Part shown: piece after piece, positions 1 to 64,000 of the stretch
Numbering within the stretch: the first letter of the stretch is position 1
How the letters are laid out: the number at the start of each line of letters is the position of its first letter
DNA from: Microbacterium sp. 1.5R
GTDB taxonomy: Bacteria > Actinomycetota > Actinomycetes > Actinomycetales > Microbacteriaceae
Length of the DNA stretch: 64,000 nucleotides
Direction of reading: 5' to 3'
Assembly: GCF_001889265.1 (NCBI RefSeq)
Contig: NZ_CP018151.1
Coordinates: 1 to 64,000 of the forward strand
Program-made: the position numbers and the translations under genes
The notes under the pieces: model-generated
What the model saw: the letters and a program-made list of their open reading frames with translations, nothing else
What the model was told of the DNA's origin: nothing
Databases searched by the model: none

Positions 1-1392
1 ATGTCATCACCTGCCCAGCCCGACGTTCCGATCTGGACCACGGTGCAGGAGCTCCTCGAGGCGGACGACCGAGTCACTCCTCAGCTCCAGGGATTCCTCA
101 GCCTCGCGGTTCCGGCCGGCGTGATGGCCGCCACCCTCTATCTCGAGGTCCCGAACGATCTCACCGCGGCACAGATCAACAAGAGGCTGCGGCTTCCGAT
201 CATGGAGGCCCTCTCCCACATCGGCGATGAGGTGACGTCGTACCGCGTGGTCGTGAATCATGAGCTCGCCGAGCAGCCGACGGCGCCCATCGCGGTCGCC
301 GATTACGGCCGCCAGGAGCAGATCCGCGTCGAATCCCCGATGGAGCAGCCGACGCAGCTGCGCCACGAGTCCCGCCTGAACCCGAAGTACACCTTCGACA
401 ACTTCGTCATCGGGCAGTCCAACCGGTTCGCCCATGCCGCTGCCGTCGCCGTCGCCGAAGCGCCGGCCAAGGCGTACAACCCGCTCTTCATCTACGGCGA
501 CTCGGGCCTCGGCAAGACGCACCTGCTGCACGCGATCGGCGACTACGCCCAATCCCTCTATGCAGGGGTCAAGGTCCGGTACGTCTCCAGCGAGGAGTTC
601 ACGAACGACTTCATCAACTCGATCGCGAACAACCGAGGTGCAGCCTTCCAGGCCCGCTACCGCGATGTGGACATCCTCCTGATCGACGACATCCAGTTCC
701 TACAGGGTCGCGCGGAGACCCAGGAGGCGTTCTTCCACACCTTCAACACGCTGCACGACCACAACAAGCAGGTCGTCATCACCAGCGACGTCGCGCCGAA
801 GCATCTCACCGGCTTCGAGGATCGCATGCGCAGTCGGTTCGAATGGGGCCTGATCACCGACGTGCAGGCGCCCGACCTCGAGACGCGCATCGCGATCCTC
901 CGCAAGAAGGCGCAGAGCGAGGCGCTTCATATTCCCGACGAGGTACTCGAGTACATCGCCACCGTGGTGTCGTCGAACATCCGTGAACTCGAGGGTGCGC
1001 TGATACGCGTCTCCGCATTCGCCAGCCTGAACCGTTCGGCCCTCGACATCTCGCTCGCCCAGACGGTGCTCCGCGACATCATCGACACGGCAGAGGACAA
1101 CATCATCTCGCCGACCGACATCATCACTGCGACCGCGCAGTACTTCAAGCTGACGGTCGACGACCTGTACGGCTCCAGCAGGTCTCAGCAGATCGCCACA
1201 TCGCGCCAGATCGCGATGTACCTGTGCCGCGAGCGGACGAGTCTGTCCCTGCCGAAGATCGGCCAGCTGTTCGGCAACCGCGATCACACCACCGTCATGT
1301 ACGCCTACAAGAAGATCAGCGAGCTCATGAAGGAGCGCCGTTCGATCTACAACCAGGTGACCGAGATCACCACGCAGCTCGGTCGACGCTGA
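1..1392 (+). CDS. dnaA: Chromosomal replication initiator DnaA
   Basis: This is the AAA+ initiator that binds DnaA boxes and opens oriC. The product is 463 aa and appears complete, beginning at the first base of the window. Domain I is at about residues 1-90, followed by a short linker and the AAA+ domain. Walker A is GDSGLGKT at 166-173 and Walker B is ILLIDD around 225-230. Near the C-terminus the domain IV signature GNRDHTTVMYAY is intact. The linker (domain II) is short compared with Streptomyces DnaA, as usual for Microbacteriaceae. The gene is followed by a hairpin terminator and then by the DnaA-box-rich oriC region. Its own promoter lies outside the window. Confidence 0.98.
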   Translation: MSSPAQPDVPIWTTVQELLEADDRVTPQLQGFLSLAVPAGVMAATLYLEVPNDLTAAQINKRLRLPIMEALSHIGDEVTSYRVVVNHELAEQPTAPIAVADYGRQEQIRVESPMEQPTQLRHESRLNPKYTFDNFVIGQSNRFAHAAAVAVAEAPAKAYNPLFIYGDSGLGKTHLLHAIGDYAQSLYAGVKVRYVSSEEFTNDFINSIANNRGAAFQARYRDVDILLIDDIQFLQGRAETQEAFFHTFNTLHDHNKQVVITSDVAPKHLTGFEDRMRSRFEWGLITDVQAPDLETRIAILRKKAQSEALHIPDEVLEYIATVVSSNIRELEGALIRVSAFASLNRSALDISLAQTVLRDIIDTAEDNIISPTDIITATAQYFKLTVDDLYGSSRSQQIATSRQIAMYLCRERTSLSLPKIGQLFGNRDHTTVMYAYKKISELMKERRSIYNQVTEITTQLGRR

Positions 1393-1410
1393 GTCCACGC
1401 CGCCTCGAAA

Positions 1411-1452
1411 AAGGGGGTCGTAGCTTCCGATAGGAGGCTGCGACCCCCTTTG
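1411..1452 (+). terminator. Hairpin terminator after dnaA
   Basis: The arms AAGGGGGTCGTAGC (1411-1424) and GCTGCGACCCCCTT (1437-1450) pair over 14 bases with one G-T wobble, and a short T run follows. The hairpin begins 18 bases after the dnaA stop codon and separates dnaA transcription from oriC. Confidence 0.85.
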
Positions 1453-1494
1453 CGTGCGTGTGAGCGGCATACGACGGAGCAGATCGATGCCAGT

Positions 1495-1740
1495 TTGCAC
1501 ATGTGGATAACTTGTGGATGACTCGCCTGCAGGTCGGGACGAATGTGTGTGAAACCGTCGAACCTGTGGATAACTGTGGGAGACCGTTCGACCCGACGGA
1601 TGCCGTCCACCCGCGGATTCCTCAGGGATTCCACAACTGACAACCGTGTAGTTCCCTACTCGCGTCTGCTTTCCACCGAGTTATCCACAGTATCCACAGG
1701 TGTTAACACCGTTAAGGAGTTAATTCAATTCAGGGGCGAT
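1495..1740. other. oriC: Chromosomal origin of replication (oriC)
   Basis: The 494-base dnaA-dnaN gap holds several DnaA boxes. TGTGGATAA occurs at 1502-1510 and 1565-1573, with TTATCCACA in the opposite sense at 1681-1689. Near matches are TTGTGGATG (1512-1520) and GTATCCACA (1690-1698). Just after them, 1700-1735 is locally AT-rich and contains GTTAAC (1702-1707), a candidate unwinding element. The placement and box density match actinobacterial origins. The remaining stretch to dnaN (1741-1886) contains a possible -10 box TAGCAT at 1818-1823 that could serve dnaN. Confidence 0.9.
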
Positions 1741-1886
1741 CCGATCACCAGAGGGTGGGGAAAGTCCGACAGGCCCGAGCTTTGATCCGGTCGTAGGGAT
1801 ACTCCCGAGTTGGGGGCTAGCATGGGAAGCCCTGCACTGGCAGGACCGATGACGACACGTCTCAGAACGACGACAAGGGAGCACCC

Positions 1887-3029
1887 GTGAGGTTTCAGGT
1901 CAACCGCGATGTCTTCAGCGAGGCCGTGTCGTTCGTGGTCAAGCTGCTTCCGCAGCGCAACCCGCAGCCCATCCTCGCCGGAGTCCTGATCGAGGCAGAC
2001 GGCTCCGGTCTCACGCTCTCGGCGTTCGACTACGAGGCATCCGCGCGCACGACCATCGAAGCCACCGTCGACACACCGGGCACGATCCTGGTGCACGGTC
2101 GACTGCTCTCCGACATCGCCAGCCGCCTTCCCAACGCGCCGATCGAGATCGCCGTAGAGGACGACGGCAGCATCACGGTCACCTGCGGCTCGGCGCGGTT
2201 CACCCTCGCAGCCATGCCGGTCGAGGAATATCCGTCGATCCCCGAGGTGTCCGGTTCCTCCGGCGTCGTGCCCGCCGACGATTTCGGCACCGCGATCAGC
2301 CAGGTGGGTTTCGCCGCCTCGCGCGACGACGTCACCCCGGTCCTGACCGGAGTGCAGCTCGAGGTCTCCGGTCAGACGCTCAGCCTCGTGGCCACCGACC
2401 GCTACCGCGTCTCGCTCCGCGACGTGCCGTGGGACGGCGAAGCGGTCGAAGCCAGCGCACTGGTGCCCGCACGCACTCTTCTCGAGGTCGGAAAGACCTT
2501 CGGTCATGCAGGCACCATCCAGATCGCGTTCTCGGGAGCGGGCGACCGCGAGATCATCGCGTTCACGGCCGGCAACAAGACGGTCACCTCGCTGCTGATC
2601 AAGGGAAACTTCCCTCCGGTCCGCCGTCTCTTCCCGGAGCAGACCGAGCACTATGCGGTCGTGAACACCGCAGACCTCGTCGAGGCCGTGCGCCGTGTGT
2701 CGCTCGTGCTCGACCGAGCAGCTCCGCTGCGCTTCACGTTCACGTCCGACAGCGTGACGATGGATGCGTCGGGCAGTGAGCATGCGCGTGCATCCGAGTC
2801 CGTCGACGCGATCCTCTCGGGTGGCGACGACGTCACGCTCGGCCTCAACCCGCAGTACCTCATCGAGGCGCTCGGCGCGGTCAAGAGCGAGTTCGTCCGC
2901 GTCACCTTCACGTCGAGCGACAACGCGAACAAGCTCAGCCCCGTGCTGATCACGAGCCAGACCTCGGTCGACCAGGCCGGTCTGGATTCGTTCAAGTACC
3001 TGCTGCAGCCGAACCTGCTGCTTCGCTGA
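1887..3029 (+). CDS. dnaN: DNA polymerase III sliding clamp (beta subunit)
   Basis: This is the 380-aa processivity clamp, which encircles DNA as a dimer and tethers the replicative polymerase. It has the usual three repeated clamp domains and begins MRFQVNRDVFSEAV, as in other actinobacterial DnaN proteins. The start is GTG at 1887, preceded by an AAGGGA ribosome-binding site at 1875-1880. It lies between oriC and recF in the standard origin order. Confidence 0.97.
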   Translation: MRFQVNRDVFSEAVSFVVKLLPQRNPQPILAGVLIEADGSGLTLSAFDYEASARTTIEATVDTPGTILVHGRLLSDIASRLPNAPIEIAVEDDGSITVTCGSARFTLAAMPVEEYPSIPEVSGSSGVVPADDFGTAISQVGFAASRDDVTPVLTGVQLEVSGQTLSLVATDRYRVSLRDVPWDGEAVEASALVPARTLLEVGKTFGHAGTIQIAFSGAGDREIIAFTAGNKTVTSLLIKGNFPPVRRLFPEQTEHYAVVNTADLVEAVRRVSLVLDRAAPLRFTFTSDSVTMDASGSEHARASESVDAILSGGDDVTLGLNPQYLIEALGAVKSEFVRVTFTSSDNANKLSPVLITSQTSVDQAGLDSFKYLLQPNLLLR

Positions 3030-3092
3030 TCCTGCGACGGGCGCGCTCCGCGCGGCGACGGCAGTGTCAGAGCCCGAAGGTAGGCTGACAGC

Positions 3093-4253
3093 GTGATTGT
3101 GGAACACCTGAGCCTGGTTGACTTCCGCAATTACGCGACCGCGGATCTCGCTCTGCACAAGGGTCCCAACGTCCTCGTCGGGCGCAACGGCCAGGGCAAG
3201 ACCAACCTTGCAGAGGCTGTCGTCTTCCTCGCCACTCTCGGTTCGCACCGCGTCTCGTCGGATGCGCCGATGGTGCGCGAAGGTCAGGACTTCGCGATCA
3301 TCCGCGCTCGCCTCTCCCACGGCGAACGCAAGGTGCTCATCGAGGTCCAGCTCAACAAGCAGGGTTCGAACAAGGCGCGGATCAACGGCTCCCCCTCGAA
3401 GACCAATGAGCTGCCTCGCTACGCCCATGTGGTGCTCTTCGCTCCCGAGGATCTGCAGATCGTCCGCGGCGACCCCTCGTCTCGGCGTCGTTTCGTCGAC
3501 CAGCTGCTGATCCAGCGCACGCCCCGCATGTCTTCGGTCCTCGCCGACTACGACCGGGTGCTCAAGCAACGCAATGCGCTTCTGAAGTCGGCCAGGGCGC
3601 GCGGCATCAAGGGCGAGGCCCTGAGCACCCTCGATGTGTGGGACGACAAGCTGGTCTCCCTCGGTGCCGAGATCATCACCGCGCGACAGCGTCTCGCCGC
3701 AGATCTCCAGCAGCCGGTGGCCGAGGCGTACGCGGCGATCGCGGGCGAAGATCATCGCCCGCAGCTCGAGTGGGCTCTGTCGGTGCGCGGAGCGGATCCC
3801 GAAGAGGGTGTCGACGCGCCGGCCGAGACCTCCGGAGACATCGCCGAGATGTTCCACGCCGCACTTCTCGCGAAACGGTCGAACGAGCTCGACCGCGGTC
3901 TCACTCTCACCGGCCCTCATCGCGACGACCTCGTGCTGCGCGTTCGTGGCCTTCCGGTGAAGGGGTATGCGTCCCACGGGGAATCCTGGTCGGTGGCCCT
4001 CGCGCTGCGCCTCGCTTCCGCCGAGCTGCTGCGCAGCGAGTCTCCTGCCGGCGATCCCGTCCTCATTCTCGACGATGTGTTCGCCGAACTCGACGCCGAT
4101 CGCCGTCAGCGGCTGGCCGCTCTCACCGCGGGCTATGAGCAGGTGGTCGTGACGGCAGCCGTGGAGGAGGATATCCCCGAAGTGCTCCATGCCCACGTGG
4201 TGCGGATCTCGGCGGGAACGATCAGTGATGAGAGGGAGGTGGCAGATGAGTGA
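3093..4253 (+). CDS. recF: DNA replication/repair ATPase RecF
   Basis: RecF is an SMC-like ATPase that loads RecA at single-strand gaps. The product is 386 aa. Walker A is GRNGQGKT at 30-37, and a Walker B/signature region (LILDDVFAELD) lies near the C-terminus. The GTG start at 3093 sits exactly six bases after a TAGGCT box (3081-3086) and has no good Shine-Dalgarno, so it is probably translated from a leaderless transcript of its own as well as by read-through from dnaN. Its last codons overlap the start of dciA. Confidence 0.96.
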   Translation: MIVEHLSLVDFRNYATADLALHKGPNVLVGRNGQGKTNLAEAVVFLATLGSHRVSSDAPMVREGQDFAIIRARLSHGERKVLIEVQLNKQGSNKARINGSPSKTNELPRYAHVVLFAPEDLQIVRGDPSSRRRFVDQLLIQRTPRMSSVLADYDRVLKQRNALLKSARARGIKGEALSTLDVWDDKLVSLGAEIITARQRLAADLQQPVAEAYAAIAGEDHRPQLEWALSVRGADPEEGVDAPAETSGDIAEMFHAALLAKRSNELDRGLTLTGPHRDDLVLRVRGLPVKGYASHGESWSVALALRLASAELLRSESPAGDPVLILDDVFAELDADRRQRLAALTAGYEQVVVTAAVEEDIPEVLHAHVVRISAGTISDEREVADE

Positions 4254-4749
4254 GATCGCACCCGATCCGGCATCCGAGACTCCCGAGACCGTCGCGACCT
4301 ATCTGCGCCTGCGCGGACTCGCCCCGAGTTCGAAGACGTGGAAGCGCAAGCGACGCATCGTCACCGACGACGACAACGCGCCGTTCACGCCCGGCCGCGA
4401 CCCCGGACCGCTCGGAGCCGTGCTCGACAAGCTGACCCGGGACTCCGGCTGGCAGAAGACTCTCGCCCGTGAGGACCTGGTCAGGCAGTGGTCCGACCTC
4501 GCAGGCACGGACACCGCCAAGCACTCCGAACCCGTCTCCCTCGAGCGCGGTGTGCTCACGGTGAAGTGCGACTCGACCGCCTGGGCGAAGAACCTGCAGT
4601 ACATGCGGGGAACGATCCTGACGGAGATCGGCCGACGGTATCCGGACGCGGGTGTCGAGAACCTCCGCTTCATCGGACCGGACGTACCCTCCTGGAAATG
4701 GGGTCCCAGAGTCGTTCCAGGACGGGGCCCGCGCGATACCTACGGGTAG
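4246..4749 (+). CDS. dciA: DUF721/DciA-family replicative helicase loader
   Basis: The product is 167 aa with a DUF721 core in its C-terminal two thirds (GWQKTLAREDLVRQWSDLAG onward). The family includes DciA, which promotes loading of the replicative helicase in bacteria lacking DnaC or DnaI. The ATG at 4246 overlaps the last eight bases of recF and has a strong AGGGAGGT site at 4233-4240. This decides the start over an in-frame ATG 57 bases upstream inside recF. The N-terminal 60 residues are basic and variable. The position between recF and gyrB is the conserved actinobacterial one. Confidence 0.88.
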   Translation: MSEIAPDPASETPETVATYLRLRGLAPSSKTWKRKRRIVTDDDNAPFTPGRDPGPLGAVLDKLTRDSGWQKTLAREDLVRQWSDLAGTDTAKHSEPVSLERGVLTVKCDSTAWAKNLQYMRGTILTEIGRRYPDAGVENLRFIGPDVPSWKWGPRVVPGRGPRDTYG

Positions 4750-4825
4750 GACACCACGGATGGGGTCTGAAACGCTCAGAGGGCCACACGCGGCCGCTGA
4801 GCCGCATCTCGCCACGAAAAGCCGC

Positions 4826-4840
4826 TAGACTGGGGATTCG
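4826..4840 (+). promoter_or_regulatory. Likely -10 box for gyrBA
   Basis: A TAGACT hexamer at 4826-4831 lies 36 bases upstream of the gyrB start in the 118-base gap after dciA and would place transcription start near 4838-4840. No clear -35 hexamer is visible. A separate promoter would let the gyrase genes respond to supercoiling independently of dnaN-recF. Confidence 0.5.
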
Positions 4841-4843
4841 TGA

Positions 4844-6937
<2,094 letters not shown>

Positions 6938-6988
6938 CGCGTCCCGCGCCTGCATTCGTTCCCATAACGACCGGAATCGACAACACAC

Positions 6989-9550
6989 ATGACTGACGAA
7001 GTACGCCCCGAGCCGGCACACGACCACGGCAAGATCGACCAGGTCGACCTGCAGTCCGAGATGCAGCGCAGCTATCTCGACTACGCGATGGCCGTGATCG
7101 TCGGCCGTGCGCTGCCCGACGTGCGCGATGGACTCAAGCCCGTCCACCGACGCGTGATCTACGGCATGTACGACGGCGGATTCCGCCCCGACAAGTCCTT
7201 CTCGAAGTGCGCTCGCGTGGTCGGCGAGGTCATGGGTCAGTACCACCCGCACGGTGACTCGGCGATCTACGACGCCCTCGTGCGTCTCGTGCAGCCCTGG
7301 TCGCTGCGCTACCCGCTGGCCCTCGGCCAGGGCAACTTCGGGTCTCCCGGCAACATGGGTGCCGCGGCGCCCCGGTACACCGAGACCAAGATGGCCCCCC
7401 TCGCGCTCGAGATGGTTCGGGACATCGAAGAGGACACGGTCGACTTCACCGACAACTACGACGGCCAGACTCAGGAGCCGACGGTTCTTCCGGCCCGCTT
7501 CCCGAACCTCCTCGTCAACGGGTCGGTGGGTATCGCGGTCGGCATGGCCACCAACATCCCTCCGCACAACCTGCGCGAGGTGTCTTCCGCCGCCCTCTGG
7601 GCGCTCGACAACCCCGGCCTCCCCCGCGAAGAGCTGCTCGAGGGTCTCATCCAGCGGATCCCCGGCCCCGACTTCCCCACCGGCGCGCAGATCCTCGGCA
7701 CCAAGGGCGTGCACGAGGCGTACCGCACGGGTCGCGGCTCGATCACCATGCGCGCGGTCGTCAACGTCGAGGAGATCCAGGGCCGCACGTGCCTCGTGAT
7801 CACCGAGCTGCCGTACCAGGTGAACCCCGACAACGTCGCGGTGAAGATCGGCGACCTCGCCCGTGACGGCAAGATCACCGGCATCGCCGACATCCGCGAC
7901 GAGTCGTCCGACCGCACGGGTCAGCGTCTCGTGGTCGTGCTCAAGCGCGATGCGGTCGCGAAGGTCGTGCTCAACAACCTGTACAAGCACACGCAGCTGC
8001 AGGAGAACTTCGGCGCGAACATGCTCGCGATCGTCGACGGCGTGCCGCGCACGCTCGCGATCGACGGATTCGTGACCCACTGGATCACGCACCAGCTCGA
8101 AGTGATCGTCCGACGCACGCGCTTCCGTCTCGCCAAGGCAGAGGCTCGCATGCACATCCTGCGCGCCTACCTCAAGGCGCTCGACGCTCTCGACGAGGTC
8201 ATCGCTCTCATCCGTCGATCGCAGACCACGCAGGATGCGAACGAGGGACTGCAGAAGCTCCTCGACATCGACGACATCCAGGCCCAGGCCATCCTCGACA
8301 TGCAGCTGCGCCGACTGGCCGCCCTCGAGCGTCAGAAGATCCTCGACGAGGCCTCGGAGCTCGAGCGGCTGATCGGCGAGTACCAGGCGATCCTCGTCGA
8401 CGAGTCGCTGCAGCGCGACATCATCCGCGAAGAGCTCACCGGCATCGTCGAGCGCTTCGGAGACGACCGTCGCACGCACATCCTGCACGGCTTCGACGGC
8501 GACGTCTCGATGGAAGACCTCATCGCCGAAGAGGAGATGGTCGTCACCATCACCCGCGCCGGCTACATCAAGCGCACGCGCAGCGACAACTACCGGTCGC
8601 AGCACCGCGGCGGCAAGGGCATCAAGGGCGCCCAGCTGCGGGCCGACGACATCGTCGAGCACTTCTTCGTGACGACGACGCACCACTGGCTGCTGTTCTT
8701 CACCGACAAGGGTCGCGTCTATCGTTCGAAGACCTACGAGGTTCCCGAGGCCGGCCGCGATGCGAAGGGAACGCACGTCGCGAACCTCCTCGCCCTGCAG
8801 CCCGACGAGAACATCGCGCAGGTGCTCGACATCCGCGACTACGGGGTCGCCGACTATCTCGTTCTCGCGACGCGCGACGGTCTGGTCAAGAAGACGCGTC
8901 TCGACGCGTACGACACCAACCGCCAGGGCGGCGTCATCGCGATCCGCCTGAATGACGAGGACGAGCTGGTCTCGGCTCTCATGGTGAACGCTGAGGATGA
9001 CATCCTGCTCATCAGCCGCCGTGGCATGTCCGTCCGGTTCAGTGCGACCGATGATGCGCTGCGACCGATGGGACGCGCGACCGCCGGCGTGAAGGGCATG
9101 AAGTTCCGTGAGGGCGACAGCCTGCTGTCGGCATCCGTCGCCGCCCTCGGCCAGTTCGTGTTCGTGGTGACCGACGGCGGCTATGCGAAGCGCACCGCCA
9201 TCGAGGAATACCGCGTCCAGGGACGTGGTGGATTCGGCATCAAGGTCGCCAAGCTCAACGACGATCGGGGCACTCTCGCGGGTGGTCTGATGGTCTCCTC
9301 CGACGACGAGGTCCTTGTGGTTCTGTCCAGCGGCAAGGTGGTACGCTCTGCCGTGGCCGAGGTGCCCGCGAAGGGCCGAGACACCATGGGAGTGGTGTTC
9401 GCACGGACGACGGAAGCCGACCGGATCCTCGCCATCGCCCGCAACGGTGAGCGGGGCCTCACCGAAGAAGACGAATCGGATGAGGCTGCGGTGGACTCCG
9501 AGTCCACGGCCCCCGAGACGAACGAGAACCCTGAGGAAGCAGACGCATGA
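6989..9550 (+). CDS. gyrA: DNA gyrase subunit A
   Basis: This is the DNA-cleaving subunit of gyrase, 853 aa. The catalytic tyrosine is Y130 in APRYTETKM. The quinolone-resistance-determining segment [14 protein letters not shown] carries Ser91 and Asp95, the susceptible-type residues (E. coli S83/D87 equivalents). The C-terminal beta-pinwheel repeats include the GyrA box [10 protein letters not shown] at about residues 530-545. The protein ends in an acidic tail. Its stop codon overlaps the start of the next gene (ATGA), so the two are coupled. Confidence 0.98.
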
Positions 9551-9951
9551 GCACAGTAGCCGACAAGCTGGCGAAGAAGTCCACGCGCAAGACCGGTGGC
9601 AAGCAGGTGCGCCTGCGCCTCGTCTACGTGGATTTCTGGTCGGCCGTGAAGCTGTCGTTCCTGGGCGCTGTGGCGCTCGCGATCGTGACGATGGTGTCGT
9701 TCTTCCTGATCTTCCTCGTGCTGCAGGCGACCGGCATCCTCACGCAGGCGGATGAGTTCATCGGAACCATCACCGACAACTCCGTGCGGATCTCCGAGGT
9801 CGCCGGCCTGCCGCAGGTGATGGCATTCGCCGCGGTGGTCTCGATCCTCAACCTCATCGTGTTCACGGTGCTGGGTGCGGTCATCGCCGGGATCTACAAC
9901 GTCGCCGTGAAGGTGACCGGCGGACTGCTGGTCGGGTTCATGTCGAACTGA
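9547..9951 (+). CDS. DUF3566 membrane protein
   Basis: The product is 134 aa: a basic N-terminus, then two strong transmembrane segments (about residues 35-60 and 90-125) separated by a short extracellular loop. This is the conserved DUF3566 protein found next to gyrA across Actinobacteria, and its function is unknown to me. The ATG overlaps the gyrA stop by four bases, so it is probably made by translational coupling. The constant association with gyrase may be only positional. Confidence 0.85.
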
Positions 9952-9963
9952 TCGTCAGGATTC

Positions 9964-10005
9964 GAGGAGGGGCGGATGCGAACAGCATCCGCCCCTCCTC
10001 TGTTC
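9964..10005 (+). terminator. Terminator after gyrA-DUF3566
   Basis: A perfect 16-bp hairpin has arms at 9964-9979 and 9985-10000 (GAGGAGGGGCGGATGC and its complement) and a five-base loop. It begins 13 bases after the DUF3566 stop, with only a weak T-rich tail. Confidence 0.8.
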
Positions 10006-10087
10006 TCCGACGGAGTAGGGAAAACCCGAACCCGGGTCTCCGGTTGCCTCGGTGTCGGCCGGATCGGGGCCGCCGTACCTTTGAACC

Positions 10088-11356
10088 ATGACGACACACA
10101 CTGCCATGCCACCACCGGCGACGGCCACGAAGCCGCCGTTGCGCATCGTGCTCTCTATCCTGCATCTCGCGGGAATCGGAGTCATCGGTGGCTTCATCTT
10201 CGCGACTCTTTCCGGACTCCTCGGCACCGGCCTCGGCCTGCTCTTCGCGGCGGGCGTCGGCATCGTGCTGCTCGTCGGGCTCGTGTACGCCCTGTTCGGC
10301 GTCGGCTGGTTCGAGGTCGCGCGAGTCAGCGCTCTCTACAGGTCGCCCATCACGCCGCTCAGATGGCGCCCTCGGGATCGCCCCGGGTTCGCGGGCTGGC
10401 TCCGCTCGCTCGGCCGCCAGGCCATCGACGGCCGCATGTGGAGGGTCCTCGCGAACTTCGCGATCACCGCCGTTCTCGGCTGGATCGTGCTGCGGCTCGC
10501 CTTCGGCCTCGTCTGGTCGATCGCCATCTCGTTCGCTCCTCTCACGGGAACGGATGCCGTGATGGGTCCGTTCGGCGGGGGCGGCATCGACCCCGCGTGG
10601 GCACCGCTCATCGGGATCCTCGGAGTCGCCGCGTGCCTCGCCGGAATGATCGGACTGGCGCTCCTCAACCGCGTGCTCTCACTCGCCATCGTCGTTCGCA
10701 GCCGCGAGGCCGAGCTCACCGAGCGAGTGCGCACCAGCACTGCTCAGCGTGAGGGCGCTGTACGTGCCGCGGATGTCGAACGCACACGTATCGAGCGTGA
10801 CCTGCACGACGGCGTCCAACCGCGACTCGTATCGGTGGGCATGACCCTGGGGCTCGCCCAGCAGAAGATCGACAACGACCCGGATGCCGCGAAGGAGCTG
10901 ATCGCCGAGGCGCACACTTCGACCAAGGCCGCGATCACCGAGCTGCGTCAGCTGGCCCGTGGCATCCATGCATCGGTCCTCGACGACCGGGGCCTGGACG
11001 CGGCGCTGTCCGCCCTCGCCGGCCGCTCGCACATCCCCGTCCATCTCGATGTGCGCATGGACGGCCGCTGCAGCCGTGAGGCCGAAGCCGCGGTCTACTT
11101 CTCGATCGCCGAGTCGCTCACCAACGCCGCGAAGCATTCGCGGGCCAGCGAGGCACGTGTCACTGTCCGCCTCCGCGACGCAGGGGTTCTCTGGGCCCGC
11201 GTCGAGGACAACGGCATGGGCGGCGCCCAGGTGCAGCCCGGCGGAGGCCTCGACGGCATCGCGAATCGCATCCTCGCAGCGGGCGGAACCTTCCGCCTCG
11301 AGAGCCCCGTCGGCGGACCGACCAGCCTGGAGGTGAACGTGCCATGCGCATCCTGA
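10088..11356 (+). CDS. Membrane sensor histidine kinase (NarL-type)
   Basis: The product is 422 aa. The N-terminal half has about four transmembrane segments (roughly 20-40, 45-70, 122-150, 172-200) arranged like the sensor domain of actinobacterial NarL-type kinases. The HisKA_3 dimerisation segment follows, with phospho-acceptor His240 in ERDLHDGVQ. The C-terminal HATPase domain has an N box (ESLTNAAKHS) and a G box (GGGLDGIANRI). The ATG lies six bases after TACCTT (10076-10081), so the mRNA is probably leaderless. Its last 13 bases overlap the response regulator. The signal is unknown. Confidence 0.9.
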   Translation: MTTHTAMPPPATATKPPLRIVLSILHLAGIGVIGGFIFATLSGLLGTGLGLLFAAGVGIVLLVGLVYALFGVGWFEVARVSALYRSPITPLRWRPRDRPGFAGWLRSLGRQAIDGRMWRVLANFAITAVLGWIVLRLAFGLVWSIAISFAPLTGTDAVMGPFGGGGIDPAWAPLIGILGVAACLAGMIGLALLNRVLSLAIVVRSREAELTERVRTSTAQREGAVRAADVERTRIERDLHDGVQPRLVSVGMTLGLAQQKIDNDPDAAKELIAEAHTSTKAAITELRQLARGIHASVLDDRGLDAALSALAGRSHIPVHLDVRMDGRCSREAEAAVYFSIAESLTNAAKHSRASEARVTVRLRDAGVLWARVEDNGMGGAQVQPGGGLDGIANRILAAGGTFRLESPVGGPTSLEVNVPCAS

Positions 11357-12030
11357 TCTGCGAGGACTCCGTCCTGCTGCGCGAGGGGCTCGTGCGACTG
11401 CTCGAGGACGCCGGACACAGTGTGGTCGCGGCTCTTCCCGACACCAGCGGGCTCAGCGAGGCCGTCATCGAGACGGACCCCGAGCTGTGCATCCTCGACG
11501 TACGGCTCCCCCCGACCTTCACCGACGAGGGCATCCGCGCGGCCCTCGGACTTCGGGACACCAATCCCGCGCTTCCGCTGCTCGTGCTCTCTCAGTACGT
11601 CGAGGAGCGGTACGCGTCGGACCTCATCGCCGCACAGGGCGGGCCTCTGGGCTATCTGCTCAAGGACAGGGTCGCCGACGTCTCTGAGTTCCTCGCCTCC
11701 GTGCAGCGGATCTCCGAGGGTGCCACCGTGCTCGACCCCGAGGTGGTGGCTCAGCTGCTCACCCGCCGCAACCGCGACGACCGGATGCAGCGTCTCACCG
11801 AGCGCGAACGGACCGTGCTCGCACTGATCGCCGAGGGCAAGTCGAACCAGGCCATCGCCGGTCTGCTCTTCCTCTCGGAGGCGAGCGTCGAGAAGCACAT
11901 CACCGCGATCTTCCAGAAGCTGGGCTTCGAACAGGGCGAGTCGGGCAACCGACGCGTGCTGGCGGCCCTGGCACACATCGAGAACACGGGCGGCTCGACG
12001 CCGACCGGACAGACAGGACTGGGACGATGA
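11344..12030 (+). CDS. LuxR/NarL-family response regulator
   Basis: The product is 228 aa. The receiver domain (1-120) has the acidic pair E7-D8, phospho-acceptor Asp52 in CILDVRLPP and a conserved lysine in LLKD. The GerE-type helix-turn-helix spans about 150-215 (LTERERTVLALIAEGKSNQAIAGLL). It starts inside the kinase gene and ends overlapping the next gene by four bases, so the three genes form a tight operon. The presumed partner is the upstream kinase. Confidence 0.93.
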   Translation: MRILICEDSVLLREGLVRLLEDAGHSVVAALPDTSGLSEAVIETDPELCILDVRLPPTFTDEGIRAALGLRDTNPALPLLVLSQYVEERYASDLIAAQGGPLGYLLKDRVADVSEFLASVQRISEGATVLDPEVVAQLLTRRNRDDRMQRLTERERTVLALIAEGKSNQAIAGLLFLSEASVEKHITAIFQKLGFEQGESGNRRVLAALAHIENTGGSTPTGQTGLGR

Positions 12031-12974
12031 CCACGAACAACGACGACTACCAGGGCGGGCACACGCCCCTTACTCCCCCGCCGGCATCCGCGCCGCAGGG
12101 ACAGGAGCCCACACCGGCACCGGCACCGCCGCCCGCGCAGGCGCAGGCGGCACCGGCCGATGCCGGCCGCTCTTCGGGGACGACGGCGATCATGATCGTC
12201 ACGGCGATCGTCGGAGGCATCGCGCTTCTCGGAGCGGGCGGGTCGGCGGCTGTCGCCGCCACCGGCAGCATGATGGCCTCCACTCAGGGCAGCGACGCCG
12301 TGCTGACCGAGGATGCGTCCGGCATCGACACGCTCGACCTCGACGTGGATGCCGGCAACATGCGCATCGAGTTCGGTGACGTCGATGAGGCCGAGCTGGC
12401 AGTGACGAACGCTCGCGGCCCTGCCTGGAGACTCGAACGCGAGGGCGACGAGCTGATCGTCCGCAGCCCGGAGTTCCGCTTCGGATGGTGGTTCGGCGAG
12501 TGGTTCGGCGACGACCAGTCGGCGGTGCTGACCCTGCCCGAAGAGCTGAGCGACGCGCAGCTCGATGCCGACCTCACTCTCGATGCGGGCAGTCTCGATG
12601 TGGTCGGAGACTTCGGTGCCCTCGACGTCACGGTCAACGCCGGTGCGCTCGATGTCGAAGGTGCGGCGAGCAGCCTCAGCATCGACATGAGCGCGGGTCG
12701 TGCCGATGCGATGCTCGACGGCGTCGACGCGGCCGATCTCAGTGTGTCGGCGGGCGACCTCACCGTCGAGCTGACGGGCCGGGCACCGTCTGAGACGACG
12801 ATCGACGTGAGCGCGGGCTCGGTCGATCTCACGGTTCCGGATGAGTCGTACTCGATCATCCAGGACGTCAGCGCCGGATCGCTCGACGCGAAGGTCGATC
12901 AGTCATCCGGCACCCGGAACACGATCGACGTCACACTTGCGGCAGGCAGTGTGACGATCCGTCCGGGCCGCTGA
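12027..12974 (+). CDS. Membrane-anchored DUF4097-type beta-helix surface protein
   Basis: The product is 315 aa. A Pro/Ala/Gln-rich cytoplasmic head (1-50) precedes one transmembrane segment (about 54-80). The extracytoplasmic domain repeats short beta units of the pattern LDVDAGNMRI / LTLDAGSLDVV / VNAGALDVEG / DMSAGRADA / VSAGDLTVE, each with an AG turn, as in DUF4097 (putative adhesin) domains. It is translationally coupled to the two-component genes and is probably their output or accessory protein in envelope stress sensing. That role is an inference from context. Confidence 0.75.
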   Translation: MTTNNDDYQGGHTPLTPPPASAPQGQEPTPAPAPPPAQAQAAPADAGRSSGTTAIMIVTAIVGGIALLGAGGSAAVAATGSMMASTQGSDAVLTEDASGIDTLDLDVDAGNMRIEFGDVDEAELAVTNARGPAWRLEREGDELIVRSPEFRFGWWFGEWFGDDQSAVLTLPEELSDAQLDADLTLDAGSLDVVGDFGALDVTVNAGALDVEGAASSLSIDMSAGRADAMLDGVDAADLSVSAGDLTVELTGRAPSETTIDVSAGSVDLTVPDESYSIIQDVSAGSLDAKVDQSSGTRNTIDVTLAAGSVTIRPGR

Positions 12975-12979
12975 TTCCG

Positions 12980-13017
12980 ATCGAGGGCGAGGGCGCGCCG
13001 GTGCCCTCGCCCTCGAT
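12980..13017 (+). terminator. Hairpin after the two-component operon
   Basis: The arms ATCGAGGGCGAGGGC (12980-12994) and its perfect complement (13003-13017) form a 15-bp stem with an eight-base loop, six bases after the stop codon. There is no clear T run. It separates the operon from the tRNA promoter. Confidence 0.7.
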
Positions 13018-13046
13018 TGGGTATTTCGGGAAATCTCCGGTAAAGT
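13017..13046 (+). promoter_or_regulatory. Promoter of the tRNA-Ile/tRNA-Ala genes
   Basis: TTGGGT (13017-13022) and TAAAGT (13041-13046) are 18 bases apart and would start transcription about seven bases before tRNA-Ile. Confidence 0.55.
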
Positions 13047-13059
13047 TTCGGAGGTTGAC

Positions 13060-13133
13060 GGGCCCATAGCTCAGGCGGTTAGAGCGCTTCACTGATAATG
13101 AAGAGGTCCCAGGTTCAAGTCCTGGTGGGCCCA
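13060..13133 (+). tRNA. tRNA-Ile (GAT anticodon)
   Basis: A 74-base cloverleaf. The acceptor arm GGGCCCA pairs with TGGGCCC (13126-13132), and the discriminator is A. The anticodon stem CTTCA/TGAAG encloses loop CTGATAA, with anticodon GAT at 13094-13096. The T arm is AGGTTCAAGTCCT. The 3' CCA is not encoded. It pairs with tRNA-Ala downstream, the usual arrangement after gyrA in Actinobacteria. Confidence 0.97.
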
Positions 13134-13159
13134 CTCCTCAACTAAATGAATACCCTCAC

Positions 13160-13232
13160 GGGGCCTTAGCTCAGTTGGTAGAGCGCCTGCTTTGCAAGCA
13201 GGATGTCAGGAGTTCGAATCTCCTAGGCTCCA
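13160..13232 (+). tRNA. tRNA-Ala (TGC anticodon)
   Basis: A 73-base cloverleaf. GGGGCCT pairs with AGGCTCC (one G-T pair). The anticodon stem CCTGC/GCAGG encloses loop TTTGCAA, with anticodon TGC at 13193-13195. The T arm is AGGAGTTCGAATCTCCT and the discriminator is A. CCA is not encoded. It is likely co-transcribed with the tRNA-Ile 26 bases upstream. Confidence 0.97.
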
Positions 13233-13250
13233 CACTGTGTTGAGACAGTT

Positions 13251-13287
13251 CGAGAAGGCCCCGCCATGTGCGGGGCCTTCTCGTTTT
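13251..13287 (+). terminator. Rho-independent terminator of the tRNA operon
   Basis: A perfect 14-bp stem (CGAGAAGGCCCCGC, 13251-13264, with its complement at 13270-13283), a five-base loop and TTTT at 13284-13287. Confidence 0.92.
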
Positions 13288-13293
13288 CGCATG

Positions 13294-13374
13294 TCTCCAC
13301 AGGTGTTAACAACCCTGTTAACAACTGCTCGCGCGGTGCGATCTGAGTGCACAGCTGTGGATGGACCTGTTAAC
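13294..13374. repeat. GTTAAC / DnaA-box-like cluster
   Basis: Three GTTAAC hexamers (13305-13310, 13317-13322, 13369-13374) lie with two DnaA-box-like words, TCTCCACA (13294-13301) and TGTGGATGG (13356-13364), in the gene-free stretch between the tRNA terminator and the next gene. The same combination is present in oriC. The function is unknown; DnaA binding is an inference. Confidence 0.5.
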
Positions 13375-13464
13375 AACGAGGGCGATGCGGCACCCGCCTC
13401 TCACTAGACCTCCTAGATATCAACCCCCCTCCGTATTCTCAGGTCGAGGGCGTAGCGTGCTGGC

Positions 13465-13746
13465 ATGACCGACGGGAAGACGATGATCCAGACCGAGATC
13501 GTGTTCGATGGATCGAGCTACTTACTCGCCCAGGATCAGAACATCGATGATCTGCGAGAACGTATCGAGTCAGCCACGAAGACCGCCGGCACCTTCGTCG
13601 ACATGGTCGTCGTCGGCAACCGGGCAGTCAGCGTGCTCATCACCCCGACGACGCAAGTGACGATCAGTGTGGCGACTGTGGCATATGACCCCCGCGATAC
13701 CGGTGACGTCGACTTCCCGTACACCGGTTTCTACGACGAGCTCTGA
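13465..13746 (+). CDS. Hypothetical protein, 93 aa
   Basis: I do not recognise this small acidic protein. It reads as alternating beta strands and one helix (DDLRERIESATKTA) and has no signal peptide or membrane segment. The start is set by a TAGCGT box at 13453-13458 followed by six bases and then the ATG, which predicts a leaderless message. The pattern of strands around a helix could be a small nucleotide- or protein-binding fold, but nothing is diagnostic. Confidence 0.65.
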   Translation: MTDGKTMIQTEIVFDGSSYLLAQDQNIDDLRERIESATKTAGTFVDMVVVGNRAVSVLITPTTQVTISVATVAYDPRDTGDVDFPYTGFYDEL

Positions 13747-13768
13747 CTCCACGCGTCTGAGCGGGTGA

Positions 13769-14299
13769 TCAGAGGTTCGGCCCGCGGATCATCCGCACCG
13801 GTCCTCTGGCGTCGTCGATGGACACCTTCTCGCCCTTCTGCGTCACGACGATCTCATCGCGCTCGGCGAGTGCAGCCGCGATTCGGCGGACATCCGACAT
13901 GGTCGAGCGCCACGAGTCCCCGCCCACAGTCCGGGCGACGTCACTCGGACAGATCGAAGACTCGCCCCGCTTGCGGATGAGCGCGCGCATCGCGGCCGCG
14001 ATCCTCTTGTCGAAGTCGTCGCCGGTGCGGTCCTCCCACCAGGGCGCCCCTCGTTCCCCGAGCGCGGTCTTCGCGTCCTGCACCCGACGTCGTGCGTCCG
14101 GCTCCTGCGCCTTCACCGCGCGCCGCGCAGCCATCAGCTCGTTGACCAGCTCCTGGCGGAACGTCTCGGGGATCGAGGGGTCGGTCGCGCGCCAACGCCG
14201 GCCCTCGATGACGACGTGATGACCGTCGGGCGTGCGCTCCGGACCGCTCGCACCGCCGCCGTTCGCACCGCCGCCCTTCGCGCTGTCGTCCGAGGTCAT
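13769..14299 (-). CDS. DUF3253 family protein
   Basis: The product is 176 aa from the ATG at 14299; an alternative ATG at 14320 adds seven residues, and neither has a convincing ribosome-binding site. A Gly-rich head is followed by a short strand/helix segment (HHVVIEGRRWRATDPSIPETFRQELVNEL) typical of these two-part proteins. The DUF3253 domain (about 95-170) resembles a winged helix: a helical part (AAMRALIRKRGESSICPSDVARTVGG) and a C-terminal strand pair. DNA binding is possible but unproven. It stands alone, oriented against the gene before it. Confidence 0.72.
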   Translation of the reverse strand: MTSDDSAKGGGANGGGASGPERTPDGHHVVIEGRRWRATDPSIPETFRQELVNELMAARRAVKAQEPDARRRVQDAKTALGERGAPWWEDRTGDDFDKRIAAAMRALIRKRGESSICPSDVARTVGGDSWRSTMSDVRRIAAALAERDEIVVTQKGEKVSIDDARGPVRMIRGPNL

Positions 14300-14364
14300 G
14301 AAGCCAGTCAATCCGACCATGATCAGGTCGACCAGGGGCTTGACCGCACCTGCGTACCCCCGAT

Positions 14365-14434
14365 CGGGAGGAGATCTGCGATGCGGAGGACGAGTCGACG
14401 GACAAGCGCCCTCCCGTGTGCGGATCTCCTCCCG
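14365..14434. repeat. Spaced 12-bp inverted repeat
   Basis: CGGGAGGAGATC (14365-14376) and its perfect complement GATCTCCTCCCG (14423-14434) are separated by 46 bases, between the 3' end of the peptidase gene and the 5' end of the DUF3253 gene. It could be a large terminator hairpin for the peptidase transcript or a pair of protein sites. Confidence 0.5.
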
Positions 14435-14453
14435 AACTGCTCTCGGTCGGGGG

Positions 14454-15569
14454 TCAGACGGCGCGCAGGTCGTGCGGGGCGACGTTGAGACGCTCGCACC
14501 CGTCGGCGGTCACGACGACGATGTCCTCGATGCGTGCGCCCCATCGGCCGGCGAAGTAGATCCCGGGCTCGATGCTGAACGCCATGCCCTCACGCAGCAC
14601 GAGATCGTTGCCGGGCGCGATGTAGGGCTCTTCGTGTACCGAGACGCCGATGCCGTGACCCGTGCGGTGCAGAAAGGCCTCGCCGAGCCCCGCCTCGGCG
14701 AGTACGGACCGCGCCGCGGCATCGACAGCCTCGGCCGTCGCGCCGGGGCGCACGGCGTCGACAGCGGCCTGCTGAGCGCGGACGAGCACGGCGATGCGAT
14801 CGGCGGCTTCACTGTCGGGTGTGCCGACCACGTAGGTGCGGGTGCTGTCGGAGTTGTAGCCGCTCGGCACGGCGCCGCCGATGTCGACGACGACGACGGC
14901 TCCGTCCTCGATCACGCGGTCGGACACCTCGTGGTGGGGATCCGCGCCGTTGGGTCCCGAGCCGACGATGACGAACTCGACGGTGCGGTGGCCCTCGGCC
15001 ACGATGGCCTCAGCGATGTCGGCCGCCACCTCGCGCTCGGTGCGCCCCGCCCGCAGCCACTCGGGCACTCGACGATGCACGGCGTCGATCGCGGAGCCGG
15101 CACGCCGGAGCTCGGCGACCTCTTCAGCATCCTTGATCATGCGTCCCTCACGCAGCACCGGGGTGGCGAGCTCGACGCGCACGTCGATCCGGTCGGCGAG
15201 CGGGATCACGTGCAACGCCGGCAGAGCGTCTGAAACTCCCACTCGCGTGACTGCGCCCAGGGCGGCGGCCACGAGGTCGTAGGGATTCTGTCCGTCGACC
15301 CAGTCGGAGACGGCGAGGCCGAGCTCACCCACCGCCGTGGTCCTGACCTTCGCCAACTCCATGCGCGGCACGATGACGGTGGGAGCGATGCCGGGTCCGA
15401 GCACGAGTGCGGTGAGGCGCTCGATCGTGTCTCCCTCGACGCCGACCAGATACTCCAGATCAGGGCCAGGACCCACCACTATCCCGTCGAGACCGGCGTC
15501 AGCGGCAAGCGCTGCTGCGCGGTCGAGTCGAGCGGCGTACACGGAGGCGGGGAACGGCAGTGTGCTCAC
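14454..15569 (-). CDS. M24-family Xaa-Pro aminopeptidase-like metallopeptidase
   Basis: The product is 371 aa. The N-terminal creatinase-like domain spans about 1-130. The C-terminal pita-bread domain carries all five metal ligands in order: Asp in VVVDIGG, Asp in YNSDSTRT, His in GTGHGIG, Glu in SIEPGIY and Glu in RIEDIV. It probably removes N-terminal residues from X-Pro peptides in the cytoplasm. The start is chosen as GTG 15569 because TAGCGT (rc of 15577-15582) ends seven bases upstream. An in-frame GTG at 15578 overlaps that box and would add three residues. Confidence 0.9.
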   Translation of the reverse strand: MSTLPFPASVYAARLDRAAALAADAGLDGIVVGPGPDLEYLVGVEGDTIERLTALVLGPGIAPTVIVPRMELAKVRTTAVGELGLAVSDWVDGQNPYDLVAAALGAVTRVGVSDALPALHVIPLADRIDVRVELATPVLREGRMIKDAEEVAELRRAGSAIDAVHRRVPEWLRAGRTEREVAADIAEAIVAEGHRTVEFVIVGSGPNGADPHHEVSDRVIEDGAVVVVDIGGAVPSGYNSDSTRTYVVGTPDSEAADRIAVLVRAQQAAVDAVRPGATAEAVDAAARSVLAEAGLGEAFLHRTGHGIGVSVHEEPYIAPGNDLVLREGMAFSIEPGIYFAGRWGARIEDIVVVTADGCERLNVAPHDLRAV

Positions 15570-15612
15570 GGCATCCACGCTACTGCGCCGGCCGTTCCCC
15601 GGGAACGGCGAC

Positions 15613-16062
15613 TCAGCTGACGGCGAGGCGGATGCGCTCGGTGAGAACCTTGCGGTTCGCGGCAGAGAGATCGAGCAGCGCGTATGCGGTCGGCCACATC
15701 GTGCCGTCGTCGAGGTTCGAGATCGGCTCGAAACCGAACGTGCCGTACCTGACCTTGAACTTGCTGGCCGGCTGGAAGAAGCAGAGCACCTTGCCGTCCT
15801 TGCCCCAAGCGGGCATGCCGTAATACGTCCGCGGCATGAGCTCGGGAGCGACCTCGGTCACGAGGTCGTGGAGCGCCTTCGACAGCTCTCGATCGTTGTC
15901 ATCGGGAAGCTTCGCGATCGCCGCCTCGAGGTCTGCGACACCCTCGGCCCGCACCTCCTCCGGGGTCTTCTTGGCACGAGACCGAGACTTGCGCTTGTCG
16001 GCCGCGGCCTCCTTCATCGCCTCGCGCTCTTCGGCACTGAAGTTCTTCTCGTTGTCAGCCAT
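15613..16062 (-). CDS. DUF1801 domain protein
   Basis: The product is 149 aa. The first 45 residues are Lys/Arg/Ala-rich. The DUF1801 domain follows (ALHDLVTEVAPELMPRTYYGMPAWGKDGKVLCFFQPASK onward), with the family's YYGMPAW core. These proteins are sometimes linked to iron handling or cold stress, but the role is not established. AAAGGAG precedes the ATG. A TAGTGT box (rc of 16103-16108), with the inverted repeat GTGTGA-N13-TCACAC (16080-16104) next to it, probably forms the promoter. Confidence 0.82.
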   Translation of the reverse strand: MADNEKNFSAEEREAMKEAAADKRKSRSRAKKTPEEVRAEGVADLEAAIAKLPDDNDRELSKALHDLVTEVAPELMPRTYYGMPAWGKDGKVLCFFQPASKFKVRYGTFGFEPISNLDDGTMWPTAYALLDLSAANRKVLTERIRLAVS

Positions 16063-16251
16063 GGCCGACTCCTTTCACTGTGTGATCTGCGATGAATCTC
16101 ACACTACGGATGTGGCGCACTGCTGTGCTTCTTGATTCGTGATCGATGTCTCGGGTCCGAGCATGACGAGCCGGACGCCTCTCGAGGCGAGGTTTCGTCC
16201 AGGATCGTCACGCGCGTACCCTCCCTGAACCCCGGCCACTATGGTGGACGC

Positions 16252-16674
16252 ATGGATATGCGGGTCGCGGCATACGCGGTCGTCACCGATGACGACGGTC
16301 GCATACTTCTCGCGCGCTGGACCGAGGGTCGTCGAGTGGCATGGACGATGCCCGGCGGAGGGCTGGAACCGGGTGAGGCTCCCGAGGACGCCGTGCGGCG
16401 TGAGCTCCGCGAGGAGACCGGCTACACGGTCAAGGTCGGCGAGCTGCTGGGCATTCATTCGAGGGTGATCCCGGCGAGCCAGCGGGTGAACCAGTCGGAT
16501 CAGCCTCTGCACACCCTGCGCATCGTCTACCGGGCGTCGGTGACGGGCGGGAAGCTGACATTCGAGGCCGATGGCTCGACCGACATGGCCGAGTGGTTCC
16601 CGCTCACAGCCGTGAAGGAACTGCAGAGGGTCAAGCTGGTCGACATCGCCCTGAGGATGGCCGGCATCCTCTGA
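16252..16674 (+). CDS. NUDIX hydrolase
   Basis: The product is 140 aa. The full Nudix box GGLEPGEAPEDAVRRELREETG is present at about residues 36-57 (interrupted here only by notation), preceding a beta-rich C-terminal half. It probably hydrolyses a nucleoside diphosphate linked to another group. The substrate cannot be read from the sequence. The ATG at 16252 lies six bases after TATGGT (16240-16245), a leaderless arrangement. The open frame continues 40 codons upstream but lacks promoter or RBS support there. It converges on ybaK with a one-base gap. Confidence 0.88.
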   Translation: MDMRVAAYAVVTDDDGRILLARWTEGRRVAWTMPGGGLEPGEAPEDAVRRELREETGYTVKVGELLGIHSRVIPASQRVNQSDQPLHTLRIVYRASVTGGKLTFEADGSTDMAEWFPLTAVKELQRVKLVDIALRMAGIL

Positions 16675-16675
16675 C

Positions 16676-17191
16676 TCAGTCGCGGGCCTCTTCGGGCACC
16701 GAGATGTCGGCGACTGTGGCACCGTACGCGGCGATGAGGTCATCGGCATCGACGAAGAGGCTGTAGCCGTGAGCGCCGGCACCCATGGCGATCCGCTGCC
16801 CGACGATCGACTCGTCGGCGAAGACCGGCCAGTCCGTGGTGCTGCCGATGGGCACGATTGTTCCGCGCTCGTAGCCGGTCGCCGCGAGGGCGAGATCCGG
16901 CTCGGGCAGGCGGAGCTTGTTCACTCCGACGACCGCACGCAGCTTCGGCCACGAGATCGATCTGCCGCCGGGAACCAGCGCGAAGAGATACGTGTCGTCC
17001 GAACGCTTGACGACGAGCGTCTTGACGATGCCGGACGGAGGGATGCCGAGCAGCTCAGCCGCCTCGAAGAGACTGCGGGCGGCAGGACGCTCGCGGATCT
17101 CGATGTCGAGTCCGCGAGCCGCTGCGGCGTCCCTCACCCGGGCATGGAGATCCCCCGGCTCAGTGGCCGGGGGCTCCGATGTCGAGGTCAC
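16676..17191 (-). CDS. YbaK/EbsC-family aminoacyl-tRNA deacylase
   Basis: The product is 171 aa. The YbaK/ProX editing fold spans most of the chain, with the family's lysine in IVKTLVVK, a glycine-rich turn GGRSISWPKLRAVVG and the GTIVPIG segment. It likely deacylates mischarged tRNAs in trans, such as Cys- or Ala-tRNA(Pro). The GTG start overlaps the stop of the upstream gene by four bases (GTGA), so the two are translationally coupled. Confidence 0.88.
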   Translation of the reverse strand: MTSTSEPPATEPGDLHARVRDAAAARGLDIEIRERPAARSLFEAAELLGIPPSGIVKTLVVKRSDDTYLFALVPGGRSISWPKLRAVVGVNKLRLPEPDLALAATGYERGTIVPIGSTTDWPVFADESIVGQRIAMGAGAHGYSLFVDADDLIAAYGATVADISVPEEARD

Positions 17192-17688
17192 GCGTCAGGT
17201 GCGGAGAGCGGGTCGTCGGCGACCCAGAGCTCGTCGTCTGCGCGCAGTGCCTGCCACGCGGCGTAGAGAACGCCGGCCGCTGCGGCGACTCCGAGGATCA
17301 GGGCGATGACCGAACCGACGCTCGGGCCCTTCGGCTCGGGCTGAGTGGCCTTCCTGACCTTCTTCACGACGCCTTCGCGCTTGGCGTTCGCGACATCCCA
17401 CGCGGTGAGCGCGGTGCCGACGACTCCGCCGACGATCGGGACGACCTTGTCGTCCACCACGTGGTGACCGAAGCGGACGCCGCGGTCGACGACCGGTGCG
17501 ACGCGACGGTTGTAGGTGTCCTGGACGACAGGACCGACCTGCTCGCGACCGAAGTGGCCGAGCTGACGTCCGGCTTCACGCGCGACGTCGGCGGCGTGGC
17601 CGACGAGGACCTGCTGGTTCTCCCAGAGCTGGTTGGCGTCGTTCTGAAGACGACGCAGCTCCTTCTTCCGCTTGCGGCTGATGCTCAC
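17188..17688 (-). CDS. Hypothetical membrane-associated protein, 166 aa
   Basis: This begins with a basic stretch (VSISRKRKKELRRLQNDA), continues as a largely helical amphipathic segment, and ends with a glycine/alanine-rich transmembrane helix near residues 127-147 plus a short acidic tail. I do not recognise the function. The GTG start is favoured over an ATG 36 bases upstream because AGGAG lies six bases before it. It is coupled to the YbaK gene. The fold resembles a tail-anchored envelope protein. Confidence 0.65.
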   Translation of the reverse strand: MSISRKRKKELRRLQNDANQLWENQQVLVGHAADVAREAGRQLGHFGREQVGPVVQDTYNRRVAPVVDRGVRFGHHVVDDKVVPIVGGVVGTALTAWDVANAKREGVVKKVRKATQPEPKGPSVGSVIALILGVAAAAGVLYAAWQALRADDELWVADDPLSAPDA

Positions 17689-17833
17689 GATGCTCTCCTG
17701 TCGATTGGAGTACGGATTCCCCATCTTGCCACGCGACCGTGTATGGGGCGAGGGAATCGCCGAACCCTTGCGTCGGAGGCCGATGAGCGCTAGACGCGGG
17801 CCAACTCATGGGAAGCTCTGCGAGAATGGACCC

Positions 17834-18391
17834 ATGGCTCACGCTTCTCATGTCGCAACCCTGCACACCAACCACGGTGACATCGTCATCAACCTCTTCG
17901 GCGACCACGCCCCGAAGACGGTCAAGAACTTCGTCGGCCTCGCCGACGGCACCCAGGAGTGGACGCACCCCGCCACCGGCAAGCCGGGCGAGGGTGCTCT
18001 CTACAAGGACGTCATCTTCCACCGCATCATCCCGAACTTCATGATCCAGGGCGGCGACCCGCTCGGACAGGGCGTCGGGGGCCCCGGATACAACTTCGAC
18101 GACGAGATCAACATGGAGCTCAACTTCAACGAGCCCTACATCCTCGCCATGGCCAACGCCGGTCTGCGTCGCAACGCCATCACAGGCAAGGCCGAGGGCA
18201 CCAACGGCTCGCAGTTCTTCATCACGACCGACCCCACCCCCTGGCTCCAGGGCAAGCACACGATCTTCGGCGAGGTCGCCGATGACGCCTCCAAGGCTGT
18301 CGTCGACGCGATCGCCGCTGTGCCGACGGCTGCGGGCGACCGTCCCATCGAGCCGGTCGTGCTGCAGTCGATCGACATCGTCGCGGCCTGA
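17834..18391 (+). CDS. ppiB: Cyclophilin-type peptidyl-prolyl isomerase
   Basis: The product is 185 aa. It catalyses cis-trans isomerisation of X-Pro bonds in the cytoplasm. Cyclophilin motifs are present: VIFHRIIPNFMIQGGDP, GTNGSQFFITT and the tryptophan in PTPWLQGKHTIFGEV. There is no signal peptide. The ATG sits six bases after GAGAAT, a weaker -10 than in neighbouring genes. An open frame extends upstream but is not supported. The position close to crgA is conserved in Actinobacteria. Confidence 0.93.
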   Translation: MAHASHVATLHTNHGDIVINLFGDHAPKTVKNFVGLADGTQEWTHPATGKPGEGALYKDVIFHRIIPNFMIQGGDPLGQGVGGPGYNFDDEINMELNFNEPYILAMANAGLRRNAITGKAEGTNGSQFFITTDPTPWLQGKHTIFGEVADDASKAVVDAIAAVPTAAGDRPIEPVVLQSIDIVAA

Positions 18392-18412
18392 CGCCGACGC
18401 TGGCCGATCCGG

Positions 18413-19315
18413 ATGACGACGCCTGAGTTCGCGGACAACCGCGACAACTTCTGCTACCGGCATCCGGATCGGCAGAGCTTCGTGCTCTGTCAGCGGTGCC
18501 TGCGCACGATCTGCCCCGAATGCCAGACGCAGGCGGCTGTCGGGGTCATCTGCCCCGAGTGCATGGCCGCAGAGCGAAAGAACCGCAGTCCCGCCCAGAA
18601 GCGCGCCGAGCGTCGCTGGGGCGGGCGCGGCGCCGCACTCGCCTCGCGTGGCAGCGGCAAGCCCGTCGTCACGTACTCGCTGCTGGCGATCACGTCGTTC
18701 ATCGGGCTCCTTCAGCTCATCCCGGGAGTGGGCCAGGCGATCACGGGCCAGCTGCTCTTCGCGGCGGGCTATCTGTATCCGGATCTGTCGCTCATGCCGT
18801 TCGAACCGTGGCGGCTTCTCACGGCGGTGTTCGTGCATGGCGGTTTCCTGCATCTCGCGCTCAACATGCTGGCGCTGTGGATGCTGGGTCAGAGTCTCGA
18901 ACCGATGCTCGGCCGAATCCGCTTCCTGTCGCTGTACCTGATCAGCGGACTCGGCGGTTCCGTCGCCGTCGCGCTGCTCGCGCCCGGAACCGCGACGGTG
19001 GGCGCCTCCGGCGCGATCTTCGGCCTGATGGCCGCCCTGCTGATCATCGGACGGCACATCGGCGCGAACGTGACCGGCATCCTCGTGATCCTCGGCATCA
19101 ACTTCGTCGTCGGCTTCGTGTTCTCTCAGAACATCGCCTGGCAGGCGCACCTCGGCGGGGCGATCGTCGGTGCGCTCGTGGCGTTCATCCTCACGAGGAC
19201 CCGACGGCGTGAGCAGCGGACGCTACAGATCGTGCTGCTCGTTGCCGTCGTTGTCGCGCTCGTCCTGATCGTCGCCCTGTTGGTACCGTTCCTGATCACG
19301 ACGGTTTACTCCTGA
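18413..19315 (+). CDS. Rhomboid intramembrane serine protease with N-terminal zinc motif
   Basis: The product is 300 aa. The N-terminus carries a B-box-like cluster (C14, H17, C26, C29, C34, C37, C47, C50). A six-helix rhomboid domain spans about 85-265, with catalytic Ser199 in GASGAIFG and His246 in WQAHLGG. One extra hydrophobic helix is present at the C-terminus. It cleaves transmembrane substrates, which are unknown here. It starts 21 bases after ppiB and may share its transcript. Confidence 0.92.
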   Translation: MTTPEFADNRDNFCYRHPDRQSFVLCQRCLRTICPECQTQAAVGVICPECMAAERKNRSPAQKRAERRWGGRGAALASRGSGKPVVTYSLLAITSFIGLLQLIPGVGQAITGQLLFAAGYLYPDLSLMPFEPWRLLTAVFVHGGFLHLALNMLALWMLGQSLEPMLGRIRFLSLYLISGLGGSVAVALLAPGTATVGASGAIFGLMAALLIIGRHIGANVTGILVILGINFVVGFVFSQNIAWQAHLGGAIVGALVAFILTRTRRREQRTLQIVLLVAVVVALVLIVALLVPFLITTVYS

Positions 19316-19324
19316 TCAGAAGTT

Positions 19325-19397
19325 GTTAACAGGTTTGTTGACCGATGTGAATAACATCTGTGTAATTCTCCCCATGTTGGGGATAACCTGTGGATAA
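19325..19397. repeat. DnaA-box cluster with GTTAAC
   Basis: GTTAAC (19325-19330) is followed by three DnaA-box-like words in the same orientation: TGTGAATAA (19346-19354), TGGGGATAA (19378-19386) and the exact consensus TGTGGATAA (19389-19397). They fill the gap between the rhomboid stop and a bidirectional terminator, about 18 kb from oriC. Confidence 0.6.
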
Positions 19398-19401
19398 CTC
19401 A

Positions 19402-19441
19402 GAAGAAGGCCCCTCTCGCCAACGCGAGAGGGGCCTTCTTC
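19402..19441. terminator. Bidirectional terminator between rhomboid and crgA
   Basis: A perfect 18-bp stem (19402-19419 with 19424-19441) has a four-base CAAC loop and serves convergent genes on both sides. Confidence 0.9.
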
Positions 19442-19460
19442 GAAATCGGTGGGGCGGGCG

Positions 19461-19700
19461 TCAGCGCCAGCGTGTGGTCATCAGGAACCCGATCAGGGCG
19501 ATGCCCAGGCCGATCGCAAGGTTCCAGTTGTCGAGCCCCGGGATCGGGAACTGCATGCCCGAGATGTAGAACACGAGGATCCACACGAGACCGAGGAGCA
19601 TGAAGCCGACCATCACCGGCTTGAACCACACGGCGTTGGGTGCGGCTTCGCCTTCGCTGCGCGGAGCTTCGGGTTCTTCGGTCTTGCGGTCGCGTGCCAT
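19461..19700 (-). CDS. crgA: Cell division protein CrgA
   Basis: The product is 79 aa with two transmembrane helices (about 28-48 and 58-75) after a charged head. This is the actinobacterial septum-associated protein that interacts with FtsZ-ring and wall-synthesis proteins. The ATG at 19700 lies six bases after TACACT (rc of 19707-19712), indicating a leaderless mRNA. The longer in-frame reading would add 41 basic residues overlapping the sortase promoter and is rejected. Confidence 0.92.
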   Translation of the reverse strand: MARDRKTEEPEAPRSEGEAAPNAVWFKPVMVGFMLLGLVWILVFYISGMQFPIPGLDNWNLAIGLGIALIGFLMTTRWR

Positions 19701-19786
19701 TCCCACAGTGTACCCAAGAGTGTCATATCGCGCGGAAAACCAGGGCCGCAGGGCGGGAGTACAGGTCTGGCGGATAGCATGTCGCC

Positions 19787-20581
19787 ATGACTGCATCCGT
19801 CGTCTCGGGGGAGCGACGTGCACACCGCCGCCGCCCCCGGTCGCGCGCGACCTTCACCAGCGTCCTCGGCGAGCTGCTGCTCACGGGCGGAGTGATCGTG
19901 CTTCTCTTCGTCGCGTGGCAGATGTGGATCGGCGACATCATCATCGCGGCCCAGAAGAACGAAGAGGGTGCGGCGGTCTCGCAGGAATGGGCCAACGCAC
20001 CCACTCCCGAGCTCCCACCGGTCGTCGAGACCGACGACGGAGCGACGGTGTTCGAGCCGGTGATCCCCGCCGCTCCGGCCGACACCGAGCTTCTCGGCCA
20101 GATGCACGTGCCGCGCTTCGGTGCCGAATACAACGTCGGCATCTACGGCGGTACGACGCGCGCGCGCACGCTCGACAAACTCGGGATCGGCGTCTACACC
20201 GACTCGAAGATGCCCGGCGAGGTCGGCAACTTCGCGATGGCCGGCCACCGCACCACCTGGGGCAAGCCCTTCAACCAGCTCGACAAGCTCCAGGTCGGCG
20301 ACGCGATCGTCGTCGAGACGCCTGACGGATGGTTCACGTACCGCTTCCGGACGCTGGAGTACGTCAAGCCCACGCAGACGGACGTGCTGCTCGATGTGCC
20401 GCAGATGCCCGGCGTCGCGACGGGGGAGAAGTACATCACGCTGACCGCCTGTTCGCCGCTGTACTCCCTCGCCGAGCGCATCGTCGCCTACGGGGTGTAC
20501 GAGAGCTTCCAGCCCCGCGCCGAGGGTCCGCCCGCCGCGCTCACCGATCCACCGCCTCCGCCGGCCGCGCCGTCGATCTAG
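19787..20581 (+). CDS. Class E sortase
   Basis: The product is 264 aa. After a basic cytoplasmic head there is one transmembrane helix (about 27-47), then an extracellular linker and a sortase domain. The catalytic residues are His154 (AGHRTT), Cys222 (TLTACSP) and Arg231 (AERIVAYG). Class E enzymes attach surface proteins carrying LAXTG-type signals to the wall; no substrate gene is seen here. The ATG is six bases after TAGCAT (19775-19780), a leaderless arrangement. It heads a three-gene operon with the 51-aa membrane protein and pabA. Confidence 0.93.
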   Translation: MTASVVSGERRAHRRRPRSRATFTSVLGELLLTGGVIVLLFVAWQMWIGDIIIAAQKNEEGAAVSQEWANAPTPELPPVVETDDGATVFEPVIPAAPADTELLGQMHVPRFGAEYNVGIYGGTTRARTLDKLGIGVYTDSKMPGEVGNFAMAGHRTTWGKPFNQLDKLQVGDAIVVETPDGWFTYRFRTLEYVKPTQTDVLLDVPQMPGVATGEKYITLTACSPLYSLAERIVAYGVYESFQPRAEGPPAALTDPPPPPAAPSI

Positions 20582-20602
20582 CCGAACGGAAAGAGACGAC
20601 CC

Positions 20603-20758
20603 ATGTACGCCGCACTCTGGCGCATCCTCCCCGGCCCGTGGTGGCTGAAGCTCTTCATCCTCCTCGTGCTCGTCGCAGCGGTGCTCTACGGGCTCTTCTG
20701 GTACGTCTTCCCCTGGGTGAGCCCGCTGATCACCCCGGGCGAGGTCGACCTCGAATGA
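20603..20758 (+). CDS. Small membrane protein, 51 aa
   Basis: The sequence begins MYAALWRILPGPWWLKLFIL and carries a single long hydrophobic helix (about 14-42) flanked by tryptophans, ending in an acidic GEVDLE tail. It starts 21 bases after the sortase stop with a GGAAAGAG ribosome-binding site, and its stop overlaps the pabA start (ATGA). The position is conserved in actinobacteria as far as I recall, but I know no function. It may be an accessory of the sortase or a wall-synthesis complex. Confidence 0.8.
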   Translation: MYAALWRILPGPWWLKLFILLVLVAAVLYGLFWYVFPWVSPLITPGEVDLE

Positions 20759-21423
20759 CCCGCGTGCTCGTCGTGGACAACCACGACAGCTTCGTGCATA
20801 CGCTCGTGGGTTATCTGCGCGAGCTCGGTGCCGACGTCACGCTGATCGAGGCGGACACCATCGATGCCGCTGAACTCGCGGTGATGCTGCCGGACTTCGA
20901 CGCGCTGCTGCTCTCTCCCGGCCCGGGCACCCCTGACGATGCCGGCGTCTCCGTCGACGCCGTGCGGCTCGCCGCGAGGATCCGGATGCCGCTTCTCGGC
21001 GTCTGCCTGGGGCATCAGGTGATCGGCGCCGCGTTCGGCACCACCGTTTCAGAGGCGCCTGAGCTGATGCACGGCATGGTGTCGCCGGTCACGCACGACG
21101 GATCAGCGCTCTTCGCCGGCATCCCGTCGCCGTTCGACGCGGGCAGATATCACTCCCTCGCTCTCGCGGAGACCGACCTTCCGGGTGACGTGGCCGTCAC
21201 AGCGCGCACCGCGAGCGGCACCGTCATGGCACTGGAGCACATCCGTCTGCCCATACTCGGGGTGCAGTTCCACCCCGAGAGCGTGCTGACCGAAGGCGGA
21301 TACCGTCTGCTCGCCAACTGGCTCGAACTGTGCGGCGACGCACATGCCGTGGCACGCTCAGCGGCACTGCACCCGCTGTCGGGCCCCGACGCTCGTGTGG
21401 ATCAGCCGGCGGCGACGCAGTAG
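20755..21423 (+). CDS. pabA: Aminodeoxychorismate/anthranilate synthase glutamine amidotransferase
   Basis: The product is 222 aa, a class I glutamine amidotransferase that supplies ammonia to chorismate for p-aminobenzoate (folate) or anthranilate. The catalytic triad is Cys84 in GVCLGHQ, with His173 and Glu175 in FHPES. The position between a sortase and pknB is the conserved actinobacterial locus usually annotated pabA. The partner PabB is not in the window. The 3' end overlaps the convergent pknB gene by 22 bases. The choice between PabA and TrpG rests on context. Confidence 0.88.
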   Translation: MTRVLVVDNHDSFVHTLVGYLRELGADVTLIEADTIDAAELAVMLPDFDALLLSPGPGTPDDAGVSVDAVRLAARIRMPLLGVCLGHQVIGAAFGTTVSEAPELMHGMVSPVTHDGSALFAGIPSPFDAGRYHSLALAETDLPGDVAVTARTASGTVMALEHIRLPILGVQFHPESVLTEGGYRLLANWLELCGDAHAVARSAALHPLSGPDARVDQPAATQ

Positions 21424-23096
21424 CGCAGTTCGACCGTCGAGCCGATCGCCACGTCTCCCGGCGCGGCCGACATCGATGACACGGTGGGCGGTTCGGTCGG
21501 CGTGCAGTCGATCAGCTCGACCGGACTGGGCGTGAGGCCGATGCGTTCGAGCTCAGCCTGAGCCGCTTCCATCGTCCACCCGGTGACGTCGGTGAGGGTG
21601 ACCCGGCCGCTCGCGACGACGAGATTCACGATGGTCTGCGGTGCGACCTCGGTGTCGGCCGCCTCGCTGGCCTCCATCACCGTCTCGGCCGCCAGCCCCT
21701 TGTCGTTGCGCTGGATGACCGTGCCCAGTTCGAGCCCTGCCGCCGCGAGTGCGTCTTTGGCGGCCGTCAGAGACAGGCCCTCGAGCATCGGGACGACGAC
21801 CGTCTCCTTGCCGGAGGACACGTAGACCGTCACGGAATCGCCCTCGCTGACGGCGGTGCCGGACGCAGGGTCTGTGCGGGTCACGTTGCCCTCGACGATG
21901 TCGTTGCTGGACTCGAGCACCAGCTTCGAGGTGAGATCGAGCTTGCCGAGATCATCCTGGGCGCGCTCGGACGAGACATTGACGAGATCAGGCACTACGC
22001 GCGAGCTCGACGGCACGTCGTCCGGGCGCATGCTGAGCGTCCAGACCCAGAACAACACCGAGGCGAGAAGCACGGCAAGCAGTGCCACACCCGCCCAGAT
22101 CCACGCGACGGGCGGACCCGACTGCGTGCGAGCCATGGTGGTGTCGGTGCTCAGCTGGCGGAGCGACCGGGCGGTCTCCTGCGCGGCACGCGGATTCGGT
22201 CCGTACAGCTCGCTCGTGAGCGCGCCGAGCTCCTTGCGGCTCGGCGCATGGCCGGAGACCGCCGAGTCGAGCGCAGCGCGGAAGTGCGCGGCATCCGGGT
22301 ATCGCTGGTAGGGATCCTTGGCCAGCGCGCGCAGGACGATCGGGTCGAGCGCGCCGGGGGAGTCCTCGTTCACCTCGGTCGGAGGGACCGGAGTCTCGCT
22401 CACGTGCTGGTAGGCGACGGCCACGGGGGATTCGCCGCGGAACGGCTGACGGCCGGTGAGCAGTTCATAGAGCACGACGCCGGTCGAGTAGAGGTCGGCG
22501 CGTGCGTCGACCGGTTCGCCCTTGGCCTGCTCGGGTGAGAAGTATGCCGCGGTGCCGATGATCTGGGTGGTCTCGGCGACCGTCGATGACGAGTCGGACA
22601 CGGCTCGGGCGATCCCGAAGTCCATGACCTTGACCTGGCCCTTGTCGGTCACCATCACGTTGCCCGGCTTGATGTCGCGGTGCACGACACCCGCACGATG
22701 CGAGTAGTCCAGCGCCTCGAGGATGCCGTCGACATAGCGCACGGCATCGTCGACGGGCACCGGGCCCTTGGCGATGATGTCCTTCAGCAGCGTGCCGCTG
22801 ATCAGCTCCATGATGATGTACGGAGGCTCATCCGTGCTGCTGTCGGTCGTCGAGGGGTCGCCGGCGTCGTAGACGCGGACGATCGACGGGTGCGACATGC
22901 GAGAGGCGGACTGGGCCTCGAGACGGAATCGCGTGCGGAACGCGTTGTCGCGAGCCAGCTCGGGGTCGAGGATCTTGATCGCCACCGCACGACCGAGCGT
23001 CAGATCGTACCCGCGGTACACCTTCGCCATGCCGCCGTGCCCGATGAGCTCGTCGACGCGATAGCGACCCGCGAGAACGCGTGGCTCTGTCGACAC
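21402..23096 (-). CDS. pknB: PASTA-domain Ser/Thr protein kinase PknB
   Basis: The product is 564 aa. The kinase domain (11-275) has the glycine loop GHGGMAKV, Lys41, the HRDIKPGN catalytic loop and DFGIARA. After a juxtamembrane region comes one transmembrane helix (about 332-352), then three extracellular PASTA repeats (PDLVNVSSERAQDDL..., PMLEGLSLTAAKDAL..., TDVTGWTMEAAQAEL...). It senses peptidoglycan fragments or lipid II and phosphorylates division and wall-synthesis proteins. The GTG start has AGGGGG upstream. It is the last gene of the fhaA-to-pknB operon. Confidence 0.95.
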   Translation of the reverse strand: MSTEPRVLAGRYRVDELIGHGGMAKVYRGYDLTLGRAVAIKILDPELARDNAFRTRFRLEAQSASRMSHPSIVRVYDAGDPSTTDSSTDEPPYIIMELISGTLLKDIIAKGPVPVDDAVRYVDGILEALDYSHRAGVVHRDIKPGNVMVTDKGQVKVMDFGIARAVSDSSSTVAETTQIIGTAAYFSPEQAKGEPVDARADLYSTGVVLYELLTGRQPFRGESPVAVAYQHVSETPVPPTEVNEDSPGALDPIVLRALAKDPYQRYPDAAHFRAALDSAVSGHAPSRKELGALTSELYGPNPRAAQETARSLRQLSTDTTMARTQSGPPVAWIWAGVALLAVLLASVLFWVWTLSMRPDDVPSSSRVVPDLVNVSSERAQDDLGKLDLTSKLVLESSNDIVEGNVTRTDPASGTAVSEGDSVTVYVSSGKETVVVPMLEGLSLTAAKDALAAAGLELGTVIQRNDKGLAAETVMEASEAADTEVAPQTIVNLVVASGRVTLTDVTGWTMEAAQAELERIGLTPSPVELIDCTPTEPPTVSSMSAAPGDVAIGSTVELRYCVAAG

Positions 23097-23150
23097 GTAG
23101 TGACCCCCTGATACGACCTTGTGGATGCTCCAGCCTACGGCGGGAGCGGG

Positions 23151-24902
23151 TTATTCGCCTGAGTCTCCGCCGTCTGCGTCGCCTTCATCGGCGCCCGGCG
23201 CGGCGGGCAGGATGACGACGCCCGGCATGGCATCCGACTGCTCGGACGGCATGTCGCTGCCGCAGAAGACGCGGAACGTGGCGGTGATCGACTGTCCGGC
23301 CGTGCCGGGGACGATCTGCGTCGAGAGCACGCTGGGTCCGAAGCTGCGGATGGACTCGCCGGCGTTGCCGCCGGAGAACGTCGCGTTGGTGAGCGTCACC
23401 TCGAAGGCCGATCGCGCCGGGGTGCCCGAGGGGCACTCGAAGCTCGGCCAGTTGAGGGTCACGGGCTCGCCCTCGGTGGCGGTGCCGGCGATGGTCGGGG
23501 TGCCCGAGGGCTTGCCCACCTTCACCTGCTCCTTGAAGGTCGTCAGCGTGATGGCCGTGCCCTCGGGAACGTTGCCGCCGGGCTGAACGGACTCGACCGT
23601 GCCGACCTGGTTCGCGTTGGGAGCGATGGTGTTGCCCACCACGCACTCGGCCTGGAGTCCGGCGTTGACGGCAGCGGTCTGCGCGGCATCGCACTGCATC
23701 CCCACGAGACCGAGAGCATCGACGTCCACGAGCTCGGGCTCGGGCGTCTCGGTCTCGGTCGGTGTCGGCTTCGGGGTCTGCGACACGGTCTCCGACTGGG
23801 TCGGCTCGGGATCGGGGTCGCCCTGATTCATCAGGGCGAACACGGTTCCACCGAGCACGATCACGAGCAGTGCGATGAGAGCGATCAGCGGCCACGTCCA
23901 GGGGCTGCGCTTCTTCTTCTTCTCGGCTTCCTCCTCGGCCTGCTCGCCGGTGGGCAGCTGGGCCGTCGTGGGGAGGATGCGCGTCGTGCCGTCGTCGCCC
24001 GATGCGGTGAGCAGCCGGGTGGCGTCGTCGGAGGCGACACCGCCGGTCGCGATGGCCGGCACCGCGATGGCCGCGGAGTTCAGATCGCCTCGGCGCAGAG
24101 CCTGGGCGGCGCGTGCGACGGTCGCCGACGACGACGGGCGGTCGGCGGGCTTCTTGGCGATCATCGCCATGACGAGGTTCTGCACCGGGATCGGCACGGT
24201 CGGCGGCAGCGGCGGAGGCTGCTCGTTGATCTGCGCCATCGCGATCGCGACCTGCGACTCACCCGTGAAGGGCCGCTTGCCTGCGAGGCACTCGTAGGCG
24301 ACGATGCCGAGCGAGTACGTGTCGGTCGCGGGTGACGCCGGGTGCCCCGACGCCTGCTCGGGCGAGAGGTACTGCACGGTGCCCATGACCTGGCCGGTGG
24401 CCGTCAGCGGCACCTGGTCGGCGATGCGGGCGATGCCGAAGTCCGTGATCTTGACGCGGCCGTCCGGCGTGATCAGCAGGTTTCCCGGCTTGATGTCACG
24501 GTGCACGAGACCTGCCGCATGCGCGGCCTGCAGAGCGGATGCCGTCTGCGCGACGATGTCGAGGGTCTTGTCGGCGCTCAGGGCGCCGTCGCGCTCGAGC
24601 ACGGTCGAGAGGGCCTCGCCGGGAACGAGCTCCATGACGAGGTAGGCGCTGCCGTTCTCCTCGCCGTAGTCGAAGACGCTCGCGATGCCCTCGTGGTTGA
24701 CGAGTGCGGCATGGCGCGCCTCAGCGCGGAACCGCTCGAGGAACCCGGGGTCCCCCATGTACTCGTCCTTGAGGATCTTGATGGCCACGGTGCGACCGAT
24801 GACGTGATCCGTCGCCTCCCACACCTCGCCCATGCCGCCGATCGCAATACGCGACTGCAGCTCGTAGCGACCACCGAACGACACACCCTGCGTCGGTCTC
24901 AT
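23151..24902 (-). CDS. pknA: Ser/Thr protein kinase PknA
   Basis: The product is 583 aa. The kinase domain has GIGGMGEV-type loop residues around 20-27, Lys42, HRDIKPGN and DFGIARI. A Lys-rich segment and a transmembrane helix (about 357-380) follow, then a Ser/Thr/Pro linker and an extracellular tail that includes one PASTA-like unit ([19 protein letters not shown]). The ATG at 24902 overlaps the pbpA stop by four bases, which fixes the start. It controls cell shape and division together with PknB. The acidic C-terminal tail is unusual relative to mycobacterial PknA. Confidence 0.92.
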
Positions 24903-26353
24903 CTGCCCAGCACCGCCTCTATGACCTTCTTTGCAATCGGAGCGGCGATGGTGTCGCCGGATCCTGACTGCCCTTGTCCACCGCCGTCTTCGACGAGGAC
25001 CGCTACTGCCACCTCGGGGTCGTCCGCCGGCGCGAAACCGGTGAACCACAACGTGTACGGCTTGTTATCGTTCTCGGTCGTGCCGGTCTTCCCCGCCACA
25101 TCGACCCCGTCTATTCTTGCACCCTGCGCAGCGCCGTTTGAGACGCTCGCGACCATCGACGCCGTGATCTGATCGGCGATCGTCGCATCGGTCGTCTGAC
25201 CGAACTGGGTGTCGTCGTACGAACGGATGACCGAGAGGTCGTTGCCGATCACCGTGTCGACCAGACGGGGGTTCATCACGACGCCGTCGTTCGCGATGCC
25301 GGCCGCCACCATCGCGATCTGCAGCGGCGTCGCGGTGACCTGTCCCTGGCCGAATCCGGTGAGGGCGGTCTGCGCGTCGTCGAGGGCACGCGGGTAGCTC
25401 GACGGAGTCGATTCGAGCGGCGTCGAGAAGCTCCGATTGAAGCCGAACTTCTCCGCCATCTCGCGGATCGCGTCATCGCCGAGCTCGACGGCGAGCTCGG
25501 CCATCGGGATGTTGCAGCTCAGGCGGATGGCTTCGGAGATCGACACGGTGTCTCCGCTGCCGCACGTGCCGCCCCAGGCGTTCGCGACCGTGTTCGTCGA
25601 GCCGGGCAGCTGATAGCGGGCCGGGTTCGGGAGCGTCGAGTCGGGCGTCCAGTTGCCCGACGCGTAGGCCGCGGCCGCCACGACGAGCTTGAACGTCGAG
25701 CCGGGAGGGTTGAGGTCGCCGGCGATCGCTCGGTTCGAGAGGGGCTTCGTGGGGTCTTCGTCGAGCTGGTCGTAGGTCGCGTTCGCGGCATCCGCGTCGT
25801 GCGTCGCGAGCTGGTTGGTGTCGAACCCGGGGGTCGACACCAGTGCGAGGATGCGCCCGGTCTTCGGCTCGATCGCGACGACCGCGCCGTTGAGGCCCTG
25901 CAGAGCGTCGTATGCGGCGCGCTGCGCGGCCGTGTCGAGGGTCAGCTCGACGCTGAATCCGCTCTGCGGCTGACCCGAGAGGATCCGCTCGATCTCGGCG
26001 AAGAAGGCGCTCGATCCCGTTCCCGACAGGTCGGCGTTCATCGCCCGCTCGATGCCGGTCGCTGACTGCAGCGCCGGGTTGAAGTACCCGGTGACAGGGG
26101 CCCACATCGCGGCATCCGTGTAGACGCGCTGGAACTGGTAGCGGTCGTCCGAGGGGGTCGAGGAGGCGATCGCGACGTCGTCGACGATGATCGACCCGCG
26201 CTGGATCTCGTAGCTGTCGAGGAGAGTGCGCCTGTTGTTCGGGTTCTGCCCGAGGGCGTCGGCCTCGACGACCTGGATCCAGCTGGTCGCGGCGAACAGC
26301 GACAGGAACATGAACAGCATCACGATGCTGAGACGGCGGAGTTCTTTGGTCAT
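24899..26353 (-). CDS. pbpA: Class B penicillin-binding protein PbpA
   Basis: The product is 484 aa. One N-terminal transmembrane anchor (about 8-28), a dimerisation region and a transpeptidase domain. The catalytic motifs are S219-T-F-K222, S279-C-N281 and K422-T-G424. It cross-links peptidoglycan, acting with the adjacent RodA/FtsW-type glycosyltransferase. It lies one base from rodA and overlaps pknA by four bases. Confidence 0.95.
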
Positions 26354-26354
26354 G

Positions 26355-27736
26355 TCAGCCGATCACCGCCCGGGGTTGGCTGCGGACGCCGTCGGAGATG
26401 CGCAGCAGGATGGCCACGATCAGCCAGTTGGCGATGAGCGAGGATCCACCGGCGGCGAGGAACGGCGTGGTCAGACCGGTCAGCGGGATGACCCTCGTCA
26501 CGCCGCCGACCATGATGAACACCTGCAGCGCGATGGTGAACGAGAGGCCGATGGCGAGCAGCTTGCCGAAGTCGTCCTGACCCGCCAGTCCGATGCGCAC
26601 GCCACGGCTCACGAAGACCATGTAGAGGCAGAGGATCGCGAACAGCCCGATCAGGCCGATCTCCTCGCCGAGGCTCGTGATGATGTAGTCGCTGTGGGCG
26701 AGGGGCGTGACGTCGGGGCGTCCCTGACCCCAGCCCGTGCCGAGAAGGCCGCCGTGCGCCAGCCCGAACAGGCCCTGCATGGGCTGGAAGCCGGCGCCGT
26801 CGGGGTCGACCTTCTCGGGGTCGAAGAGGAACAGCCAGTTGACGAAGCGGCCCTGCACGTAGCTGAGGATCTGTGTCGCCACCGCGACACCCGCAGCCAC
26901 GAGGGCGAGGCCGATGAGCACCCAGCTCGTCTTGCCGGTCGCGACGTAGAGCATTGCGACGAACATGCCGAAGATCAGGGTTCCGGTTCCGAGGTCGCGC
27001 TGGATGACGATGATGCCGAGGGAGATCGCCCACACCACCAGAACCGGTCCGAGTTCGCGCATGCGCGGCCACATGATGCCGAGGAACTTCGTGCCGACAG
27101 ACGTCAGGCTCTCCCGCGTGCGCACGAGATAGCCCGCGAAGAAGATCGCGAGGCAGATCTTGGCGAGCTCGCCGGGCTGGAAGGCGAACATGCCGCCGAG
27201 CGACACCCAGACCTGGGCGTTCGCATCGGGGATGCGCAGGCCCGGGACGAAGGGGAGCAGCAGGAGCAGGATGCCGGAGAGGCCGAAGATGTAGGTGTAG
27301 CGGAACAGCACCCGGTAGTTGCGCAGCAGGATCACGCACGCGATCGCCCCGGCGAGGGAGATGCCCGTCCACGCGAGCTGCTTCGTCGAGTAGGCGTCCC
27401 ACCCCGTGAGGGACTTCGCGATGTCGATGCGATAGATCATCGCGATGCCGAGGCCGGTCAGCAGCGTGGCGATCGGCAGCAGGAACGGGTCGGCGGCCGA
27501 CGCGACGGCACGCAGCACGAAGTGCACGGCGAAGGCCAGAACGGCGAGGCCACCGCCGATCGCCAGGATCATGGGGTCGATCAGACCCAGAGCACCGAGC
27601 TGCACGAGCGTGAGAGCGCCGCCACTGAGAGCGACGGCGAAGAGCAGCAGCCAGAACTCGCGGTTGCGCTGCGTCTGCGGCATCCGCATTCTCTTGAGGG
27701 CCTTGATGACGCTGGTGTCGGCCGTGACGTCGGTGG

Positions 27737-27740
<4 letters not shown>
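26355..27740 (-). CDS. rodA: FtsW/RodA/SpoVE-family peptidoglycan glycosyltransferase
   Basis: The product is 461 aa, a polytopic membrane protein with about ten to twelve hydrophobic helices. SEDS-family landmarks include RDLGTGTLIFGMF, PGELAKICLAIFFAGYL and the C-terminal TPFLAAGGSSLIANW. It polymerises lipid II into glycan strands with the PBP encoded next door. It overlaps pstP by four bases. Confidence 0.94.
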
Positions 27741-29032
<1,292 letters not shown>

Positions 29033-29039
29033 GCCGGGG

Positions 29040-29570
29040 TCAGGCTCGCAGCTCGAAGGTCGTGGCGCCCACCTTGATGGGGGTGCCGAGGGCGAGGGCG
29101 ACGGGACCGCCGGTCACGCGCTGGCCGGCGACGAAGGTGCCGTTGGTCGAGTCGAGGTCCTGGATGGCCCAGCTGTCGCCGCGCAGCATCAGACGTGCGT
29201 GGTGACTGGACGTGTAGTCGTCGCGGATCACGAGGGCGGATTCGCTGGAGCGTCCGATCGTCAACGTCTCGTTGCCGAGGGGGAGCTCGAGCCCCGCCTT
29301 CGGACCGGAGGTGATGACGAGCCGCTTGGCCGTCGCGACCGTGGCGGGACCGGTGCTGGGCTTCGACGACGCGGGGCGGGAGGCCGGGGCGGATGCGGGC
29401 GACTGCGTCGGAGCAGGCGTCGCCGCGGCGACCTCGGCCGGGAGCTTGCGGACCTTCATGCCGAACAGATCGGCGCGCAGCGAGTAGACGACGCCGAACA
29501 CGAAGAACCACAGCAGCAGCAGGAAGCCCACGCGCAGCAGCAGCAGGACGAGTTCACTGGGTGTGCTCAC
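29040..29570 (-). CDS. fhaB: FHA-domain protein FhaB (FipA-type)
   Basis: The product is 176 aa. An N-terminal transmembrane helix (about 8-30) and an Ala/Pro/Ser linker precede a C-terminal FHA domain, with IGRSSESALVI, SSHHARL and DLDSTNGT phosphothreonine-binding motifs. Such proteins link Ser/Thr kinase signalling to septal or polar wall assembly. It overlaps fhaA by four bases. Confidence 0.92.
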   Translation of the reverse strand: MSTPSELVLLLLRVGFLLLLWFFVFGVVYSLRADLFGMKVRKLPAEVAAATPAPTQSPASAPASRPASSKPSTGPATVATAKRLVITSGPKAGLELPLGNETLTIGRSSESALVIRDDYTSSHHARLMLRGDSWAIQDLDSTNGTFVAGQRVTGGPVALALGTPIKVGATTFELRA

Positions 29571-30295
29571 GAGATGGCCCCGAACGCGCGGGTCGCGTCG
29601 TCGTCGCGCGGCCGGGGCGGGCGCGACGGGGTGGCGACGGGAACGATGCGGAACACCAGGTCGGTGCGTCCGATGGTCAGGGTGGTGTCGGAGGGAAGGG
29701 CGGCTTCGCGCACCTTCTGGCCGTCGACCTTGGTGCCGTTCGTCGAGCCGAGATCGCGCATCATGGCGCGCTCTCCGTCCCAGAGGACCTCGACGTGCTT
29801 ACGGCTGGATCCGGCGTCGGTGATAGTGATGTCGGCATCCGTTCCGCGGCCGATGACGGTGCGTGCGCGGGTGAGCGAGTGGCGACGGCCGTCGACGTCG
29901 ATCACGGCCTGCCACTCGACGCGGCCCTCGACGGTTCCGGAGCTGACGTTGACCGTGCCGGTCGCGATCTTGTCGTCACCCTCGAGCGAGATCGAGAGCG
30001 GGCCGGAGAAGCTGTAACCCTGCGACTTCGCGTGCTTGGTGAGAATCGCGTGCAGTTCGTCGGTGAGGGCTCCGCCGAGCCCCTGCATGCGCTCGGCGTC
30101 GTCGGTGCTGAGGCGCACGACGAAGTTATTGGGCGCGATGATGCGGTCCCTGCTCACCACAGCCGCTTTGGTGTCCGCTTCGCGCCGAAGGGCGGAAGCG
30201 ATCTCCACGGGCTGGATGCCGCTGCGGAAGGTCTTCGCGAAGGCGCTGTTCACAGCGCGCTCGAGACCCTTCTCAAAGCTGTCAAGTAGTCCCAC
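29567..30295 (-). CDS. fhaA: FHA-domain protein FhaA (DUF3662)
   Basis: The product is 242 aa. A DUF3662 domain is at the N-terminus (GLLDSFEKGLERAVNSAFAK...), with a C-terminal FHA domain bearing GRGTDADITI, SRKHVEV and DLGSTNGT. It is the first gene of the wall-signalling operon. The start is the GTG at 30295 because AGAGGAG lies just upstream and the family begins MGLLDSFE. The open frame continues 89 codons further without such support. The 270 bases to the divergent tRNA-Leu presumably hold the operon promoter, but I cannot pick it out with confidence. Confidence 0.93.
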   Translation of the reverse strand: MGLLDSFEKGLERAVNSAFAKTFRSGIQPVEIASALRREADTKAAVVSRDRIIAPNNFVVRLSTDDAERMQGLGGALTDELHAILTKHAKSQGYSFSGPLSISLEGDDKIATGTVNVSSGTVEGRVEWQAVIDVDGRRHSLTRARTVIGRGTDADITITDAGSSRKHVEVLWDGERAMMRDLGSTNGTKVDGQKVREAALPSDTTLTIGRTDLVFRIVPVATPSRPPRPRDDDATRAFGAIS

Positions 30296-30566
30296 TGGGC
30301 TCCTCTGGCATGCCGACCGGTAGGCACATCGTAGCGAGGTGTGCTGGGTGAACGCCCTCGCGAGGCGGGAAAACGCCGAGATTCCGGGGGAGTGGGGGAG
30401 TGGGATGCGCCGGATGCAGGAGCTCGGCACGTCCGCAGGACCGAAACACATCCTCTCGTCCGGCATCCGTGCCCGACTCCTGCAGACCGCGGCGGCGCCG
30501 GTTTCATCGATGGGCGAAACGCGTGATATCTTTGGGAAGTTGAGTTCTTCGGAGCCCGACATACTC

Positions 30567-30649
30567 GCGCGAGTGGCGGAATGGTAGACGCGCTGGCTTC
30601 AGGTGCCAGTGTCCTTATGGACGTGGGGGTTCAAGTCCCCCCTCGCGCA
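30567..30649 (+). tRNA. tRNA-Leu (CAG anticodon)
   Basis: An 83-base class II tRNA. The acceptor arm GCGCGAG pairs with CTCGCGC (30642-30648), and the discriminator is A. The anticodon stem CTGGC/GCCAG encloses loop TTCAGGT, with anticodon CAG at 30600-30602. A variable arm (TGTCCTTATGGACG) and T arm GGGGGTTCAAGTCCCCC are present. It is transcribed away from the fhaA operon. Confidence 0.97.
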
Positions 30650-30663
30650 CAGCGAGCAGTGAA

Positions 30664-30710
30664 TGAGAGACAGGCCCGGTTCCTTTCGAGGAAGCCGGGC
30701 CTTTCTCATG
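30664..30710 (+). terminator. Terminator after tRNA-Leu
   Basis: AGGCCCGGTTCCT pairs with AGGAAGCCGGGCCT with one bulged base and a TTCG loop, flanked by GAGA/TCTC and a short T run. Confidence 0.8.
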
Positions 30711-30735
30711 CATCGGCAGAGGTGTCGGCGGGGCG

Positions 30736-31149
30736 TCAGCCTCGGATCGACCGCCGAGCGGCTTCGAAGCGCACCCAGTCGTGGTCGGATGCCGGCGTCA
30801 GCTCCCACTCCTCGACGGGGCCGCTCTCCCATGCCGTCGCTGCCACTGCACCACCGGCATCGGTGAGATCCGTCACCACGGCGGCATCGAGCCGGCCTCC
30901 GGCGAGCAGCTTGTCCTGCGACGCCTTCTTCACCCGACCCCACCACTCAGGCTCAGGTGTCGCGGTGAGCACCTCGCCCTTCTTCAGGACGGCGGCGACG
31001 GCGTCGGCGCCACTGTCGGCGGAGTCGTCGACGACGAGAACGGGCGGGCGCTTCACGCCCAACGCCGCCATCACGGCCTCGCCGAGGGAGTCGTAGGCGC
31101 CGGTGCTCGCACGCCGGCCGTCGAGGGTGTGCTCGATGTGGAAGCTCAT
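30736..31149 (-). CDS. Hypothetical protein, 137 aa
   Basis: I do not recognise this soluble, mildly acidic protein. It begins as a short strand-turn-strand (MSFHIEHTLDGRRAST), then an Ala-rich region with PVLVVDDSADSG and a C-terminal helix rich in Trp. The start is supported by TAACCT (rc of 31156-31161) six bases before the ATG, a leaderless arrangement. It is divergent from the 31310 gene and may share the control region at 31197-31269. Confidence 0.65.
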   Translation of the reverse strand: MSFHIEHTLDGRRASTGAYDSLGEAVMAALGVKRPPVLVVDDSADSGADAVAAVLKKGEVLTATPEPEWWGRVKKASQDKLLAGGRLDAAVVTDLTDAGGAVAATAWESGPVEEWELTPASDHDWVRFEAARRSIRG

Positions 31150-31196
31150 GGATGAAGGTTACTCACGGTGTGCGGCCGACGCGCCGAAACTCCTCG

Positions 31197-31223
31197 CTTA
31201 TTTTTAATGACTAAAAATAAGAT
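31197..31223. promoter_or_regulatory. AT-rich palindromic operator overlapping a -10 box
   Basis: CTTATTTTTA (31197-31206) and its perfect complement TAAAAATAAG (31212-31221) flank a five-base ATGAC spacer. This is the most AT-rich run in this part of the window. TAAGAT (31218-31223), a good -10 box for the rightward genes, overlaps the right arm, so a bound protein would block RNA polymerase. The cognate regulator is not encoded nearby. Confidence 0.6.
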
Positions 31224-31239
31224 ACGGTGGGGAGACGAC

Positions 31240-31269
31240 GTGGTGCCGGGGTTGCAGCCCCGGCACCAC
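31240..31269 (+). promoter_or_regulatory. Leader hairpin upstream of the 31310-31946 cassette
   Basis: GTGGTGCCGGGG (31240-31251) pairs perfectly with CCCCGGCACCAC (31258-31269) across a TTGCAG loop, starting about ten bases after the predicted transcription start. A second CACCAC at 31281-31286 could compete for the left arm. It could be an attenuator, a stabiliser or an effector-responsive leader. Confidence 0.45.
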
Positions 31270-31309
31270 TGTCCGTGAGACACCACCATCCCTGACTGAG
31301 GAGGCTCGC

Positions 31310-31603
31310 ATGAGTCACGAACACGCCCCAGAGTACCCACGCCAGACGCCCTCCATGGAGAAGTCCCTCGGACGGGAGGGGCGCGAGCGCATCATCCGCC
31401 AGGCGCTCGAGCGCATCGACGGGGCGCCCGCGCCGACGGTCGACATGATGCAGGCGGCGATGGGGACGGAGTCACAGATCCGCCTCGTGCACGACGTCAT
31501 CCGCGCCTACCTCGACGAGCACCGGTTCACCGACACGAAGGACTGGGCTCAGAGCCTTCGCGAACGATCGTCGCGCAGCGATCAGAAGGCGGAGGCGGTC
31601 TGA
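31310..31603 (+). CDS. Hypothetical protein, 97 aa
   Basis: I do not recognise the family. The sequence is hydrophilic and mainly helical (LGREGRERIIRQALERIDG; QIRLVHDVIRAYLDEH), with a charged tail. The ATG has a strong GAGGAGG site at 31299-31304. The next gene follows after one base, so the two form a cassette downstream of the AT-rich operator and leader hairpin. Confidence 0.7.
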   Translation: MSHEHAPEYPRQTPSMEKSLGREGRERIIRQALERIDGAPAPTVDMMQAAMGTESQIRLVHDVIRAYLDEHRFTDTKDWAQSLRERSSRSDQKAEAV

Positions 31604-31604
31604 G

Positions 31605-31946
31605 ATGCGAATCGACTCGATCATGCCTCTCTCCCTGTCTGCCTTCGCACAGCACGAGGCCGTGCAGCGCATCACACCCGCCGACCTGTTCGCCACTCCT
31701 CCTCGACTGACCGACTCGGGTCGTTTCGTCGGGCGGGTGGACTCGGGTGGTCTCGGCAGCCCGCGCTACTTCGTCGGGGAGTACCGCGACGGGGCGATGC
31801 CGAGCGCGCTCGTGCTCGAGTACGGCGCCGCGTCCGCCGGCGACGGGCGAGCGACCCGGGTGTGGAGCCTGGCCGACCGGCGGGGCACCACGCCCGACTA
31901 CCGCCTCATCCACGACGACTCCTCCCGGGGGTATGTCACTGTGTGA
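31605..31946 (+). CDS. Hypothetical protein, 113 aa
   Basis: This is the second gene of the cassette, one base after its partner. It has a helical start (LSAFAQHEAVQRITPADLF) and a beta-rich remainder with an RYFVGEYRDG strand and several aromatic residues. There is no membrane segment and no recognised motif. Separate but adjacent synthesis suggests the two products act together. Confidence 0.65.
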   Translation: MRIDSIMPLSLSAFAQHEAVQRITPADLFATPPRLTDSGRFVGRVDSGGLGSPRYFVGEYRDGAMPSALVLEYGAASAGDGRATRVWSLADRRGTTPDYRLIHDDSSRGYVTV

Positions 31947-32028
31947 GCGACCGGGCTCACAGCACCCTCGCAGGACTCGCCGCCTCCACGTGTTGGCGCT
32001 CAGGCCCCACTCGTGATGGTGTGAGCAG

Positions 32029-33453
32029 GTGAGATCGCCAGCTTCCCCCCACAGCGACGACCAGAACGACGTCACGTCAGGCTCCGAACCCGCGTCTCGA
32101 CCACGTCGTCGGCGCGGTCGAGTGATCGGCTGGATCAGCGTCGCCGTCGTGGCCGCCCTTGTCGCCGTGGGCGCCATCGCCTACGGGCAGCTGCAGGGCA
32201 ACGTCACCACGGCGCCCATCCGCTCGGACGACGGTGAGAGTGAGCCCGAGCTCGCGACGGGCGATCTGAACATCCTGCTGCTCGGGTCCGATTCCCGGGC
32301 GCTCGAGTCCGAGGGCTTCGGCGAAGACGACGGCACCGAGCGCAGCGACGCGATGGTGATCGCTCACATCTCGAGTGACAACACCCGCATCGACGCCGTG
32401 CAGCTTCCGCGCGACACCGTCGGCGACCTGCCGGCGTGCGACGACAACGGGCGCGGGTCGTATGGCGGCGGCTGGGGGATGCTGAACTCGGCACTGCAGT
32501 ACGGCCCGGCCTGCTCCGTCGCGGCGGTCGAGCAGCTGACCGGTCTCGCGATAGACCACTTCGTGCAGATGGACTTCGAGGGATTCATCGGCATGGTCGA
32601 CGCGATGGGCGGCATCGATGTGTGCCTGCCGGAGCCGCTGCAGGACGGGCACGCACGCCTCGACCTGCCCGCCGGCCCCCAGTCGATCAACGGCGACCAG
32701 GCACTCGCACTCGCTCGCACGCGCCATGCGCTCGCCCAGGAGAGCGACATCGCCCGCCTCGGGCACCAGCAGATGGTGCTCTCGGCGATCGTGCAGAAGG
32801 CCACCAAGTCCGCCGTGCTCGTGCGCCCCGACCGGCTCTACGCGTTCCTCGATGCCGTGACCTCGTCGATGACCGTCGACCCCGGTCTCGGAGCCCTGAC
32901 CGATCTCGCCGGCCTCGCCGCGCGGGTCGCGAATGTTCCGCTCAGCAGCGTCACATTCCTCACCATGCCGACGACCGAGGCCCCGGAGGACCCCAATCGC
33001 GTCGTGCCGACCGCGGACGCCGACGTCATCTTCCGGGCGCTGATCGACGACGTGCCGATCGTGCTCACCACCGACGAGGTGCAGCCCGAGGCGCCGGTGC
33101 GCACCGCGCCCGTGCAGATCCTCAACGGTGCCGGTGTCAGCGGTCTGGCGTCCCGCGTCTCCGATGACGCGACGGGCTACGGATACACCGTCGCCGGCAT
33201 CGCCAATGCCGACCCGGTCGACCTCACGACCATCACGGCCGCAGACACCCCTGACGCCCAGCAGACGGCGCAGGCGCTCGCCGCAGAGCTCGGCATCCAG
33301 GTCGTCGTCCAGGTCGGAGACGTCGACGGCGTGCAGCTGCTGCTCGGCGCCGACTACGAAGCACTCACCTCGCAGCCCCGCGCCACCCCGGTGCCACCGC
33401 GGCCGGTGGATGCGGTGAACCGCAGCGCCGACACCGACCTCTGCGCCGCCTGA
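32029..33453 (+). CDS. LytR-CpsA-Psr family wall glycopolymer ligase
   Basis: The product is 474 aa. An Arg-rich cytoplasmic head is followed by one transmembrane helix (about 33-53) and an extracellular LCP catalytic domain (about 80-290; motifs ILLLGSDSR, RSDAMVIAHIS, QLPRDT). It ends with a LytR_C domain (about 360-445, VQILNGAGVSGLASRV). LCP enzymes attach teichoic-acid-like or other polymers to peptidoglycan. The start is a GTG at 32029 with only AGCAGG-like sequence upstream, so the exact start is uncertain. Confidence 0.9.
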   Translation: MRSPASPHSDDQNDVTSGSEPASRPRRRRGRVIGWISVAVVAALVAVGAIAYGQLQGNVTTAPIRSDDGESEPELATGDLNILLLGSDSRALESEGFGEDDGTERSDAMVIAHISSDNTRIDAVQLPRDTVGDLPACDDNGRGSYGGGWGMLNSALQYGPACSVAAVEQLTGLAIDHFVQMDFEGFIGMVDAMGGIDVCLPEPLQDGHARLDLPAGPQSINGDQALALARTRHALAQESDIARLGHQQMVLSAIVQKATKSAVLVRPDRLYAFLDAVTSSMTVDPGLGALTDLAGLAARVANVPLSSVTFLTMPTTEAPEDPNRVVPTADADVIFRALIDDVPIVLTTDEVQPEAPVRTAPVQILNGAGVSGLASRVSDDATGYGYTVAGIANADPVDLTTITAADTPDAQQTAQALAAELGIQVVVQVGDVDGVQLLLGADYEALTSQPRATPVPPRPVDAVNRSADTDLCAA

Positions 33454-33495
33454 GGCGCGCCGATCACGCCTCCGTGGCGTGCGCGGTGTACGACG

Positions 33496-33514
33496 ACTTT
33501 CCATATTGGAAAGT
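33496..33514. promoter_or_regulatory. 19-bp palindromic operator upstream of the siderophore-interacting gene
   Basis: ACTTTCCA (33496-33503) and TGGAAAGT (33507-33514) are perfect inverted arms around TAT, 67 bases before the start codon. The dyad and AT-rich core are typical of winged-helix repressor sites. No regulator gene lies beside it. It does not resemble the TTAGG-type iron box expected for DtxR/IdeR. Confidence 0.6.
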
Positions 33515-33580
33515 GGCCCGGGTCACCGAACAGGACCGGCAGACTGGAGAGGACTTCCTTCCTCTTCGTCAGGAGACGCA

Positions 33581-34378
33581 ATGCCGGAACAGCCTCGCCG
33601 AGCCCCCAGCCAAGCCGTGCTCAGCGTGCAGCAGGTCGAGCAGGTCAGCCCCGACCTCGTGCGCATCACGGCCGGAGGCGACGGGTACGAGGCCTTCACC
33701 GACAACGTCTACACCGACAAGTACGTCAAGATCCTCTTCGCCGATCCTCGCCACGGGCTCACCCCTCCCTACGATCTCGCTCAGCTGCGGGAGCACAGCC
33801 CCGAGAAGCTGCCCACTCCGCGCACATACACGGTGCGAGCAGCGGATGCCGAGCGCCAGCGTCTCGTCATCGACTTCGTCGTGCACGGCGATGAGGGTGT
33901 CGCCGGTCCGTGGGCTCGACGTGCACAGGTCGGGGACACGCTGGTCGTCAGCGGCGCGGGCGGCGGCTACCTGCCCGAGCCGGGAGCGCCGTGGCATCTG
34001 CTCATCGGCGACCACACCGCGCTCCCGGCGATCTCGTCGGCCCTCGAGGCGATGGACTCGGATGCCGTCGGGCACGTCATCCTCACCGTCGCCGACCCCG
34101 GCGACCGCATCCTTCCCGATGCTCCATCCGGAGTGGCGGTGCGATGGACTGAGTCCGATGACGAGCTGCTGGCCGTCCTCGCAGAGCTGGCCTGGTCGGA
34201 CGGGCACCCCAGTGTGTTCGCGCACGGGGAGCGCGGAACCATCAAGGCCGTTCGGGCCCTGCTGAAGCAGCGCGAGGTGCCCAGAGAGTCGTTGTCGATC
34301 TCCGCCTACTGGGCGCGAGGCCGCGCGGAGGACCAGTTCCAGGCCGAGAAGCGGGAGCCCATCGGTCAGATCGAGTAG
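33581..34378 (+). CDS. Siderophore-interacting FAD-binding reductase
   Basis: The product is 265 aa of the SIP/ViuB family: an FAD-binding domain (about 15-130, with the RTYTVR motif) and a C-terminal NAD(P)H-binding domain (about 140-260). It reduces ferric siderophore complexes to release iron in the cytoplasm. The ATG at 33581 has AGGAG ten bases upstream. A longer reading frame lacks an RBS. It has no siderophore transporter next to it and carries a 19-bp palindrome in its promoter region. Confidence 0.9.
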   Translation: MPEQPRRAPSQAVLSVQQVEQVSPDLVRITAGGDGYEAFTDNVYTDKYVKILFADPRHGLTPPYDLAQLREHSPEKLPTPRTYTVRAADAERQRLVIDFVVHGDEGVAGPWARRAQVGDTLVVSGAGGGYLPEPGAPWHLLIGDHTALPAISSALEAMDSDAVGHVILTVADPGDRILPDAPSGVAVRWTESDDELLAVLAELAWSDGHPSVFAHGERGTIKAVRALLKQREVPRESLSISAYWARGRAEDQFQAEKREPIGQIE

Positions 34379-34392
34379 GCGCCGAAGCGCGG

Positions 34393-35382
34393 TCAGAAGC
34401 CCTCGGGATCCCGCGGCGTGTAGGCGCCCTCCAGCTCGGCGAGCTCGGCGGCCTCGAGTCGGATGCTGACGGCTGCGACCGCATCGTCGATGTGAACGGC
34501 CTTGGTCGCGCCGACGATCGGGGCGGTCACCGCCGACTGCTGGGCGACCCACGCGAGGGCGATCTGAGCCCGGGAGACGCCGCGTCCCTCGGCGACGCGA
34601 GCCACCGCATCCACGATCGCCCGATTCGACTCGTCTTCGCGGCGGTAGAGCGTCGCGCCGAAGGCATCGGTCGCCGTGCGCGTGGTCGCCTCATTCCAGT
34701 CCCGCGTGAGCCTGCCGCGCGCCAGCGGCGACCAGGGCAGCACGCCGACGCCCGAGTCGAGGCAGAACGGGTGCATCTCCCGCTCCTCCTCGCGCTGCAG
34801 CAGGTTGTACTGATCCTGCATCGAGACGAAGCGCGTCCAGCCGTTCTGCGCAGCGACGCCCTGGGCCTTGGCGAACTGCCACGCCCACATCGATGATGCG
34901 CCGATGTAGCGAGCCTTGCCCGAGCGGACGACGTCGTGCAGCGCCTCCATGGTCTCTTCGATCGGCGTCTCGGGGTCCCACCGGTGGATCTGGTAAAGAT
35001 CGACATACTCGGTGCCGAGGCGCGTCAAGCTCGCGTCGATGCCCGACAGGATGTGCCCGCGGCTGAGTCCGGCCTGATTCGCGCCCGGGCCCATGCACCC
35101 GTGCACCTTCGTCGCGAGCACGATCTCGTCGCGGCGCGCGAAGTCCTTGAGTGCACGGCCGACGAATTCCTCGCTCGTGCCGTCGGAGTACACGTCGGCG
35201 GTGTCGAACGTCGTGATTCCTGCCTCGAGAGCCTGCGCGATCAGCGGGCGGCTCGCTTCCTCATCGAGCGACCATCCGTGTGCGCCGCGGTCCGGTGCGC
35301 CGAAGCTCATGCATCCGAGCACCACCTTCGAGATCTTCACTCCGGAACGGCCGAGCCTGACGCTGTCTGCTGTGTCGAGCAT
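34393..35382 (-). CDS. Aldo/keto reductase (YajO/AKR11-like)
   Basis: The product is 329 aa of an NADP-dependent TIM barrel. The catalytic tetrad is Asp in FDTADVYSDG, Tyr in the same segment, Lys in LATKV and His in LYQIHRW. The C-terminal NADP-binding segment is IVGATKAVHIDDAV. It reduces carbonyl compounds. The physiological substrate is unknown. GAGGGAGA precedes the ATG. It converges with the siderophore-interacting gene at a 14-base gap. Confidence 0.9.
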   Translation of the reverse strand: MLDTADSVRLGRSGVKISKVVLGCMSFGAPDRGAHGWSLDEEASRPLIAQALEAGITTFDTADVYSDGTSEEFVGRALKDFARRDEIVLATKVHGCMGPGANQAGLSRGHILSGIDASLTRLGTEYVDLYQIHRWDPETPIEETMEALHDVVRSGKARYIGASSMWAWQFAKAQGVAAQNGWTRFVSMQDQYNLLQREEEREMHPFCLDSGVGVLPWSPLARGRLTRDWNEATTRTATDAFGATLYRREDESNRAIVDAVARVAEGRGVSRAQIALAWVAQQSAVTAPIVGATKAVHIDDAVAAVSIRLEAAELAELEGAYTPRDPEGF

Positions 35383-35597
35383 CCGAGATCTCCCTCGAGT
35401 CGTGGTCTGCGATCGATGCTCTCACGGTCACGCGCGGTGCGGGGTGGTCGATCCCGCCGAATCGGCTCGGCCTGTGACGTCACCCGTCGGGATCGGGGCG
35501 GGAATGATCCTCGCCCTCCGCCGGGCTGTCAACCGCCCTGCGCTCGCCGCGGATCGGACGCATCATGAGAGCTCGGACACCAACCCTGGAGGGCATC

Positions 35598-35834
35598 ATG
35601 TCGAACATCGACGCTTTCGCGAACAGCTTCCCGCCGGACATGCCCGGCATCCCCCGAGTCGACGACTTCTCGGACGGCACCTTCCCCACCGATACCGACC
35701 AGCCCGAGACCCAGGGCGACGACCCCGTCGACGCCGAGCTGGGCGACGACGGACAGGGTGACCTGGCTCCGGAGGACGAGGTTCTGCAGCACAGCGGCGA
35801 CGCGCCGACCGACCTGCGGGACGGCACCGAGTGA
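35598..35834 (+). CDS. Small acidic hypothetical protein, 78 aa
   Basis: The chain is rich in Asp, Glu, Pro and Gly, with little predicted order apart from the first 15 residues (MSNIDAFANSFPPDM). I do not recognise the family. The ATG has GGAGGG upstream, which fixes the start over an upstream in-frame ATG. Its stop overlaps the GTG of the next gene by four bases. Confidence 0.65.
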   Translation: MSNIDAFANSFPPDMPGIPRVDDFSDGTFPTDTDQPETQGDDPVDAELGDDGQGDLAPEDEVLQHSGDAPTDLRDGTE

Positions 35835-36085
35835 GCGGCCGCGGCGAGGAGTCCGGTCAGGATCTCGGCGGTGCAGAACCCTCCGAGGAGGGGATCGCCG
35901 CGCTGATCGAAGACCGCAACGCGGACGACCCCGACCAGGTCGGAGAGACTCCCGCCGGAAACGCGGGCGCCGACTCGGGCGGTTCCGGTGCGGTGCGCGT
36001 CGACCCGTCGTCGGAGTCATCCGTGCAGGACGAGTCCATCCACAACGACGAACCGGGTATCGGAACGCGACGCTCGGGCGACTGA
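35831..36085 (+). CDS. Small acidic hypothetical protein, 84 aa
   Basis: This is another strongly acidic, Gly/Ser-rich protein (PSEEGIAALIEDRNADDPDQ...), probably disordered. It is coupled to the preceding gene by a GTGA overlap. The function is unknown. Similar paired acidic proteins are common in Microbacteriaceae as far as I recall, but nothing is established. A large nested inverted repeat lies just downstream. Confidence 0.6.
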   Translation: MSGRGEESGQDLGGAEPSEEGIAALIEDRNADDPDQVGETPAGNAGADSGGSGAVRVDPSSESSVQDESIHNDEPGIGTRRSGD

Positions 36086-36113
36086 CCGTCGCCATCTGTG
36101 CGACGACCGCAGT

Positions 36114-36180
36114 GAAGGAGATCTCTCTCGACGAAGGGTGAGCCGTCGGCATCCGTCCTTCGTACTGCGAGATCTCCTTC
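36114..36180. repeat. Nested inverted repeat between the acidic pair and arr
   Basis: The outer arms GAAGGAGATCTC (36114-36125) and GAGATCTCCTTC (36169-36180) are perfect over 12 bp. Inside them, ACGAAGG (36131-36137) and CCTTCGT (36157-36163) pair over 7 bp, with symmetric five-base internal loops. It ends 34 bases before the likely arr start and abuts the presumed -35 region. It could terminate the upstream operon or control arr. Confidence 0.65.
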
Positions 36181-36213
36181 CCTGCATGTGCGCGCAGTCA
36201 TAGGATGCTGCGG

Positions 36214-36624
36214 GTGAGCGACGCACTGGATGACGGCCCCTTCTTCCACGGCACCAAGGCAGACCTGCGACCGGGCGACCTGCTGACCGCCGGATATCCG
36301 TCGAACTACCGGCCCGAGATCGTGATGAACCACATCTACTTCACCGCCGTGGCCGACGGTGCGGGACTCGCCGCCGAGCTCGCGCCGGGTGATCGCGAGC
36401 CGCGGGTCTACGAGGTCGAGCCGACCGGGGACTTCGAGAACGACCCGAATGTGACCGACAAGAAGTTCCCCGGCAATCCGACCCGTTCCTATCGCAGCGC
36501 GGAGCCGCTGAGGGTCGTCCGCGAGGTGCTCGACTGGACCCGCCTCTCGGCCGAGGCGCTCGCCGCATGGCGCGAACGGCTCGCGGCGCTGCACGCCGAC
36601 GACCGCGCGGAGATCATCAACTGA
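36214..36624 (+). CDS. arr: Rifampin ADP-ribosyltransferase Arr
   Basis: The product is 136 aa. Arr inactivates rifamycins by ADP-ribosylation with NAD+. The family is recognisable along the whole length: FFHGTKADLRPGDLL near the N-terminus, YRPEIVMNHIYFTA, and the characteristic FENDPNVTDKKFPGNPTRSY. The N-terminus is set at GTG 36214 because TAGGAT (36201-36206) lies seven bases upstream, which implies a leaderless mRNA. An ATG at 36205 overlaps that box and would add three residues. It appears to be chromosomal, without a mobile element nearby. Confidence 0.9.
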   Translation: MSDALDDGPFFHGTKADLRPGDLLTAGYPSNYRPEIVMNHIYFTAVADGAGLAAELAPGDREPRVYEVEPTGDFENDPNVTDKKFPGNPTRSYRSAEPLRVVREVLDWTRLSAEALAAWRERLAALHADDRAEIIN

Positions 36625-36642
36625 GCGCCGGCGCGGGGCGTC

Positions 36643-37404
36643 TCAGTGTCGGACGAACCGCCGGGCGAGCGATCCGAGGATGCGGTCGATGATCACGAAG
36701 ACGAAGCCGACCGCGACGAGAGCGACCGTGAGGGCGATGATCCACTGAGCGACGCCCGCGACCCCGAGCACGTCGACATCCATGAACGGGTAGGGATACG
36801 CCTGTCCTGGTGTGAACTCGCCGCCGAGCGCACCGTAGACGAAAGCCCAGGTCAGATACACGTAGGGGAGCAGTGTCCACAGCAGAGGATCGATCCACCG
36901 GAACGATCCCTTCGGCACGAAGACCAGCCAGTCGACGATCACCAGCACGGGCGTGATGATGTGGATCAGGTTGTCGGTGAGTGAGAAGATCTCGGCGTCG
37001 CCGTCGGCGAACCTCGAGGGAACGAGCACGATCAGGTAGATCAGCATGGTCACGGTGATCGCGAACATCACCGCTCCACTGCCGCGTGCGCTGGGCGTCG
37101 ATGTGCCGAACCGTCCGCGCTGACGCAGATCGCCGACCGTGCGGACGAGGAGGAGCACCACCCACGCGAGACACAGGAGGTTGCTGACCATCGTGTAGAA
37201 CAGCAGGGTCGTCCACGCCGGCTGACCGGTCAGGATGTCGGAGTGCCGGATGACACCGGTGAGGATGATGGCGAGCGCCACGACCCGGTAGACGAGTGCG
37301 GCCGGTCGGAAGTTCACCGCGGCGCGGGAGAACAACGGGGTGCGACGGGGCACGGACTCCGGGAGGGCGGAAGCCGTGGACAGGGAGGCGACGGCTTTGG
37401 ACAT
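36643..37404 (-). CDS. Pr6Pr-family six-helix membrane protein
   Basis: The product is 253 aa. Six hydrophobic segments follow a Ser/Pro-rich cytoplasmic head. Conserved polar positions within the helices (GVIRHSD, DNLIHIITPVLVIVDWL, YPFMDVDVLG) match the Pr6Pr family, whose role is not known to me. The ATG lies six bases after TAGCCT (rc of 37411-37416), giving it its own promoter even though it follows the catabolic operon in the same direction. Confidence 0.78.
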   Translation of the reverse strand: MSKAVASLSTASALPESVPRRTPLFSRAAVNFRPAALVYRVVALAIILTGVIRHSDILTGQPAWTTLLFYTMVSNLLCLAWVVLLLVRTVGDLRQRGRFGTSTPSARGSGAVMFAITVTMLIYLIVLVPSRFADGDAEIFSLTDNLIHIITPVLVIVDWLVFVPKGSFRWIDPLLWTLLPYVYLTWAFVYGALGGEFTPGQAYPYPFMDVDVLGVAGVAQWIIALTVALVAVGFVFVIIDRILGSLARRFVRH

Positions 37405-37444
37405 CCTTCGAGGCTACGCGTCCTGAGGCGGCGTCAACGCCGAT

Positions 37445-38404
37445 TCAGCGGCGCACCGGGTCGGAGCCGGCGTCGAGGAAGCGCTCGAGGTCGCGCAGAG
37501 TCGGTGCCGCCTCCCAGTCGCCGGGAACGAGGCAGGCCATGGCGCCGCAGGCATTCGCCCGGAGCAGGACCGCATCGACCGCCTGGCCGTCGAGCAGGGC
37601 GCTCAGATACCCGGCCACGAACGCATCGCCCGCACCGACCGTGTCGACCGGCTCGATCGTGAACCCCGGCGAGTCGACCACCGATCCGGCGGTGAGGACC
37701 GAGGCGCCGTCAGGTCCCTGCTTGAGCACGGTCGTCGCGCATCCGGCCTCCCGCAGGCGTTCCGCGGCATCCGCTGCCGAGGTGCCGGGATACAGGATGG
37801 CGAACTCCTCGTCGCCGCCGAAGACGATGTCGGCACGTTCCGCGAGTTCGCGCAGCACGGACCCGGCGACATCGGGCGACGCCAGCGCCGACCGGTAGTT
37901 GATGTCGAAGCTCACGATCGTTTCGGCTGCCCGAGCACGATCGATGGCTGAGTGGACGGCCGCCCGGGCCGTCTCGGACAGCAGCGGAGTGATCCCGGTG
38001 ATGTGCAGGAGCGACGCGTCCTCGACCCACCCGTCGGGCAGGTCCTCCGGTCGCAGCCGCGATCCGGCTGACGCCGCACGGTAATAGTGCACCGCGGTGG
38101 ATGCCGCAGACGGGCGCTCCTTCACCATGAGGCCGGTCGCGGCATCCGGGTCGACGATCGCGCGCACGTCGACGCCGTCACCGCGGATCTCTCGGACGAT
38201 GCGCTCGCCGAGGGAGTCGTCGCCGACGCGGCCCAGCCACGAGGTCGCGACTCCGAGTCGCGCGAGTCCGATCGCGACGTTGCTCTCAGCACCGCCGATG
38301 CCGAACGCCAACGAGTTCGCGTGACGCAGCGAGCCGATCTCGGTCGTGCGCACGAGCGCCATCGTCTCTCCGAGCGTGACGACGGACGGCGACGAGGTGG
38401 TCAC
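37445..38404 (-). CDS. kdgK: PfkB-family 2-keto-3-deoxygluconate kinase
   Basis: The product is 319 aa, a ribokinase fold with the PfkB N-terminal GGAESNVAIGLARLG motif and C-terminal DTVGAGDAFVAGYL, including the catalytic Asp. It probably phosphorylates KDG to KDPG with ATP. The assignment rests on its position beside KDPG aldolase and ManD. The GTG start overlaps the aldolase stop by four bases. It is the last gene of the catabolic operon. Confidence 0.85.
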   Translation of the reverse strand: MTTSSPSVVTLGETMALVRTTEIGSLRHANSLAFGIGGAESNVAIGLARLGVATSWLGRVGDDSLGERIVREIRGDGVDVRAIVDPDAATGLMVKERPSAASTAVHYYRAASAGSRLRPEDLPDGWVEDASLLHITGITPLLSETARAAVHSAIDRARAAETIVSFDINYRSALASPDVAGSVLRELAERADIVFGGDEEFAILYPGTSAADAAERLREAGCATTVLKQGPDGASVLTAGSVVDSPGFTIEPVDTVGAGDAFVAGYLSALLDGQAVDAVLLRANACGAMACLVPGDWEAAPTLRDLERFLDAGSDPVRR

Positions 38405-39054
38405 TCGGCGCTCCGCGCGCAGACGTCGACGAATGACGCGGCGCGCTCCCGCAGGGCATGCAGGTCACCGCCGGCGAACGCGTCGCCGAGCAGCGGCCCG
38501 CCGACACTCACCGCCACCGCACCGGCACGCAGCCACGCCTCGGCCCCGGCAAGATCGACTCCCCCCGAGGGCACGGCGACGAGGTCGGGGAAAGGGCCGC
38601 GCAGATCCTTCAGGTACGCGGGTCCGACCTGCCCCGCCGGGAACACCTTCACCGCGGATGCTCCGGCAGACCACGAGGCGAACAGCTCGGTCGGCGTGAG
38701 TCCGCCCGGGACGATCGGCACACCGGCATCCGTCGCCTGTGTGACGAAGTCGCGCGAGGTGATCGGGGTCACGATGTAGGCCGCCCCCACCTCGATCGCC
38801 CGTGCCAGGTCCACGGCGTTCGTGACGGTGCCGATGCCGAGGTCGATCGTGTCGCCGAACCGCGCGAGCAGGTGCGGGAAGTGCTCGAACGTGCCCGGTG
38901 TGGTCAGCGTCAGCTCGACGCTGCGGATGCCGGCATCGACGAGCACGTCGAGCACGGCGTCGTAGTCCTCCGCCCGCTTCGCGCGGGCGACGACGATCAG
39001 GCGCGAGTCGACCGTGCGCGGGGGGAGGGCGACCCGTCGCACCTCACCAGTCAT
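38401..39054 (-). CDS. eda: KDPG/KHG aldolase
   Basis: The product is 217 aa of a class I aldolase barrel. The Schiff-base Lys is in SAVKVFPA, the general-acid Glu in [10 protein letters not shown], and phosphate-binding elements in VPSGGV. It cleaves KDPG to pyruvate and glyceraldehyde-3-phosphate. It overlaps ManD by 11 bases and the kinase by four. The first 25 residues are variable. Confidence 0.9.
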
Positions 39055-40270
39055 GGACGGTCCCGTCGAGCAGACGGTTCACCGGCAGGTACGCCTTGGT
39101 GTACTCGTGGCCCGCCGCGGCATCCTCGTCGAGGTCCACACCGAGACCGGGCTGGTCGCCGGGGTGCAGGAAGCCCTTGTCGAACGTGAACGAGGTCTGG
39201 AACACCTCGAGCGTCTGCTCGTTGTGCGGCATGTACTCCTGGATGCCGAAGTTGTGGATCGCCAGGTCGAGATGCAGCGCCGCGGCCATGCCGACCGGCG
39301 AGATGTCGGTCGGCCCGTGGATGCCGGACTTGATGCCGTAGATCGCGGCGAAGTCGAGCAGCTTCTTCATGGCCGTGATGCCACCGGTGTGGGTCACCGC
39401 CGAGCGCACGTAGTCGATCAGGCGCTCGGTGATGAGGGTCTGATAGTCGAAGACCGAGTTGAAGACCTCGCCGATCGCGAGCGGCGTGGTCGAGTGCTGA
39501 CGCACGAGCCGCAGGGCGGTCTGATCTTCGCCGGGGGTGCAGTCCTCGAGCCAGAACAGGTCGTAGGGCTCGATGTCCTTCGCGAAGCGCGCGGCCTCGA
39601 TCGGCGACATGCGGTGGTGTCCGTCGTGCAGGATGCGGAGGTCGGTGCCGAAGTCCTCCCGGATCTGCGAGAAGATCCCCGGCATGTGGTTGAGGTAGTT
39701 GCGGGTGTCCCAGGTCTCTTCGCTGGGGCGGTCGCCCGAGCGCTTGGCGGGCTCGTAGTCGTAGCGCACGCCGGGGCCCGCGGCAGAGACGCCGTAGATC
39801 TGCCCGAGGCCGGGAACACCGGTCTGCACGCGGACGGCGGTGAAGCCGAGCTCCTCGTATCCGGTGATCGCGTTCTTCAGGGCGGCGTAGTCGGTGCCCG
39901 AGGCGTGCGCGTAGACGCGGACGCCCTCGCGGCTGGCGCCGCCGAGAAGCTGGTACAACGGCATCCCGGCCTTCTTCGCCTTGATGTCCCACAGCGCCAT
40001 GTCGACCGCGGCGATGGCCGCCATGGTGACGGGTCCGCGACGCCAGTACGGGCCGCGGTAGAGGTACTGCCAGGTGTCTTCGATCCTGTCCTCATCGCGA
40101 CCGATCAGCATCGAGGCGACGTGGTCGGACAGGTACGATGCGACGGCGAGCTCGCGACCGTTCAGAGTGGCGTCGCCCAGGCCGACGATGCCGTCGGAGG
40201 TCGTGATCTTGAGCGTGACGAAGTTGCGTCCGGGGCTGGTGATGTTGACGTCGACGATCTCGATGGTCAT
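39044..40270 (-). CDS. manD: ManD-type mannonate dehydratase (enolase superfamily)
   Basis: The product is 408 aa. The three metal ligands are Asp in ILHDGHH, Glu in WLEDCTP and Glu in AIGEVFN, with catalytic Arg/Tyr in [16 protein letters not shown] and His in HDGHH. The chain resembles RspA/ManD. It dehydrates D-mannonate to KDG. The family includes high- and low-efficiency members, so substrate strength is uncertain. AGGAG precedes the ATG. A GC-rich hairpin lies between it and the upstream transporter. Confidence 0.9.
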
Positions 40271-40302
40271 GTCGTTCTCTCCTGGAGGTGCGGAATGAGG
40301 GG

Positions 40303-40332
40303 GGGGTGCGGGCGTTCGGGCGCCCGCACCCC
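40303..40332 (-). promoter_or_regulatory. Intra-operon hairpin between symporter and manD
   Basis: GGGGTGCGGGCG (40303-40314) and CGCCCGCACCCC (40321-40332) form a perfect 12-bp stem with a six-base loop. It lies 21 bases beyond the transporter stop and 33 bases before the manD start. No T run follows in the direction of transcription, so it may stabilise upstream mRNA or cause partial termination. Confidence 0.6.
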
Positions 40333-40353
40333 TGGTCGTGAAGAGCGGTCCGA

Positions 40354-41745
40354 TCAGATCGCGTCGCGCGGGTCCGTGAGGTCGCGGCCGGCGACCTCCG
40401 GCATCCAGATCGAGGCGATGAGCGCGCACAGCGTGAAGATGAACAGCATGATGATGATCGGGATGAACGAGCCGGTGACGGCCGACACCCACGCGGCGGC
40501 GATGACGGGGCCCGCACCGGTCGCGACGATGGCGGCGATCTCGCGTGCCATGGCCGTGAACGTGTAGCGGTTGCGGGATCCGAAGAGCTCGGGGAGCGTG
40601 AGGTTCTCGAGCGACGCGAAGCTCATCACCGCGAGGTTGTGCAGCACCACGTAGCCGACGAACACCTGCACGGTGTCCTTGCTGCTGATCATGAGCATGG
40701 TCGGGACGATGATGATGAGCGCGATGATCGCCCACACCATGTACATGCGCTTGCGGCCGAAGCGGTCGCCGAGCCAGCCCGACAGGGGCACCGTGATGAA
40801 GGCGACGAGCGACGAGACGATCACGGCGTTGACGCCGATCGAGCGGTCGAGCAGCAGCACGACGGTGATGTAGCTGATCAGGTAGGTCTGGATCATGCCC
40901 GAGTTGCCGGCCTGGCCGAAGCGCAGCAGGAGCGCGATCGAGAACGCCTTCCAGGGCTTGCGGTTCATCGCCTCGAGCGTGCGGATGTCGTTGGTCTCGG
41001 TGGCGAGCTTCACGACCTCTTCACGCGAGAGCGCCTTGCCGTCGACGACGTCGTCGCGCTCTTCGAAGACCGGGGTCTCCTTGAGGTTGAAGCGCACCCA
41101 GATCGCGAAGAGCATGATGACGGCGCTGGCGATGAACGGGATGCGCCACGCCCAGGCGATGACCTCGTCTTCGCTGTACGCGACGAGCAGGATCGCCCAG
41201 ATGCCCGAGGCGAGCAGGGTTCCGCAGTTCGTGCCCAGTGCGACGAGCGAGGCGATGATGCCTCGGCGCTTGGCGGGGGCGTACTCGGCGAGCATGACGC
41301 CCGCACCCGAGATCTCGGCTCCGGCTCCGAAGCCCTGCGCGATGCGGAGCAGCACGAGGAGGATCGGGGCGAGGACGCCCACCTGCGAGTAGGTCGGAAG
41401 GAATCCGATGAGGGTGGTCGCGAGACCCATCAGGAGGATCGTGTAGAAGAGGACCTTCGTGCGACCGGTCTTGTCGCCGAGGCGGGCGAAGAAGAATGCG
41501 CCGACCGGGCGGGCGACGTAGCCGACGCCGTAGGTGGCCATCGCGGCGACCACGGCCACGGCGGGGTTCTCGGACGAGAAGAACAGATCGGCGAAGACCA
41601 GGGCGGCTGCCAGCGAGTAGAGCTGGTAGTCCATGAACTCGAGGGCCGTGCCGAGCCATCCGGAGATGGCGGCGCGCACGAGGTCGCGCACCGACCTCTT
41701 CGCGGCAGGATCGGCGACCGTGGCGGTCGTCTGCGGTTCGGACAT
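40354..41745 (-). CDS. MFS metabolite:H+ symporter
   Basis: The product is 463 aa with 12 predicted helices. The MHS-type loop [10 protein letters not shown] between helices 2 and 3, and [16 protein letters not shown] in helix 4-5, are conserved. It probably imports the sugar acid that feeds the surrounding operon. An AAGGAG site precedes the ATG at 41745. The exact substrate (gulonate, idonate, glucuronate or another) cannot be read. Confidence 0.88.
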
Positions 41746-41804
41746 GGGAGGTACTCCTTCGGACCAGGATCGGGTGGGGTGCGCGGGGAGCGCGGAGGGT
41801 GTTG

Positions 41805-42809
41805 CTAGAGGGCCAGCAGGACCTTCGCCGAGGCGGACGAGTCGCGAGCGAGTTCGAAGGCCTGGACGGCGTCGGATGCCGGGAGGACGTGCGAGATGAC
41901 GGAGTCGAGGGCGTCGGACTCGGCCAGCAGCGCTACCGCGTCGTCGATCTCGGTCGAGAAGCGGAAGGCGCCGCGGATGGTGAGCTCCTTGGCGAGCATC
42001 GGCGCGAGGTTCACTCCGATGTCGGCGTTCGGCAGCATCCCGACCTGCACGATGGTGCCGACGCGGCGGGCCGCGCGCACCGCCTGGGTGAGGGCCACTC
42101 CGACGCCGGAGCATTCGAACACGATGTCGTAGGACTCGTTCTCGATGGTGTCGCGACCGACGAGCGATACCTCGGTCGCGCCGAGGGACGTCGCGCGGTC
42201 GAGAGGCTCTTCACGCACGTCGCTCGCGCCGACCACCGCGGCACCCGCGTGAAGTGCCGCAGCGACGACGAGGAGTCCGATGGGCCCCGCGCCGATCACG
42301 AGCACCCGCTTGCCGGTGATGTCTCCGGCGAGGCTCACGGCGTGGATCGCCACGGCCAGCGGCTCGGCGAGGGCTGCGCGCTCGAGCGGAAGGGATGCGG
42401 GGAGCACGCGCAGCATGTGGTCTTCGACGATCAGCAGCTCGGATGCCCCGCCCTGGCGGTGGGGGTTCGCGGCGGCGCTGCCGAAGTAGTCGCCGCCGGG
42501 ACGCAGATGCGGGTGGCCTTCGAGCCCGGGGACCTCGGCGCCGTAGCGCGCGGGGTGCACGGTGACGGGGGTGCCGGGTTCCAGGCGGCCGGACGGGTCC
42601 AGGTCGACGACACCCGACAGCTCATGGCCGGGGGTGAGCGGCTCGCGGATCGTGTACTCGCCGTTCGCTCCGTGGAAGTAGTAGTGCAGGTCGGAGCCGC
42701 AGATGCCGACGAAGTTCACGCGGAGGCGGACCTCGCCGTCGCCGGGGGTCGGGACCTCGCGGTCCTCCCAGCGGATGTCTTCCTTGCCGTGGATGGCGAG
42801 AGCCTTCAT
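41805..42809 (-). CDS. Zinc-type medium-chain dehydrogenase (L-idonate/L-gulonate 5-dehydrogenase-like)
   Basis: The product is 334 aa. The catalytic zinc ligands are Cys in GICGSD and His/Glu in TPGHE. The Rossmann motif is GAGPIGLLV. The structural zinc lobe lacks its usual four cysteines (segment VHPARYGAEVPGLEG), which is odd for the family. It likely oxidises L-idonate or L-gulonate at C5, consistent with context and the IdnD/RspB relatives. Four-base overlap with uxuB. Confidence 0.8.
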   Translation of the reverse strand: MKALAIHGKEDIRWEDREVPTPGDGEVRLRVNFVGICGSDLHYYFHGANGEYTIREPLTPGHELSGVVDLDPSGRLEPGTPVTVHPARYGAEVPGLEGHPHLRPGGDYFGSAAANPHRQGGASELLIVEDHMLRVLPASLPLERAALAEPLAVAIHAVSLAGDITGKRVLVIGAGPIGLLVVAAALHAGAAVVGASDVREEPLDRATSLGATEVSLVGRDTIENESYDIVFECSGVGVALTQAVRAARRVGTIVQVGMLPNADIGVNLAPMLAKELTIRGAFRFSTEIDDAVALLAESDALDSVISHVLPASDAVQAFELARDSSASAKVLLAL

Positions 42810-44338
42810 GGCTGCAACTCCTCTGCGCGGGTGAGTGATGGTGTGGTGGTCTGGGATGCCGAGACGGCATCGGCGATCGCGGCGTCGACGCCGCGCCGCT
42901 GGATCGTGTCGACGAGCTCGCCGACGCGCGCGATGAACGCATCCTGTGATCCGAGTCCATCACCGAACAGGTGAAGCTCGCCGATCACGCGCTGTGCCAG
43001 CTCACGACCCGTGCGGGCGCTCGCCGCATAGTCGGCGAGACGCTCTCGGGCGCCGTCGGTCATCGCGGCGGCGTGCAGGCCCGGGTCGAATCCGGGAAGC
43101 GGGGCGATGCACGACAGGTATCCGGCGACCGTGAGGGCGATCAGGTGGGGCATCTCGCCGAGCCGCAGCGCCCGCAGGGCGGGCTCCGGGATGCGCTGGC
43201 GCAGCTTCACGGAGCCGTCCGTACCGACCTGGCTGGTGCGGTGACCCAGGGCGCTGTTGGCCCAGCGCTCGAACAGCTCGCTCTCGTAGGCGCGAATGTC
43301 GACGCCGGACGGAACCTCGATCGAGGGCTCGTACTCGTCACGCAGCACGGCGCGCGCCGCGCTCTCGATGCCGTCGAGCCCGATGGCCTCGGGGATCGTC
43401 CCCACTCCGCTGAGCGCGCCGAGGTAGGCGATCAGCGAGTGCGTGCCGTTGAGCAGTCGCACCTTCATCTGCTCGTAGCGTCCGACCTCGTCGGTGAACA
43501 CGGCACCGCCGGCCTCCCAGGCGGGGCGTCCGCCGGCGAAGCGGTCTTCGATCGCCCACATCGTGAACGGCTCGGCAGGCACCGGGATGTCGTCGCGGGC
43601 GCCGAGCAGGGTGTCGACGCGGGTGCGCAGCTCGGAGGTGGTCGCGGGCACGATGCGATCGACCATGCTCGAGGGGAACGACACGGCGCGGTCGAGGAAG
43701 GCGAGGGTGTCGGCGCCTTCGGATCCGGGCAGCTCGTGCAGGAACTCCCGGACGAGCTTCTCGGTGTGGGCGCCGTTGGCCGAGAGGTTGTCGCAGCTGA
43801 GGATCGAGATCGGCGCTCCACCGGCTGCGGCACGGGCCTGCAGGCCACGGGCGAGCTGGCCGATGGTCGAGCGGGCGGCGCCGCCCCGGAGGTCGGAGCG
43901 CACGGTGTCGTCGTCGAGGTCGAGATGCTGCGTGGCGGGGGAGTAGCTGTAGCCGTTCTCGGTGACGGTGAGGGTCACGATGCGGATGCCGGGGTCGGTG
44001 ATCTGTGCGACGACGCGCTCGGGCTGCTCGGCGCCGACGAAGGCGTCGGCGTGCACACCGGGGATGGTGAGTGACGTGGTGCCCGGGGCGATGGTCGCGA
44101 CCGTGTAGAGCATGTCCTGGGCGTGCATCGCGTCGACGATGGTGCGCGAACGCGAGGCGACACCGACGATGCCCCAGTCGCCGCCCGCGGACTGCAGCGC
44201 GGCTGCCGTATAGACGGCCTGGTGTGCCCGGTGGAAGCTGCCGAGGCCGAGGTGCAGGATGCCGGGGGTCGTCGGAGCGACCAGCGGGGATGCGGTGGCA
44301 GAGGTCGTGCGGCGCAGGACCGGTGCTGGGATGCTCAC
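42806..44338 (-). CDS. uxuB: UxuB-type fructuronate reductase / D-mannonate oxidoreductase
   Basis: The product is 510 aa of the mannitol dehydrogenase family. The NAD-binding motif is GLGSFHRAHQAVY, and the conserved Lys-Asn-His is in KVRLLNGTHSLIAYLG. It interconverts D-fructuronate and D-mannonate. The start is GTG 44338 with AAGGAG nine bases upstream, giving a protein beginning MSIPAPVLRR. It is the first gene of the catabolic operon, transcribed from the TTGACA promoter at 44428. Confidence 0.88.
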   Translation of the reverse strand: MSIPAPVLRRTTSATASPLVAPTTPGILHLGLGSFHRAHQAVYTAAALQSAGGDWGIVGVASRSRTIVDAMHAQDMLYTVATIAPGTTSLTIPGVHADAFVGAEQPERVVAQITDPGIRIVTLTVTENGYSYSPATQHLDLDDDTVRSDLRGGAARSTIGQLARGLQARAAAGGAPISILSCDNLSANGAHTEKLVREFLHELPGSEGADTLAFLDRAVSFPSSMVDRIVPATTSELRTRVDTLLGARDDIPVPAEPFTMWAIEDRFAGGRPAWEAGGAVFTDEVGRYEQMKVRLLNGTHSLIAYLGALSGVGTIPEAIGLDGIESAARAVLRDEYEPSIEVPSGVDIRAYESELFERWANSALGHRTSQVGTDGSVKLRQRIPEPALRALRLGEMPHLIALTVAGYLSCIAPLPGFDPGLHAAAMTDGARERLADYAASARTGRELAQRVIGELHLFGDGLGSQDAFIARVGELVDTIQRRGVDAAIADAVSASQTTTPSLTRAEELQP

Positions 44339-44404
44339 GCGGTGGCTCCTTCGCTCGGGGCCGCGCACCGCTGAGGGTGATCGGCGTTGATCGTCATGCA
44401 AATC

Positions 44405-44433
44405 AGTGTGCAGTGTTTGTACAAACTTGTCAA
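44405..44433 (-). promoter_or_regulatory. Promoter and operator of the gulonate/mannonate operon
   Basis: On the minus strand, TTGACA (44428-44433) and CACACT (44405-44410) are 17 bases apart. The perfect 12-bp palindrome GTTTGTACAAAC (44415-44426) sits exactly inside the spacer, so the adjacent LacI protein could block the promoter and its own gene at once. Confidence 0.75.
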
Positions 44434-44490
44434 GCAGTTTTACATCGAGGTGGAGGATCGTAGGATTGCCTGCGAGGGCGGGAGAACGAC

Positions 44491-45462
44491 ATGGCAGCGA
44501 CGCTGACGGATGTGGCACGACGCGCAGGCGTGTCCATCGCGACCGCATCGCGTGCTTTCGGGGAGCCCGATCGCCTCGCCCCGAACACCCTCGGCCGCGT
44601 GCTCGAAGCGGCGGGGGAGCTCGGTTACGCGGCGTCGCAGTCGGCCACCGCCACGCGCACCTTCGGGGTCGTCGTGCCCGACGTCGCGAACCCCGTCTAC
44701 GCCACTCTGCTCAAGGCGATCCAGGGGCAGGCATGGCACGGACGCCACCGCATCGTGCTCTTCGACGCCGACGAGGACCTGCGCCGCGAACGCGAGCAGA
44801 TCGAGCAGGCCCGAAAGCTCGACGGCATGCTGCTGTGCTCACCCCGTCTGCCCGACGCCGACGTGCTCGACCTCGTCGGAGACACCCCCTACGTCGTGGT
44901 CAACCGGCAGATCGACGGCGCACCGTGCGTGCTCATGGACACCGAGCACGGACCTGCGCAGGCGATCGAGCACCTCGCCGCCCTCGGGCACACGCACATC
45001 GCCTACGCCGCCGGTCCGCGCGGATCATGGGCCGATGTGCGCCGCGCCGACACCGTCGCGCGAGCGTGCGAGCGCCACGGCATCCGTCTCACCGGGCTCA
45101 GCCACCATGCCGCGTCCATTCAGGGCGGACGGGCCGCAGCCGCACCGGCGGCGGCGAGCGGCGCCACGGCCGTCATCGCCTACAACGACCTCGTCGCCCT
45201 GGGACTCGAGGCCGGATTGCTCGAGCTGGGCAAGCGGTGCCCCGTCGACATCAGCATCGTCGGCATCGATGACATCGACCTCGCGGGTGCGGTCACCCCG
45301 GCGCTCACGACGGTGCGGATGCCGATCGAACGCAGTGGCGCGCTCGCCGTCGACCTGCTTCTGCAGGCGATGAACGGCACCGCGATCGACGACGTCGTGA
45401 CCCTCGGGTCGCAGCTGATCGTGCGCGCGTCGACCGCTCCGCCGCTTGACGACTCCCGCTGA
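44491..45462 (+). CDS. LacI-family regulator of the gulonate/mannonate operon
   Basis: The product is 323 aa. The N-terminal LacI helix-turn-helix (LTDVARRAGVSIATASRAFGEPDRLAP) is followed by a periplasmic-binding-like effector domain (about 57-320). It stands divergently from uxuB and next to the GTTTGTACAAAC palindrome, so it probably represses the operon until a pathway intermediate binds. The effector is unknown. A GGAG site precedes the ATG. Confidence 0.9.
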   Translation: MAATLTDVARRAGVSIATASRAFGEPDRLAPNTLGRVLEAAGELGYAASQSATATRTFGVVVPDVANPVYATLLKAIQGQAWHGRHRIVLFDADEDLRREREQIEQARKLDGMLLCSPRLPDADVLDLVGDTPYVVVNRQIDGAPCVLMDTEHGPAQAIEHLAALGHTHIAYAAGPRGSWADVRRADTVARACERHGIRLTGLSHHAASIQGGRAAAAPAAASGATAVIAYNDLVALGLEAGLLELGKRCPVDISIVGIDDIDLAGAVTPALTTVRMPIERSGALAVDLLLQAMNGTAIDDVVTLGSQLIVRASTAPPLDDSR

Positions 45463-45517
45463 GTCGCCCACCGTCGCACCGTGTCCGACAGGTGAGTACC
45501 GCGGAGTGCGGCCCGTG

Positions 45518-46144
45518 TCAGCGGAGAATGCCCTTTCGGCGGGCCGCCGAGACGGCCGCGGTGCGTGAGGTGACATCGAGCTTCGAGAAGATGTGCGCGA
45601 GATGCGATTTCACGGTCGTCTCGCTGACGAAGAGCTCGTCGGCGACCTCGCTGTTCGACCGGCCGGCGGCGACGCGCTCGAGCACCTCGATCTCACGGCT
45701 GCTGAGACTGACTCGGGGTGCACGCATCCGGTCGAGCAATCGCGAGGCGATCACGGGCGCGAGAGCACTCTCTCCGGCGGCCGCCGCGCGCACGGCGGCG
45801 GTCAGCTCGTGCGGCGGGGCGTCCTTCAGCAGATATCCGCTCGCACCGGCCTCGACGGCGCCGAGGATGTCGGCATCCGAGTCGTAGTTGGTGAGCACGA
45901 GCACGTAGGGCGGGGCTTCGAGCGCCCGGATGCGTCGCGTCGCATCCACACCCGTGGTCGCCGTCTGAGAGCCGAACTGGAGGTCCATCAACACCACGTC
46001 GGGGTTCTCGCGCTCCGCGCAGGCGACCGCTTCATCAGGCGTGGCCGCCTCCGCGACCACCTCGAGATCCGGTTCCAGGCTGAACAGGGCATGGAGACCG
46101 GCACGGACGATGGGGTGGTCGTCGGCGATCACGAGGCGGATCAT
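45518..46144 (-). CDS. LuxR/NarL-family response regulator
   Basis: The product is 208 aa. The receiver has D8-D9, phospho-acceptor Asp54 in VLMDLQFG and a LLKDA lysine. The GerE helix-turn-helix is about 143-205 (LSSREIEVLERVAAGRSNSEVADELFVSET). It overlaps the kinase gene by four bases. Its probable target is the divergent ABC transporter operon at 47489. Confidence 0.92.
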   Translation of the reverse strand: MIRLVIADDHPIVRAGLHALFSLEPDLEVVAEAATPDEAVACAERENPDVVLMDLQFGSQTATTGVDATRRIRALEAPPYVLVLTNYDSDADILGAVEAGASGYLLKDAPPHELTAAVRAAAAGESALAPVIASRLLDRMRAPRVSLSSREIEVLERVAAGRSNSEVADELFVSETTVKSHLAHIFSKLDVTSRTAAVSAARRKGILR

Positions 46145-47325
46145 ACGAACTCCGTGAGGGGGAGGTCGACGGTGAGCGTCGTTCCCCGCCCGGATGCCGT
46201 GCCGATCACGAGTCTTCCCCCGAGCTGCTCCACTCGCTCGGCGGTGGCGCGCAGACCGAAGGAATCGGACTTCTCAGCGGTCCCCGGCGCAGGGAGCTCG
46301 GCGTCGAATCCGTCTCCGTCATCTTCGACCGTGAAGCGCAGGTGGTCGTTCTCGATGCCGATGGTGACCGTCGCCGTCGTCGCGTGAGCGTGCTGGATGA
46401 CGTTGGCGATGGCTCCCTGCGTGATGCGCAGCAGCGCCGTCTGCAGGTGCATGGGCAGCACGACAGCGTCGGACACCCGCACCTGGACGTCGAGTCCCTG
46501 CGTAGCCCACTGCGTTCGCGCCAGTCGGCGCAGCGCCCCGCCGAGGGCCTGGTCGTCGAGCTGGGGTGGGGTCAGCTCACGGATGAATCGCCGAGCCTCG
46601 ACGAGGTTCGCGGCGGCCGTCTCGCGCGCGAGCCGGATGTGCTCGATGCCCGGTCGGGTGTCATCGGCGCGTTCCGCGGCGTGCAGCAGCATCTGGATGC
46701 TGGAGAGTCCCTGCGCGAGTGTGTCGTGGATCTCGCGGGCGAGCCGGGCGCGCTCCGCGAGGACCCCCGACTCGTGTTCGCGCGCGGCGAGCTGTCCGCG
46801 GGTCGCCAGCAGTTCGCTGACCAGCGCCTCGCGCTGCTGGGCCTCTCTCGCGAGGGCCTGGTAGCCGAGGCCGATCAGGAGGGCGACGCCGGCGCCGACG
46901 AACGGGCCGACCACGCCGCCGACGCTCCACCCGCTGTGGATGCCGAGGGCGCAGACGGCGACGATCGTCGCGGCCAGTATCGCCGCCGATCCCGCCCAGC
47001 GCCCCAGAAGGTGCAGGAACAGGAAGAACAGGGGGAACACGAGGTAGGCGGCGTCGGCGCTCACCCACAGCAGGCCCAACCACTCCGCCGAGAGCAGGGC
47101 GAGCCAGATCAGTGACGTCAGCCGTCGTCCGCGGGAGAGACGAGCGAGCAGCGCACCCGACGCATACGTCGCGCCGACGATCAGCGCCAGGACGATCGCG
47201 GACGCGCTCGACTCCGACGGGTCGAGCACGGCCCGCGCGATGACGACCCCCGTCAGGGCGAAGAAGAGGACGTGGAGACCGGTCCGCAGACCCACGAACA
47301 CCGGGGTCAGAGCGGTATGCGCCAT
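46141..47325 (-). CDS. Sensor histidine kinase paired with the 45518 regulator
   Basis: The product is 394 aa. Five or six transmembrane segments fill the first 155 residues. The HisKA_3 segment follows with His200 in LAREIHDTLAQG, then a HATPase domain (TVEDDGDGFD, SFGLRATAERVEQLGG). The ATG at 47325 lies seven bases after TAGAGT on the minus strand, a leaderless arrangement, which decides it over an upstream start. It resembles LiaS/DesK-type kinases. The stimulus is unknown. Confidence 0.9.
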   Translation of the reverse strand: MAHTALTPVFVGLRTGLHVLFFALTGVVIARAVLDPSESSASAIVLALIVGATYASGALLARLSRGRRLTSLIWLALLSAEWLGLLWVSADAAYLVFPLFFLFLHLLGRWAGSAAILAATIVAVCALGIHSGWSVGGVVGPFVGAGVALLIGLGYQALAREAQQREALVSELLATRGQLAAREHESGVLAERARLAREIHDTLAQGLSSIQMLLHAAERADDTRPGIEHIRLARETAAANLVEARRFIRELTPPQLDDQALGGALRRLARTQWATQGLDVQVRVSDAVVLPMHLQTALLRITQGAIANVIQHAHATTATVTIGIENDHLRFTVEDDGDGFDAELPAPGTAEKSDSFGLRATAERVEQLGGRLVIGTASGRGTTLTVDLPLTEFV

Positions 47326-47488
47326 GGCTCGAACTCTACGCCGACGAGCGCACCACGGCATCGTCCGAAAGGACGATCGAGGCGTCCTCACTCCGGGCGC
47401 GAAAGGCTCGTCGAGCGGCCGATGACGTCGAATGGGCCGACGGCGAAAGTGGAATGGTCACCGCACCGGAGACAGGAAAGGCACCACA

Positions 47489-48559
47489 ATGTTCGTCGCG
47501 TTACGCGATCTCCGCTTCGCCAAGGGGCGATTCATCCTCATCGGCTCCGTCGTCGCCCTCATCACCCTGCTCGTCGGGTTCCTCAGCGGACTGACGGGGG
47601 GACTCGCCATCCAGAACGTCTCGGGCGTGCTCGCGCTCCCCGCAGACCGCATCGTGTTCTCCGCACCCTCGGGCGGCGACGGTGCGGCCAGTTTCGCGGA
47701 CTCCGCCATCACCGAGCAGCAGGCGAACGACTGGGCGCAGACGGCAGGGGTGACCGACGCGCGCCCTCTCGGCATCAGTCAGACCCGCGCCGAGACGGAC
47801 GACACCCGGGCCGCGATCGCGGTGTTCGGTGTCGAGCCCGGCTTCGACGCTGCCGCCCCCTCCGAGAACGGACGGCTGCGCCTGTCGGTGCCCGCGGCGG
47901 ACGCGCTCGCCGCGAAGGTCGGCGAGCAGATCGAGATCGCGGGCGTCTCCTACGACGTCGAGTCGATCGAGGGAGATGCCTGGTACAGCCACACTCCGGT
48001 CGTGCAGATGACCCTGCAGGATTGGCAGGCGTACTCGGCATCCACCGGAAACCCTGACGCCTACGCCACGGTCCTCGCTGTCACGGGAGCCCCCGACTGG
48101 GATGCCGCGGATGCGGCGAACGACACGATCTCCGAGACGACGCTCGGATCGCTGTCGGCACTCAGCGCCTTCCGCTCCGAGATCGGATCGCTCCTGCTCA
48201 TAGTCGGCATGCTGTTCGGCATCTCGGGACTCGTCATCGGGGCGTTCTTCACCGTCTGGACGATGCAGCGCAAGGGCGATGTCGCCGTCCTCAAAGCGCT
48301 CGGCGCGAGCACGCGCTCCCTGATCCGAGACGCGTTGGGGCAGGCGCTGATCGTCCTGCTGGCGGGCATCGGCATCGGGCTGAGCCTGGTCACCGCGCTC
48401 GGCCTGCTCGCGGGCACCGCCCTCCCTTTCCTGCTGAGTCCTGTCACGACCATCCTTCCGGGCGGCATCATGATCGCCCTCGGCCTCGCAGGCGCCGCCT
48501 TCGCCCTGCGCTCCGTCACCTCCGCCGACCCTCTCACCGCCCTCGGGAGCAACCGATGA
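47489..48559 (+). CDS. ABC transporter permease (MacB/FtsX type)
   Basis: The product is 356 aa. One N-terminal helix (about 13-40), a large extracellular domain and three C-terminal helices (from about 233) match the MacB/FtsX core, including the GALGASTRSLIRDALGQ-like helix start (ALGASTRSLIRDA). RBS AGGAAAGG lies just before the ATG at 47489. It overlaps the ATPase gene by four bases. It probably exports or resists a membrane-active compound and is likely controlled by the divergent two-component system. Confidence 0.87.
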   Translation: MFVALRDLRFAKGRFILIGSVVALITLLVGFLSGLTGGLAIQNVSGVLALPADRIVFSAPSGGDGAASFADSAITEQQANDWAQTAGVTDARPLGISQTRAETDDTRAAIAVFGVEPGFDAAAPSENGRLRLSVPAADALAAKVGEQIEIAGVSYDVESIEGDAWYSHTPVVQMTLQDWQAYSASTGNPDAYATVLAVTGAPDWDAADAANDTISETTLGSLSALSAFRSEIGSLLLIVGMLFGISGLVIGAFFTVWTMQRKGDVAVLKALGASTRSLIRDALGQALIVLLAGIGIGLSLVTALGLLAGTALPFLLSPVTTILPGGIMIALGLAGAAFALRSVTSADPLTALGSNR

Positions 48560-49233
48560 TCCGTCTGAACGACATCACTCTGACCTTCCCCGACGGTGAC
48601 TCGCGGGTGACTGCCGTGGACGGTGTCTCACTCACGGCTCACCCCGGAACCGTCACCGGTATCACGGGACCCAGCGGCTCGGGAAAGTCCAGTCTGCTCG
48701 CCGTCGCCGGCACCCTCCTGCGTCCGGACTCCGGCGAGATCCTCATCGACGGGAACGACGTCACGGCCCTCAGTCCGGCCGAGGCGACGCGTCTGCGGCG
48801 GGACCGGATCGGGATCGTCTTCCAGCAGCCCAACCTCATCCCCTCTCTGACGGCCCGAGAGCAGCTGAGCGTCATGAAAGAGCTCGGCGCCCCGCACAGC
48901 CGACGCCGTCGCGCAGAGGCGTCCGCGCATGCGGATGAGCTGCTCTCGGCTGTCGGCCTCGCCGAGCATGGTCACAAGAGGCCGCACCAGCTCTCGGGCG
49001 GGCAGCGTCAGCGAGTCAACATCGCGCGAGCGCTCATGAACGATCCGAGAGTGCTCCTGGTCGACGAGCCCACCAGCGCTCTCGACCAGGAGCGCGGAGC
49101 GAGGATCATCGACCTCATCCTCCGACTCACCGATGAGCGCAACACCTCGACGCTGCTCGTCACCCATGACCTCGTGCACCTGCCGCGCATGCACGGGGTG
49201 CTGCACCTCGTGGACGGTCGCGTCACGCGGTAG
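48556..49233 (+). CDS. ABC transporter ATP-binding protein (LolD/MacB type)
   Basis: The product is 225 aa. Walker A is GPSGSGKS, the Q-loop FQQPNLIPSLTA, the signature LSGGQRQRVNIARAL, Walker B VLLVDEPTSALD and the switch His VTHD. It energises the preceding permease, with which it is translationally coupled. No separate periplasmic component is encoded. Confidence 0.93.
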   Translation: MIRLNDITLTFPDGDSRVTAVDGVSLTAHPGTVTGITGPSGSGKSSLLAVAGTLLRPDSGEILIDGNDVTALSPAEATRLRRDRIGIVFQQPNLIPSLTAREQLSVMKELGAPHSRRRRAEASAHADELLSAVGLAEHGHKRPHQLSGGQRQRVNIARALMNDPRVLLVDEPTSALDQERGARIIDLILRLTDERNTSTLLVTHDLVHLPRMHGVLHLVDGRVTR

Positions 49234-49299
49234 GCGGACCCGGTGACCGGGTGAGATGGGTATGAGGCGATCCTGTTACCGCGGAGTACGCTCGCTCGT

Positions 49300-50184
49300 G
49301 TGGGGCGGATCACGACGCGGAGACCGATACTGAAGCTCACTCTCGGGGAGGGAGCCACTCGGCGTGCCGACACGCTCGCCGTCGAGGAGCCCCTGGAGAT
49401 CCGGGTCGCAGGCTCACCGCTCGCCGTCACGATGCGCACTCCGGGGCATGACGTCGAGCTCGCGGCGGGGTTCCTCGTGTCCGAGGGGATCATCGCCCAG
49501 GCCGAAGACTTCCATTCGGCGATCCACTGCGGTGGCCCCGGCACCGGTGGACAGGAGAACACCTACAACGTGCTCGACATCAGCCTCGCTCACGGCGTCG
49601 CGCTTCCCGACCCCGAGGTCGCTCGGCGCTTCTACACGACCAGCTCCTGCGGGGTCTGCGGCAAGGCCAGCATCGACGCCGTCCGCACGGTGTCGCGGCA
49701 TCCGGTGTCCGTCGACGATGTCCAGGTCGGGGCCGAGCAGATCGCGTCGTTCCCTGATCGGCTGCGCGCCGAGCAGGCGGCGTTCGACAAGACCGGTGGT
49801 CTGCACGCCGCCGCGCTGTTCGACGCCGACTCGGGTGAACTGCTCGTGCTGCGCGAAGACGTCGGGCGTCACAACGCCGTCGACAAGGTGGTGGGGTGGG
49901 CGCTGCTGAACGACCGGCTTCCCCTGCGTCGGCAGATCCTCCAGGTCTCGGGCAGGGCGAGCTTCGAACTGGTGCAGAAGGCCGCGATGGCCGGCATCCC
50001 CCTGCTCAGTGCCGTCTCGGCCCCCTCGTCTCTCGCCGCCGAGCTCGCCGAGGAGGCCGGGGTGACGCTCATCGGGTTCGTCCGAGGGCGTTCGATGAAC
50101 ATCTATACGCACGCGCATCGGGTGCGCCTCGACGGGCTCGCACCGTCTGCGCACGCCGAAGAAGGGGCACGCCATGCTCGATAG
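49300..50184 (+). CDS. fdhD: Formate dehydrogenase accessory sulfurtransferase FdhD
   Basis: The product is 294 aa. FdhD transfers sulfur to the molybdenum cofactor of formate dehydrogenases. The catalytic CxxC loop is SSCGVCGKASID. Other family motifs are VEEPLEIRV near the N-terminus, REDVGRHNAVDKVVG and GRASFELVQKA. GTG 49300 lies seven bases after TACGCT, a leaderless arrangement; GTG at 49298 is out of frame. It overlaps the oxidoreductase start by 11 bases. Confidence 0.93.
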   Translation: MGRITTRRPILKLTLGEGATRRADTLAVEEPLEIRVAGSPLAVTMRTPGHDVELAAGFLVSEGIIAQAEDFHSAIHCGGPGTGGQENTYNVLDISLAHGVALPDPEVARRFYTTSSCGVCGKASIDAVRTVSRHPVSVDDVQVGAEQIASFPDRLRAEQAAFDKTGGLHAAALFDADSGELLVLREDVGRHNAVDKVVGWALLNDRLPLRRQILQVSGRASFELVQKAAMAGIPLLSAVSAPSSLAAELAEEAGVTLIGFVRGRSMNIYTHAHRVRLDGLAPSAHAEEGARHAR

Positions 50185-52519
50185 CCAGGGACCCATCCGC
50201 ACCGCGTTCGGGCTGATGCCCGCCGAGCCGCGTCAGGGCGGATACGGCCCTCGCACCGATCGACCGTGGTCGCGCAAGCCGTACCGGCATCCGGCCGCCG
50301 GGTGGGGAGCCGCCGTGTCGGTGGGGCGGGTGGTGCTGGATCAGCGAGAGCCCATCGCCGGACCGCTCGCGATGCTGCAGATGAACCACCCCGTGTCGGG
50401 CTACGACTGCCCCGGATGCGCGTGGCCGGACGACCCGGGCAATCTGAAGCTCGACATCTGCGAGAACGGCATCAAGCACGTCACGTGGGAGATGACGCGC
50501 AAGCGCGTCGACCGCCGGTTCTTCGCCGAGCATTCGGTCACCGAGCTCGCGACGTGGCCCGATTTCGACCTGGAAGACCAGGGTCGTCTCACTGAGCCGA
50601 TGGTCTACGACGCCGCCACCGATCACTACGTGCCGATCTCGTGGGACGACGCCTTCGCGCTCGTCGGCGACGAGCTGCAGGCGCTCGACAGTCCCGACGA
50701 GGCCGCGTTCTACACCTCGGGGCGTCTGAGCAACGAGGCGACCTTCCTGTATCAGCTGATGGTGCGCGAGTACGGCACCAACAACCTGCCCGACTGCTCG
50801 AACATGTGCCACGAGGCGTCCGGACGCGCGCTCAAGGCGTCGATCGCGACCGGCAAGGGCACTGTCGACATGCACGACTGGGACGACTGCGACGCCCTCT
50901 TCGTGCTGGGCGTGAACGCGGCATCCAATGCTCCCCGCATGCTCACCGCGCTCTCGGATGCCGTGAAGCGCGGCGCGCAGGTCGTGCACGTCAACCCGCT
51001 CGTCGAGGCCGGGGCGACCCGGACCATCGTGCCGCACGACTTCGTCGACATGGCGCGCTTCGCGGCGACGGACACGAGCACCATGAACCTGCAGGTGCGC
51101 CCGGGGGGCGATCTGGCGCTGATCCGCGGCATGTCGAAGGTCGTCTTCGAAGCCGCCGCCACCGACCCGTCGGTGCTGGACAGCGAATTCCTCAGCACTC
51201 TGACGAACGGCATCGACGAGTACCGCGCACTGGTCGACGCCACGAGCTGGGCAGATCTCGTCGTTCAGTCCGGCCTCACGGAAGAGCAGATCCGCGCCGC
51301 CGCTGCGGTCTATCTGGCCTCGGAGCGCACGATCATCAGCTGGTGCCTCGGCGTGAGTCAGCACGAGCACGGCGTCGACACGGTGCGCGAGATCGTCAAT
51401 CTGCTGCTCCTGCGCGGCAACATCGGCCGCAAGGGGGCGGGCCCGTCGCCGATCCGCGGACACAGCAACGTGCAGGGCAACCGCACGTGCGGCATCGATC
51501 ACCGGCCGACGGAGGCGTGGCTCGACCGCCTCGCGGAGGTCTGTCGCATCGAGCCGCCGCGGCATCCGGGGCTCGACACCGTCCGCACGATCGAGGCGAT
51601 GCATGACCGGCGCGTGAAGGTGTTCGTCGGCATGGGCGGCAACTTCGTGCTCGCCGCGCCCGACACCCCGTTCACCGCGCAGGGGCTCGAGAAGTGCCGC
51701 CTGACGGTGCAGGTGAGCACGAAGCTGAACCGCAGCCATCTCGTGCATGGCGAGAAGGCCCTGATCCTGCCGTGTCTCGGCCGCACCGAGCGTGACCAGC
51801 AGGCGCAGGGCCCGCAGGGCGTCACCGTCGAGGATGCGATGAGCATGGTGCACCTCTCGAGGGGACGCAAGCAGCCGGCATCCGCCTATCTGAGGTCGGA
51901 GCCGGCGATCATCGCCGGCATCGCGAAGGCGACCCTGCCGCACACGGCGACGCCCTGGGATTGGTACGTCGGCGACTACGACAACATCCGCGATGTGATG
52001 GCGAAGGTGCTGCCGGGGTTCGAGGGCTTCAACGACCTGATCCGCGACCGGCACGGGTTCCGCATTCCGCAGCCCGCCAGGGACCGCGTGTTCGAGACGC
52101 CGTCGGGCCGTGCCGAATTCTCCCTGGCTCCACTGCCGAACGTCATCCCCGAGTCCGCCGACACCCTGGTGCTGCAGACGGTGCGCTCGCACGACCAGTG
52201 GAACACCACGATCTACTCCAACGACGACCGGTACCGAGGCGTCAAGAACCTGCGCGAGCTCGTCTTCCTGCATGAGGACGACATGCGCGATCGCGGCCTC
52301 GTCGAGGGCGATCTGGTCGACATCGTGTCGACGTCGAAAGACGGGTCGACACGGATGCTGAAGGCGTTCCGCGCGGTTCCGTACGACCTGCCGCGCGGCA
52401 GCGCCGCCGGGTACATGCCGGAGATGAACGTGCTGATCGGTCGCAAGGATTTCAGTGTGCAGAGCGACCAGCCGCTGATGAAGAGCATCCAGGTGACGGT
52501 CTCGCGCGCGAGCGCGTGA
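50174..52519 (+). CDS. FdhF/YdeP-family molybdopterin oxidoreductase
   Basis: The product is 781 aa. Three N-terminal cysteines, C79 and C82 in DCPGCAWPD and C96 in DICENG, likely bind a [4Fe-4S] cluster. The large molybdopterin domain carries a probable Mo-ligand Cys208 in LPDCSNMCHE, where E. coli FdhF has selenocysteine, and a C-terminal MoCo dinucleotide domain starts near residue 640. The family is called YdeP-like; activity on formate is not proven. The fdhD neighbour supports a MoCo enzyme needing sulfuration. Confidence 0.88.
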   Translation: MLDSQGPIRTAFGLMPAEPRQGGYGPRTDRPWSRKPYRHPAAGWGAAVSVGRVVLDQREPIAGPLAMLQMNHPVSGYDCPGCAWPDDPGNLKLDICENGIKHVTWEMTRKRVDRRFFAEHSVTELATWPDFDLEDQGRLTEPMVYDAATDHYVPISWDDAFALVGDELQALDSPDEAAFYTSGRLSNEATFLYQLMVREYGTNNLPDCSNMCHEASGRALKASIATGKGTVDMHDWDDCDALFVLGVNAASNAPRMLTALSDAVKRGAQVVHVNPLVEAGATRTIVPHDFVDMARFAATDTSTMNLQVRPGGDLALIRGMSKVVFEAAATDPSVLDSEFLSTLTNGIDEYRALVDATSWADLVVQSGLTEEQIRAAAAVYLASERTIISWCLGVSQHEHGVDTVREIVNLLLLRGNIGRKGAGPSPIRGHSNVQGNRTCGIDHRPTEAWLDRLAEVCRIEPPRHPGLDTVRTIEAMHDRRVKVFVGMGGNFVLAAPDTPFTAQGLEKCRLTVQVSTKLNRSHLVHGEKALILPCLGRTERDQQAQGPQGVTVEDAMSMVHLSRGRKQPASAYLRSEPAIIAGIAKATLPHTATPWDWYVGDYDNIRDVMAKVLPGFEGFNDLIRDRHGFRIPQPARDRVFETPSGRAEFSLAPLPNVIPESADTLVLQTVRSHDQWNTTIYSNDDRYRGVKNLRELVFLHEDDMRDRGLVEGDLVDIVSTSKDGSTRMLKAFRAVPYDLPRGSAAGYMPEMNVLIGRKDFSVQSDQPLMKSIQVTVSRASA

Positions 52520-52534
52520 GGGCGCTCGCCTGAC

Positions 52535-52984
52535 TCAGGCCTCGGCGGTCACTGACTGAAGCGCGTGCACGACGGGGGCCAGCTCGGGCTGCGTGACCGC
52601 CTCGCCGAGAGCACGCTCGAGGGTCTCGTCGTGGATCGGATGCGCGTTCTCGTAGAGCGCCAGGCCGGCCGGGGTGAGCTCGGTGTAGATGCCCCGACGG
52701 TCGTCGGCGCAGAGGATGCGGGTGAGCAGCCCGCGGTCTTCGAGCCGTGTCACGAGACGCGTCGTGGCGCTCGGGCTCAGCGCGGTCGCGCGGGCGAGCT
52801 GCTGCATGCGCATGTGCCAGCCGTCCTGTCTGCTGAGGGCGTCGAGCACCGTGTACTCGACGACGGACAGGCCGACGGATGCGCCCAGTGCCTTCTCGAG
52901 GTCGGCCTCGATGATCCCGTGCAGAGCGGCGAGCGTTCGCCAGCCGCGTGCCCGGATCTCGACAGCGTCGTCTGAGATGCCCAC
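52535..52984 (-). CDS. MarR-family transcriptional regulator
   Basis: The product is 149 aa. A winged helix spans about 30-110 (LSVVEYTVLDALSRQDGWHMRMQQLARATALSPSATTRLVTRLEDRGLL), with the beta-wing residues DDRRGIYTELT. Helices at both ends form the dimer. GTG 52984 has GGAGGT four bases upstream. The reading frame continues far upstream through the divergent gene without meaning. It is divergent from the MFS exporter and probably represses it. Confidence 0.9.
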   Translation of the reverse strand: MGISDDAVEIRARGWRTLAALHGIIEADLEKALGASVGLSVVEYTVLDALSRQDGWHMRMQQLARATALSPSATTRLVTRLEDRGLLTRILCADDRRGIYTELTPAGLALYENAHPIHDETLERALGEAVTQPELAPVVHALQSVTAEA

Positions 52985-52995
52985 AGTGACCTCCG

Positions 52996-53073
52996 AAGTA
53001 GTTGCTTGCGCGGGATAGTTGCGTGTGCAATGATTATCCCTCGTGACGCAATATCCCGCGTCTGCAACTACTT
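52996..53073. promoter_or_regulatory. Repeated dyads in the MarR-MFS control region
   Basis: AAGTAGTTGC (52996-53005) and GCAACTACTT (53064-53073) are perfect inverted arms at the two edges. Between them are TTGCGTGTGCAA (53019-53030), a palindrome with a four-base spacer, and an imperfect GCGGGATA.../...TATCCCGC pair. Several GTTGC/GCAAC half-sites therefore face both genes, as expected for a dimeric repressor acting on both promoters. Confidence 0.6.
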
Positions 53074-53098
53074 TAGCAGAGGACCACGGAGCACACCC

Positions 53099-54286
53099 AT
53101 GCCACTCGGACTCATCGCACTCGCCATCGGCGCCTTCGGGATCGGACTCACCGAGTTCGTGATCATGGGGCTCCTCCCCGACGTCGCCGCGGACTTCGGG
53201 GTCACCGAGGCCACGGCCGGCTGGCTCATCTCGGGCTACGCGCTCAGCGTGGTCGTCGGTGCACTCGGCCTCACCGCCGCAACGACCCGTCTGCCCCGCA
53301 AACCGGTGCTGCTCGGCCTCGTCGTGCTGTTCATCGTCGGCAATGCGATCACCGCCCTCGCCCCCGACTACACGACCGCCATGATCGGACGCATCGTCGC
53401 GGCGCTGTGCCATGGAGCGTTCTTCGGCATCGGATCCGTCGTCGCCGCCGACCTCGTCGCCCCCGAGAAGAAGGCGCGGGCGATCGCGATCATGTTCACC
53501 GGCCTCACAGCGGCGAACGTGTTCGGTGTTCCGTTCGGAACCTTCCTCGGACAGCAGTTCGGCTGGCGGTCGACGTTCTGGGTCATCTCCGCCATCGGCA
53601 TCGTCGCCTTCGCGGGCATCGCTCTGCTGGTCACGGCACCGAAGACGGCAGGCCAGCAGGTGAGTCTGCGCGGCGAGCTCCGGGCCTTCCGGTCCGGACA
53701 GGTGTGGCTCTCGCTCATCGTCACCGCGCTCGCCTTCGGCGGCATGTTCGGCGCCTTCACCTACATCGCCTACACGCTCACCGGGGTCACGGGCTTCGCA
53801 GACACCACGGTGCCGTGGCTGCTCGTGCTCTTCGGCGCCGGGCTCGTCGCGGGCAACTGGATCGGCGGACGCCTGGCCGACCGATCGATCGACCGCACGC
53901 TGCTGATCTTCATCGCGGCTCTGGTCGTCGTGCTCGTGTTGTTCGGCTTCTTCGCCTGGTCGCAGCCCGTGACCATCGCGATCCTCGTTCTGATGGGCGC
54001 GTTCGGATTCGGCACGGTTCCGGGGGTTCAGAGCCGCATCATGCACTACGCCGGCGGTGCACCGACCCTCGCCTCCGGCGCCAACATCGGCGCCTTCAAC
54101 GTCGGCAACGCCCTCGGCGCGTGGGCGGGCGGCCTCGGCATCGCCGCAGGGCTCGGCTACACCTCGCCGATCTGGATCGGGGCCGCGATCACCGCATCCG
54201 CCCTGGTCGTCATGGTGATCGCCGTGGTCGCAGCCAGGAAGCCGTCGCCCGCCCCCACCGGCACGCTGCAGACCGTCGCCGCGTGA
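53099..54286 (+). CDS. DHA1-type MFS drug exporter
   Basis: The product is 395 aa with 12 transmembrane helices. The first helix has FGIGLTEFVIMGLLPDVA, resembling AraJ/CmlA-type exporters; helix 4-5 has ALCHGAFFGIGSVVAADL. The ATG at 53099 is preceded by GGAG. It probably extrudes a toxic compound or metabolite, under control of the divergent MarR protein. The following AKR starts 36 bases later and may be co-transcribed. Confidence 0.88.
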   Translation: MPLGLIALAIGAFGIGLTEFVIMGLLPDVAADFGVTEATAGWLISGYALSVVVGALGLTAATTRLPRKPVLLGLVVLFIVGNAITALAPDYTTAMIGRIVAALCHGAFFGIGSVVAADLVAPEKKARAIAIMFTGLTAANVFGVPFGTFLGQQFGWRSTFWVISAIGIVAFAGIALLVTAPKTAGQQVSLRGELRAFRSGQVWLSLIVTALAFGGMFGAFTYIAYTLTGVTGFADTTVPWLLVLFGAGLVAGNWIGGRLADRSIDRTLLIFIAALVVVLVLFGFFAWSQPVTIAILVLMGAFGFGTVPGVQSRIMHYAGGAPTLASGANIGAFNVGNALGAWAGGLGIAAGLGYTSPIWIGAAITASALVVMVIAVVAARKPSPAPTGTLQTVAA

Positions 54287-54321
54287 CCACCCGATTCGCA
54301 GAGAGAGAAAGAAGCACGAGC

Positions 54322-55155
54322 ATGAACGCTCCCACCGTCCCCACACTCACCCTGAACAACGGCATCGAGATGCCGCAGCTCGGATACGGCGTGTTCCAGG
54401 TGCCGGATGCCGAGACCACGGCCGCCGTCGCTGCCGCCCTCGACGCCGGGTACCGCAGCATCGACACCGCGGCGATCTACGGCAACGAGGCCGGCGTCGG
54501 GCGTGCGATCGCCGAGTCGGGCATCCCTCGCGACGAGCTGTTCGTGACGTCGAAGGTATGGATCTCCGACCACGGATACGACGCCGCCCTGCGCGCATAC
54601 GACGCGTCCCTCGAACGGCTCGGCCTCGATCACCTCGACCTGTACCTGATCCACTGGCCGACGCCTGCTCTGGCGACGTACCCCGAGACCTGGCGTGCGC
54701 TTGAGAGCCTCTACGCGGACGGGCGCGTACGAGCCATCGGCGTCTCGAACTTCGAACCCGAGCACCTCGCGCGCATCGCCTCAGAGGGTGGCGTCGTGCC
54801 CGCCGTCAACCAGGTCGAGGTCCACCCGGCGCTGCAGAACCGAGCGGTCGCCGAGGCGAACGCTCAGCGGGGGATCCTCACCGAAGCATGGAGCCCGCTC
54901 GCCCAGGGCGCCGTGCTCTCCGATCGCTCGGTCGTCGAGATCGCCGAGCGGCACGAGCGGACGCCGGCCCAGATCGTACTGCGTTGGCACCTGCAGCAGG
55001 GACGCATCGTGATCCCCAAGTCGGTGACCCCCGCTCGCATCGCCGAGAACCTCGACGTGTTCGGGTTCGAGCTCACCGACGACGAGCTGGCCGCGGTCGA
55101 CCGCCTCGAGCGCGACGGTCGCACCGGCCCGCACCCCGCCGCGTTCAACGGCTGA
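54322..55155 (+). CDS. Aldo/keto reductase (AKR5-like 2,5-diketo-D-gluconate reductase family)
   Basis: The product is 277 aa of the AKR barrel. Catalytic residues: Asp and Tyr in SIDTAAIYGNE, Lys in FVTSKVW, and His in YLIHWP. The NADPH-binding segment is IVIPKSVTPARIAENLDVF near the C-terminus. The substrate is unknown. GAGAGAGAAAGAAG precedes the ATG. The gene follows the exporter, which suggests the reductase modifies the same class of compound. Confidence 0.88.
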   Translation: MNAPTVPTLTLNNGIEMPQLGYGVFQVPDAETTAAVAAALDAGYRSIDTAAIYGNEAGVGRAIAESGIPRDELFVTSKVWISDHGYDAALRAYDASLERLGLDHLDLYLIHWPTPALATYPETWRALESLYADGRVRAIGVSNFEPEHLARIASEGGVVPAVNQVEVHPALQNRAVAEANAQRGILTEAWSPLAQGAVLSDRSVVEIAERHERTPAQIVLRWHLQQGRIVIPKSVTPARIAENLDVFGFELTDDELAAVDRLERDGRTGPHPAAFNG

Positions 55156-55171
55156 GGTCCTCGGGGCGGAC

Positions 55172-55199
55172 TGCGGGCGCAGTGGTCACTGCGCCCGCA
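55172..55199. terminator. Bidirectional hairpin between AKR and AroE-like genes
   Basis: TGCGGGCGCAGTG (55172-55184) pairs with CACTGCGCCCGCA (55187-55199). The two-base central gap would be opened to a slightly larger loop in RNA. It overlaps the last codons of the minus-strand gene and serves convergent transcription. Confidence 0.7.
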
Positions 55200-56004
55200 T
55201 GAACTCCTCGGCCGCCTGCACCTGAGCGGTGGAGGGGCGGATGCCGGTGTACAGCACGAACTGCTCGAGGGCCTGCAGGGTCGCCACCTCGGCCCCCGTG
55301 ATGACGGTCTTCCCGGCCGCGCGCCCTGCGGAGATCAGAGGCGTCTCCGCCGGCAGGGCGACGACGTCGAACACGACGGATGCCGCCGCGATCTGCTCCT
55401 CGGTGAACGACAGTGCGTGCTCGTCCGCGCCTCCCGCCATGCCGATCGGCGTGATGTTCACGATGATGTCGGCGGTGGCGGCATCCGCATCCGCCGTCCA
55501 GGCGAAGCCGTAGAGATCGGCCAGCCCTCGACCGCGCTCTTCGTTGCGGGCCGCGATCGTGACGCGGCTGAATCCGGCGTCACGGAAGGCGGCGGCGGTG
55601 GCCTTGGCCATCCCGCCTGAGCCCCGCAGCAGCACCGATGATGCAGGGTCGAGCGAGTTGCGCTCGATCAGCTGGGCGATCGCGCTGTAGTCCGTGTTGT
55701 ATGCGGTGAGCACCCCGTCATCGTTCACGATCGTGTTCACCGAGTCGATAGCCGTCGCCGAAGGGTCCATGCGGTCGACGAGCGCGATGACGTCTTCCTT
55801 GAACGGCATCGAGATCGCGCACCCGCGGATGCCGAGACCGCGCACGCCGGCGATCGCCTGGCCGAGGTCGGTCGGGGCGAAGGCCTTGTAGATCCAGTTC
55901 AGGCCCAGCTCCTCGTAGAGGAAGTTGTGGAATCGCGTGCCGTTGTTGCTCGGGCGTGCAGACAGCGAGATGCACAGGGTCATGTCCTTGTTCAGCATGG
56001 TCAC
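55186..56004 (-). CDS. Shikimate dehydrogenase-like protein (AroE family)
   Basis: The product is 272 aa. The N-terminal substrate domain has SLSARPSNNGTRFHN (a divergent form of AroE's PxxHS motif, with ARPSN in place of GxPxxHS), GCAISMPFKE including the catalytic Lys, and NTDYSA with Asp. The NADP Rossmann motif is RGSGGMAKA. The missing His and altered shikimate-binding loop suggest a quinate/shikimate-like or other substrate rather than housekeeping AroE. The GTG at 56004 lies six bases after TAGCCT. Confidence 0.83.
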   Translation of the reverse strand: MTMLNKDMTLCISLSARPSNNGTRFHNFLYEELGLNWIYKAFAPTDLGQAIAGVRGLGIRGCAISMPFKEDVIALVDRMDPSATAIDSVNTIVNDDGVLTAYNTDYSAIAQLIERNSLDPASSVLLRGSGGMAKATAAAFRDAGFSRVTIAARNEERGRGLADLYGFAWTADADAATADIIVNITPIGMAGGADEHALSFTEEQIAAASVVFDVVALPAETPLISAGRAAGKTVITGAEVATLQALEQFVLYTGIRPSTAQVQAAEEFMRAQ

Positions 56005-56069
56005 CGCACCAGGCTACTCGCGCAGTCCGTCCCGTCATTGCCACCGATGACGACGATCGTCAACCCCCC

Positions 56070-56099
56070 TTGGCGGGATCGAACGGACTCCCCTAGGGT
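56070..56099 (+). promoter_or_regulatory. Promoter of the putative ncRNA
   Basis: TTGGCG (56070-56075) and TAGGGT (56094-56099) are 18 bases apart and would start transcription at about 56106, exactly at the first paired base of the RNA structure. Confidence 0.65.
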
Positions 56100-56105
56100 G
56101 AAGGT

Positions 56106-56245
56106 GCATGCACAGGGGATTGATCGTCTCCGTCTTCCCCAGAGACGGGCTGCCTTCCCCAGAGGCAAAGGCGATCCGTGCATGCGATTGGGCCCTCTCG
56201 AGTAGTTCTGTCCCCAACGGACTGCTCGAGAGGGCCGCTGTCGTT
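56106..56245 (+). ncRNA. Candidate structured small RNA with twin C-rich loops
   Basis: GCATGCAC (56106-56113) pairs with GTGCATGC (56178-56185), extended by GGATTG (56117-56122) with CGATCC (56172-56177). Inside are two hairpins, CCGTC/GACGG (56130-56134, 56144-56148) and TGCC/GGCA (56151-56154, 56164-56167), which carry the identical nine-base loop TTCCCCAGA. A strong 16-bp hairpin (56191-56206 with 56221-56236, one wobble) then resembles a terminator, though the T tract is weak. There is no start codon or reading frame of interest. The architecture recalls the actinobacterial 6C RNA (two C-rich loops), but the loops have four Cs, not six. Confidence 0.6.
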
Positions 56246-56271
56246 TGTCTCCATCTCACAAATTTCGAATC

Positions 56272-56291
56272 TGTCCCCCAAATGGGGGACA
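56272..56291. promoter_or_regulatory. Palindrome before a -10 box in the csp upstream region
   Basis: TGTCCCCCA (56272-56280) and TGGGGGACA (56283-56291) are perfect 9-bp arms separated by AA. The right arm coincides with the -35 position of a possible -10 TAGGCT at 56310-56315, so a bound protein could control that transcript. Confidence 0.5.
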
Positions 56292-56344
56292 AAAGCAGGC
56301 GCGAGGGGTTAGGCTGGAATCTGACGCACCCTCCGGTCGTCTTC

Positions 56345-56375
56345 GGCCCTCATCGCTCCCCCCGCGGTGAGGGCC
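56345..56375 (+). promoter_or_regulatory. Hairpin with six-cytosine loop in the csp upstream region
   Basis: GGCCCTCA (56345-56352) pairs with TGAGGGCC (56368-56375), with an inner CGC/GCG pair and loop TCCCCCC (56357-56363). It lies about 24 bases after the predicted start of the TAGGCT transcript and is followed by ATTTTC, so it could be a short RNA's terminator or a regulatory hairpin. Confidence 0.4.
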
Positions 56376-56478
56376 ACACCATTTTCTGAGGGTCTCCATC
56401 TGCCCTGTCATGTGACCGCGGACGACCGCTCATGCAACATTTGGGTTACGGGCTGACATCAGGACTTCCGCTCAGCGC

Positions 56479-56500
56479 GTGCTCCACTAGCGTGGAGCAC
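56479..56500 (+). promoter_or_regulatory. Inverted repeat and -10 box nearest csp
   Basis: GTGCTCCA (56479-56486) and TGGAGCAC (56493-56500) flank TAGCGT (56488-56493), which would start the csp message near 56500 with a 47-base leader. Confidence 0.5.
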
Positions 56501-56546
56501 GTCGGGGCATCCTGCGTCGGCTTCTTTCCAGCAGAACAGGCAGTAC

Positions 56547-56753
56547 ATGAGCACCCAGGGCACGGTTAAGTGGTTCAACTCGGAGAAGGGCTTCGGCTTC
56601 ATCTCCCCCGACGACGGCGGCGCTGACGTTTTCGCGCACTACTCCGCCATCGAGTCATCCGGCTACCGCTCTCTTGAAGAGAACCAGCGAGTCGAGTTCG
56701 ACGTGGCGCAGGGCCCCAAGGGCCTGCAGGCTGAGAACATCCGTCCGCTCTGA
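56547..56753 (+). CDS. Cold-shock domain protein
   Basis: The product is 68 aa, a single cold-shock domain: an OB-fold single-stranded nucleic-acid chaperone. RNP1 is KGFGFI and RNP2 is VFAHY, both intact. Length and sequence match CspA-type proteins of Actinobacteria. The RBS is only a weak CAGG. The long gene-free region upstream holds several structured elements described separately. Confidence 0.95.
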
Positions 56754-56766
56754 GAGCGGACGTCAT

Positions 56767-56819
56767 AGAACTCCCCGACCGGAGGTCTGCACTCGTTGCG
56801 ACCCCCGGCGGGGAGTTCT
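56767..56819 (+). terminator. Hairpin after csp
   Basis: AGAACTCCCCG (56767-56777) pairs with CGGGGAGTTCT (56809-56819) across a 31-base loop, 13 bases after the stop codon. A smaller GGCCGG dyad lies just beyond. Confidence 0.65.
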
Positions 56820-56870
56820 GTGCTTTCCGGCCGGATTACCCCGGCCGGGTGGGCCCCCGGTCGGCCGAGG

Positions 56871-57536
56871 TCAGTGGAGCAGCAGCGCGCGCAGTTCGTC
56901 GGCGGATGCGGCGCGGAACGCGGCCTCATCGCCTTCGTGCGTGTCGCTGAAGCCCCACTCGACGAAGATCACCGGCACTCCGTTGGCGTTGCCGCCCTCG
57001 ACGTCGTGATGGCGATCTCCGACCAGCACGGGGCGTGAGATGTCTGCACCGCGCTCGGCCAGACGGCGCAGCGCCTCGGCGACGATGTCGGTCTTCGACG
57101 CGAGCGTCGCCTCGTCGGGCGTCGCACCGACCGTCGTCAGGAAGTACGGGCGCAGTTCGAAGAAGTCGACGATCGCATCGACCTGGATCTCGGGCTTCGA
57201 GCTGGCGGTCGCCTGAGGCACCCCTGCCGCGTGCAGATCGCGGATGATCTCGGGCACGCCCGGGTAGGTCGCGACATCGGTCGTGTATCCGTCGGCCTTG
57301 CCGAGTGTCCGATAGAAGGTGACCGCCTCGGTCGCCTGCTCGGGGGTCATCGCCGCCTGCGCCTGAAACGACTCGAACATGGGCGGCCCGATCCAGTGCA
57401 CGAGCTGTTCGCGCGTGGGAGCAGGGTGACCGAAGTGCGTGAGGGCGACGTTCAGACGGCGCAGGATGCCGACCGACGCGTCGGCGATCGTGCCGTCGAC
57501 GTCCCAGAGCACGCACGAATAGGGGGAAGAAGCCAT
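56871..57536 (-). CDS. HAD-family phosphatase (phosphoglycolate phosphatase-like)
   Basis: The product is 221 aa. HAD motif I is WDVDGTIAD (nucleophile and acid Asp pair), motif II TASSKP, motif III Lys in LASKTDI, and motif IV VGDRHHDVEGG. The cap is the helical type of the Gph/PGMB subgroup. The ATG lies seven bases after TAGGCT on the minus strand (rc of 57544-57549). The substrate is unknown. Confidence 0.88.
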   Translation of the reverse strand: MASSPYSCVLWDVDGTIADASVGILRRLNVALTHFGHPAPTREQLVHWIGPPMFESFQAQAAMTPEQATEAVTFYRTLGKADGYTTDVATYPGVPEIIRDLHAAGVPQATASSKPEIQVDAIVDFFELRPYFLTTVGATPDEATLASKTDIVAEALRRLAERGADISRPVLVGDRHHDVEGGNANGVPVIFVEWGFSDTHEGDEAAFRAASADELRALLLH

Positions 57537-57599
57537 ACCTTCCAGCCTATGGGCAGTGCACGACGCGACCGACCGCGGTGGACATCTGTGCAGATGGCC

Positions 57600-58295
57600 T
57601 CAGAACAGGCGGGGAATGCCGGACTCGATGCCCTTCATGTCGTCGTAGTCGAGCACGAGGCAGCGGATGCCGCGGTCCTCGGCGAGCACCCGCGCCTGCG
57701 GCTTGATCTCCTGCGCGGCGAAGACGCCCTGCACCGGCGCGAGGTGCGGGTCGCGGCCCAGCAGCTCGAGATAGCGGGTGAGCTGCTCGACACCGTCGAT
57801 GTCTCCGCGCCGCTTGATCTCGACAGCGATCGCCGCGCCGGCGGCATCCCGCACGAGCAGGTCGACGGGACCGATCGCGGTCGGGTACTCGCGGCGCACC
57901 AGGGTCGCGCCGTCGGAGATGCGCTCGACCTGCTCGGCGAGCAGGCGCTGCAGATCGGCTTCGACGCCGTCCTTCTGCAGACCGGGGTCGACGCCGAGGT
58001 CGTGGTTGGTGTCGTGCAGGATCTCGTAGATCTGCACGCGGAGCGCGTCGCCGGTCTTCTTGTGCGTCACGCGCCACACCTCCGTGACGCCGGCGATGGA
58101 TTCCTCCTCGCCGGGTTCCTCGGCCGCGAGGGAGCACGGCGGGCTCATCCAGTTCAGCGGCTTGTAGCTGCCGCCGTCGGAGTGCACGAGCAGACTCCCG
58201 TCTCCCTTGTGCACGAGCAGACGCGTGGCGAGCGGGAGGTGGGCATTGAGGCGGCCCGTGTAATCCACGGAGCAGCGGGCGATGACGAGACGCAC
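57600..58295 (-). CDS. nucS: Mismatch-specific endonuclease NucS/EndoMS
   Basis: The product is 231 aa. An N-terminal DNA-binding domain and a C-terminal RecB-like nuclease domain: the active-site Asp is in GPVDLLVRD, with Glu and Lys in AVEIKRRGD. NucS replaces MutS/MutL mismatch repair in most Actinobacteria. The C-terminal hydrophobic tail ESGIPRLF is probably the beta-clamp-binding end. The GTG at 58295 is six bases after TAGGCT, which indicates a leaderless mRNA. Confidence 0.93.
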
Positions 58296-58442
58296 CCGTC
58301 GAGCCTACTTCGTCGGGTCGACTCGTTCTGCTGATGTCAGCATCAGCGCCGAAGTTTCCACATCTGCGGCGGATCGACTCCCGTCGTCGATTACATCGGA
58401 CTGGATCCTGACATTCTGGGCGGACAGGTCAAGGATGAGGAG

Positions 58443-58769
58443 ATGACGGTGTCGATAGAGCTGGTGACCATGATCGTGACCGTCGCGACCACGCTGCTGG
58501 GGCTTGCCGCAGGCTTCGGATGGATGATCACGCGCACGGATGCGCGGTTCGAGATGTTCGAGCAGCGTATGGATGCGAGGTTCGAGAAGGTCGAGCAGCG
58601 CATGGATGCGAGGTTCGAGAAGTTCGAGCAGCGCATGGATGCGCGGTTCGAGAAGGTCGAGCAGCGCATGGATGCGAGGTTCGAGAAGGTGGACGTCGAG
58701 CTCGGAGAGGTGAAGATCGCCATCGCCCGACTCGAAGGCCCGGCGCCACGTCTGCTTGTCGCCCGCTGA
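58443..58769 (+). CDS. Membrane protein with 11-residue coiled-coil repeats
   Basis: The product is 108 aa. An N-terminal transmembrane helix (about 6-30, VTMIVTVATTLLGLAAGFGWM) precedes four to five repeats of an 11-residue unit (RMDARFEKVEQ) and a short helical tail. The 11-residue period suggests a right-handed or near-straight coiled coil. Function unknown. A GAGGAG site directly abuts the ATG. The stop codon is two bases from the convergent MFS gene. Confidence 0.78.
   Translation: MTVSIELVTMIVTVATTLLGLAAGFGWMITRTDARFEMFEQRMDARFEKVEQRMDARFEKFEQRMDARFEKVEQRMDARFEKVDVELGEVKIAIARLEGPAPRLLVAR
58539..58700 (+). repeat. Tandem 33-bp repeat encoding the 11-residue unit
   Basis: Units start at 58539, 58572, 58605, 58638 and (partial) 58671. 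They read GATGCGNGGTTCGAG..., differing only at a few positions (MF, KV, KF). The high DNA identity means copy number could change by slippage. Confidence 0.85.
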
Positions 58770-58770
58770 T

Positions 58771-60021
58771 CTACGAGGCTGACTTCGCGGTGACCGGCGG
58801 CGTCGACATCTCGTCCTTGCGGAGCGGGCGCGCGGCACCCGAGAACAGGCCGGACAACACGACCAGGCCGACGAGGATGTAGAGCGTGTTGAGCAGTCCG
58901 ATGTGCTCGCTGATGAAGCCGAGCACGGGCGGGCCGCCCAGGAACGAGATGTAGCCGATCGTCGCGGCTGCGCTCACTCGCGCGGCCGCCTTGGCGGGGT
59001 CGTCTGCGGCGGCGGACATACCGAGCGGGAAGCCGAGAGAAGCGCCGACGCCCCACAGCGCTGCGCCCACGAAGACGAGAGGAAGGCTGGGGGCGAGGAT
59101 GAAGAGCAGGATCCCGGATGCGGCGGCAACCGCGAGGATGCGCAGCACGGCGACGCGGCCGAACCTGTCGACCAGGGGGCCTCCGAAGACGCGGACGACG
59201 GTCATCGCGACCGAGAACGTCGCGAGCGCGGCGGCGCCCAGTGCGGTGCCGCCTCCGTGGTCTTCGGCGACGCCGAGGGCGAGCCAGTCGTTGGCACCGC
59301 CCTCTGCGAACGACATGCCGAGCATGACGACGCCGATCGCGTAGGTGCGCGGTTCGCGCCAGGCGGACATCGCGACGTGCATCCGTTCCCGCCAGTGCGG
59401 CTTCTCTGCGTCGTCTGCCGCGGGGTCGAGCGCCTCTTCGCGTCGCGGCACGTTCGCGATGCTGGCGATGCCGATGGCGGCGATCGCGACGGAGATGACG
59501 AGCGTATGGGTGAAGACGTCGATGTGCAGCTGTGCGGCAAGCGCCCCCAGCCCGGCGCCGATCACGGTGCCGAAGCTGAAGAAGGCGTGGAAGAGGGGCA
59601 GGATCGTCTTGCCCGAGTGCTGCTCGATCGCGGTGGCCTCGACGTTCATCATGACGTCGACGCAGCCGTTGCCGAGTCCGAACAGCACGAGACCGATCAG
59701 CACCACGGAGTACGAGCCGAGGACGTTGGCGCCGATGCCGATGAGGGCCACGCCCGAGGCGAAGGTGAAGATCGACACCATCATGCCGAGGCGCGCGCCG
59801 GTGCGTGCCATGATCGCGGGGCTGGTCGAGATGCCGATGATCGAGGCGATGCCCGCGCCGAGCAGCAGCATGCCCACCTGAGCCTTGTCGACCTCGAGGG
59901 CGAGCTTGATGTCGGGGACACGGGACGCCCAGGTCGCGATCGAGAGACCGCTGGCGAGGAAGATCGCGAAGATCGCGGTGCGCCAGCGCACGTACTGCGA
60001 TCGGGAGAGAGCCGTGTCCAT
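58771..60021 (-). CDS. MFS transporter (putative sugar or peptide permease)
   Basis: The product is 416 aa with about 12 helices, starting MDTALSRSQYVRWRTAIFAIFLASG. Charged loop motif RTGARLG is present after helix 2. Resembles FucP/YbjJ-type MFS proteins. The ATG at 60021 lies seven bases after TATGCT on the minus strand. The longer reading frame through the promoter region is rejected. A 16-bp palindrome immediately upstream points to control by the divergent LacI gene. Confidence 0.86.
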   Translation of the reverse strand: MDTALSRSQYVRWRTAIFAIFLASGLSIATWASRVPDIKLALEVDKAQVGMLLLGAGIASIIGISTSPAIMARTGARLGMMVSIFTFASGVALIGIGANVLGSYSVVLIGLVLFGLGNGCVDVMMNVEATAIEQHSGKTILPLFHAFFSFGTVIGAGLGALAAQLHIDVFTHTLVISVAIAAIGIASIANVPRREEALDPAADDAEKPHWRERMHVAMSAWREPRTYAIGVVMLGMSFAEGGANDWLALGVAEDHGGGTALGAAALATFSVAMTVVRVFGGPLVDRFGRVAVLRILAVAAASGILLFILAPSLPLVFVGAALWGVGASLGFPLGMSAAADDPAKAAARVSAAATIGYISFLGGPPVLGFISEHIGLLNTLYILVGLVVLSGLFSGAARPLRKDEMSTPPVTAKSAS

Positions 60022-60033
60022 GCGGATCAGCAT

Positions 60034-60049
60034 ATCGAATCGATTCGAT
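60034..60049. promoter_or_regulatory. LacI operator between divergent MFS and lacI genes
   Basis: ATCGAATCGATTCGAT is a perfect 16-bp palindrome with the LacI-family core AATCGATT. It directly abuts the MFS -10 box (rc of 60029-60034) and lies in the -35 region of the lacI gene promoter (-10 TATCCT at 60069-60074). Confidence 0.8.
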
Positions 60050-60080
60050 GATCGGGAAGCCGGGGAGCTATCCTCGGAGT

Positions 60081-61142
60081 ATGACGAGCCACGACAGCCC
60101 GCGCCGAGCGACGATCGCCGATGTCGCACGCGAGGCGGGAGTTGCCACGTCGACGGCATCCGTCGTCTTCAGCGGCAAGGCCAACGTCGCACCGGCCACG
60201 CGCGAGCGGGTGCTCGCCGCAGCGGCGGCCCTCGGGTATGCCGGTCCCGACCCGCGCGCCGCATCGCTGCGTCGAGGACGCAGCGGCATCGTCGCGGTCG
60301 TGCTCGAGGGGCACCTGCGTGCGGCGTTCCTCGACCCGGTGACCACCGCCATGATGGACGGCCTGACCGATGGGATGGCCGAGCTCAGTGCCGGCATCCT
60401 GCTGATGCGCGACGAGCCGGGCGACGACGAGTCGTCTCTCTCGAACGCACCCGTCGATGCGGTCGTGCTGATCGGGTGCTCGGGGCGCGCCAAGGCGTCG
60501 CTCGACATCGTGCGCAGCCGGGGCCTGCCGGTCGTCGTGATCGAGGGCGACGCGGGAGAGGGCATCCCGAAGATCCTGCTCGACAACTCTGCGGCGGCCG
60601 CGGACGTCGCACGTCACCTGCGCGACCTCGGGCACCGCGACGTCGCACTCGTCACGCTGCCGCTCGACACCCGTCGCGAGCGGGGACCGGTCACTCAGGA
60701 GCGAATCGACGCGGCGACGGTGGATGTGACCATCGATCGCCTCGCCGGCATGCGCGAGATCTTTCCCGACGCGCCCGCGATCTCGGCCGGAGGCAGCTTC
60801 ATCGACGAGGGGCTCCTCGCCGGACGGCATCTGCTGGCGGATGCCGAGACGCGGCCCACGGCGATCCTCGCTCAGAGCGATCTGATCGCCGTCGGCATCA
60901 TCCGCGCCGCGGAGGAGCTGGGACTGCGCGTGCCCGAAGACCTGTCGGTCGCGGGTTTCGACGGGATCGCCGCCGATGGGCTCGGCGACCTCGTGCTCAC
61001 GACCAGCGTGCAGCCGGCGGTCGAGAAGGGGCGCGCCGCAGGGGAGCAGGTCGCGCGGATGCTCCGGGGAGAAGCCGGCCAGACCCTGCACCTCACGTGT
61101 CGGTTCCGCGAGGGAACGACCACCGCGGCACCGGCTCGCTGA
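60081..61142 (+). CDS. LacI-family regulator of the MFS transporter
   Basis: The product is 353 aa. The helix-turn-helix is ATIADVAREAGVATSTASVVF, with GKANVAPATRERV as hinge helix, followed by a periplasmic-binding-like domain. The ATG lies six bases after TATCCT, a leaderless arrangement. Divergent from the MFS gene and its palindromic operator, it probably represses both. The effector is unknown. Confidence 0.9.
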   Translation: MTSHDSPRRATIADVAREAGVATSTASVVFSGKANVAPATRERVLAAAAALGYAGPDPRAASLRRGRSGIVAVVLEGHLRAAFLDPVTTAMMDGLTDGMAELSAGILLMRDEPGDDESSLSNAPVDAVVLIGCSGRAKASLDIVRSRGLPVVVIEGDAGEGIPKILLDNSAAAADVARHLRDLGHRDVALVTLPLDTRRERGPVTQERIDAATVDVTIDRLAGMREIFPDAPAISAGGSFIDEGLLAGRHLLADAETRPTAILAQSDLIAVGIIRAAEELGLRVPEDLSVAGFDGIAADGLGDLVLTTSVQPAVEKGRAAGEQVARMLRGEAGQTLHLTCRFREGTTTAAPAR

Positions 61143-61164
61143 CACCGGGTCGCTGCGGTCTCGC

Positions 61165-62664
61165 TCAGCTGCGCTGCGGTCCCAGGGGCAGGGTCTGACT
61201 GCCGAAGTCCAGGATCGAGTACCGGCCGCACTCGACCACACGCTCAGGCTGCACCGCCTGCGGAAGATCCCACGGCACGGTCTGCGAATCCTCGACGAGG
61301 AAGGACACCTCGCCGACTGCGAAGTCCGTGCGGTTGACCAGCCACGCGTAGCCGTTGAGCTGATGATCGACCTGGACGAGGCGCGAGGGGTCTGCGACAT
61401 GCAGTGCGGGCAGACGAACGGTCCAGAACTGTCCGGCGCCCGTGCGACCGGAGGCGTCGACCCAGTCCCTCACGCACGCGAGATCGGGGTCCGGCCGGGC
61501 GGCCGCGTCCGCCAGGCGCGGGATGCTGAGGCCGCCGACGACGAGAAGCACCACGCCGACGATGGCAGCTGTCGAACGACGCAGGCGGGCGGGGAGGCGA
61601 ATCGCGCGAGGTGACGCGACGAGCACGAGCACCGGAGCGAAGACGAGAGGCTGCAGGTAGCGCGCGGCATGCGTGCCCAGCGCGATCGCCCCGACGACGA
61701 CGACGATCGGTGCCGCCCAGGCCATCGCGGCGACGAGACGGGTTCCCGGGTCGCCCTGTTGCGCCGTTCTCACGACGGCGAAGACGATGAGGGCGACGGT
61801 GACCAGCAGCCCGATCAGCCCGGGGAGGCTCTGACCGCGTTCGGCGATGAGCCGTGCGTAATAGCCGACCGACTCGTGCCAGTGGTCGGGCTGCGCGTAG
61901 CCGACGCCGGTGTTCGCGATCCATGCCGCGAACGGAATACGAGCCAGGAAGCCCGCGGTGGTGCCGGCGAGCAGCACCGCGATGAGGGCGAGGATCTGCG
62001 CACGCCGCGACGGCGACACGGCGGCGATGCCCAGGATGATCGCGAGGGGGAGGGTCGCCCACACCGCGTACAGCGGGTTCGAGAGAGCCGATATGAGCGC
62101 GACGGCGCCGAGAGCGATCGACGGCGAGGCTCTGAGGCGGCCGTCATCGATCACGCGCCGCACGATGCCGACCGTGATGACGACGCCGATCACGGTCGCC
62201 GAGTAGTAGGTGGTCGTCAGCTGCAAGGATGCGAGGTCGAGCGCCTCTCGCGACGCCGAGACATCGGTCATCGCGAGCATGCCGAACACCCCGAGCGCGA
62301 CGACGGACCAGGTGACGGGCGCAGAACCCGCGCGGCCGCGGCCGGCGACGAGCCGGATGGCTCCATAGAGGGCGAGGAGATTGACGACCGCGCTGATCGT
62401 GAAGAGGCCGTTCACCGTCGCAGGCACGGCGGCGTCGATCGCGGTGAACGCCGCGGTCTCGGGCAGGAACAGCACGCTCGACATCGCCCAGTCGAGCGAT
62501 TCTCCCGAGAGCAGCGACCGCGCGAGCATCGCGACGACCAGTGAATCGCCGTCTCGGAAGAGCAGGTCGGACCGGGCTGACGACGCGACCACGGATGCGG
62601 TGACGATCGACACGGCGGCAGCGCACATCCAGCCGGCCAGCTCGCGCACCCACGTCCGAGTCAC
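61165..62664 (-). CDS. Polytopic membrane protein (possible GT-C-type glycosyltransferase)
   Basis: The product is 499 aa. About 10-11 hydrophobic helices run to residue 385, followed by an extracellular tail of about 110 residues. The first outside loop has SSARSDLLFRDGDSLVVAMLARS; acidic residues in this loop are where GT-C enzymes hold their catalytic Asp, but no certain motif is present. I cannot name the function. GTG start at 62664, with a weak CAGAGT box six bases upstream. Confidence 0.6.
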   Translation of the reverse strand: MTRTWVRELAGWMCAAAVSIVTASVVASSARSDLLFRDGDSLVVAMLARSLLSGESLDWAMSSVLFLPETAAFTAIDAAVPATVNGLFTISAVVNLLALYGAIRLVAGRGRAGSAPVTWSVVALGVFGMLAMTDVSASREALDLASLQLTTTYYSATVIGVVITVGIVRRVIDDGRLRASPSIALGAVALISALSNPLYAVWATLPLAIILGIAAVSPSRRAQILALIAVLLAGTTAGFLARIPFAAWIANTGVGYAQPDHWHESVGYYARLIAERGQSLPGLIGLLVTVALIVFAVVRTAQQGDPGTRLVAAMAWAAPIVVVVGAIALGTHAARYLQPLVFAPVLVLVASPRAIRLPARLRRSTAAIVGVVLLVVGGLSIPRLADAAARPDPDLACVRDWVDASGRTGAGQFWTVRLPALHVADPSRLVQVDHQLNGYAWLVNRTDFAVGEVSFLVEDSQTVPWDLPQAVQPERVVECGRYSILDFGSQTLPLGPQRS

Positions 62665-62711
62665 GGGGCTACTCTGCCACGAGCCCGCGGCAGACCCGGG
62701 CAGCGGAGCGG

Positions 62712-63038
62712 TCAGGAGACCTGCGACCTCAGATCCCAGACCTGCTCCAGGGGAGCGGTGCCCTCGGCGCCGTCTTCGTCGCGGAAGAGCTCGACGAAGC
62801 GACCGATGTCGGCCTGCCAGGCGTGGTCGGCCGGATCGTCCTCGAGCGCGGCGATCGCGGCATCCCAGTCATCGCACTCGACCAGGTGGAACAGGCGCCG
62901 GCCCGACCTCCAGATCGTCCAGTCGTGGATGCCGATGCGCGCGAAGGTCTCGGCGAGAGCATCCGGGATGCGGGCGTGGTTCGTGCGGTAGTCGTCGACC
63001 GCGCCGTCGCGGATCTCGGAGTGCAGAGCGATGCGCAT
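62712..63038 (-). CDS. L-rhamnose/L-fucose-type sugar mutarotase
   Basis: The product is 108 aa of the RhaM/DUF718 family: MRIALHSEIRDGAVDDYRTNHARIP, a conserved WTIWRSGRRLFHLVE and a Trp-rich tail. The fold interconverts alpha and beta anomers. Next to an alpha-L-fucosidase, L-fucose is the likelier substrate than rhamnose. An AGGA-type RBS precedes the ATG. It follows the fucosidase gene after 15 bases and is co-transcribed. Confidence 0.85.
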   Translation of the reverse strand: MRIALHSEIRDGAVDDYRTNHARIPDALAETFARIGIHDWTIWRSGRRLFHLVECDDWDAAIAALEDDPADHAWQADIGRFVELFRDEDGAEGTAPLEQVWDLRSQVS

Positions 63039-63053
63039 GAGAGGGTCCTTCCG

Positions 63054-64000
63054 TCAGTCCCTGGGCTGGAACGAGATCGCGACCGGGGTCGTCGCGTCCG
63101 CCACCTCGACCAGGATGGCACCATCGACGCGTTCCGCGATCACCGGATGCTCTCCGATCCGTGCGCTGCTCTCGTCGAGCAGGCCGTGCGGATCGGGGAG
63201 CTCGACGTGTCCGTTCCGGTCGACGACCGCGTGCACCGCGTCATCCGTGCGTGTCCAGCGCATCCAGGGGTCGTCGGACGCCGGCATCCGCTCTTCCGGT
63301 CGCGCACCGAACACGGCGTGCCCGTACTGCCTGTTCCAGTGGCCGATGCCCTCGAGGGTCTCTCGTTGCAGATCGGGGATGCGGCCGGACGCCTCGAGGC
63401 CGATGTTGAGCAGCAGGTTGCCGCCGCGTGAGACCACGTCGACGAGCAGAAGCACGGCCTCGTGCGCCGACAGCAGGTGCTCGCTCGTCTCCCTGCGGTT
63501 GTGGCCGAACGAGAGTCCGATCCCCCGGGTGTTCTCCCACGCCTCGCCGACCTCGACTGCGGTGCCGTGCACGTACTCGCTGGTGCGGAAGTCCCAGTGG
63601 GACTCGCCCCAGCGATCGTTGACGACGCCCTCGGGAACCTGTGCGTAGAACCTCTGGAAGGCGTGGGCGATGCTCTTCGGCCCCGGCTCGATTCCCGCAG
63701 CCGGCCACCGGATGTCGCCCCAGAGGATGTCGGGACGATAGCGGTCGATCAGGTCGATGACGTGGTCGTGCGCATATTCCGCGTAGGCGAGGTCATCGGG
63801 GGCGGGGGCGCCGTCATGGTCGATGGGCGGCAGGTCGGAGAAGTGCCAGTCGAGACCGCCCGAGTAATACACGCCGAAGCGGAGGCCGGCCGCGCGCGTC
63901 GCGTCGGCGAAGGCTCCGATGAGGTCCTGCCCTGGGCCACGGGCGACGGTGTTGCGCCCATCCGTTCCCGGTGCGTCCCAGAGTGTGACGCCGTCGTGGT
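63054..64000 (-). CDS. Alpha-L-fucosidase GH29 (partial, N-terminus outside window)
   Basis: At least 314 aa are encoded; the frame stays open to the window edge, so the N-terminus is missing. The first visible residues are HDGVTLWDAPGTDGRNT, followed by GLRFGVYYSGGLDW, both GH29 active-site-barrel segments. The probable nucleophile Asp is in DILWGDIRWP. It would release L-fucose from glycans. No lectin or dockerin domain is seen at the C-terminus. The mutarotase follows in the same operon. Confidence 0.88.
   Translation of the reverse strand, partial: HDGVTLWDAPGTDGRNTVARGPGQDLIGAFADATRAAGLRFGVYYSGGLDWHFSDLPPIDHDGAPAPDDLAYAEYAHDHVIDLIDRYRPDILWGDIRWPAAGIEPGPKSIAHAFQRFYAQVPEGVVNDRWGESHWDFRTSEYVHGTAVEVGEAWENTRGIGLSFGHNRRETSEHLLSAHEAVLLLVDVVSRGGNLLLNIGLEASGRIPDLQRETLEGIGHWNRQYGHAVFGARPEERMPASDDPWMRWTRTDDAVHAVVDRNGHVELPDPHGLLDESSARIGEHPVIAERVDGAILVEVADATTPVAISFQPRD

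Follow-up and report, generated by a model that had tools for sequence, protein, structure and literature searches.

A predicted small RNA with three C-rich loops upstream of a cold-shock gene, one of a Microbacterium set with shared loops and unrelated stems

Positions 56070-56245 of a 64,000-nt stretch of the Microbacterium sp. 1.5R genome (the window, meaning the whole of the DNA analysed here) very probably encode a small structured RNA, which we place at 56106-56236 and which, judged by sequence, is one of a Microbacterium set of predicted RNAs with unrelated stems and the same loops. We consider it likely that this is a trans-acting small RNA whose C-rich loops pair with G-rich sites in mRNAs, since sX13, B11, LhrC and GsrN reportedly use such loops on G-rich RNA; by the same analogy, the Microbacterium C-loop RNAs as a group probably act through pairing with G-rich messages. 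We propose that the RNA would be made from a stand-alone gene on the + strand, that its stems would be scaffolding holding up three loops with a CCCCA core, and that the unpaired CCCC tips would seed base pairing to G-rich mRNA segments, probably close to the start codon, and so alter the translation or stability of those mRNAs, with several loops providing redundancy. Ribosome-binding sites are possible partners of the loops. A small-RNA gene had been proposed here in a preliminary description of this DNA, and the proposal is now backed computationally by covariation, a + strand signal and a conserved promoter region. The predicted elements are:

56070..56099, + strand: promoter-like sequence, TTGGCG (56070-56075), 18-nt spacer, TAGGGT (56094-56099)
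56106..56236, + strand: predicted small RNA, about 130 nt, with a stable fold, covariation and an excess of G-U over A-C in paired columns
56106..56113, + strand: P1 5' arm, partner 56178-56185; 98.6% of cells paired, two-sided changes in 6 of 8 pairs
56114..56120, + strand: G-tract AGGGGAT, within the bulge that separates P1 from P2, a possible loop partner
56122..56129, + strand: P2 5' arm, partner 56169-56176; 95.6% of cells paired, two-sided changes in 6 of 8 pairs
56130..56148, + strand: hairpin HP1, loop CCCCA at 56137-56141; two-sided changes in 6 of 6 pairs of helix 3
56151..56167, + strand: hairpin HP2, loop CCCCA at 56157-56161; two-sided changes in 3 of 4 modelled pairs
56169..56176, + strand: P2 3' arm, covered by the same covariation test as its 5' arm
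56178..56185, + strand: P1 3' arm, covered by the same covariation test as its 5' arm
56191..56236, + strand: terminator-like hairpin HP3, loop CCCCA at 56212-56216; two-sided changes in 10 of 19 pairs

The promoter had been described as TTGGCG-N18-TAGGGT, and both boxes and the 18-nt gap are indeed present at the coordinates listed. We infer a start at 56106, 7 nt past the -10 box, and set the 3' end of the RNA at the end of the terminator-like hairpin. Forty-five of the 66 csp-locus orthologues, picked by script for their type of -10 box, give the consensus TGGCG-N-GA...TCCTCCCC-TATGGT; across all 66, the -10 box is TATGGT in 36, TAGGGT in eight and TAGTGT in eight, the remainder being varied or out of register. 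A simple scan of 55500-57000 for sigma-70 promoters and terminators reported no site, because the -10 box is non-canonical and no run of U follows HP3. The sequence 56098-56245 folds at -76.9 kcal/mol (z -5.05; none of 200 shuffles was equally stable), and the architecture, from the outside to the 3' end, is that of an outer helix (P1), an inner helix (P2), two hairpins and the terminator-like hairpin.

The preliminary description had suggested looking for compensatory changes in the orthologous region, and these are abundant. In the alignment used for the structure test, A5, which holds 66 of the 67 csp-locus members in 64 distinct rows (L077 fell below threshold), 95.9% of 2917 cells pair, a percentage flattered by the fitting of A5 to the model structure, and 32 of the 46 pairs, with 209 cells, have two-sided changes. 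The shuffles gave 49.2 such cells, with none of 500 reaching 209, and 200 structure-free alignments simulated on the tree gave a mean of 44.9 and a maximum of 97; sliding the partner columns by 1 to 3 positions lowered pairing to 36-45%. A Fitch count on the tree, itself built from the same columns, found 262 pair changes, consisting of 77 from paired to paired on both sides, 101 on one side and 84 others. When 65 distinct sequences were aligned with MAFFT, unfitted and with the inner stems partly misplaced, 20 of 31 predicted pairs still had two-sided changes. Since RNAalifold misplaced the inner stems on MAFFT alignments, the structures for covariance models R1 and R3, described below, were set by hand. 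We regard it as extremely unlikely that there is no + strand RNA gene here, and that the pairing reflects an inverted repeat that matters at the DNA level, or transcription of the opposite strand: the hairpins do fold on the opposite strand too, but the paired columns contain 237 G-U against 41 A-C, a ratio that indicates a + strand transcript, the + strand gives the better fold in 67 of the 79 C-loop members, and it is on the + strand that the promoter region is conserved.

The loops are the most constant part of this structure. Two identical C-rich loops had been described, and both were found, as copies of TTCCCCAGA at 56135 and 56155; the count was too low, since three hairpins present CCCCA, the third being the loop of the terminator-like hairpin HP3, UGUCCCCAACG, which has the same core and was absent from the preliminary description. 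The window contains 21 TCCCCA sites on its two strands, and only three lie in loops closed by at least five pairs; these are the three loops of the predicted RNA. Among the 66 csp-locus orthologues, CCCC is found in the HP1 loop of all 66, in the HP2 loop of 64 (the other two having CCC) and in the HP3 loop of 65. Diversity across the same orthologues is 0.008 in the loop CCCC columns, against 0.207 in the stems and 0.293 in the remaining unpaired positions, in keeping with the earlier view of the C-rich loops as the key element. Folded as single sequences, 56 of the 67 csp-locus members have three CCC loops, eight have two and three have one. That the stems vary while the loops stay indicates the loop tips as the recognising or selected part, and the set of loci amounts to a natural experiment in which stems were replaced many times and loops retained.

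It had also been suggested that the loops could pair with the AGGGGAT tract to give a pseudoknot. The tract is present at 56114-56120, and GGG or a longer run is found at this place in 59 of the 66 orthologues; seven (L064, L067 and L069-L073) lack it and keep their loops, so the tract does not explain the loops, and we reject the pseudoknot as a general feature. A version of the idea in which the RNA is a switch, its tract pairing with a C-loop until freed by a signal or a target, would fit a few sequences well: in L009 the tract and loop 2 have both changed to fit anew (TGGGAA with TTCCCA), and L066 and L068 have GGGAA with TTCCC. However, a CCCC loop can pair with whatever G-tract it meets, and complementarity by itself therefore says little for a pseudoknot, and in most of the 66 orthologues the longest match to the tract is the terminator loop, not HP1 or HP2. 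Given these observations and the seven orthologues without a tract, we think a switch very unlikely, and favour loops that act on other RNAs.

Our searches place the RNA within a single genus. At the DNA level, 17 of 58 genomes searched, that of strain 1.5R included, gave a match, ten across the 5' part or the whole RNA and seven in the terminator part only; the 23 genomes of other families gave none. Covariance model R1, built on ten csp-locus sequences, matched 158 of 295 Microbacterium genomes, again including this one (E <= 0.01). Orthologous loci were fetched for part of the R1-matching genomes, and of the 72 matched loci, 67 lie upstream of csp, the position first described, and have a 6C-like core in the intervening DNA, and five lie elsewhere. 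A pattern for the 5' half hit 21 stretches of named genomes, each with Microbacterium in its title, although records near the window may be missing from that set. At the csp locus in Microbacterium, the RNA is flanked by a shikimate dehydrogenase-like gene on one side and csp on the other. A wider model, R2, built on 79 sequences, matched 187 of the 295 Microbacterium genomes (E <= 0.001), leaving 108 without a match. In a sample of 299 genomes of the family, six matched R2 (E <= 0.01, with strict filters), four of them Microbacterium, and none of the matches beyond the genus was convincing: L137 looks like a lone terminator hairpin with repeats and L138 like the interior of a coding sequence, and both were rejected. 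Two loci, L126 and L127, have csp, the palindrome described below and the 6C-like core without an R2 match. Together with the 108 unmatched genomes, this suggests either that the RNA is dispensable within the genus or that our models overlook members.

Downstream of the RNA, the window contains the following features:

56272..56291, strand not assigned: palindrome TGTCCCCCAAATGGGGGACA, possibly an operator, placed where the -35 box of the 6C-like RNA would be
56310..56315, + strand: TAGGCT, a -10-like box before the 6C-like RNA, similar in the orthologues shown
56322..56382, + strand: 6C-like RNA, 28.3 bits with RF01066, its core GACGCACCCTCCGG present at each of the 67 csp loci
56547..56753, + strand: csp, cold-shock protein gene (PF00313, E 1.1e-30)

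The RNA, the palindrome, the 6C-like core and csp are on the same strand in a fixed order, and the terminator-like hairpin is strong; one could therefore suppose that the predicted RNA is a cis element, stopping transcription ahead of the 6C-like RNA and csp as an attenuator or insulator. We consider this highly improbable, since the 6C-like RNA and csp have -10-like boxes of their own (TAGGCT at 56310 and TAGCGT at 56488), an insulator has no need for invariant loops on two further hairpins, and a different gene follows the RNA at another of its loci, locus B. The score of the 6C-like RNA lies below the RF01066 cut-off of 47 bits, and its sequence is highly conserved. Seven of 38 genomes searched have RF01066 hits above the cut-off, and the three such hits that were fetched (L122 and L123 from Microbacterium, L132 from another family) have no csp in their stretch. 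Because these better hits lie away from csp, the identification of 56322-56382 as a 6C orthologue is weakened, and it may instead be a second 6C-like kind. Matches to a cspA thermoregulator cover the csp coding region and were set aside.

The genome has no second exact match to the pattern of the palindrome TGTCCCCCAAATGGGGGACA. At all 67 csp loci the palindrome precedes the 6C-like core by 31-33 nt, and at locus B it is found at -46 to -51 of the RNAs of one type (type 3, seven of seven); none was seen upstream of the RNA at 56106-56236 or of the type-2 locus-B RNAs, including the one in this genome. The palindrome is found in 21 of 24 chosen genomes (three lacking it), with none in a reversed control, and from its sequence and placement it is possibly the operator of some regulator. 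In relatives, further small-RNA genes also have it upstream.

RNAs with the same plan and other stems are found at further loci (B, C, D and E). Locus B has a membrane-protein-like gene on one side and a gene whose translation reads M(A)AKK... on the other, neither with a Pfam match, and a RadA-like ATPase gene nearby; locus C is near an RNase H-like gene and locus D near a glycosylase-like gene, the last two names being read from translations. The terminator recurs in the 1.5R genome at 3054468-3054615 on the minus strand, where the RNA plan is again seen with different stems. Since locus B is common to types with very different stems, the locus-B types have the appearance of orthologues in which plan and loops were retained. 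Three hairpin loops containing CCC form in 30 of the 32 other-locus members when folded, compared to 2 of 320 shuffles, although these members were found by a model that already rewards C-loops. In the 15 locus-B members listed, an open frame begins 11-69 nt past the RNA in nine and 212 nt past it in one, and the filter missed the downstream frame in five; in L010, this frame reads as leaderless with its own -10 box, so there is no need to take the RNA for a leader.

Our predicted RNA belongs to no family that we could match. The preliminary description held that it resembles 6C without matching it, and this was borne out: RF01066 gave no match on 56100-56245 at E up to 1 and none on the RNA when 12 loci were scanned, and found 6C only as the weak match downstream. 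With Rfam 15, three tRNAs were the sole matches in the whole window at the gathering threshold, and ten loci from other places with relatives of the RNA had no match at E up to 1. We thus reject membership of 6C or another Rfam family. 6C RNA has two hairpins, each loop typically with six C (PMC4046766), and in B11, grouped here with 6C under RF01066, either loop is described as sufficient to repress a target with a G6 tract (PMC10470900). The likeness is that of an actinobacterial small RNA with two hairpins bearing C-rich loops; by contrast, the RNA described here has four C per loop, C-loops on three hairpins, an outer and an inner enclosing helix, and a terminator-like hairpin that is itself a C-loop. 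Another comparable RNA is sX13 of Xanthomonas, which has three stable stems with apical loops CCCC, CCCC and CCCCC, G-rich target sites near starts, an unstructured 5' region and a place at the polA locus (PMC3771888). Our RNA likewise has three stems with C-rich apical loops; however, it lies at a csp locus in Microbacterium, a lineage unrelated to that of sX13, and its enclosing helices have no counterpart in the passages describing sX13. As far as can be told, the two are convergent, not homologous. Copies of LhrC in Listeria are alike over their full length, whereas the Microbacterium C-loop relatives have the plan, the loops and parts of the terminator in common. LhrC1-5 and the UCCC-motif small RNAs of Staphylococcus are similar to our set in having redundant UCCC sites per RNA and several gene copies; LhrC has three UCCC sites, one of which, in contrast to our loops, is a single-stranded stretch (PMC4132741). 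In GsrN of Caulobacter, a C-rich loop pairs with a G-tract in the katG leader, and this loop is the most conserved part, as in our RNA; GsrN differs in belonging to another lineage, in activating katG, and in that a single 5' C-rich loop is described (PMC5869019). A search for small-RNA literature on Microbacterium or Microbacteriaceae in one open library, covering titles and the starts of abstracts, gave nothing on this RNA among the matches listed, and a search of PMC11109978 for Microbacterium gave no passage. As far as we have seen, the RNA family, the conservation of loops alone across loci, and the mirror-image G-loop RNAs described below are new; the RNA would act in a way already known. 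Our analysis thus adds an RNA family without an Rfam 15 match.

In relatives, hairpins with CTGGGGA loops, complementary to the C-loops, lie 3' of many of the palindromes. A model of these G-loop RNAs, R3, was built on eight sequences, and matched seven of 295 Microbacterium genomes (G114, G117, G121, G160, G215, G245 and G293; loci L200-L219); it had no match in the 1.5R genome. The palindrome, in the pattern used, lies upstream of 7 of the 16 R3 hits shown, with an imperfect one in most others, a link that is partly built in because the eight founding sequences were located through the palindrome. On the opposite strand, 14 of the 16 G-loop loci listed have two TCCCCAG sites, L205 has one and L202 none, and in most loci this C-arm folds as hairpins ahead of a shared terminator; 7 of the 16 R3 hits shown have TTGGGGA in the terminator region, which is UCCCCAA on the opposite strand. 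Several points speak against a convergent pair. For the G-arm, energies alone favour the + strand, which folds better in 13 of 16 loci (14 of 18 for the whole G-loop RNA), whereas the wobble count is even at 29:29. Folding energy does not set the strand of the C-arm, the minus strand being lower in 6 of 16. The shared terminator has its better fold opposite to the G-arm strand in 10 of 17 cases, in two by less than 0.6 kcal/mol. As modelled, the G-loop and C-loop RNAs at these loci are likely a convergent pair, mostly with a common terminator. We raise, tentatively and as something we would sooner doubt than assert, the idea of a loop-complementary network, in which C-loop RNAs (UCCCCAG, UCCCCAG and UCCCCAA) at many loci and, in some species, G-loop RNAs (CUGGGGA, with a third loop UUGGGGA in several members) encoded convergently with a C-loop RNA would neutralise each other through kissing interactions, and one regulator binding TGTCCCCCAAATGGGGGACA would co-control the 6C-like RNA together with some of the genes for C-loop RNAs and many of those for G-loop RNAs. 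Six of the seven R3 genomes also match R2, against 187 among all 295, and we read no association into these figures. With several predicted C-loop RNAs in the 1.5R genome and complementary-loop RNAs in some relatives, redundancy, sponging and co-regulation become testable.

The G-loop RNAs also bear on whether the C-loops might instead be sites for a protein, such as a cold-shock or other single-strand RNA-binding protein, that the RNA titrates or partners. Three identical loops would suit titration, and csp lies downstream in all 67 csp-locus members (a contig end partly cuts it in L037 and L077). Nonetheless, RNAs with the same loops occur away from csp, at locus B and after an IclR-type gene at locus G, L126 and L127 have csp although no C-loop RNA was found in them, and complementary G-loop RNAs are not expected from protein binding. 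We therefore think a protein site unlikely, and base pairing with G-rich RNA remains the reading that we prefer.

A search of the 1.5R genome for paired TGGGGA gave 20 matches, compared to seven in a reversed control. No G-loop RNA was recognised among them, and the search uncovered two loci of the C-loop plan that R2 had missed:

About 1152.6-1152.75 kb of the genome, + strand: predicted C-loop RNA, locus G (L253, about 390-545), two GTCCCCAGC hairpins and a C-loop terminator
About 3574.7-3574.8 kb of the genome, + strand: candidate C-loop RNA (L259, 335-415), hairpins GCAGGTTCCCCAGACCTGC and ACGGATGCCCCGCGTCCCCAGCGCGGGGCATCCGT

The first has three C-loops, with an IclR-type gene before it and a DUF6264 gene after it, and counterparts were fetched from five relatives, in which a strict stem scan found 3, 2, 1, 3 and 3 loops; two loops were seen in the second. 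The genome thus contains three predicted RNAs of the C-loop plan, a fourth candidate and one 6C-like RNA. A scan of 20 further places found two TCCCCA loops with stems of at least five pairs in each of L266 and L272, which correspond to about 531.7 and 1941.6 kb of the genome. In L261 and L262, TCCCCA repeats are clustered, without clear hairpins, and are alike in two species.
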